Below are positions 1-46,742 of a DNA stretch of 46,742 nucleotides, one piece after another (position 1 is the stretch's first letter; each line of letters opens with the position of its first letter). Position numbers and translations under genes: made by a program. This DNA is from a virus: IMG/VR virus record IMGVR_UViG_3300017963_000368, positions 1-46,742 of that record; one strand, 5' to 3'. The notes under the pieces are model-generated. The model was not told the origin of the DNA. It saw only the letters and a list, made by a program, of their open reading frames with translations, and did not search any database.

Positions 1-99
1 AACAGCGTCGTACTTCGAAATTCAAGTTTTTTTGAAATTTCTTAACACCGTGTAATTATTAAGTTTTTTTCGCTTTAGTTATCAGTGGGTTACCGTTCC

Positions 100-115
100 G
101 TTGTTATAGGACAAC
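100..115. promoter_or_regulatory. Small inverted repeat before the late genes
   Basis: GTTGT and ACAAC form perfect 5-base arms around a 6-base spacer, directly upstream of the first terminase gene (ATG at 123). The right arm also carries the GGACA that could act as a poor ribosome binding site. It could be an operator for late-gene control or chance. The rest of 1-122 is AT-rich and I see no convincing sigma70 promoter in it. Confidence 0.25.
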
Positions 116-122
116 ATTTTTT

Positions 123-782
123 ATGTCTAACACCAAAATCAATTTTTCCGAGGCAGCTCGAAGACTTTCGATGACTCACCCGGCAGTTTTAAGGATGCGG
201 GGACGATATGCTTGCGTAAAAGAGTATTATGTGGATACCAGCGATCCCAGCTGGGACGAAATTTTGAGCAACAGGATGATGGGTTTGGCTGTTGATGGCG
301 GTTTGCCAAGAAACACTCGAAAAACAGGAAGGGTAGCCGCGCTGGATTTCATGGATAAAAGCGATGAGACAACCCAGTCAAAAAATTTTAGCGTTTCGGA
401 AAAGCCGAAAGCCCTTCCTGAAGCAAAGGAAGTCAGATCAGCTGCTGCAGCCATTCAACAGAACAAGGCTGTCAAGCTTCGGGCTGAAGCGGAAAAAGCT
501 GAACTTGATGTGCGAAAGCGAAAAGACGAGCTTGTCGAAAAAGCTGAACTTGGAGAAGTGTGCTTTTCTTACCTTGAAGGCGCGAATCTCGCCATGCTTT
601 CGATGCCGGAATCGATAGTTGACAACATAATCGCTTCTGTTCAGGCAAAAGGCATCAAGGCGAGACCGGACCTTATTTCGCTTTTGACGAAAGAGATTTC
701 TAGGATCTTGGACAAAACCGTTTCTGAGCAAGAGCTTCTTTTTAAAAAAAAAAGTTCAACCCTTGGCTTGCTGAAAGACTGA
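123..782 (+). CDS. Terminase small subunit (putative)
   Basis: 219 aa. Predicted DNA-recognition subunit of the packaging motor, the counterpart of lambda gpNu1. Residues about 8-27 (NFSEAARRLSMTHPAVLRMR) look like a helix-turn-helix, followed by a long charged helical region (about 95-155, Ala/Glu/Lys rich, probable coiled coil) as expected for oligomerisation and for contact with the large subunit. It lies immediately upstream of a GpA-type large subunit, the canonical position. It is somewhat longer than Nu1 (181 aa). Assignment rests on position plus the HTH, as overall similarity is not obvious by eye. The ribosome binding site is weak (AGGA about 12 bases upstream). Confidence 0.7.
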   Translation: MSNTKINFSEAARRLSMTHPAVLRMRGRYACVKEYYVDTSDPSWDEILSNRMMGLAVDGGLPRNTRKTGRVAALDFMDKSDETTQSKNFSVSEKPKALPEAKEVRSAAAAIQQNKAVKLRAEAEKAELDVRKRKDELVEKAELGEVCFSYLEGANLAMLSMPESIVDNIIASVQAKGIKARPDLISLLTKEISRILDKTVSEQELLFKKKSSTLGLLKD

Positions 783-805
783 CGGTCCTTACGATAGAAA
801 AGAAT

Positions 806-2599
806 ATGGTTTCAATTCCTGATTGGGCCGAGGCAAACAGGATTTTGCCTGATGGTTCGCCATTTCCCGGAATGTGGCGAAATGCAAAAACGCCTTTTTT
901 GGTTGAGCCAATGGAGTGCCTGAGCCCACAGTCCCCTGTCACTCATGTTGCGATAATGAAGTGCGTTCAAATGGGACTGACAGCTGTAGCTGAAAACCTT
1001 ATTGGGCATACGATTGACGTGAATCCGGGCCCGATACTTTATACAACGGCCACAAAGGAGCTTGCAGAAGACTGGAGTTCCAACCGGCTTGACCCGCTCT
1101 TGTCGCTTTGCGGTCTTGACAGAAAGCTCCAGAACGATGCCACAAGTCTTGACCGGCAACGGAAAGACAAAGGCGATCGAAAACTTTCGAAAAAGTTTCC
1201 TGGAGGATTTTTTAGAGCCGCAAGTTATCAGGCGGCTGCTCTTTTGAGGTCAACGTCCTTCAGGTTGGTTCTCCTTGATGAAATTGATGCGGCTCCTCTA
1301 TCCGTCAAGAATGAGGGTGATCCCAAGTCGATAGCTGAAGCCAGAACATCGGCGTATGAAGGACGAAAGAAAGTATTCATGTTCTCGACCCCTCTTGTAA
1401 AGCAGACTTCAAAAATATATGCGGCTTTCCTTGAAGGGGATCAGCGGTACTGCCACATACCGTGTCCTTTTTGCGGGGCGCGCCAAAAGCTGCAATGGCG
1501 AAATGAGGAACTTGAGCACAATCTCAGGTACGAAGTTGTTGACGGCCAAGTGGTTGAGGACAGCGTGTACTATGAGTGCCGCCATTGCCATGGAAAAATG
1601 AAAAACTATCACAAAGAGATATTTCTGACTTTGGAAAATATAGAGTGGATACCGGAAAATCCAAAAGCGCCTGAGTGGTATCGAAGCTATTCGATAAACG
1701 CACTTTACGCACCCCCCGGCATGGTGACCTGGGAGAAGCTCGCAGTAGAATGGGAAAAGGCAAAAGGAGACAATGACAAGCTCAAGACTTTTATCAACCT
1801 TCGCCTTGGCGAACCTTGGGTCGAAGGATCAGAGTATGTAGACGATGAAGACGTTTTGGCCAAGCGGATGGAATATGTTTCCGGCGAAATGCCCGACCCG
1901 GTCGAGTTCACTACCATGGGCTGCGATGTCCATGCCGACAACATTCAGGCCGAGATTGTTGGCTTCGGCGGGGACAACAGCCATAGTTGGTCTGTGAATT
2001 ATTTGACTTTCGAAGGCTCTACCCTCGATCCGTTTTCCGGAGCTTTTTTCAAACTCAGAAAATTTATCGAGAACAATCACAAAAAATACAAGATAAAAAT
2101 GGTCTTCATCGATGCTGGATACTCAACAAGCAATGTGCTTACTTTTTGTGCAAGATCGCGAAAGATAATACCTTGCATGGGGGAGGGGATTATCGACAAA
2201 GGCCGTTCTTACTTCAAAGAGCGAATCAGCAAGAAAGAGCTTGGCAAGAGGTTCATTGGTGTTGCAACGGATTCCTACAAGCAGAAGCTCATGCACCTGT
2301 TCAAGCTTTCCCACTCTGTTGACGGTGAGTTTCCATTCGGGTATCCTTTCTTTCCAGTGAATTATGACATAAAATATTTCAGGTCTTTGAACTCTGAAGC
2401 AAAACAGCCTGTTTTATCAGCAGGAAGAGTGGTAAAATACCAATGGGTGAAAATAAGAGAACACAACCATGCGCTTGACTGTCGCGTATATGCGTTTTGC
2501 GCAAAGGACTTTTTGTTCAAAATGGTTTGTGACGCTCTTGAGCTTGAAGAGGTTGACGAGGCCATAGCCTGGAAGGCAATCAGGAAGGGTAGCCAATGA
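806..2599 (+). CDS. Terminase large subunit, lambda GpA family
   Basis: 597 aa. ATPase/endonuclease that cuts concatemeric DNA and pumps it through the portal. The N-terminus (W-x-E-x-N-R-x-L, then P-G-x-W and 'TPFLVEPMECLS'-like text) is typical of the GpA family. A Walker B-like LVLLDEIDA lies near residue 155. A CxxC...CxxC zinc-finger pair (CPFC near 220, CRHC near 257) is a hallmark of the group. Acidic nuclease residues are plausible in GCDVHAD (about 372), FIDAG (about 434) and HALDCR (about 555). The length is close to lambda A (641 aa). Its stop overlaps the start of the next gene (ATGA), so translation is probably coupled. Confidence 0.93.
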   Translation: MVSIPDWAEANRILPDGSPFPGMWRNAKTPFLVEPMECLSPQSPVTHVAIMKCVQMGLTAVAENLIGHTIDVNPGPILYTTATKELAEDWSSNRLDPLLSLCGLDRKLQNDATSLDRQRKDKGDRKLSKKFPGGFFRAASYQAAALLRSTSFRLVLLDEIDAAPLSVKNEGDPKSIAEARTSAYEGRKKVFMFSTPLVKQTSKIYAAFLEGDQRYCHIPCPFCGARQKLQWRNEELEHNLRYEVVDGQVVEDSVYYECRHCHGKMKNYHKEIFLTLENIEWIPENPKAPEWYRSYSINALYAPPGMVTWEKLAVEWEKAKGDNDKLKTFINLRLGEPWVEGSEYVDDEDVLAKRMEYVSGEMPDPVEFTTMGCDVHADNIQAEIVGFGGDNSHSWSVNYLTFEGSTLDPFSGAFFKLRKFIENNHKKYKIKMVFIDAGYSTSNVLTFCARSRKIIPCMGEGIIDKGRSYFKERISKKELGKRFIGVATDSYKQKLMHLFKLSHSVDGEFPFGYPFFPVNYDIKYFRSLNSEAKQPVLSAGRVVKYQWVKIREHNHALDCRVYAFCAKDFLFKMVCDALELEEVDEAIAWKAIRKGSQ

Positions 2600-2823
2600 C
2601 TTGTCTTTATACCGAAGCGGAGCTTATCGAAAAGATAAAAGCTTTGGATGCGCAGCTTGAAAAAGCGATTCAATCATCCAAATTGGACACGAATCAGGGG
2701 AGCCAGTCTTTTGCCATCATGCCCAGCGAGCTGAGAAGACAGAGGGCTTACTATCTTGATCTTCTCAATCGGTGTTATGGCAGGAACAATGTAGTCGTCT
2801 TAAATGCGGAGCGTTGCACTTAA
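2596..2823 (+). CDS. gpW-like head-tail connector
   Basis: 75 aa. Small, mostly helical protein located between the large terminase and the portal, exactly where lambda has gpW (68 aa), which stabilises packaged heads and prepares them for tail attachment. The sequence has an N-terminal helix rich in Leu/Ile/Lys (TEAELIEKIKALDAQLEKAI) and a second helix with Arg/Tyr (ELRRQRAYYLDLL), consistent with the gpW-like fold. It starts within the terminase stop (ATGA) and ends on the portal start (TAATG), so the three genes are translationally coupled. The family call is from position and helical pattern. Confidence 0.65.
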   Translation: MTCLYTEAELIEKIKALDAQLEKAIQSSKLDTNQGSQSFAIMPSELRRQRAYYLDLLNRCYGRNNVVVLNAERCT

Positions 2824-4388
2824 TGGGTATTTTTGATTATTTCGGGTTTGGGAGAAAGCCTTCACCCAGCTCAAGCGAAGAGGCTTCGGCGGCTCCAAAG
2901 CGCCAGACTCCAAGGCCCCAACAGTACATGTCACTGAACCAGTATCTGAGCTTGCGCGGATACACGATAGAGGATCTTCAGCTTAAAGCTTACGAAATAC
3001 TTTGGGACTCTATCCATGCGAGTTCTTTTATAGAACAGATGACTCACTTGACCATCAATACCGGGCTTTCCCTTGAAAGCACGCCTGTTCAAAGCGTTCT
3101 CGGCATAACTTCGGATGAGGCCCAGACATGGGCGGCCAAGGTCGAAGACAGGTTTCGTGTATGGCAGGATCAAAAGGAGTGCGACTACACTGGCCGAAAC
3201 AATTTTCGGCAGTTTCAGATAGCTGAGTTTTGGACAAAGATGCTCCTTGGCGAGCACCTTTCCATCATTCGCTACAGCACTGATGAAAATCGATTGAACC
3301 CGGTTTCGATCCAAGCCATTCCGCCGACCATGATAACTGATGCTGAACCGGCGGATTACGAAAGGGTGAGAAGGGCCAACGGCGACATCGTCGATGGAAT
3401 AGAAATCGATTCGAAGGGCATGGAGGTTGCGGTATACCTTGAGGTTTCAAACGCCGATGGAAACGCGTCTTCAAAACGTTTCCCCTATTTTGGCCAAAGA
3501 TCAGGGCGTCAAATGATTATACACGGCTATACCGCTAGGGAACCTGGCCGATACAGGGGCATTCCGATCTTGGCGAAAGTTTTCAACGAACTCAAGAAGA
3601 TTGCGGATGCGCAGATTTTCGAACTGGGGAGCATGGCGGCCAACGCGACAATTCTTGGTTCGATTGAACGGGAACAGCCGGTCAATCATCTTGAAAAGCT
3701 CAGCAGTGTTCTCGAAGACGTTGGCAGCGAGTCAACGGCCAATGCGATGTCATGCGGAACAAATCCTTTGAGCTCCGACAAGATTGATGTTTCAAAAGGG
3801 GGTGTTTTCCTCCAGAACCTTGAAGCCGGTGAAAAGCTTTCTGTCTTGAAAACTGATCGCCCAAACCTCAACATTCCCGAATTCATAAATCAGCTTTTCC
3901 AGTGGATCGGACCTGCCGTAGGGCTTCCCGCTTCTGTTTGGAAAATGCAGTTTTCCCAAAACTATTCTGCAAGCAAAGGCGAGCTTGAGCTTGCTTGGCG
4001 AAACATGGATGTCCATGCGGCTGAGTTTTCCGCTGATTTCAATCGAGTTGTTTACGAGGCTTGGCTTCAAGGCGAAATTGGTAAAGGAGAAGTCTCAGTC
4101 AGCAACTGGTCTGATCCCTATTCCAGGGCGGCATGGTCGTCCGCTTCATGGGGCCGAATACCAATACCAGCTCTGAATCCGCTTCAAGAGGCCAAGGCAA
4201 GCACTGAACTTGTCGGACAGGGTTTTTCGACAAGAGAGAGGGAAGCGCAGAGAAGAACTGGTTCTTCTTTTACGAACAACGTCGATAGATTGGGGATCGA
4301 AAATGAGGCCCTTGCTGAAGCGAATGCTTCGCTATCGGAAAATGAAGAAAGCGTTGATGGATCATCAGAACCTGAAAATGAAGATTAA
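2823..4388 (+). CDS. Portal protein, lambda gpB family
   Basis: 521 aa from the ATG at 2823, which overlaps the upstream stop (TAATG). A longer in-frame start at 2772 would read through the connector gene and is not used here. Forms the dodecameric channel at the unique capsid vertex through which DNA enters and leaves. Sequence features typical of lambda-type portals include YRGIPILAKVFNELKKIADAQ (about 238-258), the QLFQWIGPAVGLPASVW motif (about 362-378) and NYSASKGELELAWRN (about 386-400). The C-terminus is acidic and Ser/Glu rich. Length matches lambda B (533 aa). Confidence 0.9.
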   Translation: MGIFDYFGFGRKPSPSSSEEASAAPKRQTPRPQQYMSLNQYLSLRGYTIEDLQLKAYEILWDSIHASSFIEQMTHLTINTGLSLESTPVQSVLGITSDEAQTWAAKVEDRFRVWQDQKECDYTGRNNFRQFQIAEFWTKMLLGEHLSIIRYSTDENRLNPVSIQAIPPTMITDAEPADYERVRRANGDIVDGIEIDSKGMEVAVYLEVSNADGNASSKRFPYFGQRSGRQMIIHGYTAREPGRYRGIPILAKVFNELKKIADAQIFELGSMAANATILGSIEREQPVNHLEKLSSVLEDVGSESTANAMSCGTNPLSSDKIDVSKGGVFLQNLEAGEKLSVLKTDRPNLNIPEFINQLFQWIGPAVGLPASVWKMQFSQNYSASKGELELAWRNMDVHAAEFSADFNRVVYEAWLQGEIGKGEVSVSNWSDPYSRAAWSSASWGRIPIPALNPLQEAKASTELVGQGFSTREREAQRRTGSSFTNNVDRLGIENEALAEANASLSENEESVDGSSEPENED

Positions 4389-4406
4389 AGACTTGGAGTT
4401 TTTCAA

Positions 4407-4685
4407 ATGCCAAGAATATTATACCACATAACAGACAGTGTGAACCAGCCGGGGTCGACAAAGGCGGATCCACAGACATGGATCAATGTCGGGACCGTAA
4501 AATCTGTTTTGTATGAAGAAACTGCGATTTCTTCGGAAAAGACCTTAAGCGTAAATACCGCTGAAAATTTTGAGACCGATCTGAAGCTTACAAATGCAAC
4601 AGAGGTTGTCTGTGAGACGGAAGGTCGAATCGTGTATGTTTATGGTTATGAGGGAGCCAAGTTCATAACCGACGACGGCCTTTGA
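4407..4685 (+). CDS. Hypothetical protein in head module
   Basis: 92 aa with a good ribosome binding site (GGAG, 8-9 bases before the ATG). I do not recognise the family. It is predicted to be beta-rich with alternating hydrophobics, ends in a short segment VYVYGYEGAKFITDDGL, and has no signal peptide or membrane segment. It sits between the portal and a 749-aa virion-like protein, spaced 15 bases from the next start, so it is probably a co-transcribed structural or accessory component, for example a small partner or chaperone of the large neighbour. This is inferred from position only. Confidence 0.6.
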   Translation: MPRILYHITDSVNQPGSTKADPQTWINVGTVKSVLYEETAISSEKTLSVNTAENFETDLKLTNATEVVCETEGRIVYVYGYEGAKFITDDGL

Positions 4686-4700
4686 TTTTGGAGGGATTCC

Positions 4701-6950
4701 ATGCCTCTCAAGAAAGATAAAGATCCATGCTCGTTTACAGGTGGGGGAGCCATCAGCGATTTGATCGCCTCGAAGCTTAAAGGCCATCTTCATACTAGCC
4801 TTGTTGACGGCGGAACGATTTTGGTAAATGCCGATCCGACAAAAATCGATCTCCAAGCTGGAAGCGGCCACGTCGTGGACAGCTATACGGAACCAAAACA
4901 GCCTGTAGTTGCGCAGGTCGCTTGGCTCGCTCAGACCGGCATTCCTGTCGTTGGGATCGGCACCTACCCTACGACTTTTTTCTACATTGACAGGTTTGGC
5001 GATTTTAAACAGCAGCCGTTTCCCTTCACTGCGGAGGAACGGAGAGACAAAATCGCATTGGGCGTCGCCATACATCAGGGTGCCGCCATTACGCAGATCC
5101 TTGACTTTTCGAACACTCTTTCCAATGACCTCGGCCAGTCGTTTCAAGACTATTTTGAAACAACCGGGCCTGTAAGAGACAATGGGATTATTTCCTGTGG
5201 GAATTCAGGTTCACTTACTTTTTCTCTGACTTCAGGTTTTTATTTTGGAGCCGGATACAAGGCGATAGTCAACAAGAAGTCGCCGAATTACAGCTCAATA
5301 GTAGCTCAGGATCCTGTTTCCTTTTTAACGACATATAAAGACGGTTCCGGTGATTGGAACTATGAGGCTCCTTCGACCTTGCTGACCCCTGGCAAATATG
5401 ATGATGGAACGGGGATCCTTGCTAACGTGCCTCCAACATTTTGGTCGATTCAAAGGATTTATTCAACCGAAGACAGCAATGTCATTCAATACGGCCCGGC
5501 AGTATATGCTTCTCACACAGAAGCGCTTGAAGCCATTCAGATAGAAAACTTTCAATTGAACCCAATTCTAAGAAGATCGCTTCATGTCGGGTATTTTGTC
5601 GTTCGAAATGACGCATTGGATCTTTCAGATACCCAGTTTGCTTTATGCATATCCACGGACGGAAAGAACAGTCTTGGCCCCAGCGATGTCTTGCTGCCGC
5701 CCAATGTCTTTAAGCAGGCCCAGATTGACACACGCGATCCGACTGGGTATATCGATAGATCCCAGACTGTAATCGGCTTTGACGATGCTACCCGGACTTT
5801 TACCATCGCTCCGGCGATGAGCTATTTCGAGTATTATGTCCAAGGTCAGAAGTATGTTGAAAGATCGGCGAGGTCTGTTGTAATCCCTGACATTGAGGGC
5901 ATACATGTAATCTACTTTGATGGGGTCGATCTTTTGACCGCTCTTGGCGGGGATATAAGCGACGAGGATTTGTTTTCTCTTTACGCTTTTACTTTTTTAG
6001 TATACTGGGATGCCGACAATAAAGAGTCTGTTATCCAAGGTCGCGAAAGACATGGGGTGATGCCTTGGACCGTCCATCGGTATCTTCATCGAACTATTGG
6101 CACCGCGTATATCGATGGCCTTGGCCTCGTCATACCTACGACTTCAGGGACCGGGAACGATGACTCCGATGCTCAACTGGCTGTCGCAGACGGCCTTATA
6201 ATAGATGAAGACATACCGATTGAGATTGAAGACGGAGATCCGCAGGTCCTTTCGCCGATAGCGCAGATTCCGACGCTTTATCGAAGCGGTCTTGACGCAG
6301 ACAATTTATGGCGTCTAAAGGAAGCTGATAATTTTCATTTTGTGTATGGGGGCACTGCGGGTTATGCTGGGTCGAGATTGCCGTACAATTCCCTTGTTGG
6401 TGGCGTGTGGGGATGGACCGAAGTCGCAAACAACGATTACGTTCTTGTCCATCTGTTTGCTACAAATGATATTCGGCATCCTATCATGTCTGCCCATGGC
6501 CAGAATTCGTACAACAATCTTTTTGATGCGCAGGAAGGTGCCACAGTCGAGCTTTCACAGATAAATACATCCGGCCTGCCCGGGAAAGAGTTCAAGGCCA
6601 TAGGCACTCAGATACTTCAAACAGGAAACTATGCAAACACTCCGAAAGCGCGCGCCCGTCCGACGGAAACAGGCGAGTCATATGTTGACTTCAGGCTTGT
6701 TTCCTTTGTTGCGGCTTCGGCAGCAACCGAGCATTCCAGCACTACTGGAAGGAATACGGCGAATCAGCATGCGGCGATAGCAATCGCGCCGGACACCACA
6801 AACTTCGACAATATACTTTCGTCAGCGGACGATGATCTGCAAAAGGCGCTTGAGACTCTTGATGAGGGTTTACTTACGAGCCCCAATGGTACAAAATGGA
6901 AGATAACAGTTGACAATTCGGGTGTTCTTTCCACTGTAGCAATACCCTAG
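4701..6950 (+). CDS. Large putative virion protein / head-fibre candidate
   Basis: 749 aa. Unrecognised, but looks like an extended beta-rich structural protein: many Gly, Ser, Thr, Asp and aromatic residues, no membrane segments. The C-terminal region contains DDDLQKALETLDEG followed by SPNGTKWKITVDNSGVL, a type of ending I associate with trimeric phage fibre or appendage proteins. It is inserted between portal and protease, a place where lambda has nothing comparable. A head fibre, decoration or host-adhesion appendage is therefore a reasonable guess. A tail appendage relocated into the head operon is the alternative. Preceded by GGAGG about 7 bases before the ATG. Confidence 0.55.
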   Translation: MPLKKDKDPCSFTGGGAISDLIASKLKGHLHTSLVDGGTILVNADPTKIDLQAGSGHVVDSYTEPKQPVVAQVAWLAQTGIPVVGIGTYPTTFFYIDRFGDFKQQPFPFTAEERRDKIALGVAIHQGAAITQILDFSNTLSNDLGQSFQDYFETTGPVRDNGIISCGNSGSLTFSLTSGFYFGAGYKAIVNKKSPNYSSIVAQDPVSFLTTYKDGSGDWNYEAPSTLLTPGKYDDGTGILANVPPTFWSIQRIYSTEDSNVIQYGPAVYASHTEALEAIQIENFQLNPILRRSLHVGYFVVRNDALDLSDTQFALCISTDGKNSLGPSDVLLPPNVFKQAQIDTRDPTGYIDRSQTVIGFDDATRTFTIAPAMSYFEYYVQGQKYVERSARSVVIPDIEGIHVIYFDGVDLLTALGGDISDEDLFSLYAFTFLVYWDADNKESVIQGRERHGVMPWTVHRYLHRTIGTAYIDGLGLVIPTTSGTGNDDSDAQLAVADGLIIDEDIPIEIEDGDPQVLSPIAQIPTLYRSGLDADNLWRLKEADNFHFVYGGTAGYAGSRLPYNSLVGGVWGWTEVANNDYVLVHLFATNDIRHPIMSAHGQNSYNNLFDAQEGATVELSQINTSGLPGKEFKAIGTQILQTGNYANTPKARARPTETGESYVDFRLVSFVAASAATEHSSTTGRNTANQHAAIAIAPDTTNFDNILSSADDDLQKALETLDEGLLTSPNGTKWKITVDNSGVLSTVAIP

Positions 6951-6958
6951 GAGAAAAA

Positions 6959-8161
6959 ATGCAGCTGACAGACTACCTACTCATAAAGCCGAAGTTTTTG
7001 GCGGACTACGAAAAAAGGCTTGAAACAGCTGATCGCGAACGGGCTGAAAGCATCGAACTTCGAAGCCTTGACGAGCAGCTTGGCAAGATGTACTCGATAA
7101 CCGATCAGGGCGAGGCGTCCGTAAAGATAGCAGGGCCGTTGTCAGAAGATGGTCCGGACGTTTTCGACATTATGTTTGGTTATGGCGGAACCTCCTATCT
7201 GAACATACGGCGTGCCGTCAAAAAGGCCATCCAAGAGACGACTGGCAACATATACCTCAATATAAATTCGCCCGGCGGATCCTTGACCGGACTTGACGAC
7301 ACATTCGAAGTGATAAGGGATGCGGCAAAAGAGCGAACTGTCATTGCCGTCAATTACGGCCTTGTCGCATCGGCGGCTTTGTGGCTCGCTTCAGGCGCGA
7401 CAAAGCTGATCGCCAAAAACCCGACTTCAATGACAGGTTCTATCGGGGTAGTCGTGACTGCGGTTGACTTCAAGGGCTACTATGCAAAATACGGAATCGA
7501 GGTCGTGACTCTTACAAATACGGCTAGCCCGAATAAAAGGCCCGACTTGACGACAGATGACGGCCAGAATGTAATTATTTCTGAACTCAATCAACTCTAT
7601 AGTGTTTTTGAGTCCAGAGTGTTAAACTTGGGGATATCAGTTGAGAGTATTCGTTCTTTGAAAGGTGCCGTGGTAGCCGCCGACAAGGCCATATCCATCG
7701 GGCTTGTGAAAGGATACCGAGCCGAAGACGAAACGTCTGCTGGCGAAAGCGATGATATCAAAGCTGAAAAAGATTCAGAAAAGGAGCTGAAACCGATGAA
7801 TTTGATGGAATTGAAAAAAGAGCATCCCGCGCTTTATTCTGAAGTGCTTGACCTTGGCAAATCTGAGGGCTGCAAGGCGGAAAAGGAAAGGGCTATGACC
7901 TATGTGGAAGCAATGGACAAGCTTCCTTCCTGCAAGTCTATTTATATGAAGGCTTTAAAAGAGGACAAGAGCCTCAACGATGTTTCCGTTCAAGCGGAAA
8001 TCATGAGCCATTTTGAGGCTCAAAGACAAAACGCTGATGCGGCCAACGACAATCCAGATGATGTTGCGCCAAAAGCGAAAGATACGCCAAAAGCAGAAGA
8101 CGAAGAATCAAAGTTTGATTCAGTGGAAGACATGCAGGCGATGACGAAAAAATATATGTAA
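6959..8161 (+). CDS. S49/SppA-type capsid protease fused to scaffold (lambda gpC-like)
   Basis: 400 aa. The head maturation protease, expected to cleave the scaffold and portal during prohead maturation. Residues about 60-250 form an S49 peptidase domain: NINSPGGSLTG at 101-111, then GLVASAALWLASGA at 134-147 with likely catalytic Ser138, then MTGSIGVVVTA at 158-168. The C-terminal third (about 250-400) is highly charged with Glu/Lys/Asp and mostly helical, as in the scaffold part of gpC. An internal start with its own ribosome binding site occurs at codon 280 (separate entry). Followed by the decoration protein and major capsid protein, the lambda order. Confidence 0.9.
   Translation: MQLTDYLLIKPKFLADYEKRLETADRERAESIELRSLDEQLGKMYSITDQGEASVKIAGPLSEDGPDVFDIMFGYGGTSYLNIRRAVKKAIQETTGNIYLNINSPGGSLTGLDDTFEVIRDAAKERTVIAVNYGLVASAALWLASGATKLIAKNPTSMTGSIGVVVTAVDFKGYYAKYGIEVVTLTNTASPNKRPDLTTDDGQNVIISELNQLYSVFESRVLNLGISVESIRSLKGAVVAADKAISIGLVKGYRAEDETSAGESDDIKAEKDSEKELKPMNLMELKKEHPALYSEVLDLGKSEGCKAEKERAMTYVEAMDKLPSCKSIYMKALKEDKSLNDVSVQAEIMSHFEAQRQNADAANDNPDDVAPKAKDTPKAEDEESKFDSVEDMQAMTKKYM
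7796..8161 (+). CDS. Nested scaffold protein from internal start (lambda Nu3-like)
   Basis: 121 aa, in frame with the protease gene and sharing its C-terminus. AAGGAG at 7781-7786 stands 9 bases before an in-frame ATG at 7796, and a second in-frame ATG follows at 7805. In lambda, Nu3 is made in this way inside gene C and is the internal scaffold for prohead assembly. The predicted product is charged and helical (NLMELKKEHPALYSEVLDLG at the N-terminus), as expected for scaffold. What is seen is the ribosome binding site and frame. Expression and role are inferred by analogy. Confidence 0.65.
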   Translation: MNLMELKKEHPALYSEVLDLGKSEGCKAEKERAMTYVEAMDKLPSCKSIYMKALKEDKSLNDVSVQAEIMSHFEAQRQNADAANDNPDDVAPKAKDTPKAEDEESKFDSVEDMQAMTKKYM

Positions 8162-8175
8162 AAAAGGAGTTTGAA

Positions 8176-8565
8176 ATGGCAAACTTGTTGCAAACTACAC
8201 AAAACGATATTGAACCTATCGATCTAAAAGATGCCGAGATACGCGACGATTTTGGAGTTGCTGCGGGCACTTTCGTCAAGGGAGAAGTTGTCAGCTGGAC
8301 AGCTCCAAAGGCGATCATAAAGTACAACCCAGCGGCTAATGCGCCTTTGGGCATTTTGGCTGAAGCTGTTGACGCTTCTGGAGGTGCAGTCAGCAATGTG
8401 ACTGTATGGGAAAAAGGCTTGTTTGATGAGGACAAGCTTACTTTCAACACAACACCGGAAACCACTACCGCTGTTTACGGGCCGACCCTTACGACACGCG
8501 ATGCGCTCCGACTTGTTGGAATTCGTTTGGCCAAGACCTACTCAATTGACAATCAGCAAACTTAA
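8176..8565 (+). CDS. Head decoration protein (lambda gpD-like)
   Basis: 129 aa. Predicted to bind the outside of the expanded capsid and stabilise it. The text DDFGVAAGTFVKGEVVSWTAPKAIIKYNPAANAPLGILAEAVDA fits the beta-tulip-like gpD pattern of a TP-rich start followed by G-x-L-x-x-A. It also has the usual size (gpD 110 aa) and lies just before the major capsid gene. Ribosome binding site AAAAGGAG 8 bases before the ATG. Likely expressed at the same high level as the capsid protein. Confidence 0.8.
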   Translation: MANLLQTTQNDIEPIDLKDAEIRDDFGVAAGTFVKGEVVSWTAPKAIIKYNPAANAPLGILAEAVDASGGAVSNVTVWEKGLFDEDKLTFNTTPETTTAVYGPTLTTRDALRLVGIRLAKTYSIDNQQT

Positions 8566-8577
8566 AAGGAGTCTCCC

Positions 8578-9771
8578 ATGGCTTTAACAGCACCAAGCAT
8601 TTACACAAGATCCATGGCCCCCGTTTATGACGAGCACAGTCAGATAATGAACGGGAATATGTTTCAGGCTCTTTTCAACGGGCCAAATTCATATACGCTT
8701 TTTTCTCCTGACAAGAATACTGTCGATGTCGATATTATCAGGGGTGACAAAGACATTGCGAAGTTCAAGATCCGGGGCACCAATGCTGGAGCCAAAGGAC
8801 AAAATGAGGCAGCCGGACAGGTTCACAAGTATACTTCTCAAGCAATGGCGTACCCGCTTATTGAAGAGTATGGCTTTGTAAGAGCCAGCCAGTTTATAGA
8901 ACGATTGGCAGGAGAAAATCCATATTCGTCATTGACAAAACAGCAAAGAGCCAGAGTTCTTGCCTCGAGGGAGCATGCCGGTCACATCGGAAGGATCCTT
9001 CGAAAGCAGGAAACAATGGCGGCTGAGTCCTTCAGAACCGGCACGCTGACAGTGAACACCAAAGGCGATACGTTGGATTTTGGAAGGGCGGCGTCATTGA
9101 CAGCGGCGGCGACAGGCGTTTGGACAGGCGCGGCTTATGACATCATCGGAAATGACGTCATCCCTGCAATGCAGGCGCTGAGAGACAAACATGTTTACGG
9201 TCACCTTGGAATTTTCGGTGAAGACGCTTTCAATGCTTTCATCAACAACTCGACCATTCAGACCTTAGCTGACAATCGAAGACTCGCTTTCCATTCCATG
9301 GGTGAAGCATCCATGATCGGGCCGGCTCCTTCATGGCTTCAGCCTCTTCTTGCCGCTGGCGCTCAGTACCATGGCTGGGTCAAGGCTGGAACAGACACGA
9401 TATACATCGTCACCTACACAGACTTTTACATCAACTCTTCTGGAACAGCCGTTCCGTACATGCCTGTAAGCGAAGTTCTATTTACAAACATCAACGTTCG
9501 GCAAGACCGTTATTTCGGTCCAGGCGAGATGACAGATGACGCAATGGACGCCATGGTTTATAGAGAAGTTTTGGGCATTTCTAACCAAAACATAAACACC
9601 GCGAATCTTTTTGGCAGATTCAGCAATGTTGGCCTTGTTGATTCAAGGATGTTTTCTCTTGGCGCAGAAAAAGATGGCACGAGCGGATACAAGATCTTGT
9701 CGCAAACAGCTCCCATTTACGCACCGACTCAGGTTGACGGCGTGTTCAGACTGACAGGAGCGACTGCGTAA
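8578..9771 (+). CDS. Major capsid protein, lambda gpE family
   Basis: 397 aa. HK97-fold shell protein of the lambda E type. Characteristic parts are the N-terminal Tyr/Asp-rich arm, the segment VDVDIIRGDKDIAKFKIRGT, the helix-containing ERLAGENPYSSLTKQQRARVLASRE, and the C-terminal region with LFTNINVRQDRYFGPGEMTDDA. Slightly longer than lambda E (341 aa). Preceded by a strong ribosome binding site (AAAAGGAGTCTCCC before ATG). Its stop overlaps the start of the next gene (TAATG). Confidence 0.9.
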   Translation: MALTAPSIYTRSMAPVYDEHSQIMNGNMFQALFNGPNSYTLFSPDKNTVDVDIIRGDKDIAKFKIRGTNAGAKGQNEAAGQVHKYTSQAMAYPLIEEYGFVRASQFIERLAGENPYSSLTKQQRARVLASREHAGHIGRILRKQETMAAESFRTGTLTVNTKGDTLDFGRAASLTAAATGVWTGAAYDIIGNDVIPAMQALRDKHVYGHLGIFGEDAFNAFINNSTIQTLADNRRLAFHSMGEASMIGPAPSWLQPLLAAGAQYHGWVKAGTDTIYIVTYTDFYINSSGTAVPYMPVSEVLFTNINVRQDRYFGPGEMTDDAMDAMVYREVLGISNQNINTANLFGRFSNVGLVDSRMFSLGAEKDGTSGYKILSQTAPIYAPTQVDGVFRLTGATA

Positions 9772-10130
9772 TGGCAAAATACATAGTGAACAAATGCGTT
9801 TTTCGCGGAAAGAAGTTTCACACGAAGGGCAACCTTAAGGGTCGGCGGGAACTCATAGGGCATGGCCAGGAACTCAAAGGCGATGATCTTTCCATGTATC
9901 TTGGCCGTGTTGAGTATTTTGTCGATTCTGGATTGCTGGTAAGAGTTGAGTCATCCGAAGAGGTTGAGTCATCCGAAGAGGTTGAGTCATCCGAAGAGGT
10001 TGAGTCATCCGAAGAGGTTGAAAAGCCAAAGAAGAATAAGAAGTCCAAGAAAGGGAAGTCTAAAAAAGGCGATTCGGAAAAGAACGCCAAATTAGATGAA
10101 GTTCTGGAAGTTGATTTAGATGACATTTAG
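9771..10130 (+). CDS. Repeat-containing acidic/basic protein in the gpFI position
   Basis: 119 aa. Start overlaps the capsid stop. The first 60 residues are a compact domain rich in Lys, Gly and Tyr. They are followed by four perfect VESSEE repeats (DNA repeat at 9945-10016), then a strongly basic run (KPKKNKKSKKGKSKKG), and then an acidic tail. The bipolar, low-complexity C-terminal half is probably disordered. Position after the capsid gene is that of lambda FI, which helps terminase-prohead contact, but I see no sequence proof. A head-completion or packaging accessory role is a guess from location. Confidence 0.55.
   Translation: MAKYIVNKCVFRGKKFHTKGNLKGRRELIGHGQELKGDDLSMYLGRVEYFVDSGLLVRVESSEEVESSEEVESSEEVESSEEVEKPKKNKKSKKGKSKKGDSEKNAKLDEVLEVDLDDI
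9945..10016 (+). repeat. Four perfect 18-bp tandem repeats inside a CDS
   Basis: The unit GTTGAGTCATCCGAAGAG is present four times without any mismatch at 9945, 9963, 9981 and 9999. It encodes VESSEE in frame. The identity at the DNA level, including third codon positions, implies recent slippage or duplication, so the copy number probably differs between related phages. Confidence 0.97.
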
Positions 10131-10143
10131 TTCTCCATCCAAG

Positions 10144-10173
10144 CCTCGTTTCGTCAATTCCGGCGAAACGAGG
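10144..10173 (+). other. Perfect 10-bp stem-loop downstream of capsid genes
   Basis: CCTCGTTTCG (10144-10153) pairs perfectly with CGAAACGAGG (10164-10173) around a 10-base loop. No T-run follows, so it is not a classic intrinsic terminator. In the 63-base gap between the capsid cluster and the neck genes it may act as an mRNA 3'-end stabiliser, RNase site or attenuator that sets capsid protein well above neck and tail protein. Function is inferred. Confidence 0.8.
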
Positions 10174-10193
10174 TGTTGAAAGGCCGATAGCAG

Positions 10194-10565
10194 ATGAGTC
10201 TTCTAAAAGCCCATGAGGAGTTTTTGGCCACAAGCCTTGAAAGCACTGACTACTTCGGTGTTCCTATAACTTTTGAAAGCCCTGATGGCCTGATATCATT
10301 TACTGTGAACGGCCAGTCGAATGTAATCGGAAGGGATGCTGATGCCTTTCCGGGAGAAGAACAGATGAGCGGAAGGGCCAACTGTTCTGTAAGGCTTTCA
10401 ACTCTTAAAGACCAATTGGATTTTCCAGTCGCTCAGTGGAAGGTGACAATGTCGCCTCAGCCGGACACTCAGTTGGCTGATACTTACGTTCTTCAAAATG
10501 ATGGCTTTATAGACAAGCACCTTGGATTCGTCACTTTCTTTTTGGACGAATTGGAGGCAATCTGA
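10194..10565 (+). CDS. Putative head-tail joining protein
   Basis: 123 aa, beta-rich, no recognisable catalytic motif. It contains SPDGLISFTVNGQSNVIGRDADAFPGEEQMSGRANCSVRLSTLKDQ, which reads like the compact beta-barrel neck proteins such as lambda gpFII. It lies between the capsid cluster and the tail completion and sheath genes, the usual place of the head-tail stopper. Its stop overlaps the next ATG (TGATGG). The family link is from position and size only. Confidence 0.55.
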   Translation: MSLLKAHEEFLATSLESTDYFGVPITFESPDGLISFTVNGQSNVIGRDADAFPGEEQMSGRANCSVRLSTLKDQLDFPVAQWKVTMSPQPDTQLADTYVLQNDGFIDKHLGFVTFFLDELEAI

Positions 10566-11137
10566 TGGAGAACGCATTCAAAATTCAAACATGGCTTGCC
10601 GACTATCTGAGAACTGAGCTTCAAACACTTGGCTCATCCGCTGTGGTCAGTGAGTTTGAACCCGGTGAACGAGGTCATTACTTTCTAGACAGTGGAACCG
10701 ATCAGACCATATACGTGTATCTCGATCGAACAAATTTCGAAGACAGTCAGGCTTCTCAGTTTGATCCGCAGCAACACGGTCCTTTTTACAATTTCGACAT
10801 TTACGTGGCAACCAAGGCGCTTGACAATGCCGGGGCTTTCACGTCTTCTATAGAAAGAACGCACAGGGTCATGGAGGTTCTTTCCTCGACTGTGTACACG
10901 ATTCTGATGAACCAAACTGTCAAGATGGCCCTTGAGGATGATCTTGGCTTTTTAATAGAGAAGTTTTTTTTCAAGACATGCGAAAAAGGCGGCATTCTGG
11001 AACGACCTGAATCAAAAAGAGCCGCCATTGTTTTCAGAATGACTATGAGCGTATCGGTTCAAGAAAGAAACACCGGCTATGACGGAATCGATCTTGACCT
11101 GATCGTTGATGAGATAACTACAAACGAAGTCACTTAA
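10565..11137 (+). CDS. Putative tail completion/terminator protein
   Basis: 190 aa. Mixed alpha/beta protein directly upstream of the tail sheath gene. In contractile-tail phages this slot usually holds the tail terminator that caps the tube and sheath and docks to the neck. The N-terminal helix (FKIQTWLADYLRTELQTL) followed by a beta domain with FYNFDIYVATKA and a C-terminal FRMTMSVSVQER resembles the general gpU/terminator pattern. I do not recognise the family with confidence. Start overlaps the upstream stop, which suggests coupling to the neck protein. Confidence 0.5.
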   Translation: MENAFKIQTWLADYLRTELQTLGSSAVVSEFEPGERGHYFLDSGTDQTIYVYLDRTNFEDSQASQFDPQQHGPFYNFDIYVATKALDNAGAFTSSIERTHRVMEVLSSTVYTILMNQTVKMALEDDLGFLIEKFFFKTCEKGGILERPESKRAAIVFRMTMSVSVQERNTGYDGIDLDLIVDEITTNEVT

Positions 11138-11148
11138 AAGGAGCAACC

Positions 11149-12711
11149 ATGACTATCGCTGTAACAGCAAGGGCTTCAGCCAATAGCACCGAAACGCGCT
11201 CGACTTCCTTCGGTGCCGTTTCCCAGGCCCTTCCTTCAAAAGTTGTTTTGATGCTTCAGTATACCGCTACAGTCGGTGTAACTGAAAATGAGCTTTCACT
11301 TTTGACAAGTCCAGACGATGCAGGCAATAGATTCGGCTATGGTTCGCCGATTCACAGAGCAGCCATAAGGCAGTGGGCCGTCCATGAAGGCGCGATTCCA
11401 GTTTACGCACTTCCGATAGCCGATCCGGCAGGAGCTGCCGCCGCGGCCGGCGTTGTTGATTTCACCGGTTCGGTTCCAACCGAGTCGGGTACGATTGCCG
11501 TTTATGTCGCTGGCGACAGATACGCGCTTTCAGTTACTACTTCAAGCACTGCGACAACTCTCGGAGATGCGCTTGTATCCGCTTTGGCAGCTGACGCCAA
11601 TGCTGTCGTGACAGGCGTGAATACCGCAGGAAGCGTGGCCTTGACAGCAAAGTGGGAAGGTCTTGCGACAGATGGCATTGATCTTTCAGTCAATCTCGCC
11701 GTAGGCGAATCGAATCCTGCGGGATCCGCTGTAGCGATAACAGCCATGACAGGCGGAGCCGGGGATGAATCGACTGTCCTTCAAGATGCTTGGGATGCCA
11801 TAATGAACAGTACTCTTTGGATTACTGACGTTGTTTCGCCTTCCGGAACGACTGCTGTTCAAGATGTCAACCTCACAAATATCGGAACTCCAAACGATAC
11901 GCCTACTGGTCTTTACAATGGCCTCGACTACCGTCCTGCGACCGCTTGGACCGCAGGTGTCGAGCCCGGTTCGACAGGTTTCAACAACGCTGTTGCAGTT
12001 GGTCTTGCGAGAACGACTGACGCCGCCAATGACTGGGTTCAGGCTCCAGACTATCCTGAGCTTCCTTTTGAAATAGCTTCAGCCGTATGCGCTATCGTAG
12101 CCCAAAGGGCCAACAGCAATGCGGCAAGCCACTACGAAGGTTTGAGCCTTCTCGGATTTTTCGGACCGAAGGATCCTGCAAATGATTGGACAAGCGGAAA
12201 GGATTCATACGGAAGCCGGGATACCGCAGTCAAATCCGGCCTCAGTCTTGTGAAGACGGTTCCATCCGGAATCGTGCTTGGCGACATTACAAGTTTCTAC
12301 AATCCCGCGAGTCTCGTGAATGCGGCAATGAAACTTGAAGTCAACAAGCGCAAGGTATGGAATGTCGCCTATGATCTGAAAAACGACAAGGCGTCCCCAG
12401 ACCGCCAAGGCCAAGTCATCGTTCAAAGCGCTGAAGCCGCTACAAACCAAGCGAAAGCGACTGACACTGACATCGAAGGCGCACGGGTTGTATCTCTTGC
12501 GGATCAATGGGAGTCCAGAGGTCTGATCTTCAATTCGAAGTTTACAAAACAGAATCTCGTCGTGGAAATCAACGATCAAAACCCTGACAGGATTGATCGG
12601 GCCGTGCCGGTTGTTCTTTCCGGAAACGCCAGAATAAGAGACGACTTGGTTTTGGCAGATAGAAACATAGCAATTTCAAACGATCTAGTAACAATAGTAA
12701 TCGGAGGGTAA
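11149..12711 (+). CDS. Tail sheath protein (Mu gpL-like)
   Basis: 520 aa. Subunit of the contractile sheath. It begins with a region typical of sheath N-termini, followed by HRAAIRQWAVHEGAIPVYALPIAD, an Ala/Gly/Thr-rich insertion (about 100-210), and the conserved C-terminal part with WESRGLIFNSKFTKQNLVVEINDQNPDRIDRAVPVVLSGNARI, which matches the Mu-type sheath ending. Size is close to Mu L (495 aa). Followed immediately by the tube gene, as in Mu and P2. Presence of this gene makes the phage a myovirus. Confidence 0.88.
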   Translation: MTIAVTARASANSTETRSTSFGAVSQALPSKVVLMLQYTATVGVTENELSLLTSPDDAGNRFGYGSPIHRAAIRQWAVHEGAIPVYALPIADPAGAAAAAGVVDFTGSVPTESGTIAVYVAGDRYALSVTTSSTATTLGDALVSALAADANAVVTGVNTAGSVALTAKWEGLATDGIDLSVNLAVGESNPAGSAVAITAMTGGAGDESTVLQDAWDAIMNSTLWITDVVSPSGTTAVQDVNLTNIGTPNDTPTGLYNGLDYRPATAWTAGVEPGSTGFNNAVAVGLARTTDAANDWVQAPDYPELPFEIASAVCAIVAQRANSNAASHYEGLSLLGFFGPKDPANDWTSGKDSYGSRDTAVKSGLSLVKTVPSGIVLGDITSFYNPASLVNAAMKLEVNKRKVWNVAYDLKNDKASPDRQGQVIVQSAEAATNQAKATDTDIEGARVVSLADQWESRGLIFNSKFTKQNLVVEINDQNPDRIDRAVPVVLSGNARIRDDLVLADRNIAISNDLVTIVIGG

Positions 12712-12714
12712 GCA

Positions 12715-13110
12715 ATGGCAGTAGGAATGCTGAGAAGCTTGAAGATCGCGAACAGGGCATGGAGGTTTCCCGCCGATATCGAAGTCACTTTCTGGCCCGG
12801 CGGACTTCACAACAGCGAATACATGGACGACAATTTGGGTGGAACTGCCAAAGTCAAGAACACAACAGGCAAGCTGACGGGCATTACCACACGAGCCGCC
12901 GAAAACGATGAGCTTGAAGACCTCGTTGACATGGTGAAGGGAACCGTGGAAACACCGACGCCTTGTGTTTTTTCGTTTGCCGACGGCTCCAAATGGAGTG
13001 GATCGTCCAAGGCTGTCATAAGCGAAGACGGACCTTTCGCAAGCACTGACGGAAAATTCACGTTTGATCTTTATGCGGCGAATTCGACCGGGGAGTTTGT
13101 CAAGGTATGA
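12715..13110 (+). CDS. Tail tube protein (Mu gpM-like)
   Basis: 131 aa. Predicted inner tube subunit. It has the compact beta-rich pattern of Mu/P2-type tubes (WRFPADIEVTFWPGGLHNSE; GKLTGITTRAAENDELEDLV; FSFADGSKWSGSSKAVISEDGPFASTDGKFTFDLYA). It stands between sheath and chaperone genes and ends overlapping the chaperone start by four bases (ATGA). Start codon preceded by GGAGG. Confidence 0.82.
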   Translation: MAVGMLRSLKIANRAWRFPADIEVTFWPGGLHNSEYMDDNLGGTAKVKNTTGKLTGITTRAAENDELEDLVDMVKGTVETPTPCVFSFADGSKWSGSSKAVISEDGPFASTDGKFTFDLYAANSTGEFVKV

Positions 13111-13568
13111 CAGAAGAAATCAAAAAGAGCAACGGTGTCCTTCGCATTTCAAAGACCAAGCTGAGTCGTGAAAACGCCGTCAAGGAGTTTGAGCGGATCA
13201 TGGAGTTGGCCGAGATAGCCGAGTTCAGTGAAGACGCTGCCAGACCTTTCATAAACAAGATCATGTTTGGAAAGCTTTTTGTTGAAAAAAACAGCATATG
13301 CTACGAGCTTTCAAAACCGATTGAAATGGGGTCTGGCATGACCAGGAAGGTCGGGCTTCTCGCACCTGATTCCAGAGCGTTCAAAGACAACGGAGTCAGC
13401 CTAAGCGATTTCAACGAAGACGGGGAGGGGCGGGCTTCCGAAGAAACAATGGTGAAATGCGTCGGAATCTTTCTTGGAATTCCGCAGGAAATGGTCGAGA
13501 GCGGCATCTCAATTAAAGACCAGATTGCCATTTTTCAAATCGGCACCGTGTTTTTTTTAACCGTGTGA
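13107..13568 (+). CDS. Tail assembly chaperone, zero-frame product
   Basis: 153 aa. Small helical protein between tube and tape-measure genes, the universal place of the tail assembly chaperone (lambda gpG, P2 gpE, Mu gp41 equivalents). It would coat the tape measure during tube polymerisation. The frame ends just after an 8-T run at 13551-13558, and a second frame continues to the tape measure start (see frameshift entry). The sequence contains RKVGLLAPDSRAFKDNGVSLSDF and a C-terminal IGTVFFLTV. The name is inferred from position and frameshift architecture, not from direct sequence similarity. Confidence 0.75.
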   Translation: MTEEIKKSNGVLRISKTKLSRENAVKEFERIMELAEIAEFSEDAARPFINKIMFGKLFVEKNSICYELSKPIEMGSGMTRKVGLLAPDSRAFKDNGVSLSDFNEDGEGRASEETMVKCVGIFLGIPQEMVESGISIKDQIAIFQIGTVFFLTV

Positions 13569-13729
13569 GGCGGATGGTGGCGGAAGTATGCGCGAGATTT
13601 CAAGGATACCCGTCATCATACTATGCGACGAAGACCATTGGCGACTTGAGGATTGACCATCATGATGCGATGTTGCTTGCCAAGGCTGAAAGGGTTGCCA
13701 TGAAAAAGGCGGAGGTAAGGCATGCCTAA
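13107..13729 (+). CDS. Tail assembly chaperone, predicted -1 frameshift product (gpGT type)
   Basis: Predicted 207 aa. Translation of the chaperone gene to codon 151 (TTA, 13557-13559) with a -1 slip on T TTT TTA (13553-13559) continues from 13559 (AAC CGT GTG...) for 56 further codons to TAA at 13727-13729. That end overlaps the tape measure start (13722) by eight bases. T TTT TTA is a canonical slippery heptamer, close to the T TTT TTG I recall for P2 E/E'. The extension ends in charged helices (HHDAMLLAKAERVAMKKAE), as expected for the T domain that contacts tube subunits. No independent start with a ribosome binding site explains the second frame. Confidence 0.75.
13553..13559 (+). promoter_or_regulatory. 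Slippery heptamer for -1 frameshift
   Basis: T TTT TTA in the zero frame, inside the last codons of the tail assembly chaperone. A slip by one base re-pairs both tRNAs on TTT TTT. The reading frame entered is open for 56 codons and ends exactly at the tape measure start. I did not find an unmistakable downstream pseudoknot by eye. Confidence 0.7.
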
Positions 13730-15437
13730 GGGTTTGAATCTCTATTCCAATTTTATGGTTGGAAAGAACGAGGTCGGGAAAACGCTTGATGCAAACAGAG
13801 GCAGGCTTAAGCGTTTTGAACAATCCGCCAAAAGGGTTTCCATAAACACCGGTTCGATCTTCAAAGGAGTTCTCGGGGCCAATCTCGTCACGCGCGGGAT
13901 CACAAGCCTTACCGCCGGAATTGCGGCTGCAGGACGGGAGTTTGTAAGCTTCGACAAAGCGATAATTTCAGCGGGTGCAAAGTTCGGTCCTGCTTTTGCA
14001 AAAGGCACCGAAGGCGCTAAGGAATTGACAAAAGTGACAAGAGGCATTGGAGCCGCAACCGAGTTCTCTGCGACTCAGGCGGCTCAGGGCCTTGACTTTC
14101 TTTCGCTTGCAGGTTTCAACGCAAAACAATCGATTGCGCTCCTTCCTGGAGTCGTCAATCTCGCGACTGCAACCCAAAGCGATCTTGCAAGAGCAACAGA
14201 CATCGCCAGCGATTCGCTCGGCGCTTTCGGGCTCATGTCGAAGGATTCAGCCGTTCTCGGGGCCAATCTTTCGCGTGTCATGGATGTAATGGCAAAAACG
14301 ACAACCACGGCAAATACAAACATGGAGGATCTTTTTGAAGCTGTGAAAAAAGGAGCTCCATCTTTTACGACAAGCGGTCAGTCGATTGAGAGTTTTTCAG
14401 CAATCGCAGGCGAGCTTGCAAATTCAGGTTTGAAAGGCGCTGAAGCCGGAACGGCTCTTAGGAACATGATGCTCAGGCTTTCAAAGCCGACAAAAGAAGC
14501 TGGTGACGTGATTCGAAATCTTGGCGTAAGGACTCAGGATTCTGAAGGCAACTTCAGAGACGTCCTAGACATACTCGCCGACTTCGAAAAAGGTCTCAAG
14601 GGGATGGGGAGCGCCCAAAGAACGGCGGCCCTTTCAACCGTGTTCGGCGCGAGAACCGTGAACAGCGTAAATGTCGCTTTGAAGGCTGGAACCCTCCAGC
14701 TTCGCCAGTACAGGGATTCCCTGATAGAAAGCAAGAGTGCATCGAATGCTCTTGCCGAATCAATGCGCACAAGCCTTGAAGCGAGGCTCGCAAAACTGAA
14801 ATCCTCAGCGATCGAGCTTGGCTTCAAGTTTTTTGACGCATTCGGTCCGCAGATTGAATCCGGAATTGAAAGCGTTCAGGCTCTATTGAATACCCTGAAC
14901 AATGATTTCAGCGGATTCAGAGTCAATCTTACGGCGACAGTAGGTGCGTTGAGATACCTTGGTTCTGAAGCGTCAAGGGGTTTTGACATAGCCTTGCAGG
15001 GCTTGGCTACTCTGCAGGTCAAAGCTGAGAACTCCATAGCAGAAACTGCGGACTTTTTAAGAAACACTGTCGATACTACCATAAGGGTCTTCACAAATTT
15101 CGGATCAGCCATATCCGATGTAATCAATACAGCGATAGAAGCTTTCAGGACTTTTGACGAAAAGGTCGCGTCAATAGCAAAATCGACTCTCGGCTTTTTC
15201 GCTTTTCGCGACCGAACGCAGGAAACCGCACAAGACGAAAACAGAGTGCTTGGAGGTGGGGGATTGGTTCCAGCATATACCACTCCGAACACCCAAAGAG
15301 CTGAAACCAGCGAGAGAACCGAATCTCTTGAAAAAAAGGAATCTGTTGTGAAGCTCATACCGCCTGACGGATGGAAGATGGAACCTGAAAAAAGCGCTGG
15401 GACTTTTTCAACACTAACTCTTGGTGAAAATCCATGA
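13722..15437 (+). CDS. Tail tape measure protein
   Basis: 571 aa. Sets tail length and is ejected with DNA. The core (about 90-320) is the TP901/phage-related TMP domain: GAATEFSATQAAQGLDFLSLAGFNAKQSIALLPGVVNLA, ATDIASDSLGAFGL, SAIAGELANSGLKGAEAGTALRNMMLRLSKP. The N-terminal part has a short Ala/Gly-rich hydrophobic segment (GAN..TSLTAGIAAAG). The C-terminal 100 residues are charged and probably disordered. It is short for a tape measure. At roughly 1.5 angstrom per residue it predicts a tail around 85 nm. Its start overlaps the frameshifted chaperone end. Confidence 0.9.
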   Translation: MPKGLNLYSNFMVGKNEVGKTLDANRGRLKRFEQSAKRVSINTGSIFKGVLGANLVTRGITSLTAGIAAAGREFVSFDKAIISAGAKFGPAFAKGTEGAKELTKVTRGIGAATEFSATQAAQGLDFLSLAGFNAKQSIALLPGVVNLATATQSDLARATDIASDSLGAFGLMSKDSAVLGANLSRVMDVMAKTTTTANTNMEDLFEAVKKGAPSFTTSGQSIESFSAIAGELANSGLKGAEAGTALRNMMLRLSKPTKEAGDVIRNLGVRTQDSEGNFRDVLDILADFEKGLKGMGSAQRTAALSTVFGARTVNSVNVALKAGTLQLRQYRDSLIESKSASNALAESMRTSLEARLAKLKSSAIELGFKFFDAFGPQIESGIESVQALLNTLNNDFSGFRVNLTATVGALRYLGSEASRGFDIALQGLATLQVKAENSIAETADFLRNTVDTTIRVFTNFGSAISDVINTAIEAFRTFDEKVASIAKSTLGFFAFRDRTQETAQDENRVLGGGGLVPAYTTPNTQRAETSERTESLEKKESVVKLIPPDGWKMEPEKSAGTFSTLTLGENP

Positions 15438-16627
15438 CCATTGTTTCAAAAACGCTGAAAAGGCTTTTGCCGGAAGGTTCCGCATGGGAAGGAAAACAGG
15501 TCGGAACTCTCGGAAATCTGCTTGACGGCATTTCAAGAGAGTTTGAAAGGCAAAAGCTTCTGGCTGAAGATCTTGGCAATGCCATATTTCCAAGCAAGAC
15601 GAAGTTCATTGAGGAGTGGGAGTCGGAGTTTGTTCTTCCCGATTCGCCAGCTCTTACCGAAGACGATCAAAGGGCCAGACTTGAAGGACGCTGGGCGCTT
15701 ATAACACTCGGCTCCATGCAGGCTGAAAACATGGAGTTCATTTTTGCGCTTTCGAAAATCGATATTGTCGCAAGACCTCTTGCCCCCGGCGAAAACCCCG
15801 TGAGCTATTTCCTTTTTGACGGGCAGGCATATTATGGCAACCTTCTGGCCATGTACGGAAGGCCGAGATATGGTGACGGCTTTCCCATTTCAACGCCGGA
15901 CAGTTACCTGATAATAAACGGCGGTTCTTTCGACTACGCCGAAGATCCGATAGATTCAGCGGGGCAGATCCCTTCAGATCAAGATTTTTGGGGCATGTTT
16001 TACGTGATCGAAGGCGAGGCTGGAGCTGTTCTTCAAATCGACAACAAATACAGGGAAGTCGTTTTTGATTTGATATACGCCACGAAACCAACTCACATGT
16101 GGTGCATACTTCGTGCAAACTTCTTTTCATTTTATGTTTTCCCACCGCCTGGCCTTTCGGAAACAAGGCGCATATACTGGACGTACGATGGCGGAAGCGA
16201 CACTTCGACGATCACTTTCATCATGGACGCAATTGACGCGAACTGGGGGGCCCCAGCCGATGACTACGCTCTTGTCGCGAACGCAACCGCAACATACAAA
16301 AGACTCGTTGGGGCTTCAAATCCTGTTCCCGACGCCAATACTTTTGACGGCAACACGGCCTCGCCGGGCGATCCCGGAACCTTGTCAACCATCGAGATTT
16401 TGAATCTTGGGTCGGGAACGGCAGACTATGAAAAAGTAAACCAAGGTTCTTATATCGAGCACATATTCTATCTGAGAAACAATGGTATTGATACGGCTAC
16501 GCTTTCGGTTGACGGCATCGACTATGCATCCGATAGTTTGGCCCCCGTTGAATTTATAATAGAATTCGATGAAAATGAAAAACAGAGGTTTGATGCAGAC
16601 AACCCCGAAGGCGTGGTTATAGCATAG
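15434..16627 (+). CDS. Baseplate/tail protein with Mu gp48-like (DUF2313) N-terminus
   Basis: 397 aa. Residues 1-130 (LKRLLPEGSAWEGKQVGTLGNLLDGISREFERQ; EEWESEFVLPD; QRARLEGRWALITLG) are typical of the DUF2313/YmfQ family, Mu gp48, a baseplate wedge-associated protein. The remainder (about 200-397) is an additional beta-rich segment that ends with a DUF-like repeat of Gly/Asp/Thr residues. The extra C-terminal half makes it about twice the Mu protein, perhaps a fibre-attachment or adhesin extension. Overlaps the tape measure stop by four bases. Unlike in Mu, it is not next to the gp45-gp47 genes. Confidence 0.75.
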   Translation: MTIVSKTLKRLLPEGSAWEGKQVGTLGNLLDGISREFERQKLLAEDLGNAIFPSKTKFIEEWESEFVLPDSPALTEDDQRARLEGRWALITLGSMQAENMEFIFALSKIDIVARPLAPGENPVSYFLFDGQAYYGNLLAMYGRPRYGDGFPISTPDSYLIINGGSFDYAEDPIDSAGQIPSDQDFWGMFYVIEGEAGAVLQIDNKYREVVFDLIYATKPTHMWCILRANFFSFYVFPPPGLSETRRIYWTYDGGSDTSTITFIMDAIDANWGAPADDYALVANATATYKRLVGASNPVPDANTFDGNTASPGDPGTLSTIEILNLGSGTADYEKVNQGSYIEHIFYLRNNGIDTATLSVDGIDYASDSLAPVEFIIEFDENEKQRFDADNPEGVVIA

Positions 16628-16636
16628 GAGAAAAAC

Positions 16637-18445
16637 ATGGCCCATACATCAAGCGACCTGGACCTTCCAAATGTAGTGAACAATTTCGGATCAACCACGC
16701 TTGTGAATTCTATCAGCAATGTCGATACTTCGATTGAGCTCGTGAATGCTCTTGCGCTTACCGCGACAGGAGGGATCATAAGCATCAACGCTGAAATCAT
16801 AAAGTTCGCGACAAAGAGCGGAAACATCCTGAACGGATGCGTAAGGGGCATTGACGGCACGATCGCTTCAAGCCATACCGCAGGCGACACGGTGAATTCC
16901 TATGTCGTGGCCCACAGCTTCAATCAGCTGAAAAGCGAACTCCAGACTACTCAGGGAGATGTAGGAAGCAACGAGTCCGCAGTATCCGGGCATGTCTCTG
17001 CAAGCTCGTCGGTGCACGGGGTATCGGGAAACGTCATGGGAACCATTGATGCACAGCCCAGCGAAAACAAGACTTTCGACAAGATGACCTACAAGGAAGC
17101 CGACAATCCGACCGCGACGGGATCCATAGCGACCGTGACTCCTGCGGCGACAGTCACTAGGCTGACAAACGCTTCGCTGACTGGAATCGAAGGGATAGTC
17201 CCGACAAACCACAAGGTCGTCGTACTCGCAAATGTCACGGGAAACAGCCTTAATTTGATAAACGATCAGGGGACTGCGGCAAACAGGGTTCTCACCGGGA
17301 CAGGGGGCGACATTACAATCGCGCCCGATGCCGTAGTCACCTTCATTTACGATTCGACAGTTTCAAAATTCAGGCTGGCCGGGGGAGCGTCCGGCGGAGG
17401 ATTCACTCTCGTACCGGCGGATCACACTTTTTCTGGAACGCTGGCTTCAGGAAAGCATTACCTGTTTGACCTCTCAGGCGCTTCAAGCGATGTCTCGGCT
17501 TCAATCGAAGAGGGCGGGACAAACAAGAAGACAAGAGTATCCGTTCTTGGAAATCAGGACAACGGCTATGCCTTGACCGTAAACAGAAGCGGATCGGATC
17601 AGATATACTATGACGGCCTGACAGATACTTCCGCCAAACTGGTTCTCCCAAACTCATGGATGCAGCTGAACTGGGATGGAGACAACAGCTATTACACCAT
17701 TGATGATCCGTCAACAACGTTCAAAGGCGCTCTTGAACTTGATCTAGAGGTCAAGTCGATAACGATGTCGGCTGAAGCGTCCAATGCAGGCCCAAAGATC
17801 AGATACGAGAACCAGTCGGGGAGTGACGCTGATGCAGGGTCTTCCACTTTTGAAGATTCTTCTGGAACAGACATCTATCACGGTTCAAACAGTTTTCTAA
17901 ACGAATCAGGTGCGGTTGACCGACTGAATGACAGCGAAGAGGCATGCGGAGTCAAAGCTTCAAAAGACGGCAGGCTCGAATTTTATGCCGGAAACGCATC
18001 AGGCGATCCTACTGAAAGATCATACATCAATCCGACAACCGGTGTTTTTGTAAGCAAGGAAGGTGTTCAGGTAAGCGAAGCTTCCGGACAGGATCCGCTT
18101 AAGTACAACAAGTCAGAAACGGTTGAGCTGGACAACGGTTTCGACGATGCCGGAAGCAACAGGACTTTGATTCTGACAAGAACGCACCAAGGCGTGTCTA
18201 TTACTGCAGACGGAACCCCGGGACATACAAGCGGTTCAAGCAAGGTTTCCTCTGGAGATCTCATTCCATCTGACTACAGGCCGAATAGCCAGACCTTCAA
18301 TACCTATCTGGTCGATTCAAATGGAGTAAGACGGTGCTATGTCACAGTTGGGGGAACTTTCGGAGTTCAGTATTATAACTGGAGCGGGGTGCTAACTGCA
18401 TTTCCAAATACGGGATCACCTCCGACCCTCCAGTTCGCAAAATAA
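16637..18445 (+). CDS. Tail fibre protein
   Basis: 602 aa. Rich in Ser, Gly, Thr, Asp and Asn with long beta-repeat character and no membrane segment. The N-terminus (DLDLPNVVNNFGSTTLVNSISNVDTSIELVNAL; EIIKFATKSGNILNGCVRGIDGT) is a typical attachment-like domain of phage fibres. The C-terminal 110 residues share a motif with the next gene product (here SGDLIPSDYRPNSQTFNTY). Probably a long side fibre or short tail fibre subunit. Ribosome binding site GGAG seven bases before the ATG. Confidence 0.8.
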   Translation: MAHTSSDLDLPNVVNNFGSTTLVNSISNVDTSIELVNALALTATGGIISINAEIIKFATKSGNILNGCVRGIDGTIASSHTAGDTVNSYVVAHSFNQLKSELQTTQGDVGSNESAVSGHVSASSSVHGVSGNVMGTIDAQPSENKTFDKMTYKEADNPTATGSIATVTPAATVTRLTNASLTGIEGIVPTNHKVVVLANVTGNSLNLINDQGTAANRVLTGTGGDITIAPDAVVTFIYDSTVSKFRLAGGASGGGFTLVPADHTFSGTLASGKHYLFDLSGASSDVSASIEEGGTNKKTRVSVLGNQDNGYALTVNRSGSDQIYYDGLTDTSAKLVLPNSWMQLNWDGDNSYYTIDDPSTTFKGALELDLEVKSITMSAEASNAGPKIRYENQSGSDADAGSSTFEDSSGTDIYHGSNSFLNESGAVDRLNDSEEACGVKASKDGRLEFYAGNASGDPTERSYINPTTGVFVSKEGVQVSEASGQDPLKYNKSETVELDNGFDDAGSNRTLILTRTHQGVSITADGTPGHTSGSSKVSSGDLIPSDYRPNSQTFNTYLVDSNGVRRCYVTVGGTFGVQYYNWSGVLTAFPNTGSPPTLQFAK

Positions 18446-18460
18446 AAATGGAGTTTTTCA

Positions 18461-19327
18461 ATGACACTTCTTGTAGGGAAAAGAACCGGATCGAATCTGG
18501 TCGATTTGAACAGAATAGGAAAAACAACAAAATGGCTGGACATCAGTTCAAGCGTCAGCGATTCGCAAGGCGGAACTGTAGAGAGGGCTGAAGCCGTTTT
18601 CTACGCCGACAGCGACGGCAACTGGCATATGAGGTTCAATATCTCGACCGCTTTCGCTTCAGCTTCTGTTTCAGCTGTCACGTTCACTTTCTCTGATCTT
18701 GTTTTTCGATCAGGCACGAACCACCGGCAGGCGGTTTCCGGCGCAATGGATGCGAATTCCGAAGGAACCAAGGCATACGCCAATCCGGGTGCGAGCACGA
18801 TATCTGTTGAAAGGGCAACGAGCGCCGCTTCGACGACATGGACGACGATTTCAGGAGATGTTGAACTTGACGCTGAACCAACTGTGTTCACAATTGACGC
18901 AAACATGGAATCAGGGGATGTTCAGGCGAGCATTAAAAACGCCGATGATTCAAACCCCGGTCTTTTGAGCTATCAGAATCAGGTTTCAGTCGATCTTGCG
19001 GCGGATCCGAACAGCGGGTCTTTCACCGGCGGAGTCTTGAAACTTGTTCGAATTGACAAGGCCGTCATCCTAAGCGGAGAAAGCAAGCTTACGCACGGTT
19101 CGGCTGGGTCTGTCAGTTCGCTGGCCGGGCTTGTTCCGGCTGATTTCAGGCCAACGAGCAACACTACTGATGATGCATGGAACGAGTTTTACCGGGATGC
19201 TTCCGGAAGCTGCGGAATCTCTGTAAAATCTGACGGGCAGCTTCTTGTCGAATATTACAACGATTCAGGCGCTGTCAGCCGAACGGATACGGTAAAAGCG
19301 CCAACCATGGTCTATACAGTGCCTTGA
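18461..19327 (+). CDS. Second tail fibre/tip protein
   Basis: 288 aa. Beta-rich, Ser/Ala/Asp-rich, no membrane segment. Its last 90 residues (LTHGSAGSVSSLAGLVPADFRPTSNT; SCGISVKSDGQLLVEYYNDSGAVS) match the C-terminus of the preceding fibre in the spacing of the (S)L(V)PADFRP and YYN..G motifs, so the two are domain-level paralogues. Probably an alternative receptor-binding tip. It has its own ribosome binding site (TGGAG). Confidence 0.7.
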   Translation: MTLLVGKRTGSNLVDLNRIGKTTKWLDISSSVSDSQGGTVERAEAVFYADSDGNWHMRFNISTAFASASVSAVTFTFSDLVFRSGTNHRQAVSGAMDANSEGTKAYANPGASTISVERATSAASTTWTTISGDVELDAEPTVFTIDANMESGDVQASIKNADDSNPGLLSYQNQVSVDLAADPNSGSFTGGVLKLVRIDKAVILSGESKLTHGSAGSVSSLAGLVPADFRPTSNTTDDAWNEFYRDASGSCGISVKSDGQLLVEYYNDSGAVSRTDTVKAPTMVYTVP

Positions 19328-19340
19328 AAGGAAAATTGAC

Positions 19341-20144
19341 ATGGCAAAGAAACTTTCAGACTACGCCGACAGCCCAGCTGTTGCAAACTATCCAAACGGA
19401 AAGCTTGTCGATGAAAGCGCGCCCGGAGCGAATGATGGAACGTTGTTGCGGGAAATCCCAGTCAACGACATGTGGACGTGTTTTGCGAAGATGATGGACA
19501 ATGCGAACATAACGTGGTCTGGCGGAGCCGACAACCAGACAACGAGCCAGTTTTTTGAAGCGCTCATCGCGAATGTCATGCCAGTGGGATCTCTGATGAA
19601 CAGCTTTTTGACTGAAACGCAGTTCAATGCCCAGCCCGGGTACGATGCAACAAAGTGGGTCATATGCGATGGGCGAAGTGTGACGGGTTCACGATACCAT
19701 ACCGTGACGGGACAGACATCGATCCCAAACGCCCAAAGCAGGTTTCAGAGGATGGCGTCTACACCTGATAATCTGATAAGGGGCTTTCAGCCTCACAGCA
19801 TCGGAACCCACAATCATGTAATGAGTCATATTCATCAGCAACTTTATTTGGCCTCAAGTGGTTCAGATGCCGTTGTGTATGCCATGCAAACCAAAAGCCC
19901 AAGCACCGTGTCTTTCACCGGCGGATCGCCTGCTGCTCTTACACTGGCCAAGACAGGTGTGACAAGCGGCACCGACATTTCTCCTTCAATTCCTTCCGGT
20001 GCGCCTTCTGCCGTTTACACCGCGGGCGTGGACAACTCGCCGGGGGGATCTGGATCAACAGCCGTCACAGGGGCAACGTCAACCGCGTCGACGGAAACAA
20101 GACCAGACACCATAATCGTCAACACCTTCATCAGGATAAATTGA
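19341..20144 (+). CDS. Tail-collar-domain fibre protein
   Basis: 267 aa. The central segment (about 92-145) follows the phage tail-collar pattern P-V-G-S-L...F...Y-x-x-x-K-W-V-I-C-D-G-R...S-R...I-P-N-A-x-x-R-F. A His/Gly-rich stretch follows (PHSIGTHNHVMSHIHQQ), which is reminiscent of metal-coordinating fibre tips, then a Ser/Gly/Thr-rich end with TRPDTIIVNTFIRIN, typical of the terminal part of collar-type fibres. Third member of the fibre cluster and probably a short tail fibre involved in receptor binding. Confidence 0.75.
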   Translation: MAKKLSDYADSPAVANYPNGKLVDESAPGANDGTLLREIPVNDMWTCFAKMMDNANITWSGGADNQTTSQFFEALIANVMPVGSLMNSFLTETQFNAQPGYDATKWVICDGRSVTGSRYHTVTGQTSIPNAQSRFQRMASTPDNLIRGFQPHSIGTHNHVMSHIHQQLYLASSGSDAVVYAMQTKSPSTVSFTGGSPAALTLAKTGVTSGTDISPSIPSGAPSAVYTAGVDNSPGGSGSTAVTGATSTASTETRPDTIIVNTFIRIN

Positions 20145-20145
20145 A

Positions 20146-21387
20146 GTGAAGTCATACACGGTAAAACAGGGCGAGCTTCTTAAAAGAGATGTCGCAAGAA
20201 GATTTTACGGCACCCCCGACAATTATCTTCTGATACAGAATGCGAATCCTTTTTTGGCGACAAGAGCGCTTTCGTCGGAAGGGACGCCAAAGCTTCAAGC
20301 CGGGGATGTGCTCACCATACCTCTGGGAGATGGCGAACTGGGTTCCATTGGATCTTCAGAACCGGACAGTCTTGATGTCTTTTTGAACGGCGCGAAGATC
20401 AACGTCCCCTCAAACTTCAAGTTCACGGAAACCTATGACACATGCGCGAGCAGGTTTTCGATGGTGCTTCCTTTTGACCCGGAAAGAGACAAGGGGCTTT
20501 ACGTTCCCTATTCAAATCCTTCGCTCAACATTTTTCTCGGAGGTGAAGCCGCATGCACTGGAATCATCGAGGTCATGAGGCCCCTGAACCAGACAGGGCG
20601 AAGGTCAATGGAAATCGAAGGCCGAAGCAAGACCTACATACTCCAAAAAAGCAATATCCCGATTACCAGCTATCCTTTGGAGCGGACGGACATATCTCTT
20701 GAAAGCATTCTTGAGACTTGGCTGCTTCCGCTTTTTTCGCTTCAGCTTGAAGTCATCGATGGAACCAGTTCGCCTTTTCTGAGAGTCACGGCAAAAGAGA
20801 CCGAAACAGCGTGGGACTTTGTTTCAGGTCTTGCAAAAGAAAAGGGCGTTCTCCTCTCAAGCACCGGACAGGGAAAGCTCGCAATGAAAAGGTTCAAGGC
20901 CCCCGTCCCGGTATTTTTCTTCGAAGAGGGCAAGAACCAATTCAGCATGTCTTCTGCATCGTATGACTCGTCGAAACTCTTACGAACCCAGACAGGGTAC
21001 GGACAGTCCCCCGGAGCCCCGAACAACCAAGCGACTGAGAACCTTTTGCTTTTAAATGAAAACAGCTATCGGGTGTTTGAACTCAAAAACGCCATAAGCT
21101 CCGATATCTCGGAAGCCGTAAAGTGGGAGCTGACCAAGGCTTTGAGGGACGCCTTGAAATTCAAGATCACGGTCCCCGGCTGGGTGGTTCCATACAGGGG
21201 CGTACGCTGGAAAGCAGGAGAAGTCGTGACGGTAAAAGCGCCCAGCACTTTGATAAACAGCCCGACATCTTTTCTCATACGATCCGTTGACTTTGTTATT
21301 GAAGGTGACAGCAAGACAGCCGAACTAGAAGTGGTGCTTCCTAACGCGTACAATTCGGATCCGGTCATTCCGAGGTTCTGGGAGTGA
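20146..21387 (+). CDS. Baseplate hub protein with N-terminal LysM (Mu gpP/gp44-like)
   Basis: 413 aa from a GTG at 20146, one base after the upstream stop and about 10 bases after AGGA. Residues 1-65 (SYTVKQGELLKRDVARRFYGTPDNYLLIQNANP...LQAGDVLTIP) are a LysM domain. The rest resembles Mu gp44 (gpP): DSLDVFLNGAKINVPSNFKFTETYDTCASRFSM, then INSPTSFLIRSVDFVIEGDSKTAELEVVLP, the hub/contractile-injection P fold. In many phages a LysM protein (P2 gpX type) is separate, so the fusion is notable. LysM may bind cell-wall peptidoglycan or stabilise the hub. Last gene of the + late block, five bases from a convergent gene. Confidence 0.75.
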   Translation: MKSYTVKQGELLKRDVARRFYGTPDNYLLIQNANPFLATRALSSEGTPKLQAGDVLTIPLGDGELGSIGSSEPDSLDVFLNGAKINVPSNFKFTETYDTCASRFSMVLPFDPERDKGLYVPYSNPSLNIFLGGEAACTGIIEVMRPLNQTGRRSMEIEGRSKTYILQKSNIPITSYPLERTDISLESILETWLLPLFSLQLEVIDGTSSPFLRVTAKETETAWDFVSGLAKEKGVLLSSTGQGKLAMKRFKAPVPVFFFEEGKNQFSMSSASYDSSKLLRTQTGYGQSPGAPNNQATENLLLLNENSYRVFELKNAISSDISEAVKWELTKALRDALKFKITVPGWVVPYRGVRWKAGEVVTVKAPSTLINSPTSFLIRSVDFVIEGDSKTAELEVVLPNAYNSDPVIPRFWE

Positions 21388-21392
21388 CGATG

Positions 21393-21833
21393 CTAAACAT
21401 CTTCTTTTTGAGCGCAAGAAAATCTACGCTCTTTGCGGATCATGGCTTTTTTTGTCTCGGAAGTCATATGGGCCAGATTTTCGATTGGGCGAAGAACCGA
21501 CAATACTGCAAACGATAAAAGCACAGCGCACGCAGTTAAAAAAACACAACCTAGAATATCTATCGCTCTAGGATTGTTTGTCAGGAGCTCCCAAGAGCGC
21601 CAGAGGCAGCTGGACCATTGCAGAAATGTGACAAAGAGGATTTGGAAACATGCGATTCGCACGGGCACCAACAGCTCGCGCAGTCTTGAATCAGCTTCCG
21701 CCAATGAGACTTTCGGATCTGAAAGCCGTTTCAACGTTTCGGGGTAAACAGCGACAACCCATCCGCATGCTACGGCAAAGATGATTGCGGAAACGCTGCC
21801 TGCATAAATGAAAAAAGGCATTTGGCCCTCCAT
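21393..21833 (-). CDS. Three-TM membrane protein of the lysis cassette
   Basis: 146 aa. Three hydrophobic spans: about 6-28 (FFIYAGSVSAIIFAVACGWVVAV), 57-75 and 90-113 (ILGCVFLTACAVLLSFAVLSVL), with a positively charged C-terminal tail. No signal peptidase site. Lies downstream of the endolysin and XhlA-like genes on the same strand, so it could be a holin, antiholin or another membrane component of lysis. It might also be an unrelated superinfection-exclusion protein. No family recognised. A second in-frame ATG with GGAGGG before it (start at 21821) is possible. Confidence 0.55.
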   Translation of the reverse strand: MEGQMPFFIYAGSVSAIIFAVACGWVVAVYPETLKRLSDPKVSLAEADSRLRELLVPVRIACFQILFVTFLQWSSCLWRSWELLTNNPRAIDILGCVFLTACAVLLSFAVLSVLRPIENLAHMTSETKKAMIRKERRFSCAQKEDV

Positions 21834-21846
21834 GATATCCTACCCC

Positions 21847-22257
21847 CTATGCTTTCTTTACCATGGCCTGCCGTCTAGGAACTCTGATCGAGACATGGAC
21901 CCACGCGTCATATTCGTTTATAACCTGTTCAAAAGGATAGTCCGAATTTTTTATGTGGTTGTACAAATCCTGGGCGGAAACACCGTCTATCATTAAATCC
22001 GCGGCCGCAAAACCGTCGAGGCATTGATGGTGGCTGTATTTTGCACCGCCGATGATGCTGTTAAGCTCAGGGCATCGATACCCGGATGTGACAAACGCCG
22101 GTGCGCCAAAATTGTCTCTGCACTTTTGGAGTATTTCCCGGCAAAGTATTTTTAGATTTTCAATCTGACGGCTTGAGGGCTCGTTGTCTATTTTTCTAAC
22201 AACCGCTGTTGCCGAATATGTCAGCTCAGCCAGGGTGAAGTTTTTGGAAAGCTTCAT
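21847..22257 (-). CDS. M15-type peptidase endolysin
   Basis: 136 aa. Predicted D-Ala-D-Ala or L-Ala-D-Glu carboxy/endopeptidase cleaving peptidoglycan cross-links. The N-terminal LSKNFTLAELTYSATA and EILQKCRDNFGAPAFVTSGYRC are typical of the M15_3 family. Zinc ligands are likely His77, Asp87 (in AAADL) and His121 (in WVHVS). The loop between the His and the Gly-x-Ala-x-Asp motif is longer than the usual SxHxxGxAxD. Start is placed at 22257 because its ATG overlaps the upstream stop (AAATGA) with GGGG seven bases ahead; an upstream ATG at 22269 is alternative. No signal peptide, so it needs the holin. Confidence 0.85.
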   Translation of the reverse strand: MKLSKNFTLAELTYSATAVVRKIDNEPSSRQIENLKILCREILQKCRDNFGAPAFVTSGYRCPELNSIIGGAKYSHHQCLDGFAAADLMIDGVSAQDLYNHIKNSDYPFEQVINEYDAWVHVSIRVPRRQAMVKKA

Positions 22258-22547
22258 TTCGAACCCCATTCAGGAAGTTTCAGGGTGGTCACAGCCCAGC
22301 CGATAAAGCCTACGACAGAACCAAGGGCGATCCCGGCCCCCTGAACGCGGTTGAGCACTCTGTCGTGCTTTTCCGAACTGGCTTCGAGAACCTTGAACCT
22401 CTTTTCCGAATTTTCAAACGCCATGTCCGCCTTTGCTTCAAGCGCAGAAAATCGACCATGGAGCTGAATAAGCAAATCTCTTTCGCTGAGCTTCTCGTCC
22501 ATGACAATGCTCCTTTTTACGTACGAATCAAAGTCTGTGCTTTTCAT
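22254..22547 (-). CDS. XhlA-like small membrane protein (holin candidate)
   Basis: 97 aa. The N-terminal two thirds are a coiled coil (ERDLLIQLHGRFSALEAKADMAFENSEKRFKVLEASSEKHDRVL). A single C-terminal membrane segment (GAGIALGSVVGFIGWAVTTL) follows and a short tail ends EWGSK. This resembles the haemolysin XhlA/holin-accessory family that associates with the membrane and works with a holin or endolysin. Directly upstream of the M15 peptidase with overlapping stop/start. Function is inferred from architecture and neighbours. Confidence 0.6.
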   Translation of the reverse strand: MKSTDFDSYVKRSIVMDEKLSERDLLIQLHGRFSALEAKADMAFENSEKRFKVLEASSEKHDRVLNRVQGAGIALGSVVGFIGWAVTTLKLPEWGSK

Positions 22548-22555
22548 TCTAACAC

Positions 22556-24553
22556 CTATTTCCCGTAGGCGCGACTCAAAGAAGTTTCGACTTTGAGCGG
22601 AATTTTAAGGCCGCAATAGCCTCCCCATTCCGGAAGCGTTTCCATGCACTCCTCCAGCTTTCGCACCTGCTTCTCGTCTTTGAAAAGTCCGACTACCTCA
22701 TCATGAACCGTGAGCGAGGGGATCATGCGGTGTTCTTTCCACGCTTTCAGCATGGCTTCAGCCATCAAGTCCCTTGCAATCGCCTGAACCACGTTTTCGA
22801 CGAGCTGTCCCCCGTATGTCAGCGTTTCAGCAAATTTGCCTTGCTCATACTTGAAATAGCACAAAGTGGATTTTATTTTGCCAAAGTGCTCTTTGCTTGT
22901 TATGCCGATCCTTGGGTAAAAGAGCTTCCTTCCCGATGGAAGCCTGATTGTCAGGCAGTGGTGGTTTCCCAATATCTCTTTTTTGAAATCGATTTTACCG
23001 ACTGACACGGTCACGGTTTCCCTGACGGCCCTCAAGGCTCCCCTCTCGTACTGGGCCCATAGTCGAGTGACCAGAGGTCTTGAGTTTCTCCAGGCTACGA
23101 CGACGTCCTTTACAGACTTTCCGTTCTCAAGAAACATTTCACCATCTTTTCCTGAAGTCAGCTTTACGCCGTATGATGAAGCCATCTGTGCAAACGCACC
23201 CGTATACCCTTGATAACCCAGCGCGAGCTCGGCGACCTTTCCAATCTGTCTTTCAAACTTTGATATCTCGGAGTACTCTTTCGAAAATATGCTTTCTGCA
23301 TTTTTCTTGTATATGTCGGTGCCTTTTTCGTACATGTCGATTATACGGTCGTCGCCTGCAAGCCATCCGAGAACACGGCTTTCTATTGACGAGTAGTCTG
23401 TCGCGCATATCTTGAATCCTTCCGGAGCGGATATCATCCCCCTTACCGCCCGACTGGCAATCTCAAATACCGTGCCCCCGAAGACCATGATGGCATCTTC
23501 TTTTGATTCACACGCTTCAAGGTGTTCAAGCTCGGTGTCGTCAAAACAGTTGCGTGGAAAATTTTGGGGCTGAACTCCCCTTCCAGCCCATCGTCCGGTT
23601 CCAGCGCCATAGTACTGCAAAGTTCCGCTGACAAAACCGTTTCTCTGCATGCTGAGAAACCGCTTGTGCTTCGAAGTGGAACTCTTTGACAATGTCCGCC
23701 TTATCTCAAGCACTCTCCTGCAATTTTCCGGGATTTCAGTCTCAAGGATCCTGTCTACATTCGAAGCTTGAAGGTTTTCGAGTTCAAGCCCGTTCATGGC
23801 GAGCCACCTTCGCGTATCGTTCACCTGCCTCGGGCTGTTGATGAAGCCGTCGGTTATAGAAACAGCTTCTTTTATGAGTTCCTCATCCTCTTGTTCAACC
23901 CAATCCACGATTTTTTTCGCCAATGGAGCATTGACAGGAAATCCATTGTCATTGATCCTTTGATCCAGACACCATATCCTGCGTTCTTTTTCAGGAAGAT
24001 CGTCGAGGGTTTCATCAAGAAGTTTCGTGACCTTCACATCGGTAATGCAGTATTTGACCAATGACAGAAAACGTTCCCTGTCTTCGATCCACTCTTCAGT
24101 GCCGTCCTTTTTTTTCTTCGGCTTGCACATGGCCAGCATTACAGCCCTTCCGCCCATGTCTTTTGCCATTTCAAGCTCAAGCGCTTCAGAAGATTTTTCC
24201 AGCGAGTGCGGAAGGCCGTGGTAGGCGGATTTTGCCTGGGTGCATTTCCATTTCTCAATGGGGATTTCTGAAGTCACCCCATGAGCATTCAGCATCGTCC
24301 TTTCGAAGTTCGCATTGTGCGCGATTATTTCATCAGCGGATTGGTAGTCAGCCATCATTTCGCTCGTGCCTACAACCATTTTGCTTTTCAGCTTCTCTCT
24401 CATGTGGGCGAGAGGTATGTGAACCTTGAACGAGCCTTCAAACCAATAAACATGGCATAGTATTTCGCTCGCTTCGGCGTAGGGATAGACGCCGGTTTCC
24501 CTAAGATCTAGGCGGCTCCTTGTTTCGATGTCCACGTAAAGTCTTCTCTTCAT
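22556..24553 (-). CDS. Family A DNA polymerase (PolA-like) with 3'-5' exonuclease
   Basis: 665 aa. Replicative polymerase of the phage. The N-terminus carries the exonuclease motif YVDIETRS (D8, E10). Polymerase motif A is CATDYSSIESRVLGWLAGD near 385-402. Motif B is KVAELALGYQGYTGAF near 438. Motif C is VHDEVVG near 614. No 5'-nuclease domain, as usual in phage PolA. Ribosome binding site GAGGGG five bases before the ATG. It lies with SSB, DUF2800 and SNF2 genes, a gene set shared by many phages. Confidence 0.93.
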   Translation of the reverse strand: MKRRLYVDIETRSRLDLRETGVYPYAEASEILCHVYWFEGSFKVHIPLAHMREKLKSKMVVGTSEMMADYQSADEIIAHNANFERTMLNAHGVTSEIPIEKWKCTQAKSAYHGLPHSLEKSSEALELEMAKDMGGRAVMLAMCKPKKKKDGTEEWIEDRERFLSLVKYCITDVKVTKLLDETLDDLPEKERRIWCLDQRINDNGFPVNAPLAKKIVDWVEQEDEELIKEAVSITDGFINSPRQVNDTRRWLAMNGLELENLQASNVDRILETEIPENCRRVLEIRRTLSKSSTSKHKRFLSMQRNGFVSGTLQYYGAGTGRWAGRGVQPQNFPRNCFDDTELEHLEACESKEDAIMVFGGTVFEIASRAVRGMISAPEGFKICATDYSSIESRVLGWLAGDDRIIDMYEKGTDIYKKNAESIFSKEYSEISKFERQIGKVAELALGYQGYTGAFAQMASSYGVKLTSGKDGEMFLENGKSVKDVVVAWRNSRPLVTRLWAQYERGALRAVRETVTVSVGKIDFKKEILGNHHCLTIRLPSGRKLFYPRIGITSKEHFGKIKSTLCYFKYEQGKFAETLTYGGQLVENVVQAIARDLMAEAMLKAWKEHRMIPSLTVHDEVVGLFKDEKQVRKLEECMETLPEWGGYCGLKIPLKVETSLSRAYGK

Positions 24554-24634
24554 AACAACCCCTCGGAATATAAAAAAGACGCTTTGGATTCCAAACCGTC
24601 AAAGCGCCAAAAGTATCAAGCGGAATATGTTTTC

Positions 24635-25231
24635 CTAGAAAGGAAGGTCGTCCATGCCAATCTCGGATCCTGCAGCCGCATCCTCGTATTTGTCGTAATC
24701 GTCTTGGTAGTCGGTCATGGCGTCTCCGCCGTCAAGCCTTTCGCCTTCGTTGACTTTTCCAATCGATTGTATGGTGCATCCTATTCCTGGCTTTTTTCCG
24801 CCGTAGTTGTACCCAAATAGCGAAACGACAGCCTTTACCTGACAGCCTGCATAAAGCTTTGATGCCTCATCCGGAATGCTCGTATCGATCCCCGTCCTTG
24901 TTCGAATATCAACGCATGGAATTCGCTTTTTGCTTTTTCCTTTCAGAAAAAACCTTCCAGCGAAGCCGTCATAGTCTTTATCGTCGCCGTCACCGAAACA
25001 CTTGTAGTCTTCTCGAATGTCTTTTGCATAGCTTTTTCCGCTATGGTAGGTGGCCATTATCTTTTTTATGGCATTTCTGATTTCAGAGACGTCTTCGTTC
25101 TTCTCTATCAGAAAGGTAGCGCTGAACTTTTCTTCGCCTGATCCTTCAAAAGCTTCCGGCTTGGCGAGCCTTGGGAATGAAAGCGTGCACACCGGAAGCT
25201 TCACTTTGATGAATTCTATTTTGTCGGGCAT
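24635..25231 (-). CDS. Single-stranded DNA-binding protein, DUF2815 (gp2.5-like)
   Basis: 198 aa from the ATG at 25231, preceded by AAAGGA. The upstream in-frame ATG at 25246 lies inside the ribosome binding region and is less likely. The sequence (IEFIKVKLPVCTLSFPRLAKPEAFEGSGEEKFSATFLIEK; GYNYGGKKPGIGCTIQSIGKVNEGERLDGG) is typical of DUF2815, predicted OB-fold ssDNA binders related to T7 gp2.5. The C-terminus ends in an acidic tail with terminal aromatic residue (IGMDDLPF), as in SSBs that recruit polymerase and helicase through this tail. Next to the polymerase, as expected. Confidence 0.88.
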   Translation of the reverse strand: MPDKIEFIKVKLPVCTLSFPRLAKPEAFEGSGEEKFSATFLIEKNEDVSEIRNAIKKIMATYHSGKSYAKDIREDYKCFGDGDDKDYDGFAGRFFLKGKSKKRIPCVDIRTRTGIDTSIPDEASKLYAGCQVKAVVSLFGYNYGGKKPGIGCTIQSIGKVNEGERLDGGDAMTDYQDDYDKYEDAAAGSEIGMDDLPF

Positions 25232-25343
25232 ATTGTTTCCTTTCATATGTAGTCTCTTAAAATGTCTTCGTCCGAAAATACTACGGGCATGTTGTTTCCT
25301 TTCATATGTAGTCTCTTAAAATGTCCTCATCAGAAAAAACAAC
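25226..25343. repeat. 59-bp tandem duplication at a gene junction
   Basis: Units start at 25226 and 25285 with period 59. A 34-base core (from TTGTTTCC through AAAATGTC) is identical and the outer part is diverged. On the - strand the unit carries the last 13 codons and stop of the DUF2800 gene, the AAAGGA ribosome binding site and the first two codons (ATG CCC) of the SSB gene. It adds a second copy of the end of the upstream gene between the two genes. Confidence 0.95.
25243..25305 (-). CDS. 20-codon mini-ORF created by the duplication
   Basis: Reads MKGNNMPVVFSDEDILRDYI and stop. It starts in the ATATGA overlap of the DUF2800 stop and ends overlapping the in-frame ATG 25246 of the SSB gene. 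It fuses the SSB start (after an AAAGGA) to the DUF2800 tail, so it is a by-product of the tandem duplication. Whether it is translated is unknown. It may act as a coupling leader between the two genes. Confidence 0.35.
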   Translation of the reverse strand: MKGNNMPVVFSDEDILRDYI

Positions 25344-26435
25344 AGGTTTTCCTCTTTCAGAAATATGGGCGATCTTTCTTTTTCCGGGAAACTTCACCCA
25401 CATTCCGTCCAGTTCCTTCTTTCCAAGGATCTTTTCACTCGCCGAGGGCGAAAGATACTTTTTTGTGTAGGCTTTTTCTTCCAGCTTGCTGTCCAGAAAT
25501 TCTTGCGCTTCGTCTTCGTCAACCCACTTTTTCGAACCGTTCCCCTTGACTAGCTTGAATTCGGGAATGTCTTCGCCATTTTCAAGACGCCTGACTGCTT
25601 CCAGCTTCAGCGTTTCCTCAAGCGCTTTGAATGCTCTGGCAATTATAAGCGCATTGCTCAGATCGTCGTTGTCGTACTCGACGGTATCGTTCTTGGATAC
25701 CAATTTTTCAGACTCTTTTATGAAGTGTCTGCATGTGCTGAGCCCTTTGCACCATCGGCAATAAGACCCGAGCTTGAACCTGACGTTTCCTTTTTCCGCC
25801 TCGCATGCTATGTGCAGGGCTTTTTTCGTGAACTCCTTAACTTCCCTGTAGCTCGTCTTGTAAGTGTCAAGCGGATCGTCTACAACTCCGTTGATGTCCC
25901 TAGGCTGGTATATGTGGAGGAAAATTTCCTTTGGCTCGATCTTCAGATCCTTGCAGGCGAGAGCCGCATACGCCAGCATCTGCGGATTTTTCTCGGCAAA
26001 GACCGGAACGCCCATGCCGTATTTGAAGTCAACGACATGAAGCGCATCGAGCAAGCTGTCGTAATGTCTGAAATCTGAGGTGCCCCCCATTGAAAAGTTC
26101 TTGGTAAGCTTCATCGAGGATTTGATTTCGACCTTGTCCTCGTGATTTCTTGTTGACGTGATCCCGTCCACAAAGCTTATGTAGCCTGAAACGCAATCGC
26201 GCATTTGCCGGTCAATGGTTGTCGCCGTATGGAGGTTTCCCTCATAGTCTTCGTAATCAACAGCTTCTAGTTCATATGGAGAAATGCCGTTCCAGAGGCA
26301 AAACTCAGCGAGCCCGTGAGCTATGGTACCTTCAAATGCGTAGTCCTTTTCAGCATTTTCAAATCCTTCAAGCGTCAAGGATCCTGAGCAATTCAGCCAG
26401 CGTGAAGCGCCTGAAGGGGACAGCCTCTTTTTCAT
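25302..26435 (-). CDS. DUF2800 protein, PD-(D/E)XK nuclease-like
   Basis: 377 aa. N-terminal SPSGASRWLNCSGSLTLEGFEN and the central ALHVVDFKYGMGVPVFAEKNPQMLAYA are diagnostic of DUF2800, a phage family in the RecB/Cas4-like PD-(D/E)XK superfamily (V-D-F-K is the predicted active-site D-x-K region near 144-146). Cysteines in SYCRWCKGLSTCRHF (about 227-241) may bind an Fe-S cluster, as in Cas4. Likely a recombination or end-processing exonuclease acting with the SNF2 helicase and SSB. Start ATG overlaps the upstream stop (ATGA). Confidence 0.8.
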   Translation of the reverse strand: MKKRLSPSGASRWLNCSGSLTLEGFENAEKDYAFEGTIAHGLAEFCLWNGISPYELEAVDYEDYEGNLHTATTIDRQMRDCVSGYISFVDGITSTRNHEDKVEIKSSMKLTKNFSMGGTSDFRHYDSLLDALHVVDFKYGMGVPVFAEKNPQMLAYAALACKDLKIEPKEIFLHIYQPRDINGVVDDPLDTYKTSYREVKEFTKKALHIACEAEKGNVRFKLGSYCRWCKGLSTCRHFIKESEKLVSKNDTVEYDNDDLSNALIIARAFKALEETLKLEAVRRLENGEDIPEFKLVKGNGSKKWVDEDEAQEFLDSKLEEKAYTKKYLSPSASEKILGKKELDGMWVKFPGKRKIAHISERGKPVVFSDEDILRDYI

Positions 26436-27094
26436 ACTTTCAATCCAAATTTCACTACAAATTTAGCTAGCCCATCTTGATCAAGATCATCAAATTTTGT
26501 CTTGAGCTCATCGACAAGATATTTCTTCACATCGGTTTTTACCACTCCGCTCTTGTCGTCTTTCATGATTGAAATAAGGGCTTTCTTGACTTCGACAGGG
26601 TCATAATGCTTCTTTTCCTCTACCACTTCAGGAGCTTCGCTAAAAAGATCATCTTCTGCACTTTCTTCGTTTTGGAAAAGATCGTCTTCTGTGCTCCCTT
26701 CTGTCTTTGAAAATTTGGCATACTCATCTTCAAGCTTTTTTAACGTGGTTTTTGGCCCGTAGACTTTTCCCAGCTTTCGAAGCTCGTCGCGAAGATGGAG
26801 AATGCGATCCCTGTCCTTTTTAGAAATTCTGCTTTTCTTCGTTTTCTGTTCTTCTCTCTTTGTTTCTTCTTTTTCGATCTCTTGGCTTTCATCGGCAATT
26901 TCGCTCCCGTTGTTCGCGCCGGTTCCATGAATCAATCCGCTTTCAACTATCTTTGAGACAGCGGGTTCCTCGGGTTTCAACGCTATGCTCATGCCATCAA
27001 ACTTTGAACTGAAAATCCTTTCAACCGTTTCAACCTCAAAACCGTTTTCGCACAGAAACAGAAGTTTTCCCTTTACCAAATCAACTTTAATCAT
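26432..27094 (-). CDS. Acidic accessory protein of the replication operon
   Basis: 220 aa from 27094 (GAAAGGAA six bases before the ATG). An upstream in-frame ATG at 27127 lies inside the helicase gene and is unlikely. No known family. Layout: beta-rich N-terminus (KVDLVKGKLLFLCENGFEVETVERIF), a Lys/Glu-rich coiled coil (about 75-130), two copies of an acidic motif (TEDDLFQ and AEDDLFS), and a small C-terminal helical domain (YDPVEVKKALISIMKDDKSGVVKTDVKKYLVDELK). The EDDLF motifs resemble SSB-type interaction tails. May be a mediator or scaffold for the replisome. Sits between SNF2 and DUF2800 genes. Confidence 0.6.
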   Translation of the reverse strand: MIKVDLVKGKLLFLCENGFEVETVERIFSSKFDGMSIALKPEEPAVSKIVESGLIHGTGANNGSEIADESQEIEKEETKREEQKTKKSRISKKDRDRILHLRDELRKLGKVYGPKTTLKKLEDEYAKFSKTEGSTEDDLFQNEESAEDDLFSEAPEVVEEKKHYDPVEVKKALISIMKDDKSGVVKTDVKKYLVDELKTKFDDLDQDGLAKFVVKFGLKV

Positions 27095-28643
27095 AGTTTT
27101 TCCTTTCGTCGTTTTCGAAACCGCCAAGAAGCGAATTAAGGACTTTTTCCTTGTTCAGGTTTGAAAGAGCAACCTTACTATCTATAGAGTTATTTACAAC
27201 CAGATACTGAATGGATACGTTTTTTTTCTGGCCTATCCTGTGGGCCCTGTCTTCAGCCTGTCTGTTTTCTCCGGGCTTCCAGCTTGACTCGGCCATGACA
27301 ATGTCGCTTGATGCGGTCAATGTCAAGCCAACTCCGGCCGCCTGAACATTTCCGATGAAAACCCTTGCCGAACCGTTTTGGAAAAGGTCGACAGCCTGCT
27401 GCTTTTTCTTCTCTGTCATACCGCCGTATACGTGAACAGGCTTGTAGCCCTTCAGCGTTTCAACCATTCCATCGACGACAGATCTGTGGATGCAGAAGAT
27501 GATTACTTTTTCGACCTGCTGCAGCATGTCTTCGACAAAGACGCATGCAGGCTTGATCTTCATTTCGCCAAGCTCCTTTCTTGCGGTCGCGACATGAACG
27601 CCGTTGAGGCTTCCCGGTCTTGTCGATTCCAAAAGCTCAGCGACGTCCATCTTCGCAAGATCCTTTTGCGCCTTGGAAAGCTTGAGGTCGAGGTGTATGA
27701 ATGATCTTTGCTTTTCAGGAAGGTCTTTTGCAACGTCCTTTTTGAGTCTTCTTATCATGACGGTGCTTCTGATCTTTCTTGAAAGCTCATCTGTGTTTGA
27801 AGCGCCTGAAGCGTCCCAGCCCATTCGGCCCATTCGCCCTTCGCAATATCTTTGTTGAAACCGCCTTGCGTTTGGAAACCCAAAGGGTTCAAGCGCCTTT
27901 AAAATGGAGAAAAATTCGCTTGGCCTGTTTTCAATCGGGGTTCCCGTTATTGCGATGATTTTTTCGGCGCTTATAGCTCCGTTTCCGTTTGTTCCAAACA
28001 CCGCTTTTGTTCGTGCGGCGCTTTTGTTCTTCAGGTAGTGAGCCTCATCCAATACCAAAACATCAAAACTGTTTTCACGGACCTCTTCATACCTTCCAAT
28101 TATATCGTAGTTTATTATTGTTATGCTTGAAAATGCATATATCGGCGCTCCTGAATTGATGATCCTTATGGTCTGCGGCGTCTTCAAAAACTTTTCGCAC
28201 TCGCGCTTCCAATTTATTTTCAGAGACGCAGGGCATATCACCAAAGCCTTGAAGGAGCCTTTAGTTTCTGCAAGATGGTTGAAATAGGCTATGGCCTGTA
28301 CTGTTTTTCCAAGACCCATCTCATCGGCAAGAATGATGTTGTCGCCAAGAATGATGTAGTCCAGTCCAGCCCTTTGAAAAGGTCTGAGAACTTCGTCGCT
28401 GTTGATGCATGAGTCGCGGAAAGCGCTTTCTTCATGTCGTGAAGCGCGCTTTTTTTGCAAAAGCCGAACGAGCTTTTTGTCGTTCTCGCTCATCGACCGG
28501 TTTTTCATAAGCCTTATGGCACAGCTCGGAAACGGTGTCCTCCATCTGCCTGACTTCTTGTCATAACCGAAACCTGCGGTTCTTGGAGAACCGCCTGCAC
28601 CGATATAAGCCAGCTTTCCGTTTTCCAGTTCGAAATTGTCCAT
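27087..28643 (-). CDS. SNF2-family DNA helicase/translocase
   Basis: 518 aa. Superfamily 2 ATPase. Walker A DEMGLGKT at 107-114, DEAH at 199-202 (VLVLDEAHYLKN), motif III ITGTPIENRPSEFF near 232, and motif VI ENRQAEDRAHRIGQ near 460. No additional DNA-binding domain is visible, so it is a compact phage-type SNF2 protein. Probably remodels replication forks or displaces proteins and works with the DUF2800 nuclease, which is the usual neighbour. Ribosome binding site AAGGTTGG before the ATG. Its stop overlaps the downstream acidic gene start by eight bases. Confidence 0.92.
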   Translation of the reverse strand: MDNFELENGKLAYIGAGGSPRTAGFGYDKKSGRWRTPFPSCAIRLMKNRSMSENDKKLVRLLQKKRASRHEESAFRDSCINSDEVLRPFQRAGLDYIILGDNIILADEMGLGKTVQAIAYFNHLAETKGSFKALVICPASLKINWKRECEKFLKTPQTIRIINSGAPIYAFSSITIINYDIIGRYEEVRENSFDVLVLDEAHYLKNKSAARTKAVFGTNGNGAISAEKIIAITGTPIENRPSEFFSILKALEPFGFPNARRFQQRYCEGRMGRMGWDASGASNTDELSRKIRSTVMIRRLKKDVAKDLPEKQRSFIHLDLKLSKAQKDLAKMDVAELLESTRPGSLNGVHVATARKELGEMKIKPACVFVEDMLQQVEKVIIFCIHRSVVDGMVETLKGYKPVHVYGGMTEKKKQQAVDLFQNGSARVFIGNVQAAGVGLTLTASSDIVMAESSWKPGENRQAEDRAHRIGQKKNVSIQYLVVNNSIDSKVALSNLNKEKVLNSLLGGFENDERKNYD

Positions 28644-28652
28644 TCCAACCTT

Positions 28653-29006
28653 TTATTTCAGCTCCCACTGCCCAGAACGCTTTATGACATCGACTACAAG
28701 CATCTCGAGATTTTTTATGCCCAAGCCTTCAAACGATCTTCGGACATTGAAGAAAAGTTCCCTTGTGTCTTTGTTCGTCTTGAGAAGCTCATTAAAAGCA
28801 GTAAGATCGCTTTCCATTTCTGGGGTCAAAGTGCTGGAATCCCGCATTCGCTGTTCGATCAAAAAGTTGAAAATGTCATCGGGGTACTCGTGCCATTTGG
28901 AAAGATCCAGTTGGTCGCCCCAATAAGCCAGAAGCTTGCTGCCTTCAAGCCTCATGCCTTTGTAAAAGTTGTTTTCAGCCATAATCTTTTCTTTTTTTTT
29001 TTTCAT
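28653..29006 (-). CDS. Small protein, paralogue A (unknown family)
   Basis: 117 aa with start at 29006, whose ATG overlaps the stop of the upstream paralogue (ATGA). A later ATG at 28982 is also possible and would give MAENNFYKG. Aligns with the adjacent gene product: G(M)-R-L-E-G-S-K-L-L-A-Y-W-G in A against V-E-G-T-D-L-V-A-E-W-G in B, then a helical stretch, and a common C-terminus (VDVIKRSGQWELK / VELLKESGHWGLR). No catalytic or membrane features. Probably a small helical regulator or replication accessory. Confidence 0.65.
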   Translation of the reverse strand: MKKKKEKIMAENNFYKGMRLEGSKLLAYWGDQLDLSKWHEYPDDIFNFLIEQRMRDSSTLTPEMESDLTAFNELLKTNKDTRELFFNVRRSFEGLGIKNLEMLVVDVIKRSGQWELK

Positions 29007-29305
29007 CTCAGCCCCCAATGCCCGGATTCCTTCAGCAATTCGACAATCCGCTTGTTGCTCGGACACCGGCTCATATACGCTTTCCGCATTTCAAAAAAAG
29101 CCCTTCGGGTCGCTTGATCCGCGTCAAACAGCTCTTCATACCCCCAAAGGTCTTCTCTAAGGTGAAGAGGCGGGTGTATTGTCTGACTCATCCGGCACTT
29201 CAGGTTCCCAATGAGAAATGCGACAAAAAGATCGGTATACCGACCAACTTCTGTCATGTCCAAAACGCCCCATTCAGCTACAAGATCAGTTCCTTCGACA
29301 TACAT
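29003..29305 (-). CDS. Small protein, paralogue B (unknown family)
   Basis: 100 aa from the ATG at 29305. Longer in-frame starts up to 29479 would run through the HAD-like gene and are not credible. Shares the E-G-x-x-L-x-A-x-W-G motif and the C-terminal KESGHWGLR with its neighbour, so the two genes arose by duplication. Start-stop overlap between them suggests translational coupling and possibly a heterodimer. Position upstream of SNF2 suggests a role in replication, but no function is recognised. Confidence 0.7.
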   Translation of the reverse strand: MYVEGTDLVAEWGVLDMTEVGRYTDLFVAFLIGNLKCRMSQTIHPPLHLREDLWGYEELFDADQATRRAFFEMRKAYMSRCPSNKRIVELLKESGHWGLR

Positions 29306-29327
29306 GTTAGAAACCCCCGATAATATA

Positions 29328-29855
29328 TTACCAAGTAGGCACGTACTTCTTTCCCTTCTTGAAAAGAAGCGTATCCGCGCCAAACGCCCTGCACGCCCTG
29401 AGCACTCTCGCTTCAGCCGACACAACGAAATCAACTTTTTGACCTCTGTATGCCCGTTTTTTAACCTGTTCAGCCACAAAAGCTATGAAGTCAGCCATGA
29501 GCATGACCGGACACCCTCCGAACGGTTTTGGCATCAGGACCTCGACCTTGTCCAGAACACCTGCGAGCTCATTTTCCAAAGCCCTCGAGATCTTGGCTTT
29601 CCTTTTGCTTTCGCCGTACCTTGTGACGAGCACGAGTTCGTAATGCTCCCCGTCCCGGCCTGCCAAAGCCATCGCAAGATCGATGACGGTTTGGTTTCCA
29701 AGCATGGTCGTTTTGTCATGCAGAGCGGTGTCAATGTCCACTATTACAGCACTTTTACCCAATTGTTTCCGCTCCTTTGGTCTTTGTTTTCTAGTTTGCG
29801 GAGACCCGTACTCGCGAACCCCTATGCGTTCAAGACTTGCAGTCTTGCATGCCAA
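29328..29855 (-). CDS. Degenerate HAD/PNKP-like protein
   Basis: 175 aa. The core reads like the polynucleotide kinase-phosphatase C-terminal HAD domain: AVIVDIDTALHD (D-x-D motif I near 38-43), then YELVLVTRYGESKRKAKISRALE (motif II-like), then DKVEVLMPKPFGG, and last VDFVVSAEARVLRACRAFGADTLLF. The usual D-D acidic pair of motif IV is replaced by Ser-Ala (VVSAEARV), so the phosphatase may be inactive or altered. Otherwise DxD is retained. No N-terminal kinase domain. First gene of the - operon, divergent from the prim-pol gene. Start codon has no clear ribosome binding site. Confidence 0.55.
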   Translation of the reverse strand: MACKTASLERIGVREYGSPQTRKQRPKERKQLGKSAVIVDIDTALHDKTTMLGNQTVIDLAMALAGRDGEHYELVLVTRYGESKRKAKISRALENELAGVLDKVEVLMPKPFGGCPVMLMADFIAFVAEQVKKRAYRGQKVDFVVSAEARVLRACRAFGADTLLFKKGKKYVPTW

Positions 29856-29997
29856 AATGCAGTTGTCGAATTTCCGCTGTTTGGGTTTTACTATTTTTAT
29901 GCTGTTTGGTCAATGTTTAAAAAAAAGCTTGCAAAACAGCTGGTAGTGCATTACTTTTTCGCACACAGCTTTCTCTTTACATAAGAAAGGGGCGTGG
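29856..29997. promoter_or_regulatory. Divergent promoter region between HAD-like and prim-pol genes
   Basis: 142-bp gap between a - and a + gene, so it must carry promoters in both directions or an operator. On + a weak sigma70 candidate is TTGCAA (29929-29934), 17-base spacer, TACTTT (29952-29957), with AAGGGG before the prim-pol ATG. I found no better match on -. The assignment is tentative. Confidence 0.3.
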
Positions 29998-31956
29998 ATG
30001 ACAGCTTCGCTCAAAGGTGCCCTGCACCTTGTAGAAAACTTTGGACTTCATGTTTTTCCACTTTCGAAAAACTCGAAAATACCAATCCGGAACCTTAAAT
30101 GGAGGGAAGTTTCTACCAACGACCATGCGCAGGTAAGAGCCTGGGCTTTGGCGCATCCCGGCTGCAATTTCGCAGTCGATTGCGAAAAGTCTGGGATAAC
30201 CGTCATCGACATCGACCGAAAAAAAGACAGCAACGGATTCGATTCCATCAGAAAACTGATTGAAGAGCATGGAAGTCTTCCGCCGACACTGTCTGTAGAC
30301 ACACCCTCCAATGGCAGGCACGTCTTTTACAAGGGGCTTACCAAAACAAGTCAGTCCTTAATGGGAAAAGGGATCGATACGAGGTCGAAAGGCGGATACG
30401 TTGTTGCTCCGGGATCGAGGATCGGCGAGAAGTCGTACAGGATCCTGAAAAGCCATTTGGAAATCGCCAAAGCCCCAAAGTGGATCGGAAGTCTGCTTCA
30501 GGCTGAGAAACGAGAGAAGAATCCTGTTGGGGAAGGCGAAATTGTCGAAGGCGAGCGAAACGGAAGGCTCACCTCGCTTGCGGGATCAGCACGAAGCCAA
30601 GGCTGCGGCGATCAAGAGATACTGGCACTTCTTTTGACCGCCAACGAAGAAAGGGTGAGGCCCCCCTTACCCCGCCATGAAATAGAAACCATAGTCAAGT
30701 CAGTTCTCCGCTATCCGGTCGAACACGCCAAAACCCTTTCAGATCTTGAAGCCGAAGTCATGGAAAAAGACATTCCGTTCCTGTTTTCAGGGGCGGATGT
30801 CACCCCTTCCAGCCGTCTTCGCATTCCGTGGGTGGCTGAAGGAAGGTATGCGAAAGGCTATCTGACGGTCTGTGTCGCAAAAGGCGGAGTCGGCAAAACG
30901 CTTTTCATGTTTTCAGATCTTCTTGGCATTTCCGCTGGCAGGGACCTTCTGGGGTATGGCGCAAAAATAGAAAAAACCAATACATGGCTTCATTCAACCG
31001 AAGACAGCCGAATGGATCTTGAAAGACGGCTTCTCGCGGCAAGGCAGGCCCACGGCATCAGCGCTGAAGACGCATCGGGCTTTTACCTTTCAAGCGGAAG
31101 GGACATGGGATTCAACCTCGCCTTCATGGAAAAGGGAAAGGTCGTCAAGAATCTAGTGGATATCGAAGTGATCAAGAAGACCATAAGACGTAATTCCATA
31201 GGGCTTTTTGCAATCGATCCATTTTCAGGGGCCCATGGACTTGACGAAAACTCGAACGCCCACATGGTATTTGTAAAAAACATATTGAACGAGATAGCCG
31301 AAGAAACAGGATGCGCAGTCATTGCGGTGCATCATGCGAGAAAAAGTTCATCAGATGGGGTAGAGGCTTCAAGAGGCGCAAGCGCGCTAACGGACGGGGC
31401 AAGAACCGTGCTGATGTTTTCCGAATTCACGAAAGAAGACGGCGAACGGTTCGGGGTCGATCACCCGGAAAAGTATACCCGCGTCAGCTTTGTGAAAAGC
31501 AACAACGCTTCGATGGAAAAATGCAAAACCATTTTCTTCGAAAAAAAAAGTCTGGAAATTCCGGAAATCGGCGAGACTGCCGCGGCGGTCCCGTTTGTGC
31601 CTGAAACGCACTCGCTGGTTGCAGGTGAAAAGGAAAAAAGCGAAGATGCCGCCAAAGTCATCGGCCTGAGAAACGATCTCACTATCGATGATCTTAAAGG
31701 CGCAATCGATGATTCGCTTTCAGGGGTCAAGGAGACGATGGCATGGAACCAAGCTGTGAAGCTCATCAGGGATGCAACAGGATTTGACCAGGAGGGCATC
31801 AGTCTAAAGGCAATCGAACTGCGCATAAGGCGGATGATCGACAAAGGCGGAGGAGTTTTGGACACCGGACATGTATGCCTCAAGCAGAGTCGTGAGAGAA
31901 ACAAATCGCTTGTCATTTTTCCTTCAAAAGGCGTTGAGCCTTTGTGGGACGGATAG
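29998..31956 (+). CDS. Primase-polymerase with RepA-like helicase domain
   Basis: 652 aa. Residues 1-150 are an archaeo-eukaryotic primase-like prim-pol domain: catalytic DxD at 71-73 (VIDIDRK), GRHVFY (106-111), GIDTRSKGGYVVAPGS (125-140). Residues about 180-250 fit the PriCT linker. Then an AAA/RecA-type helicase: Walker A AKGGVGKT (294-301) and Walker B LFAIDPFSG near 404-412, followed by HHARKSSSDG. The C-terminus is helical and may be a winged-helix DNA-binding part. It primes and unwinds DNA for PolA. Good ribosome binding site AAGGGG. It is transcribed opposite to the PolA operon. Confidence 0.9.
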   Translation: MTASLKGALHLVENFGLHVFPLSKNSKIPIRNLKWREVSTNDHAQVRAWALAHPGCNFAVDCEKSGITVIDIDRKKDSNGFDSIRKLIEEHGSLPPTLSVDTPSNGRHVFYKGLTKTSQSLMGKGIDTRSKGGYVVAPGSRIGEKSYRILKSHLEIAKAPKWIGSLLQAEKREKNPVGEGEIVEGERNGRLTSLAGSARSQGCGDQEILALLLTANEERVRPPLPRHEIETIVKSVLRYPVEHAKTLSDLEAEVMEKDIPFLFSGADVTPSSRLRIPWVAEGRYAKGYLTVCVAKGGVGKTLFMFSDLLGISAGRDLLGYGAKIEKTNTWLHSTEDSRMDLERRLLAARQAHGISAEDASGFYLSSGRDMGFNLAFMEKGKVVKNLVDIEVIKKTIRRNSIGLFAIDPFSGAHGLDENSNAHMVFVKNILNEIAEETGCAVIAVHHARKSSSDGVEASRGASALTDGARTVLMFSEFTKEDGERFGVDHPEKYTRVSFVKSNNASMEKCKTIFFEKKSLEIPEIGETAAAVPFVPETHSLVAGEKEKSEDAAKVIGLRNDLTIDDLKGAIDDSLSGVKETMAWNQAVKLIRDATGFDQEGISLKAIELRIRRMIDKGGGVLDTGHVCLKQSRERNKSLVIFPSKGVEPLWDG

Positions 31957-31965
31957 CAGAACGGG

Positions 31966-32667
31966 TTATGGATCTGTTGAGGGCTGAAGCTCCATCATGA
32001 GTTCGTCATCGTCATCCAAAACGTAGTTTTGGTTGGTGTCCATAACTAGACCTGCTTGTTCGGTATCTCTTTTGAAAACAAACCATACGGAGTATAAGCC
32101 AGAGTCTCCGGACTTGTTGCCATGATCTGTAAGCAGAAGAAATCCTCCATCGCCTTCTCCTCTGTAATACCAGCTTGGAAAGCTCATGTAGGTGTCGGTA
32201 TCTACTTGCTCCAGATATGAGTAGGAAAAGCCAGCTGAAATATAAAAATCCCCGTTTGAATATAGGATGATCTGAGCCCCCCTGAACACACACAGATCAT
32301 AGTAACTCTCGCTTGTGCATATGTCTTCTGTGACGGGATTATATTTGATGATCTTTGTTATTGAGACCGAATCCTTGCCATTTTCTCCATTCTTGCCATT
32401 TTCTCCATCTTGCCCTTTGATGTCAATTTCTGTCCACGATTCTGAAAAACAGACGTAAAAAGCCTTTTCGTCCATTACGTATACGAGTTGAGATTCGTTA
32501 TCAACGTTGCAGTCCCCGAGACTGCTTTTTGAAGCCAAGGCGGTTGCGCGCCTAACTGTATCCGGTGATGCCTTCGCGGAGACAGAAGTCTGCTCGTCAT
32601 CCATAGGAACTGCTTGCCCGCATGAAACAAGAAAAATCAAATTAAAAATGATTGCTGAAGTTTTCAT
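31966..32667 (-). CDS. Lipoprotein with collagen-like segment and Asp-rich C-terminal loop
   Basis: 233 aa from 32667, with AGGAGGG seven bases before the ATG. Upstream start 32730 lacks a ribosome binding site. Signal peptide with lipobox L13-V-S-C16 (MKTSAIIFNLIFLVSCGQ), so it should be lipidated at Cys16. A short Gly-x-x run (GQDGENGKNGENGKDS) follows near 85-100, then a Tyr/Ser-rich extracellular-looking domain and a C-terminal Asp-rich loop (LVMDTNQNYVLDDDDELMMEL) that looks like a calcium-binding EF-hand-like loop. The same motif recurs in the 34797-35294 lipoprotein. Function unknown; a surface protein or conversion factor is likely. Confidence 0.75.
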   Translation of the reverse strand: MKTSAIIFNLIFLVSCGQAVPMDDEQTSVSAKASPDTVRRATALASKSSLGDCNVDNESQLVYVMDEKAFYVCFSESWTEIDIKGQDGENGKNGENGKDSVSITKIIKYNPVTEDICTSESYYDLCVFRGAQIILYSNGDFYISAGFSYSYLEQVDTDTYMSFPSWYYRGEGDGGFLLLTDHGNKSGDSGLYSVWFVFKRDTEQAGLVMDTNQNYVLDDDDELMMELQPSTDP

Positions 32668-32864
32668 CTTAACCCTCCTAATGGCATCGGCTATTATTAC
32701 ATTGCGGTAAGGTTCGTCTCCCGTAATCACCTCTTTCTCGCATCATGCTCATCAGCATTTTTGCACTGAAACTTTAGCTCTTTTTGTTAAGAAAAATTAA
32801 CATAGTTATACAGAATGGTTGAGGTATGCCCACCAACAAGTCAAGCATGAATTTCTTCTCGCCG

Positions 32865-32894
32865 TTGACGGGTCTTTGGGTGAGTTGGTAAAAT
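32865..32894 (+). promoter_or_regulatory. Sigma70-like promoter P1
   Basis: TTGACG (32865-32870), 18-base spacer, TAAAAT (32889-32894). Both boxes are 5 of 6 matches to consensus. Expected start near 32901. No gene begins close to it, and a two-hairpin terminator-like element follows. Confidence 0.55.
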
Positions 32895-32904
32895 AGAACG
32901 ACTC

Positions 32905-32950
32905 TAGTGTTTCCACTATCTTCAGCCGCTTGAGGAGCTTTTTTTTTTTT
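32905..32950 (+). ncRNA. Putative 50-nt two-hairpin RNA with 12-T terminator
   Basis: From the predicted P1 start: hairpin TAGTG-TTTC-CACTA (32905-32918), then hairpin TCTTCA-GCCGCT-TGAGGA (32919-32936, one G-U pair), then GC and 12 T (32939-32950). This makes a self-contained short transcript with no ORF, either a small RNA or a terminated leader/attenuator. Structure is seen directly, transcription is inferred. Confidence 0.45.
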
Positions 32951-32963
32951 GGGCGGCGTTTTC

Positions 32964-32992
32964 TTGCGCTTTTGAGCTGAACGGCTTATAAC
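32964..32992 (+). promoter_or_regulatory. Sigma70-like promoter P2
   Basis: TTGCGC (32964-32969), 17-base spacer, TATAAC (32987-32992). The -10 box is 5 of 6, the -35 is weak. Expected start near 33000, only about 60 bases before a terminator-like hairpin. Confidence 0.35.
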
Positions 32993-33033
32993 GAAATCAT
33001 CGTGAACATTCCACTAACGATCAACAGTTCATG

Positions 33034-33066
33034 CCCGTCTTTCTGAAACTCCTCGGACGGGTTTTT
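33034..33066 (+). terminator. Intrinsic terminator-like hairpin
   Basis: CCCGTC (33034-33039) and GACGGG (33056-33061) form a perfect 6-bp GC-rich stem with a 16-base loop, followed by TTTTT. Would end a transcript of about 65 nt started at P2, and would isolate the metallophosphoesterase promoter from upstream transcription. Confidence 0.55.
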
Positions 33067-33195
33067 CTAAAAAAGTCTTGCCTCATGTGCAAAGAAAATC
33101 CTAAACTGAAAGCGCTTGCCGGGTTTGGCTATTTTGTCCATCTTATAACGAATCCTGCGGGTGGTCGCCATTTCCGGCAGGCACCATCCAAATCC

Positions 33196-33224
33196 TTGCA
33201 AAAGACCCGTTCAGGCGCTATGCT
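33196..33224 (+). promoter_or_regulatory. Promoter candidate for the metallophosphoesterase gene
   Basis: TTGCAA (33196-33201), 17-base spacer, TATGCT (33219-33224). Expected start near 33231, 30 bases before the ATG at 33261. Both boxes match 4 of 6 positions, so confidence is moderate. Confidence 0.4.
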
Positions 33225-33260
33225 TGAAAACAACCCAAAACATAAAAGAGGAGCATGGTA

Positions 33261-34115
33261 ATGAAGTTTGCAATTGCGCTTTTCATCTTTTTTTCTGCAT
33301 GCAGTCTCTCGAAAGGGAGTGTGAAAGAGAGTACAAAAAAGTGGACGCTCGTTGTCGTTCCGGACACCCAGCACTATTCGGCTGGCTGGGAAAAGGCCCC
33401 CTACGAGCACATGGCCAAGGGGTTTGAATGGATAAGAGACAATCGCGACCGGCTCAACATACAGATGGTGCAAGGGCTCGGCGACATTACTCAAGACTGG
33501 AACAGCAGGTATCAATGGGAACGGGCGGAAAAAGCATGGTCGGTTCTAAGAGGGCACGTACTTTACATGCCGACAAGAGGAAACCATGACGACCCATACA
33601 TGTTTCGGCTTTATTTTCCCGAAGCGAAGTTCAAGGTCCTTCCATGGTGGCTTTCGGGCCACAACGGGGTCAACAGCGCTTTCGAAATGAAGCTCCATGG
33701 CAAAAAGTACGTTTTCATACAGCTTGACACGTTCGACCAGTATTCGACCGGAAAGGACTACTCGGCGATCGATTGGGCCAACAGGCTGATAGAAGAAAAT
33801 GATGATGCGCGGATAATACTTGCGACCCATGACCTTTGGAGCACGAGCGAAGTCAAGGACAGGCTTCTTTCAAAGCACGACAACATAGTCCTTGCAAATG
33901 CAGGCCACTCCTGCGTCAGAGAACGGCGATACAAGGTCAAAAGCGCAGAAGTCTTCATCGTCAACTACCAATGCGACGAATACGAAGACTTCAAGTTGAG
34001 ATATTATACTTTCCATTCCAATGGAAAAGTCGAGTTCAAGACGTTCTCGCCAGCCAGTGGCGAGTTTGAAAAGGACAGCTCATCCGAAGGGTTTTTCAAG
34101 CTCCCTGTAGAATGA
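33261..34115 (+). CDS. Lipoprotein metallophosphoesterase (calcineurin-like)
   Basis: 284 aa from 33261, where AGAGGAG sits seven bases upstream. The earlier ATG at 33255 is too close to it. A short signal peptide with lipobox FSAC (Cys14) is followed by a metallophosphatase domain: VVPDTQHY (D35), GLGDITQ (D75), RGNHDD (N108, H109), LATHDLW (H190), NAGHSC (H216). The set of metal ligands is nearly complete. The motif-V GHxH is GHSC. Substrate unknown (nucleotide, nucleic acid or lipid-linked phosphate). An exported phosphoesterase in a phage suggests host-surface modification or nucleotide scavenging. Confidence 0.82.
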   Translation: MKFAIALFIFFSACSLSKGSVKESTKKWTLVVVPDTQHYSAGWEKAPYEHMAKGFEWIRDNRDRLNIQMVQGLGDITQDWNSRYQWERAEKAWSVLRGHVLYMPTRGNHDDPYMFRLYFPEAKFKVLPWWLSGHNGVNSAFEMKLHGKKYVFIQLDTFDQYSTGKDYSAIDWANRLIEENDDARIILATHDLWSTSEVKDRLLSKHDNIVLANAGHSCVRERRYKVKSAEVFIVNYQCDEYEDFKLRYYTFHSNGKVEFKTFSPASGEFEKDSSSEGFFKLPVE

Positions 34116-34481
34116 GTGGACAAAACCGCCTGTCTGCTTCCAACCCCATTCTGCGAGCATCCGCTCAAGGTGGGGTGACAGGACGTGTTCTATACCGATC
34201 CAATGAACGTCATTTGCGGAAAGGATATCTTTCATGCCAAACAGATCGGCTAAAAATCTCTCAAGGCACCCTTTGGAAGCCACGTCCTCATGTTTTTCAA
34301 CGCTCCAAATCGACAGCACATAAGCCATTTTAAAGCTGGTTTTTTCAATGCGAACTCCAAGTTCTTCTGTGTTGAATCCGAGGATTGGGAACCTGTACAT
34401 GCCGTACTCGCATCTTATTTCTGCAGTTTCCACATAATGCGTTATTTTGGATTTCCACTCTTCCGTCTCCAGCCTATTCAT
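34080..34481 (-). CDS. Hypothetical protein
   Basis: 133 aa with a strong ribosome binding site (GGAGGGG before ATG). Family unknown. The 3' end overlaps the + strand metallophosphoesterase by 36 bases. Contains RCEYGMYRFPILGFNTEELGVRIEKTSFKMAYVLSIWSVE and the C-terminal EWGWKQTGGFVHSFYREL. Predicted soluble alpha/beta protein without signal peptide. First reading suggests no enzymatic motif. Last gene of a - strand run of short accessory genes. Confidence 0.6.
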   Translation of the reverse strand: MNRLETEEWKSKITHYVETAEIRCEYGMYRFPILGFNTEELGVRIEKTSFKMAYVLSIWSVEKHEDVASKGCLERFLADLFGMKDILSANDVHWIGIEHVLSPHLERMLAEWGWKQTGGFVHSFYRELEKPFG

Positions 34482-34491
34482 AAGCCCCTCC

Positions 34492-34800
34492 TCAGCTCAA
34501 GCCTTTTTCTTCTTTAAACGCCCTTAAAAGAGGTCCTCCAAGCAATTCCATAGTCTTCTTTTTGCCTTTTTCTCCAATGAAATCTCCAAAAACAGCGCTA
34601 AAGCACTTGTCAATCTTCTCTCCAATCATTTCTTCAAGCTTTTGCTTGAGTTCCTTATCAGGCAATGTCTCGAGCCCGCTTTGAAGCGCGCAGTCCAGCG
34701 TTTCGTCAAATACGATCAAGGTCGCTTCTCTCACCAATTCCAGCAACGGATCTTTTTTTCTCATCAAGCGGTCCCTTCCAAAAAAAATCTTCTGCATCAT
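34492..34800 (-). CDS. Small helical protein
   Basis: 102 aa. The ATG at 34800 overlaps the stop of the upstream lipoprotein gene (ATGATG, with GAGGAG before it). Mostly alpha-helical and charged (LLELVREATLIVFDETLDCALQS; ELKQKLEEMIGEKIDKCFSAVFGDFIGEKGKKKTMEL). No membrane segment or known domain. Being coupled to the lipoprotein gene, it may be a partner, or an unrelated small protein of the accessory operon. Confidence 0.6.
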   Translation of the reverse strand: MMQKIFFGRDRLMRKKDPLLELVREATLIVFDETLDCALQSGLETLPDKELKQKLEEMIGEKIDKCFSAVFGDFIGEKGKKKTMELLGGPLLRAFKEEKGLS

Positions 34801-35294
34801 TTCTCCTCGAGTTCATGGAATTCATCGTCTTCGTCCAAAATTTCATTTGCGTTGATGTCATATACTATATACGCTTTTTCTGTATTGTGTTCATATTCAA
34901 ACCATATGGAGTCGTTTTCTGTCAAAAGCAACTGAACGGCTTCGTTTTCTGAAATCTCTTCTGAAACCTCGTAAAGCCCGTCAGGACAGTCCAAAACCAC
35001 CTTGACCGATGCCTTGGCGAGTTTCGCATCTTGAAAAAGGCATTCGCCGACTTCAATGCCAACTGGAGAAAAGAACGTCTGTCCGCTAAAGCCGATGCTT
35101 GGAAGCGAAGGCATGTCCATGCTTGGAGCCTTCGGCATTGACGCCCATGGCTTTTCCACTCCGCCGTCTTCTTTTTCAGCTTGGGCTTCGACGACAGGCT
35201 CTTCTGAAGTCTCATCTTGAGCTTTGATCGAAGGGTCGGCTCCGCAACCGGATGCCATTGCCGCTATCACTACAACTGCCAGGCGCTCAAACAT
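34797..35294 (-). CDS. Lipoprotein with Asp-rich C-terminal motif
   Basis: 165 aa. Signal peptide with lipobox ASGC (Cys17; MFERLAVVVIAAMASGCGAD). The mature part begins acidic (KAQDETSEEPVVEAQAEKEDGG), then PSMDMPSLPSIGFSG, and ends with YIVYDINANEILDEDDEFHELEEK. That C-terminal stretch shares the D-x-N-x-N-x-(V/I)-L-D-(D/E)-D-D-E pattern with the 31966-32667 lipoprotein, suggesting a common calcium-loop-like ending. Ribosome binding site GAGGA overlaps the end of the upstream gene. Function unknown; likely surface-exposed. Confidence 0.7.
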   Translation of the reverse strand: MFERLAVVVIAAMASGCGADPSIKAQDETSEEPVVEAQAEKEDGGVEKPWASMPKAPSMDMPSLPSIGFSGQTFFSPVGIEVGECLFQDAKLAKASVKVVLDCPDGLYEVSEEISENEAVQLLLTENDSIWFEYEHNTEKAYIVYDINANEILDEDDEFHELEEK

Positions 35295-35625
35295 CGTCCT
35301 CTTCCTCCCTTTCTTTTTTTGCTTTCACTCGCATTCTGAGTTCGTTCAAAATCGCAAGATCCATGGCATCAAAAAAGCTTTTCATGGCGATGCCCCTGTC
35401 TTCGATATGCCGGTACATGTCCGGCTTCGAGTCTTTGAAAGACGCATAAAGCGAAGACTCGCTCCGATCAAGTGAAAGACCTTCTATCCGTTCTCTGAAG
35501 CTGTAGTAGTTTCCGTCTATTTCAAGAGCCGCATCCATTACCACTCGTCCGCAAACTGGGACAAGGCAGAGGCTTTTTACCGTCACTTTTACACCGTTGA
35601 CGATGAGTACGTAGTCTGATTTCAT
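35287..35625 (-). CDS. Hypothetical protein upstream of lipoprotein
   Basis: 112 aa, ribosome binding site GGAGGG seven bases before the ATG. Soluble beta-rich N-terminus (DYVLIVNGVKVTVKSLCLVPVCGRVVMDAALEIDGNYYSFRERIEGL) and a helical C-terminus ending in an acidic EEEDDV. No recognised domain. Overlaps the following lipoprotein by eight bases, so it is expressed with it. Confidence 0.6.
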   Translation of the reverse strand: MKSDYVLIVNGVKVTVKSLCLVPVCGRVVMDAALEIDGNYYSFRERIEGLSLDRSESSLYASFKDSKPDMYRHIEDRGIAMKSFFDAMDLAILNELRMRVKAKKEREEEDDV

Positions 35626-35643
35626 GGAAAATCCCTCCCTTTT

Positions 35644-36156
35644 TTAAACGTCCAAAAGAGCCTTTTTTATATTGTCCAAGGCTTCAAGCTTTTCTCTTCT
35701 GATCCTTTGCTTGACCTTGCCGATTGCTTCTGTTGACTCAACTTCAGCGAGTACGGTTTTGATCTCTTTGAGGGCATCGCTCATGGACATGCAGTGGTTG
35801 CCCCACCTCGGCGTGATCTTCCAGTCCCATCTTCTTGGATCCGAAGTCCGGCAGACGTTCCAGCATTTAAAATACCTGTTTTTGATCTTTGATCTTTTTT
35901 TCCACTCCTCAAGGGCTTTTCTGTATTTTTTTCGGTTTTCGAAGAAATGGATCTTGCAGAAATAGTCTGTCATGTTGTACTTGCATGAGGTGTGGTGCCA
36001 TTCGTCGGTGTGGACAACATCTTTTACGAAAGCGCTTGTAGCGCCTTTATAGCCTTTTTCGCGAAGCCATTTTGCGAATTTCGTCGCTGGAAGCCTGCCT
36101 TCTTCTTCTTCTGCGTTTGCGGCATTTACGCTCTTGCTATAGCCAATATAACCCAT
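35644..36156 (-). CDS. Cys/His-rich phage protein
   Basis: 170 aa. The N-terminus (MGYIGYSKSVNAANAEEEEGRLPATKFAKWLREKGYKG) reminds me of N-termini of small phage proteins, but I cannot name a family. Cys and His residues (HHTSCKYNMTDYFCKIHF, CWNVCRTSD) suggest a possible metal site. The C-terminal 40 residues are a coiled-coil-like helix. Good ribosome binding site GGGAG. Preceded on the - strand by a short hairpin. Confidence 0.6.
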   Translation of the reverse strand: MGYIGYSKSVNAANAEEEEGRLPATKFAKWLREKGYKGATSAFVKDVVHTDEWHHTSCKYNMTDYFCKIHFFENRKKYRKALEEWKKRSKIKNRYFKCWNVCRTSDPRRWDWKITPRWGNHCMSMSDALKEIKTVLAEVESTEAIGKVKQRIRREKLEALDNIKKALLDV

Positions 36157-36178
36157 TTTACTTCTCCCTCATGCTCAT

Positions 36179-36192
36179 GCCCGCTATCGGGC
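36179..36192. other. Palindromic hairpin between two - strand genes
   Basis: GCCCG-CTAT-CGGGC, a perfect 5-bp stem with a 4-base loop. On the - strand it overlaps the end of the 36184-36459 gene (its TAG lies in the loop). On + it is followed by GTTTT, weak terminator-like. May attenuate transcription or protect the mRNA end. Confidence 0.45.
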
Positions 36193-36459
36193 GTTTTCAT
36201 CATCCCACTTTTTTCTAAAAACCCCGTTTCTATAGAGGTTTCTCGCCCGAATTCGAAGATGCCCGCTTGAAGTCTCAACAGTGAAAGTAAGCTGGCCTGT
36301 CTTCGGACCTTTACCAATTTTTACGATCTTTCCCTCAATGGTTTCGAGGTGCGAAAATGCTGGATTCCGCCAGTCTCCTTTGAAAACAGCCTTTTCGAAT
36401 TTGATCTCATCTCCGATCCGGCAATCTCCCGTACAGTCAATGGAATAGCACACTTTCAC
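36184..36459 (-). CDS. Hypothetical protein (GTG start)
   Basis: 91 aa from a GTG at 36459, with GAGGGGGG just upstream. Beta-rich small protein with Cys (VCYSIDCTGDCRIGDEIKF), then IVKIGKGPKTGQLTFTVETSSGHLRIRARNLYRNG. The C-x-x-x-x-C-T-G-D-C cluster could bind a metal. No known family. In a - strand operon of short accessory genes. Confidence 0.55.
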   Translation of the reverse strand: MKVCYSIDCTGDCRIGDEIKFEKAVFKGDWRNPAFSHLETIEGKIVKIGKGPKTGQLTFTVETSSGHLRIRARNLYRNGVFRKKWDDENAR

Positions 36460-36469
36460 ACCCCCCTCT

Positions 36470-36928
36470 TTATTGTTCCAGACCGATATAATCAGCGACT
36501 ATCTCGTAAGCATCGTTTTCAGCATGAAAGCCATCGATCAGCTGGCAAGCCTGTTCAGCAAAAGACTTCCAAGCATCTGTCCGCTTGATATAGTAACTTC
36601 CCCCTCCCCCGTACATGTTAAGCCCTTCGTACATTTTCTCGAGCATCGAAGCCGCAGCATACAATAATGTCATGCCTTTTTCCCGATCACCGTTGGTGTA
36701 TCTTCGCGCAATGTGATTCTTATAGTACTCAGGAAAAATCTCGCCGGTCGTCTCGACCGATGTCTCACCTTCAGGAAGGTGGGCGGGGCTTCCAAGCTCA
36801 GCGTAAAGCTGGTTGATTTTTTCCATGACTGGCTTGTACGCGCTTTCGGCCATTTGTTGTTCGTTGTAGATCATTTTCAGCTCCTTGAAATCGACCACAT
36901 GGTCTATGTAGATTTGGTTGAATTCCAT
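36470..36928 (-). CDS. Hypothetical protein, first gene of the accessory - operon
   Basis: 152 aa from the ATG at 36928 with GGGGGGACGG upstream. An extended start at 37021 has no ribosome binding site and a poor sequence. Mostly helical (FKELKMIYNEQQMAESAYKPVMEKINQLYAELG; MTLLYAAASMLEKMYEGLNMYGGGGSYYIKR). No signal, membrane segment or known domain. It lies 45 bases downstream of a promoter-like element and next to the iteron region, so it may be an early gene controlled from there. Confidence 0.6.
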   Translation of the reverse strand: MEFNQIYIDHVVDFKELKMIYNEQQMAESAYKPVMEKINQLYAELGSPAHLPEGETSVETTGEIFPEYYKNHIARRYTNGDREKGMTLLYAAASMLEKMYEGLNMYGGGGSYYIKRTDAWKSFAEQACQLIDGFHAENDAYEIVADYIGLEQ

Positions 36929-36980
36929 GGCCGTCCCCCCATTTCGTCCGTTTTGGCGTTCGGGCCTTCCCTCCGCCAAA

Positions 36981-37008
36981 CTTATATTAAAGATCGGAGA
37001 AATTGCAA
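36981..37008 (-). promoter_or_regulatory. Promoter candidate for the 36928 gene
   Basis: Reading the - strand: TTGCAA (37008-37003), 16-base spacer, TATAAG (36986-36981). The -10 box is 5 of 6 and the -35 is 4 of 6. Expected start near 36974, about 46 bases before the ATG. Confidence 0.45.
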
Positions 37009-37260
37009 AAAACTTTAGCACAAATTTGCAACTATGTTAAATAACAGAGAAAAAGTTTGCGTACCATGAGCGTACTATGTGCGTACCATGGTTTTTTCAG
37101 TTTTTTCAGTTTTCAGCCAAGTTGGCGCACATCTTGTTTCTCCGAATATCCCAGCGATTTCATCTGCTTAGGCGCTTGTACAGGATTAAGCGCATCAAGC
37201 GATCATAACTATATTATATGAGCTTTTCGTCAAAAATAAATTAATGCAGTGATTTCAAGC

Positions 37261-37337
37261 AGGGTACGCGAAAGGTACGATCAGGGTACGATCAGGGTAC
37301 GATCAGGGTACGATCAGGGTGCGTGAAAAGTACTTCA
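37261..37337 (+). repeat. Seven 11-bp iterons
   Basis: Consecutive 11-bp units starting at 37261, 37272, 37283, 37294, 37305, 37316 and 37327. The consensus AGGGTACGATC is perfect in units 3-5. Units 1 and 2 differ at the edges, unit 6 has GTGC for GTAC, and unit 7 is diverged. GTAC therefore falls every 11 bp, close to one helical turn, so a bound protein would meet one face of the DNA. A further GTAC pair 11 bp apart is at 37352 and 37363. Confidence 0.95.
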
Positions 37338-37424
37338 ATGATATCAACGGAGTACGCGAAAGGTACGCGTACGTGCTCAGCTGGAGAAAAAACGGTCTGA
37401 GACCACGCCAAGTACGCATGCTTC

Positions 37425-37483
37425 GGTACGAATCGCATAAACCTTTATTTTCAAACACGTACGATAAAGTACGAATCGCATAA
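37425..37483 (+). repeat. Direct repeat GTACGAATCGCATAA
   Basis: GTACGAATCGCATAA occurs at 37426-37440 and again at 37469-37483, 43 bases apart. The AATCGCATAA half is repeated once more near 37739, just right of the large inverted repeat. The spacing is about four helical turns. Likely second class of binding site in the control region. Confidence 0.85.
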
Positions 37484-37610
37484 TCCTTTAATAACGCATA
37501 GTTGCATTTAAAGCCATTTTGGCATGAAAACCCCCCTTCAGGCGATACCGCAAAAAGCGGAGCGTACCATGGATTTGTCTATAACCAATTGATATTATTA
37601 GTCTTATTAG

Positions 37611-37731
37611 GGGTTGACTTCCCTTTTCCCTTAGTGTATTTTTTACGGGTGCTTTCGCACGCCCCACCCGTCGGTGGGCCGGGAGGGGGCACGTAAGCGT
37701 AAAAAACTAAGGGGAAAAAAGGGAACCTCCT
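37611..37731. repeat. Large inverted repeat with two internal hairpins
   Basis: Left arm 37611-37647 and right arm 37698-37731 pair over about 27 positions: GGTT/AACC, CCC/GGG, TTTT/AAAA, CCCTTAG/CTAAGGG and TTTTTTACG/CGTAAAAAA, with small bulges. Between them lie two perfect hairpins: GTGC-TTTC-GCAC (37649-37660) and CCCACC-CGTC-GGTGGG (37663-37678), and the G-rich tail to 37689. No T-run, so it is not an intrinsic terminator. It could be a cruciform, a nick site or a structured RNA. Confidence 0.85.
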
Positions 37732-37842
37732 AGCCTCAAATCGCATAAATAAAAAGAAACAAGTAAAAAAGCATAGTTAGCTTTCAAAGCAGGAAAAAGC
37801 TTGACTCAAGCAGGGTCTGAAATCGTTTTTTTTTAAAGCTCG

Positions 37843-37851
37843 TGCTATATT
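37843..37851 (+). promoter_or_regulatory. Extended -10 promoter for the RuvC-like gene
   Basis: TGCTATATT fits the extended -10 motif (TGnTATAAT) 36 bases before the ATG at 37887. No good -35 at the usual spacing, which extended -10 promoters tolerate. Expected start about 37858. Confidence 0.4.
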
Positions 37852-37886
37852 GCCCAAAATGTCCTTTTAACAGAACGGAGAAGAGC

Positions 37887-38435
37887 ATGATCATCATGGG
37901 GATTGATCCGGGTCCGGAAGTGAGCCATTACGCAATATGCGAAAAAAAAGAGAGGAAACCGTCTTTTTTAAAAGGTGGCCATTTTATGAACAACAGCCCG
38001 AGCAAGAACAAGAACTTCATCCGGGACGAAAAAGTTGATCTTCTTGTTATAGAAATGGTAAAGAATTACGGAATGCCAATGAGCGATCATGTCTTGGCCA
38101 CCTGCGCGGCATCTGGCGCATATGCGGCACTCGGCAACATGCTCGGAATCTGCGTAAGGCTCGTGCCGAGAAAAACCATTGTGACAGCCCTTTGCGGAAG
38201 CGCAAGAGCCAATGACGCCAATGTCAGGTCTTTCCTTACGGACTATTGGCTTTCACTGTTTGACCTTGACGGTCTTGGCGGTGGCCAGAACAGGCTCGTG
38301 GGCACCTCGAAAGATCCGGGTCCGTTTTCAGGATTTAGAGGTAAGGCCAACAGCGACAAATGGGCCGCACTTGCGTGTGCGACATACGAGCTTTTGGGAT
38401 CTGAAAAAGTTCGAGATGCTGATGAATGGCTTTAA
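37887..38435 (+). CDS. RuvC-like Holliday junction resolvase
   Basis: 182 aa from 37887 (GGAG seven bases upstream); an upstream in-frame ATG at 37842 overlaps the promoter. RNase H-fold nuclease. D7 in MGIDPGPEVSHYAI, a Glu near 56 in LLVIEMVKNYGM, then LVPRKTIVTALCGSARANDANVRSFL and a C-terminal NSDKWAAL with the last acidic residue. This is the phage RuvC-type pattern seen in many PolA/SNF2 phages. It resolves branched DNA before packaging. First gene of the rightward run next to the origin candidate. Confidence 0.88.
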   Translation: MIIMGIDPGPEVSHYAICEKKERKPSFLKGGHFMNNSPSKNKNFIRDEKVDLLVIEMVKNYGMPMSDHVLATCAASGAYAALGNMLGICVRLVPRKTIVTALCGSARANDANVRSFLTDYWLSLFDLDGLGGGQNRLVGTSKDPGPFSGFRGKANSDKWAALACATYELLGSEKVRDADEWL

Positions 38436-38446
38436 AGGAGTTTGAA

Positions 38447-38659
38447 TTGGAGAAAAAAACAAAGAGAGGTGATCGGCTTGTGGAGGTGTGCGCGGAGTGC
38501 TTGACGGCTTCATGCTGGCATGGAGAGTTCATGTGCTGGGGTTCAAGGCATGCGGACGTTGTTGAGAAGACTGTGTCCGAGCTTCGTCGCCTAAGGCGCG
38601 AACACCCTTCCAACTATAGTTTGGCAAAGATCAGAAGAGTTTTTGGAGGGCCGTCATGA
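38447..38659 (+). CDS. Small Cys-rich protein (TTG start)
   Basis: 70 aa. Start chosen at TTG 38447, six bases after AAAGGAG (38434-38440); an ATG at 38426 lies inside the previous gene and lacks a ribosome binding site. Contains CAECLTASCWHGEFMCWG, a Cys-His cluster that may bind zinc, then a charged helix (VEKTVSELRRLRREHP). No known family. Overlaps the PHP gene start by four bases. Confidence 0.65.
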   Translation: MEKKTKRGDRLVEVCAECLTASCWHGEFMCWGSRHADVVEKTVSELRRLRREHPSNYSLAKIRRVFGGPS

Positions 38660-39324
38660 ATTTGATTGATTTTCACGTTCACAGCGATTCAAGCGATGGC
38701 CTCCTATCGATGAGGGATCTTGCGAAAAAGGCCGAAGACGTTGGTCTTGATGCTTTGGTTTTAACCGATCACGACTACTGGAGTGGGTCATTTGATAGGA
38801 ACTTGACGCTGATGGACTGTTTTTCAAAAGAAATAGGCATCCCCGTCATAGTCGGCTGCGAGATCAACACGCCTTCCGGCGAGTTTCTTCTTTTCGGGAA
38901 AGAGGCGATCGACCGCTGGCTTTCCTTTCGGGATCAGCTTTCGAAGATTTTCACAGTTGCAGGGTGTTCAAATTTTTGGAACGCTTTCAGATTCGACGTG
39001 CTGGGGTCTTTTTTGAAAGACGGGATTGAGAAAATGGGGACCCCCTATGCGATGATCATGTGTCATCCGGCGAGTGCTGATTTCTATTCAAAACAGCCTC
39101 GGTCGATGTTTGAGCTGATTCATGGCTTTGAGATTGTTAATCGTGGGATCCGTTCGAATCCCGATACTGTCCGTGTTCTTAGGAAGCTCATGCCGTGGGC
39201 CAGAAAGCTTTCCAATTCTGATGCCCACGACGATGAGATAGGATTGTCGCGAAACGAAGTCGACATCGAGGGTCCCGTGACAGAAGAGTCGTTGATTGAG
39301 TGGTTGAGGCGTGGAAAAAGCTGA
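38656..39324 (+). CDS. PHP-domain protein
   Basis: 222 aa. Metal-dependent phosphoesterase of the PHP family. HxH at 7-9 (FHVHSDSSDG), then LTDHDYW (D38, H39), VGCEIN (E69), MCHPASA near 136, and NSDAHDDEIG near 190. The full metal-ligand series is present, so it is probably active. Related domains are found in DNA polymerase III alpha and in histidinol phosphatase. In a phage it might cleave nucleotides or nucleic acid ends. The companion polymerase is PolA, which has its own exonuclease, so the role is not obvious. It overlaps the previous gene (ATGA). Confidence 0.82.
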   Translation: MNLIDFHVHSDSSDGLLSMRDLAKKAEDVGLDALVLTDHDYWSGSFDRNLTLMDCFSKEIGIPVIVGCEINTPSGEFLLFGKEAIDRWLSFRDQLSKIFTVAGCSNFWNAFRFDVLGSFLKDGIEKMGTPYAMIMCHPASADFYSKQPRSMFELIHGFEIVNRGIRSNPDTVRVLRKLMPWARKLSNSDAHDDEIGLSRNEVDIEGPVTEESLIEWLRRGKS

Positions 39325-39355
39325 AGACTGGTTGTAGAAATTTGTCCAATGAATT

Positions 39356-39700
39356 ATGGTTGGCCAGAGGGTCGTTGTCGGATCTGCCAATCCGATGACT
39401 AGCAGGGGCTTTTTCTGGCAGGAAGGGTTCTTGCGAGCTGCCGCGATGACATCAAATCCAGCGCCCTCGCAGTTGAGAACTAAGGGTGTTTTTGTGGTTC
39501 AGAAAAAAACAAAGCTTGAAAAAGGGGACAGGGTCCCTTTGGTGTATTCCAGGCATCATGTCATAGTCGAAATTGTCGGTGAAAGCGAAACGCTCTACAG
39601 ACTGAAAATAGTCGAAGCTCCTTCTCGCAGATTTATTGGCCTTCTGCTGGCCCGAAACAAGACCGATTTCCAGCCTGTAAAGACGCTTGAGTGGTTCTAG
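39356..39700 (+). CDS. Hypothetical small beta-barrel protein
   Basis: 114 aa from 39356; the ribosome binding site is not clear and later starts (39395, 39446) are possible, the last giving 84 aa. The conserved-looking part is KKTKLEKGDRVPLVYSRHHVIVEIVGESETLYRLKIVEAPSRRFIG, similar to a small KOW/SH3-like barrel. Terminates four bases into the next, oppositely oriented gene. Low confidence in the start. Confidence 0.4.
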   Translation: MVGQRVVVGSANPMTSRGFFWQEGFLRAAAMTSNPAPSQLRTKGVFVVQKKTKLEKGDRVPLVYSRHHVIVEIVGESETLYRLKIVEAPSRRFIGLLLARNKTDFQPVKTLEWF

Positions 39701-39894
39701 TCCAGCCATAGTTTTGCAAAATCCTTGATTTCTTTTTCGCTGAAAAATTCAAAATTACCGGCGCAAGAGACGTCATCCCCAATTTGAAAGACCGCTTCGT
39801 ATTTGTGGCCGTAAATTGTTTTTTCTGTTTGACTTAAAAAAAGTATTTTAGACTCCGGATTTTTTTCACTTTTGAAAGTGTAATTTTCCAACAT
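39697..39894 (-). CDS. Small protein divergent from the XRE regulator
   Basis: 65 aa from the ATG at 39894, with AAAAGGGG eight bases upstream; an earlier start (39957) would read through the regulatory gap. Sequence ENYTFKSEKNPESKILFLSQTEKTIYGHKYEAVFQIGDDVSCAG is soluble and beta-rich, ending NFEFFSEKEIKDFAKLWLD. Opposite to the neighbouring + genes and divergent from the HTH gene, the geometry of a repressor/Cro-type switch, though this one has no visible DNA-binding motif. Confidence 0.5.
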   Translation of the reverse strand: MLENYTFKSEKNPESKILFLSQTEKTIYGHKYEAVFQIGDDVSCAGNFEFFSEKEIKDFAKLWLD

Positions 39895-39997
39895 GCTTTT
39901 TTCCCCTTTTTTTTCTCCTTTTCGCATATTCCTATTGCTTTTCTTCTCGGCATGCAATAGAAAAACTTTAGAAAATAGATGTTTTCAGGGGGAGTTC
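39895..39997. promoter_or_regulatory. Divergent control region with inverted repeat
   Basis: CTATTGC (39932-39938) and GCAATAG (39954-39960) are perfect 7-base arms with a 15-base spacer. On + they overlap a possible promoter TTGCTT-17-TAGAAA (39935-39963) and on - a symmetrical one (TTGCAT-17-TAGGAA). An operator bound by the XRE protein is a natural guess. Confidence 0.45.
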
Positions 39998-40216
39998 ATG
40001 GACATTCGTGCAAAATTACGCAAGTTTAGAAGCGATCGGCAAGTGACTCAAGAAAAAATGGCGACAATTCTTGGCGTGAAGCAAAGTGCAGTTTCTCGAA
40101 TTGAATCGGGGGTTCAGAGGCTGAACCTCAGCCATCTTGAAAAACTGTGCAATTACTACGAGGTGTCCATCGACTTTTTTCTGGAAAAGAAGCGCTGCGG
40201 CCGAAGGAGGAGTTGA
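39998..40216 (+). CDS. XRE-family HTH transcriptional regulator
   Basis: 72 aa from the ATG at 39998 (GGGGGAG four bases upstream); the longer ORF start at 39893 crosses the regulatory region. The whole protein is an HTH_3 domain: IRAKLRKFRSDRQVTQEKMATILGVKQSAVSRIESGVQRLNLSHLEKLCNYYEVSIDFFLE. No C-terminal dimerisation or protease domain, so it is a Cro-like or small repressor. Probably regulates its divergent neighbour and the downstream genes. Confidence 0.9.
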   Translation: MDIRAKLRKFRSDRQVTQEKMATILGVKQSAVSRIESGVQRLNLSHLEKLCNYYEVSIDFFLEKKRCGRRRS

Positions 40217-40218
40217 GG

Positions 40219-40473
40219 ATGGAGAAAATGGACGGAATAACGGCGGAAGGTGTTGAGCGAGTCATGCTTTCAAGCCTCAATTTGTACATTGGCGGAAGGT
40301 TTATCGGCGAGCGGGAAAGCCTTGAGATTGCGAAGGGCTTTTCGAGGCTCATGAAAAGGGTTTTGGGGCCCTCTTTTGGGGAGGAGCATATCATGATGCA
40401 GCTAAAGCTTGGCTTTTTTAAAGAGCAGCTGGAAAAGGTTTTTGACGATGAATGCGAACGAGATCACAGCTGA
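40219..40473 (+). CDS. Repeat-family protein, single copy
   Basis: 84 aa from the ATG at 40219 with AGGAGG eight bases upstream. Residues about 6-70 contain a module (GITAEGVERVMLSSLNLYIGG...ESLEIAKGFSRLMKRVLGPSFGEE) that occurs twice more in the next gene. Helical, soluble, with the recurring V-x-x-V-L-G-P-S-F motif. No known domain. Starts two bases after the XRE gene stop, so it is in one operon with it. Confidence 0.7.
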   Translation: MEKMDGITAEGVERVMLSSLNLYIGGRFIGERESLEIAKGFSRLMKRVLGPSFGEEHIMMQLKLGFFKEQLEKVFDDECERDHS

Positions 40474-40981
40474 TGGGGTTCACGAATCCTTGCTTTCAGG
40501 GTTGAATCTCTTGATTGGCGGAAAACCGCTTCAGGCGTGCGATCGGCTTGTTTTGGCTGAAGGTTTTATTGGGTTTCTGGGCAAAGGATTCCTTCCTTTT
40601 TCCAAGGCATCCTGTTACGTCTTAGAGCGGAACATGTATTCGTTTGAAAAGGAGCTTTCAGCTTTTCCGGAAGAGGTTTCCGACTTTGCAGGCAGGACGG
40701 TTGAGCGAGTAATGCTTTCGGCCCTCTTTTACCATGTTGCCGAAAAAGTGCTCGAACCCGGTGCGGAAATCGAGGTGGCCAAGGGTTTCGTTAGTCTCGT
40801 AAAAACAGTTCTCGGCCCATCTTTCGCGGATGCTTGCAGCACCATGGATACGGATTTGAGGAATCTTGGTCAATTCCCGTCAAGTATTTTCAGCTTTACC
40901 GGGCGGTTGAAATCTGTTTTTGAAGGCATGCCGAGCATCAGCCTTCATTTTGAAGTTGTTGGAATTTGTCCAAGCGTTTAG
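40448..40981 (+). CDS. Repeat-family protein, two copies
   Basis: 177 aa from 40448 (AAAAGG eight bases upstream); it overlaps the previous gene by 26 bases. Two copies of the module: copy 1 EITADGVHESLLSGLNLLIGGKP...LVLAEGFIGFLGKGFLPFSKAS, copy 2 RTVERVMLSALFYHVAEKVLEPGAEIEVAKGFVSLVKTVLGPSFADA. Copy 2 is much closer to the single-copy gene than to copy 1. The C-terminal part (SSIFSFTGRLKSVFEGMPSISLHFEVVGICPSV) is unique. Function unknown. Confidence 0.7.
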   Translation: MNANEITADGVHESLLSGLNLLIGGKPLQACDRLVLAEGFIGFLGKGFLPFSKASCYVLERNMYSFEKELSAFPEEVSDFAGRTVERVMLSALFYHVAEKVLEPGAEIEVAKGFVSLVKTVLGPSFADACSTMDTDLRNLGQFPSSIFSFTGRLKSVFEGMPSISLHFEVVGICPSV

Positions 40982-41008
40982 GCGAATATGTTAAGTCTGG
41001 AGGGAATT

Positions 41009-41257
41009 ATGGGCATCATAAGCGATTACGTTAAGTTTGGCGGAAAGCATCTTGAGCGCCACAAGCGCTTCGGCCTTTTGGTCAACGAGCTTGAAAGGCA
41101 AATACATCAAGAGCTTAACTTTACGAAGTACACGGAAAAAGCAATTGAAAGGCTTGAGGAGTGCCACCTGTGGATCGGAAAAGCCGTTAAAGAGGCTATG
41201 CTCGAAGACGAACGAAATATGAAAATTTCGAAACTTTTGATGGATGAAAATCCATAA
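41009..41257 (+). CDS. Small helical protein, Acb2/Tad1-hairpin-like candidate
   Basis: 82 aa from 41009, GGAGGG four bases upstream. Two or three helices with the pattern GLLVNELERQIHQELNFTKYTEKAIERLEECHLWIGKAVKEAMLEDE. The A-I-x-x-L-E-E-x-x-x-W-I-x-x-A-V sequence recalls the Acb2/Tad1 hairpin family of anti-CBASS/anti-Thoeris proteins that sequester signalling nucleotides. The similarity is a recollection of the pattern, not an alignment. It may simply be a generic small phage helix protein. Small size and position among accessory genes fit an anti-defence gene. Confidence 0.4.
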   Translation: MGIISDYVKFGGKHLERHKRFGLLVNELERQIHQELNFTKYTEKAIERLEECHLWIGKAVKEAMLEDERNMKISKLLMDENP

Positions 41258-41312
41258 TAATTTCCTAAAGTCTCCATTGGCGGAAACCGGTATTTAGTAT
41301 AAGTAGTGAGGT

Positions 41313-41620
41313 GGGATGCGAAGTTTGACTCTAATGAAAAGGGCTATGATGCGAAATGTCGAATCCACAGCACATGCAAAAGTCCGCGCGATTTTTTTTG
41401 ACCTTTTTCTTGAATTCGTGACTAAACTCGGAACTGGTCAGATATGCTGCATTACTTGTGCGAAAACGTATTTTACGGCTGAAGACTATGAGCTTATTGA
41501 GCCGTTTGTCGAAGCCCACTTCAAGGCGGAAAGGGAGTACAACCGTTACTGCCGTTAAAGGCGATCCGTGCACGTCCGAATGTGGTGAGGGATGCGAAGT
41601 TTGACTCTAATGAAAAGGGC
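41313..41620. repeat. 32-bp direct repeats flanking a small gene
   Basis: A 32-base sequence beginning GGGATGCGAAGTTTG is identical at 41313-41344 and 41589-41620, 276 bases apart. In the first copy it is the start of the 80-aa gene (MRSLTLMKRA...); in the second copy the same reading frame runs ten codons (MRSLTLMKRA) and stops. A preceding GTGAG is also shared. Looks like residue of a tandem gene duplication or a recombination site. Confidence 0.95.
41316..41558 (+). CDS. Small protein with Cys pair
   Basis: 80 aa. GAGGTGG directly before the ATG. Contains STAHAKVRAIFFDLFLEFVTKLGTGQICCITCAKTYFTAEDYELIEPFVEAHFKAE. The C-C-x-x-C segment could bind metal. The first ten residues and part of the ribosome binding region are duplicated 276 bases downstream. 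Family unknown. The N-terminal Arg/Lys/Met-rich stretch is not a signal peptide. Confidence 0.65.
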   Translation: MRSLTLMKRAMMRNVESTAHAKVRAIFFDLFLEFVTKLGTGQICCITCAKTYFTAEDYELIEPFVEAHFKAEREYNRYCR

Positions 41621-41627
41621 GTAGCGG

Positions 41628-41768
41628 TTGGTTTTTTATGAAGTGTTTTATCTTTTGAGTATCGTGTTTTTAACGACTTTGAATGTTTTGACTGTTTATG
41701 CGAATTGGTTTTTTGCCAAGGAGCTTTTGAGTGGAATTGGATCGCAAAGAAAGCGGGTCAATCGCTAG
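41628..41768 (+). CDS. 46-aa single-TM peptide after the second repeat (TTG start)
   Basis: Starts at TTG 41628, eight bases after AGGG, right after the truncated second repeat copy and in the same frame; ends TAG 41766-41768. Sequence begins MVFYEVFYLLSIVFLTTLNV and has a single hydrophobic span of about 20 residues, then ANWFFAKELLSG and a basic tail (QRKRVNR). Overlaps the end of a - strand gene by four bases. The TTG start is a judgement, an in-frame GTG at codon 6 is alternative. Confidence 0.45.
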   Translation: MVFYEVFYLLSIVFLTTLNVLTVYANWFFAKELLSGIGSQRKRVNR

Positions 41769-41944
41769 TTTGCATCTTCGTTTTCAGGCAATATCCTCAT
41801 GGTGAAACCACAATCACAATATTCGATCGGATCCGGCTTGCAGTCATTGTATTGGTAGTATGCGCCACACTCGGGGCAAATTATGATGTAACAGTATTTG
41901 CCGTCAGCCAAGCGAAGGTATTTGGCTTTTATGCGAGTTGGCAT
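41765..41944 (-). CDS. Small zinc-ribbon-like protein
   Basis: 59 aa from the ATG at 41944, which follows the upstream stop by two bases; an earlier ATG at 41977 overlaps that gene. Contains YIIICPECGAYYQYN (CxxC) and EYCDCGFTMRI (CxCG), a Cys4 zinc ribbon. Last gene of the - strand right-end operon. Role unknown. Its end overlaps the small + gene by four bases. Confidence 0.6.
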   Translation of the reverse strand: MPTRIKAKYLRLADGKYCYIIICPECGAYYQYNDCKPDPIEYCDCGFTMRILPENEDAN

Positions 41945-41946
41945 GC

Positions 41947-42267
41947 TCACAGCATTAATTCTTTCACAAGTTTCCACAGATCGTTAGCCGAGTCTTTTTC
42001 GGCTTCCTTTGTTGCGAGCTTTTTAACATAAGCCTCAAGGCTTTCAAAATCCTTTTCGAAGATCGGCATGAGGAGTTCATTCAGATAATCCCATACGTCC
42101 ACGCCTTCTTTCGCGGCTTTTTCTTTAATGGTGGTTTTTACGTACTCTTTGAGTTTCCTGATGTTTTCTTCGCTGAAGATCCAACCAACCAGTTTTTTCA
42201 AGATATACATGATTAACTCATTTTTCGCCATTTTTCCAGTGCTCAGGATAAGGCTCAATATCTTCAT
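41947..42267 (-). CDS. Hydrophobic N-terminus, helical protein
   Basis: 106 aa from 42267 with GGAGG four bases before the ATG. The N-terminal 30 residues are moderately hydrophobic (MKILSLILSTGKMAKNELIMYILKKLVGWIF), possibly membrane-associated. The rest is charged helical (RKLKEYVKTTIKEKAAKEGVDVWDYLNELLMPIFEKDFESLEAYVKKL). The ATG overlaps the stop of the 53-aa membrane protein gene (ATGA). A lysis or membrane-remodelling role could be imagined but nothing proves it. Confidence 0.6.
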   Translation of the reverse strand: MKILSLILSTGKMAKNELIMYILKKLVGWIFSEENIRKLKEYVKTTIKEKAAKEGVDVWDYLNELLMPIFEKDFESLEAYVKKLATKEAEKDSANDLWKLVKELML

Positions 42268-42425
42268 TTTTCCTCCAGATGATCAAGTGCAAAGAGACTG
42301 CCCGCTATTTTCTGCATTACAACCCGGTCTGACAAATACGGCCAGGACACTCGAAGCATGTTGCCAAGCAACGCCAAACCAAGTATGCATGTTATTACCC
42401 ATAACAGAATTATCTCTCTTTTCAT
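42264..42425 (-). CDS. 53-aa single-TM protein
   Basis: Small gene with an excellent ribosome binding site (GAGGTG, four bases before ATG). It begins MKREIILLWVITCILGLALL, with a strong membrane segment at about 5-21, then a short soluble tail with LSDRVVMQKIAGSLFALDHLEEK. Its stop overlaps the next start (ATGA). A longer alternative ORF in another frame (42283-42468) lacks these features. Possibly a holin-like or signal-anchor protein. Confidence 0.75.
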   Translation of the reverse strand: MKREIILLWVITCILGLALLGNMLRVSWPYLSDRVVMQKIAGSLFALDHLEEK

Positions 42426-42433
42426 GGTTCACC

Positions 42434-43741
42434 TCAACGGTAAAATAATATTTCTCTACCCACTCCAATTACGTAAAGTTCATTGCCTTCGATGCTGTTC
42501 GTCTTTGTCAGAAATTCCAGAGTCTCGTCAGATACATCGCCGTAAAGCAGGTATGCCAGTTCAAGAAGCGCATACTCTCTTTTCGTCGTAAAGCTTCTTT
42601 CGATTGCGAGATTGAAAGCCCTTTGCTGAAGGTCTCCTTTTACGTTTGTCGCGAGTTTGATTATTTCCTGATAGGAGTCGATCTGTGAAAAATACTGTTT
42701 TTGGAATATGGTGTCTTCAAACGGTTCTTGTTTCAGATCCAGAGTTTCGGTCGTTGCGTTTAGAAGATCATTCAGCCTTCCGATTGCCTCGAATGTCTGC
42801 GTTTTTGTTTCGTAGGTGCCTCTTTGTGAAACGATCGAGGCTGAGTTCAGGCACGCTCCAGAAATCACTTCAGCGTTGAGCACTTTGTTCAGATTCGCAT
42901 TTGAGGGGACGTCGATGTCAAAATCGGTATTCAGGATGATAGCGTCAGAAAGCGCGAACAAAGCCTGTTCGGTCGTGCTGCTGCCATTTACAAGCTGAAC
43001 CATTATTTGATATTGAGCTGCGAGGTTTTCTGGAAAATTCACTATTGTATTTATGTTGTTTTCGATATCCCGCTTTATGCGATTGAATTCTGCGAGTTTT
43101 CCCTCTATTCCTGATATGACTCCTGTCAAGGCGTTGCTTATCAGTGTGAGCGAGCCTAAGACGTTGTCTTTGAAATTGGCGATGTCTGAAGCTGTTTCGA
43201 GAACGAGGTTCGCAAATTCCGACTGGCTTGCTTCATTCGCCGTTTCCAGAAATTGATTGGAAAGGTCTTCTGCATTGGCCACGCCTGTAGGCGCTAGCTC
43301 AAGGTTTCTGAAAAATTCGACGACGAAGAACCCCACCCCACCCTGATTGATCGGATCATCTGTTCTTTTTATCTTTCCAACGACAACAGGCTTTCTACCG
43401 TGAACAGGATGCTCGAGAGTGCCAGTGCCGATCTCTGAGAGGATCCTTTCAAATTTCTTTGATTGCAGGTCGTAGTCGATCCCGGAAAGATGGCATATCA
43501 TCGGATACACTTCGCCTTCAAGCCCGAGATCTTGGTAGTGTACTCCATTTATGCCGTTGTAGGAATAGCCATCGAGCCGATGGCCGTAGTTCTTGTCAAG
43601 CCTCTCAGAATAGCGGAGTTCTATCCTCTCGCCAGACTGTGGGCCTGTGTAGGCTGCTGGCTTCAAGCGCGTAATGAAAGTTTTGAAGAAATCATCGTCG
43701 AAGCCGTCTTTCAGACCTATGAGTTCCAGCAAGTCCGCCAT
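42434..43741 (-). CDS. DNA circularisation/tail protein (Mu gpN-like)
   Basis: 435 aa. N-terminal 150 residues match the DNA_circ_N/Mu gpN family: RIELRYSERLDKNYGHRLDGYSYNGINGVHYQDLGLEGEVYPMICHLSGIDYDLQSKKFERIL and LEHPVHGRKPVVVGKI. The rest is mostly helical. In Mu, gpN is needed for tail and baseplate assembly (with gpP). It is four bases downstream of the J-like gene and nine bases upstream of the membrane protein gene. In Mu it lies directly after the tape measure, so its place here is rearranged. Confidence 0.78.
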   Translation of the reverse strand: MADLLELIGLKDGFDDDFFKTFITRLKPAAYTGPQSGERIELRYSERLDKNYGHRLDGYSYNGINGVHYQDLGLEGEVYPMICHLSGIDYDLQSKKFERILSEIGTGTLEHPVHGRKPVVVGKIKRTDDPINQGGVGFFVVEFFRNLELAPTGVANAEDLSNQFLETANEASQSEFANLVLETASDIANFKDNVLGSLTLISNALTGVISGIEGKLAEFNRIKRDIENNINTIVNFPENLAAQYQIMVQLVNGSSTTEQALFALSDAIILNTDFDIDVPSNANLNKVLNAEVISGACLNSASIVSQRGTYETKTQTFEAIGRLNDLLNATTETLDLKQEPFEDTIFQKQYFSQIDSYQEIIKLATNVKGDLQQRAFNLAIERSFTTKREYALLELAYLLYGDVSDETLEFLTKTNSIEGNELYVIGVGREILFYR

Positions 43742-43744
43742 GTT

Positions 43745-44914
43745 TCAACTCCATGAGTATGTGGATTTCGCTCTTTCGCCTTTTCCAACCGGGTATTCTG
43801 TCAGCGGGGTTCCGGGAGCCGCCGCAGTTGCAAACGAAACGGAAGTAAAGCCATCCAGACCTTGTGTTTCTACTACCTGCTGGATTACCGAGATGAGCGC
43901 GTTTTGTGTTATGGTGCCGTTGTTTGTCAAGCTTAGGCCCTTTATGAAAGGCTCGATGGTTCCATAATACGAGTCAAGAGCCGTTTCGATTGAAGCCCTG
44001 TTTTCTGAAGTGTCAGGTACGAGACCGGTAATGGTGGTTATGAAGCTTGTCGGTGTGGAAGCCAGAACTTCGAAACGGTCGGTCCCATCAGGAAGCTGAT
44101 CCAATGCCCAGATCGGAATTCGCTGTTCGCCGTCGATGTCACCTTGTATGTAGTCGTACACGTCGTCAAGCTGGGCTTGAGTGGGGATTTTGTCAGGTTG
44201 ATCGCTCGCAGTTATGTAAAGCTCAACCCTTCCGGGAACCGAGCCCGAATATGTATACCCTTTTTCGATATTGGGTCTTTCTCTCGCCCATTTGTCATAA
44301 TCTGCAACCGCTCCGCCCATCGGGGGCCTGCTTACGGCAGTCACAACGTCCGCTCTTATTTCGTCATCGGTTTCTCCATCGTTCCCGCTTGATGCGATGG
44401 CCGTGACTATCGCCCTCTGCGGAAGGTCGGCGTTTGGAGCTGTCAGATTTATTGTCGTTCCGGCATCGATGTTGGTTGCTTCACCGCCTTCGAAGGCTTC
44501 GATGTTTATGGTCGCGTCTCCATTTCCATCCAAGTTGAATGTTGCATCCTGCGCGAAATAGGTTTTTCCGTTCGGGCCGACCCATACGGGCCCGCTTTGC
44601 CCGCCAGAAACGGTCGCTGAAGGCGTTCCTCCGACTATGTCGATAGTGAGAAGCGCAGGTATCGGTCCGAGCACTACCGTGTTTGACAGAGTGATCCATT
44701 CGTCAAGCCCGTCATCGTATGTGGTCGACGGAAAGACTTTTCGAAGCTGAGAGATTATGAATCTGTCGCCTGTTTTCGCAATGCCTGCTATCGCCATCGC
44801 AAGGACTCTGTTGAACGCCTTTTGCTGCGCGGGCGTTGCCTGTCCAATTTCATTTTCTATGTCAGTGATTATTTGTTCATACTTTTCAAGCAGTGTCTGC
44901 AATTGCACGCTCAT
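43745..44914 (-). CDS. Baseplate J-like protein (Mu gp47)
   Basis: 389 aa. Baseplate wedge protein of the J/gp47 family. Recognisable parts are PALLTIDIVGGTPSATVSGGQSGPVWVGPNGKTYFAQDATF, RAIVTAIASSGNDGETDDEIRADVVTAVSRPPMGGAVADYDKWARERPNIEKGYTYSGSVPGRVELYITAS, and the C-terminal G-L-D-G-F-T-S-V. Length is close to Mu gp47. Its start overlaps the gp46-like stop by one base. Confidence 0.9.
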   Translation of the reverse strand: MSVQLQTLLEKYEQIITDIENEIGQATPAQQKAFNRVLAMAIAGIAKTGDRFIISQLRKVFPSTTYDDGLDEWITLSNTVVLGPIPALLTIDIVGGTPSATVSGGQSGPVWVGPNGKTYFAQDATFNLDGNGDATINIEAFEGGEATNIDAGTTINLTAPNADLPQRAIVTAIASSGNDGETDDEIRADVVTAVSRPPMGGAVADYDKWARERPNIEKGYTYSGSVPGRVELYITASDQPDKIPTQAQLDDVYDYIQGDIDGEQRIPIWALDQLPDGTDRFEVLASTPTSFITTITGLVPDTSENRASIETALDSYYGTIEPFIKGLSLTNNGTITQNALISVIQQVVETQGLDGFTSVSFATAAAPGTPLTEYPVGKGERAKSTYSWS

Positions 44915-45333
44915 CAGTCAGACTCCTTTGCGAAATTGTCCCAGTTTATGCTGTATGGCGAAACGTTTCCGTTTGGCTCAGTTATAGTTATCGTAGGCTC
45001 GATTCGATCGACTCTCGGGTTTCGTACATCGGCTTCGACAGTGTCGGCGATGCTTTCTTCGATCATCCAGTCGCATGCGCTTATCGCCGAGTCTTCCATC
45101 CGTCTTAGATTTTCAACGGTGATTGGAAGCTCTTTTGTCAGCTTCTCGTAGTCCGAACCTATTTTTTGTGATTGCTCTTCGAAGACCGCATTGCCCCAAA
45201 AGTCTTTTGAGTAAAGGGATATGTTTATTGCATTGTACAAGGCGGTGTCCATTTTTGGCTGGCCGTTTTCGTATATCAAGTCTCCGCCGTTTTCATCCAC
45301 AAAGAAAAGTCTTGGATCGCCTTCAAAATTCAT
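44914..45333 (-). CDS. Baseplate protein (Mu gp46-like)
   Basis: 139 aa. Matches the Mu gp46 family, relatives of T4 gp25-like baseplate lysozyme-fold proteins: MNFEGDPRLFFVDENGGDLIYENGQPKMDTALYNAINISLYSKDFWGNAVF, then TVENLRRMEDSAISACDWMIEE. The order 45-46-47 is kept. Position and text give high confidence. It is ten bases from the gp45-like stop. Confidence 0.87.
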   Translation of the reverse strand: MNFEGDPRLFFVDENGGDLIYENGQPKMDTALYNAINISLYSKDFWGNAVFEEQSQKIGSDYEKLTKELPITVENLRRMEDSAISACDWMIEESIADTVEADVRNPRVDRIEPTITITEPNGNVSPYSINWDNFAKESD

Positions 45334-45343
45334 AATCCACCCA

Positions 45344-45895
45344 TCAGGTTTTCAGCAGATTGCTGAAGTTTGTTTTTGCGAATTCGATGTTTGCCTGAGT
45401 CGTCGGATCGAAGGGCCATGATCCCGATGAGCTTCCAGCCCCTATCAGGACAAGACCGTTTTTTATCGCATCAGCCAGCGCTTCGACGAGCGCTTTCAGC
45501 CCGTGAAGATTATTTTTGATATCGATCAGTGAGCCTGTTGAGTCCAAAGTCAGATCACCTTCAGTCTGAAGCGTCGCCGTGCCGTCAGCCTTTATCTTGA
45601 AAGTGCTTTTCAATCCGCTTGAAAAGCTGTACAGCATGACGTCCCCTTCAGAAAGGTCGGCTTCTTTTTCTATTTCTTCTTGAGAAGCGCCTATGCAGAC
45701 CATTCCCGACCCCTGATCCAGAAAAAGCCCTTTTGATCCTTCCGGGGGTGAAGAGAGAAACCCAAAGTCAGACATTACCTGAGCTGTTCTCGTGTTTCCC
45801 GCTATGGTCTGTGCTGTCGCTGTGATCGTTTCGAACTCACTGTCCGAGTTTGCCTGGTAGCTTGAGCTGGTTATGTTTCCGATGTATACTGCCAT
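45344..45895 (-). CDS. Baseplate spike (Mu gp45-like)
   Basis: 183 aa from the ATG at 45895; the upstream in-frame extension to 46195 lies antisense to the next gene and is not typical, so it is rejected. The C-terminal half matches the spike gp45: GDVMLYSFSSGLKSTFKIKADGTATLQTEGDLTLDSTGSLIDIKN, consistent with a beta-helix tip. The N-terminus lacks the full OB-like part of gp45 only by a little (Mu gp45 197 aa). First gene of the - strand baseplate operon. Confidence 0.8.
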   Translation of the reverse strand: MAVYIGNITSSSYQANSDSEFETITATAQTIAGNTRTAQVMSDFGFLSSPPEGSKGLFLDQGSGMVCIGASQEEIEKEADLSEGDVMLYSFSSGLKSTFKIKADGTATLQTEGDLTLDSTGSLIDIKNNLHGLKALVEALADAIKNGLVLIGAGSSSGSWPFDPTTQANIEFAKTNFSNLLKT

Positions 45896-45922
45896 TAAAG
45901 GTGCTCGTTTTGAGGTTTTGGC
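45896..45922. promoter_or_regulatory. 27-bp divergent gap
   Basis: Separates the baseplate operon (-) from the tail completion gene (+). It is too short for two complete promoters, so at least one promoter must lie inside a coding region. I see no strong box inside it. Confidence 0.3.
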
Positions 45923-46639
45923 ATGACGCTTCAAATAACAATCGATGACTCTGAGTATACCAAGGGGCTGAAGAGATTTAAAGATACACTTTATCCCATG
46001 GCTGTCAGATCGACGCTCAACAGTGTTGCTGTCAGGGCTGGTGAAAGCCAGAGGCTTCAGCTTCGCAAAACTTTTCACATACGAAATAGATGGTCTGAAG
46101 GTTCGATAGTTCCGGTCCGAGGAAAGAGCTATGGTTTGATCCCCCCTGGTAAAACTGATGTCAATCGAATGAACTCTTTTAGTGGTACTCGTCAAGAGTA
46201 CCTTGCTGATCAGGAAAAAGGTTTTAGCAGGAGTGGGCCGAGCATACCTTCATATAAACGAGCTCGCATGGGTGGTTCTCTTTCCGGAAAGCTGAGACCG
46301 CTTGCCAAGATGAAAAAGATCCGAAGCCAAGGGGTAAAGCGAGTTCGCGACTACAAGCTCAAAGGCAAGTCAGCTAAGACGAGAACCAAGCAATTGATTG
46401 CGATGCTTTCCAGAGAAAAATACCGCGGCTTCATTCGTTTGTATGCTGGCGATGGCTGGGGCGAAGGGTATTACAGGCTGAGTGGAAGGCGTGTTGACTT
46501 TGTCCGTTCCCGACGGTTCGAGCGAAAACGATATAGAGCGAGACCTTGGCACGTTCCAGCAGTTTCACGAGTTGCTCAACGACACGTATTTGATTCCATT
46601 TGGGCGCGCCACGCGAAAGCCACCCTGTCAAAACTGTAG
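45923..46639 (+). CDS. Tail completion/minor tail protein, lambda gpZ-like
   Basis: 238 aa. Basic protein with YPMAVRSTLNSVAVRAGESQRLQLRKTFHIRNRWSEGSI, the pattern (NSVA..A......L...F..RN) found in phage neck/tail completion proteins (gpZ type). The middle is a Lys/Arg-rich region (RARMGGSLSGKLRPLAKMKKIRSQGVKRVRDYKLKGKSAKTRTKQ) and the C-terminus is Arg-rich. The gene runs to the right end. If the molecule is circular, it is the first gene before the terminase block, which would fit a late operon. Confidence 0.6.
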   Translation: MTLQITIDDSEYTKGLKRFKDTLYPMAVRSTLNSVAVRAGESQRLQLRKTFHIRNRWSEGSIVPVRGKSYGLIPPGKTDVNRMNSFSGTRQEYLADQEKGFSRSGPSIPSYKRARMGGSLSGKLRPLAKMKKIRSQGVKRVRDYKLKGKSAKTRTKQLIAMLSREKYRGFIRLYAGDGWGEGYYRLSGRRVDFVRSRRFERKRYRARPWHVPAVSRVAQRHVFDSIWARHAKATLSKL

Positions 46640-46649
46640 TAAAACTACA
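46635..46649 (+). other. Short hairpin at the end of the last gene
   Basis: TGTAGT-AAA-ACTACA is a perfect 6-bp stem that includes the stop codon of the preceding gene, followed by CACGCTTTTG. A weak terminator at best. The remaining 46650-46742 is AT-rich and holds no gene. Confidence 0.35.
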
Positions 46650-46742
46650 ACACGCTTTTGTCTAGAAGTTATGCGCTTAATCTGTTAAATAGAAAAAAGG
46701 TACTGTAAACACACGGTTGTAGCGGTGGTGTACTTCCAACAG

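Follow-up and report, generated by a model that had tools for sequence, protein, structure and literature searches.

In SaPI and SCCmec elements, the gene for an initiator helicase is followed immediately downstream by short iterons, and SaPI Rep helicases recognise such iterons directly downstream of their own gene (PMC7581432). The oriV of plasmid RSF1010 combines iterons for RepC, the helicase RepA and the primase RepB′, which acts at ssi hairpins, and the Prim-Pol origin of pRN1 contains a stem-loop element of ~100 nt (PMC4234260).

We compared these systems with a non-coding locus in an IMG/VR virus record of 46,742 bp, the whole of which was analysed and is termed the window below. Based on its terminase, portal and baseplate genes, the window is assigned to a myophage, whose lineage is uncultivated and known from sequence data alone. 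The locus is an intergenic region of 958 bp (36929–37886) between a minus-strand gene without known family and a plus-strand operon headed by a RuvC-like gene, in line with the ~960-bp non-coding region between divergent operons described in an earlier sequence-only reading. We propose, with a probability of about 0.62, that this region is the replication origin of the phage and that an array of GTAC-centred repeats within it represents the iterons.

Gene content of the window and comparison with known origins

The replication genes of the window encode PolA, SSB, an exonuclease, a DNA helicase and a Prim-Pol/AAA_25 protein; the PolA, Prim-Pol and RuvC genes named in the sequence-only reading were thus recovered, the last as RuvC-like. 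Four genes are relevant to the locus:

29998–31956, + strand: fusion of Prim-Pol, PriCT_1 and AAA_25 (RepA-like helicase), candidate primase-helicase acting at the array
36470–36928, − strand: flanking gene, 152 aa, no family found
37887–38435, + strand: flanking gene, RuvC-like Holliday-junction resolvase (phrog_1770, E 1.9e-8; PF02075 sub-threshold)
39893–40216, + strand: XRE/HTH_3 protein, rival candidate as array-binding protein

As in SaPI and SCCmec elements (Rep, Cch2), multiple short non-coding iterons are found in a replicon with a phage- or island-encoded primase-helicase (PMC7581432). In the SaPI/SCC systems, a helicase of the D5/SF3/AAA+ type is encoded directly upstream of the origin, whereas the helicase domain in the window is a RecA-like AAA_25 domain encoded 5.3 kb from the array. 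The SaPI/P4-type arrangement is therefore not present: the Prim-Pol gene ends at 31956 and the array starts at 37264.

With the oriV of RSF1010 the window shares a RepA-like helicase (1g8y) and iterons, near which AT-rich DNA and a strong hairpin are located (PMC4234260). The helicase is of the hexameric, RSF1010 RepA-like type: the AAA_25 match in the Prim-Pol protein has an E value of 3e-27, and the helicase half of this protein resembles RSF1010 RepA, PDB 1g8y (E 4.2e-10). As a possible counterpart of the ssi hairpins, one large hairpin is located near the iterons (z −5.4 as DNA). The iteron unit of RSF1010 measures ~20 bp, whereas that of the window measures 11 bp; the window primase, a Prim-Pol, forms one protein with the helicase. 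No homologue of the iteron-binding protein RepC was found among the window genes scanned. The window resembles pRN1 in having a Prim-Pol replication protein and a stem-loop (PMC4234260), but the pRN1 origin lacks iterons and is located just 3′ of the replication gene, and its helicase is of the SF3 type.

Two leads towards an initiator domain or protein were followed. Residues 535–652 of the Prim-Pol protein, in which a winged-helix domain was sought, have the predicted order H-H-H-E-E-E in a low-confidence model (pLDDT 50), and we dropped this model of the C-terminus as evidence because it is too weak. The ORF at 29211–29984 (+) beside the Prim-Pol gene was judged spurious, being antisense to 29328–29855 (−).

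Some further features of the window were observed. Overlapping palindromic arms surround TCGGTATACCGA at 29215–29260, upstream of the Prim-Pol gene and within minus-strand genes. A 59-bp unit is duplicated in tandem (copies 92% identical) at the junction of the SSB and exonuclease genes (25225–25337), and an 18-bp unit occurs in 4.6 copies with 98% match (9941–10021) inside a small plus-strand ORF (9771–10130) directly after the major head protein gene. The operon headed by the RuvC-like gene also encodes a PHP-domain protein (PF02811, 38656–39324).

GTAC sites form a phased array of ten registers

The sequence-only reading had described seven 11-bp units at 37261–37337, six with GTAC and one with GTGC. 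We found these in exact register between 37264 and 37330 (GTAC at 37264, 37275, 37286, 37297, 37308 and 37330; GTGC at 37319), with the GTGC unit being the sixth in order rather than the last. The seven-unit array is real, but its extent was understated: the register continues past 37337 with GTAC at 37352 and 37363, so that 9 of 10 slots up to 37366 are filled, and a second array and outlying sites accompany it:

37058–37090, − strand: second array, made up of three 11-bp units (CATGGTACGCA) that run opposite to the main array
37264–37366, + strand: main iteron array; of its ten consecutive 11-bp registers, eight hold GTAC, one holds GTGC and one is lost (~37341)
37363–37374, strand not assigned: overlapping GTAC sites (GTACGCGTACGT) at the end of the main array
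37409–37490, + strand: two imperfect 39-bp direct repeats with two GTAC sites each, the second followed by GAATCGCATAA
37561–37571, − strand: lone outlying site (AGCGTACCATG), in the form found in the second array

The unit of the main array is RGTACGMNNNN, and four units, (A)GGGTACGATC(AG), are almost identical; accordingly, TRF reports a period of 11 with 100% match over 37274–37320. Beyond the main array, GTAC is found at 37369, 37412, 37426, 37459, 37469 and 37564. Over the whole 46.7-kb record the tetramer is depleted (87 copies compared with ~182 expected from base composition), and yet 18 copies fall within 507 bp of this one intergenic region (Poisson P ~5e-19). Similarly, GTACGNNNNNNGTACG (≤1 mismatch) has eight matches, all in the intergenic region, compared with an average of 0.55 in shuffled sequences. 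A scan of the whole window for 4-mers filling at least five slots at periods of 10–13 returned nothing besides parts of the GTAC array, and at period 9 just three 5-slot cases appeared. GTAC is retained in units whose spacers have diverged (37264, 37330, 37352 and 37363), in separate blocks and on both strands. Retention of the tetramer where the spacers differ speaks against mere slippage.

Genome-wide, GTAC occurs at about half the predicted frequency, perhaps because host restriction or a binding site is avoided.

AT-rich segments and a stable stem-loop accompany the array

The locus has the makings of an iteron origin in that tandem short repeats occur beyond chance in non-coding DNA and AT-rich DNA lies beside them. 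The remaining elements of the intergenic region are:

37091–37113, + strand: T-rich 9-bp direct repeats GTTTTTTCA (2.6 copies) adjoining the second array, candidate unwinding segment
37205–37249: AT-rich segment between the arrays, candidate DNA unwinding element (78% AT over 37210–37249)
37570–37609: AT-rich segment between the GTAC sites and the stem-loop (78% AT)
37611–37731: large imperfect stem-loop (z −3.4 as RNA; z −5.4 as DNA, − strand)

After GC correction, the stem-loop is the most stable fold of the genome (rank 1 of 1332 windows). It is possibly an ssi or priming hairpin, or else a transcript leader or terminator; promoter-like hexamers are located at 37614–37642 and 37867. A search of the array and stem-loop region for tRNAs and Rfam families found none. 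DnaA boxes (TTATNCACA) do not cluster at the array, and their total in the window is not above that of shuffled sequences.

Strand composition was assessed by the G/C and T/A skews at third codon positions with gene direction held constant. Both skews favour an origin at ~35–37.5 kb in the canonical direction, with more G and T on the leading strand. The best-fit origin lies 1.5–2 kb from the array, and for the pooled G+T skew a better fit than that of the array was obtained at only 4% of positions. When applied to four named phages with repeats near primase or RepA genes, the same test agreed clearly in one, and for G/C only. Because of this outcome we count the skew as weak support, and we rejected it as unreliable for use as a general origin test in phages with primase-adjacent repeats.

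Some phased arrays in other phages adjoin replication genes

We scanned IMG/VR for three 11-bp-phased GTACG units, a pattern of our own choosing, and obtained 94 loci. These include clear arrays in non-coding DNA adjoining replication genes:

L015/L030/L066/L068 and L053: array adjoins Prim-Pol with DUF5906 helicase region
L002 and relatives: array adjoins Prim-Pol
L078/L064: array adjoins Toprim_3 + AAA_25
L020: array adjoins PriCT_1 + VapE
L061: array adjoins BT4734-like primase

Two other cores used as controls, TGCA and GTCA, matched no less often than GTAC. The GTAC core is therefore not special in number, and the idea that it is uniquely favoured found no support. As an internal control for the distance between array and gene, weak isolated matches were compared with strong clustered arrays, counted by clade. 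With the palindromic cores GTAC/TGCA in unrelated phages, 14 of the 65 clades with clustered arrays had a primase or helicase gene no more than 1 kb away, compared with 1 of 52 with isolated matches (Fisher p 0.001), and for GTAC alone the figures were 6/25 and 0/27 (p 0.009). With a non-palindromic core, the respective counts were 3/38 and 1/43. This enrichment is probably overestimated, since genes observed close to arrays served as seeds for the replication-family models. Integrase and terminase genes showed no excess near clustered arrays over isolated matches. Clustered arrays of other phages often lie 20–280 bp 3′ of the primase gene. Counted over whole records, Prim-Pol did not differ significantly between GTAC arrays (4/50) and the control pattern (2/50).

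Three observations on other loci are recorded here. In L068, a small stand-alone protein with a DnaA C-terminal DNA-binding domain (PF08299; 5550–5936) is encoded ~300 bp after the GTACGCGATT array and the Prim-Pol gene and is a possible array-binding protein. In L213, L230, L234, L238, L240, L255, L277 and L297, 11-bp arrays of the TGCAC(CACAAC) type precede an integrase-family gene by 0.5–0.8 kb (for L234, PF00589 was confirmed), which may represent a different use of phased arrays. The GTAC arrays L009:1043–1182 and L032:13092–13185 each immediately precede a Gp88-like gene; PF17338 was confirmed for L009, and for L032 the assignment is suggested by sequence and by clustering with L047 and L231.

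Named phages were found by primase homology, independent of the array pattern, and in three of them the primase-helicase is ~50% identical to that of L078. In the region directly 3′ of the primase gene, Idiomarinaceae phage 1N2-2 carries GGTACA 11 times in 266 bp, Alteromonas phage XX1924 GGTTCA 12 times in 328 bp and Salicola phage CGphi29 GGGACA six times in 243 bp. In Rhodoferax P26218, RepA is followed by a TGTAGC-like repeat. In three more distant phages, no such repeat was found after the primase/RepA gene. The comparison of these sequences suggests that the repeat motif diverges together with the primase, as expected of a recognition site. 1N2-2, XX1924 and CGphi29 resemble the window in their dense short repeats, which occupy the gap after the AAA_25 primase-helicase gene. 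They differ from it in that the candidate repeats are not strictly 11-bp phased and adjoin the gene, and the primase is of the Toprim type.

The sequence-only reading knew of no described phage with this iteron. In agreement with this, DNA similarity searches with the region found no match in phage and plasmid collections, and the exact 20-mer of the array is absent from genome_contigs, where the terminase alignment also gave no match. The reading had further suggested that such arrays be sought in relatives. Using terminase and Prim-Pol as baits, we obtained one close relative only (L096/G001, 38 kb; terminase 65% and Prim-Pol ~50% identical), and this record, which looks truncated, lacks a GTAC cluster as well as any match to the RuvC-like protein. 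The helicase as bait retrieved distant relatives only, at most 42% identical, and the RuvC-like protein retrieved none.

Alternative explanations for the array

The main rival to an origin is an operator array. Here a regulator such as the XRE protein (39893–40216) would bind phased GTAC half-sites cooperatively and control both divergent operons. The array lies between these operons, and the HTH_3 gene is located ~2.5 kb downstream in the plus-strand operon; for these reasons the regulatory role included in the sequence-only reading retains some probability. The promoter-like hexamers mentioned above are compatible with it, as is the symmetry of GTAC-N7-GTAC, which a dimeric HTH protein could use on adjacent turns. 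Moreover, the phages 1N2-2, XX1924 and CGphi29, in which similar repeats occur, have Cro/HTH-type genes ahead of the primase. However, operators of the Cro/CI type usually have far fewer than 18 sites, and here 18 are spread over 507 bp. GTAC is also absent from 37568 to 40283, a span that includes the local upstream region of the XRE gene, and the arrays of other phages lie 3′ of primase genes and not at the promoter of an HTH gene. We therefore regard an operator array as rather unlikely; an XRE operator could possibly be located at the operon promoter near 37.6–37.9 kb.

A site for recombination (attP, integrase arm-type or excisionase sites) or for packaging (cos/pac) is brought to mind by the TGCA 11-bp arrays that in some other phages lie 0.5–0.8 kb from tyrosine integrases. 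Among the window genes scanned, none was recognised as an integrase, the terminase genes are far from the array at the start of the record, and GTAC arrays show no excess of either gene nearby, which makes this explanation very improbable.

The parC site of plasmid R1 consists of 11-bp iterons in two array blocks bound by ParR, and the period and the two blocks of our locus resemble it. A centromere-like partition site of a plasmid-type prophage would fit partition, the other role offered by the sequence-only reading. Neither Pfam nor PHROGs revealed ParA, ParB, ParM, ParR or TubZR among the non-structural genes scanned, the genes flanking the iterons gave no match to the actin-like ParM or the ParR of a type II (ParMRC) site, and there is no sign of a plasmid lifestyle. 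We consider a partition site highly improbable.

Neutral tandem duplication without function, as the near identity of the four core units after recent slippage might suggest, is hardly credible for a tetramer conserved amid diverging spacers in separate blocks on both strands and depleted elsewhere.

A proposed model for replication initiation at the array

A replication origin, also foreseen in the sequence-only reading, is favoured indirectly by the association of such arrays with replication genes in other phages, by the anatomy of iterons, AT-rich DNA and stem-loop and, weakly, by the nearby switch in strand composition. Against it stand the distance of 5.3 kb to the Prim-Pol gene, with the array not being located 3′ of that gene, and the relatives: none with the array was found, and the only close one, an apparently truncated record, has no GTAC cluster.

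The arrays, AT-rich segments, hairpin and replication genes are present in the window, and from them we infer each binding, unwinding and priming step and the identity of the initiator. An initiator would bind the GTAC-centred sites, which recur once per turn along a single face of the helix and are grouped into two arrays of opposite orientation. Its binding would distort and open AT-rich DNA between or beside the arrays, and the Prim-Pol/RepA-like helicase (29998–31956) would then load and prime, perhaps at the stem-loop (37611–37731). Priming by the RSF1010 primase at its ssi hairpins offers a parallel for this step (PMC4234260). The PolA-type polymerase of the phage would finally extend in both directions. 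The initiator may be an unrecognised small protein, or the Prim-Pol protein may take this part through its C-terminal domain.

The element probably belongs to an ordinary kind, the iteron origins of phages, and its motif is new. More tentatively, phased arrays with a phage-specific 4-bp palindromic core (GTAC or TGCA) every 11 bp might be a widespread and largely undescribed origin format of primase-helicase phages, in which the core diverges with the primase; the window would then be a case in which origin and primase gene have become separated. We see this generalisation as a possibility on the doubtful side.

If the proposed origin is correct, it would provide a concrete replication start site for an uncultivated myophage lineage with Prim-Pol/RepA replication and a test system for start-site choice by a fused Prim-Pol helicase. 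It would also give a simple rule for locating origins in many unannotated phages, namely phased palindromic-core repeats near a primase gene.
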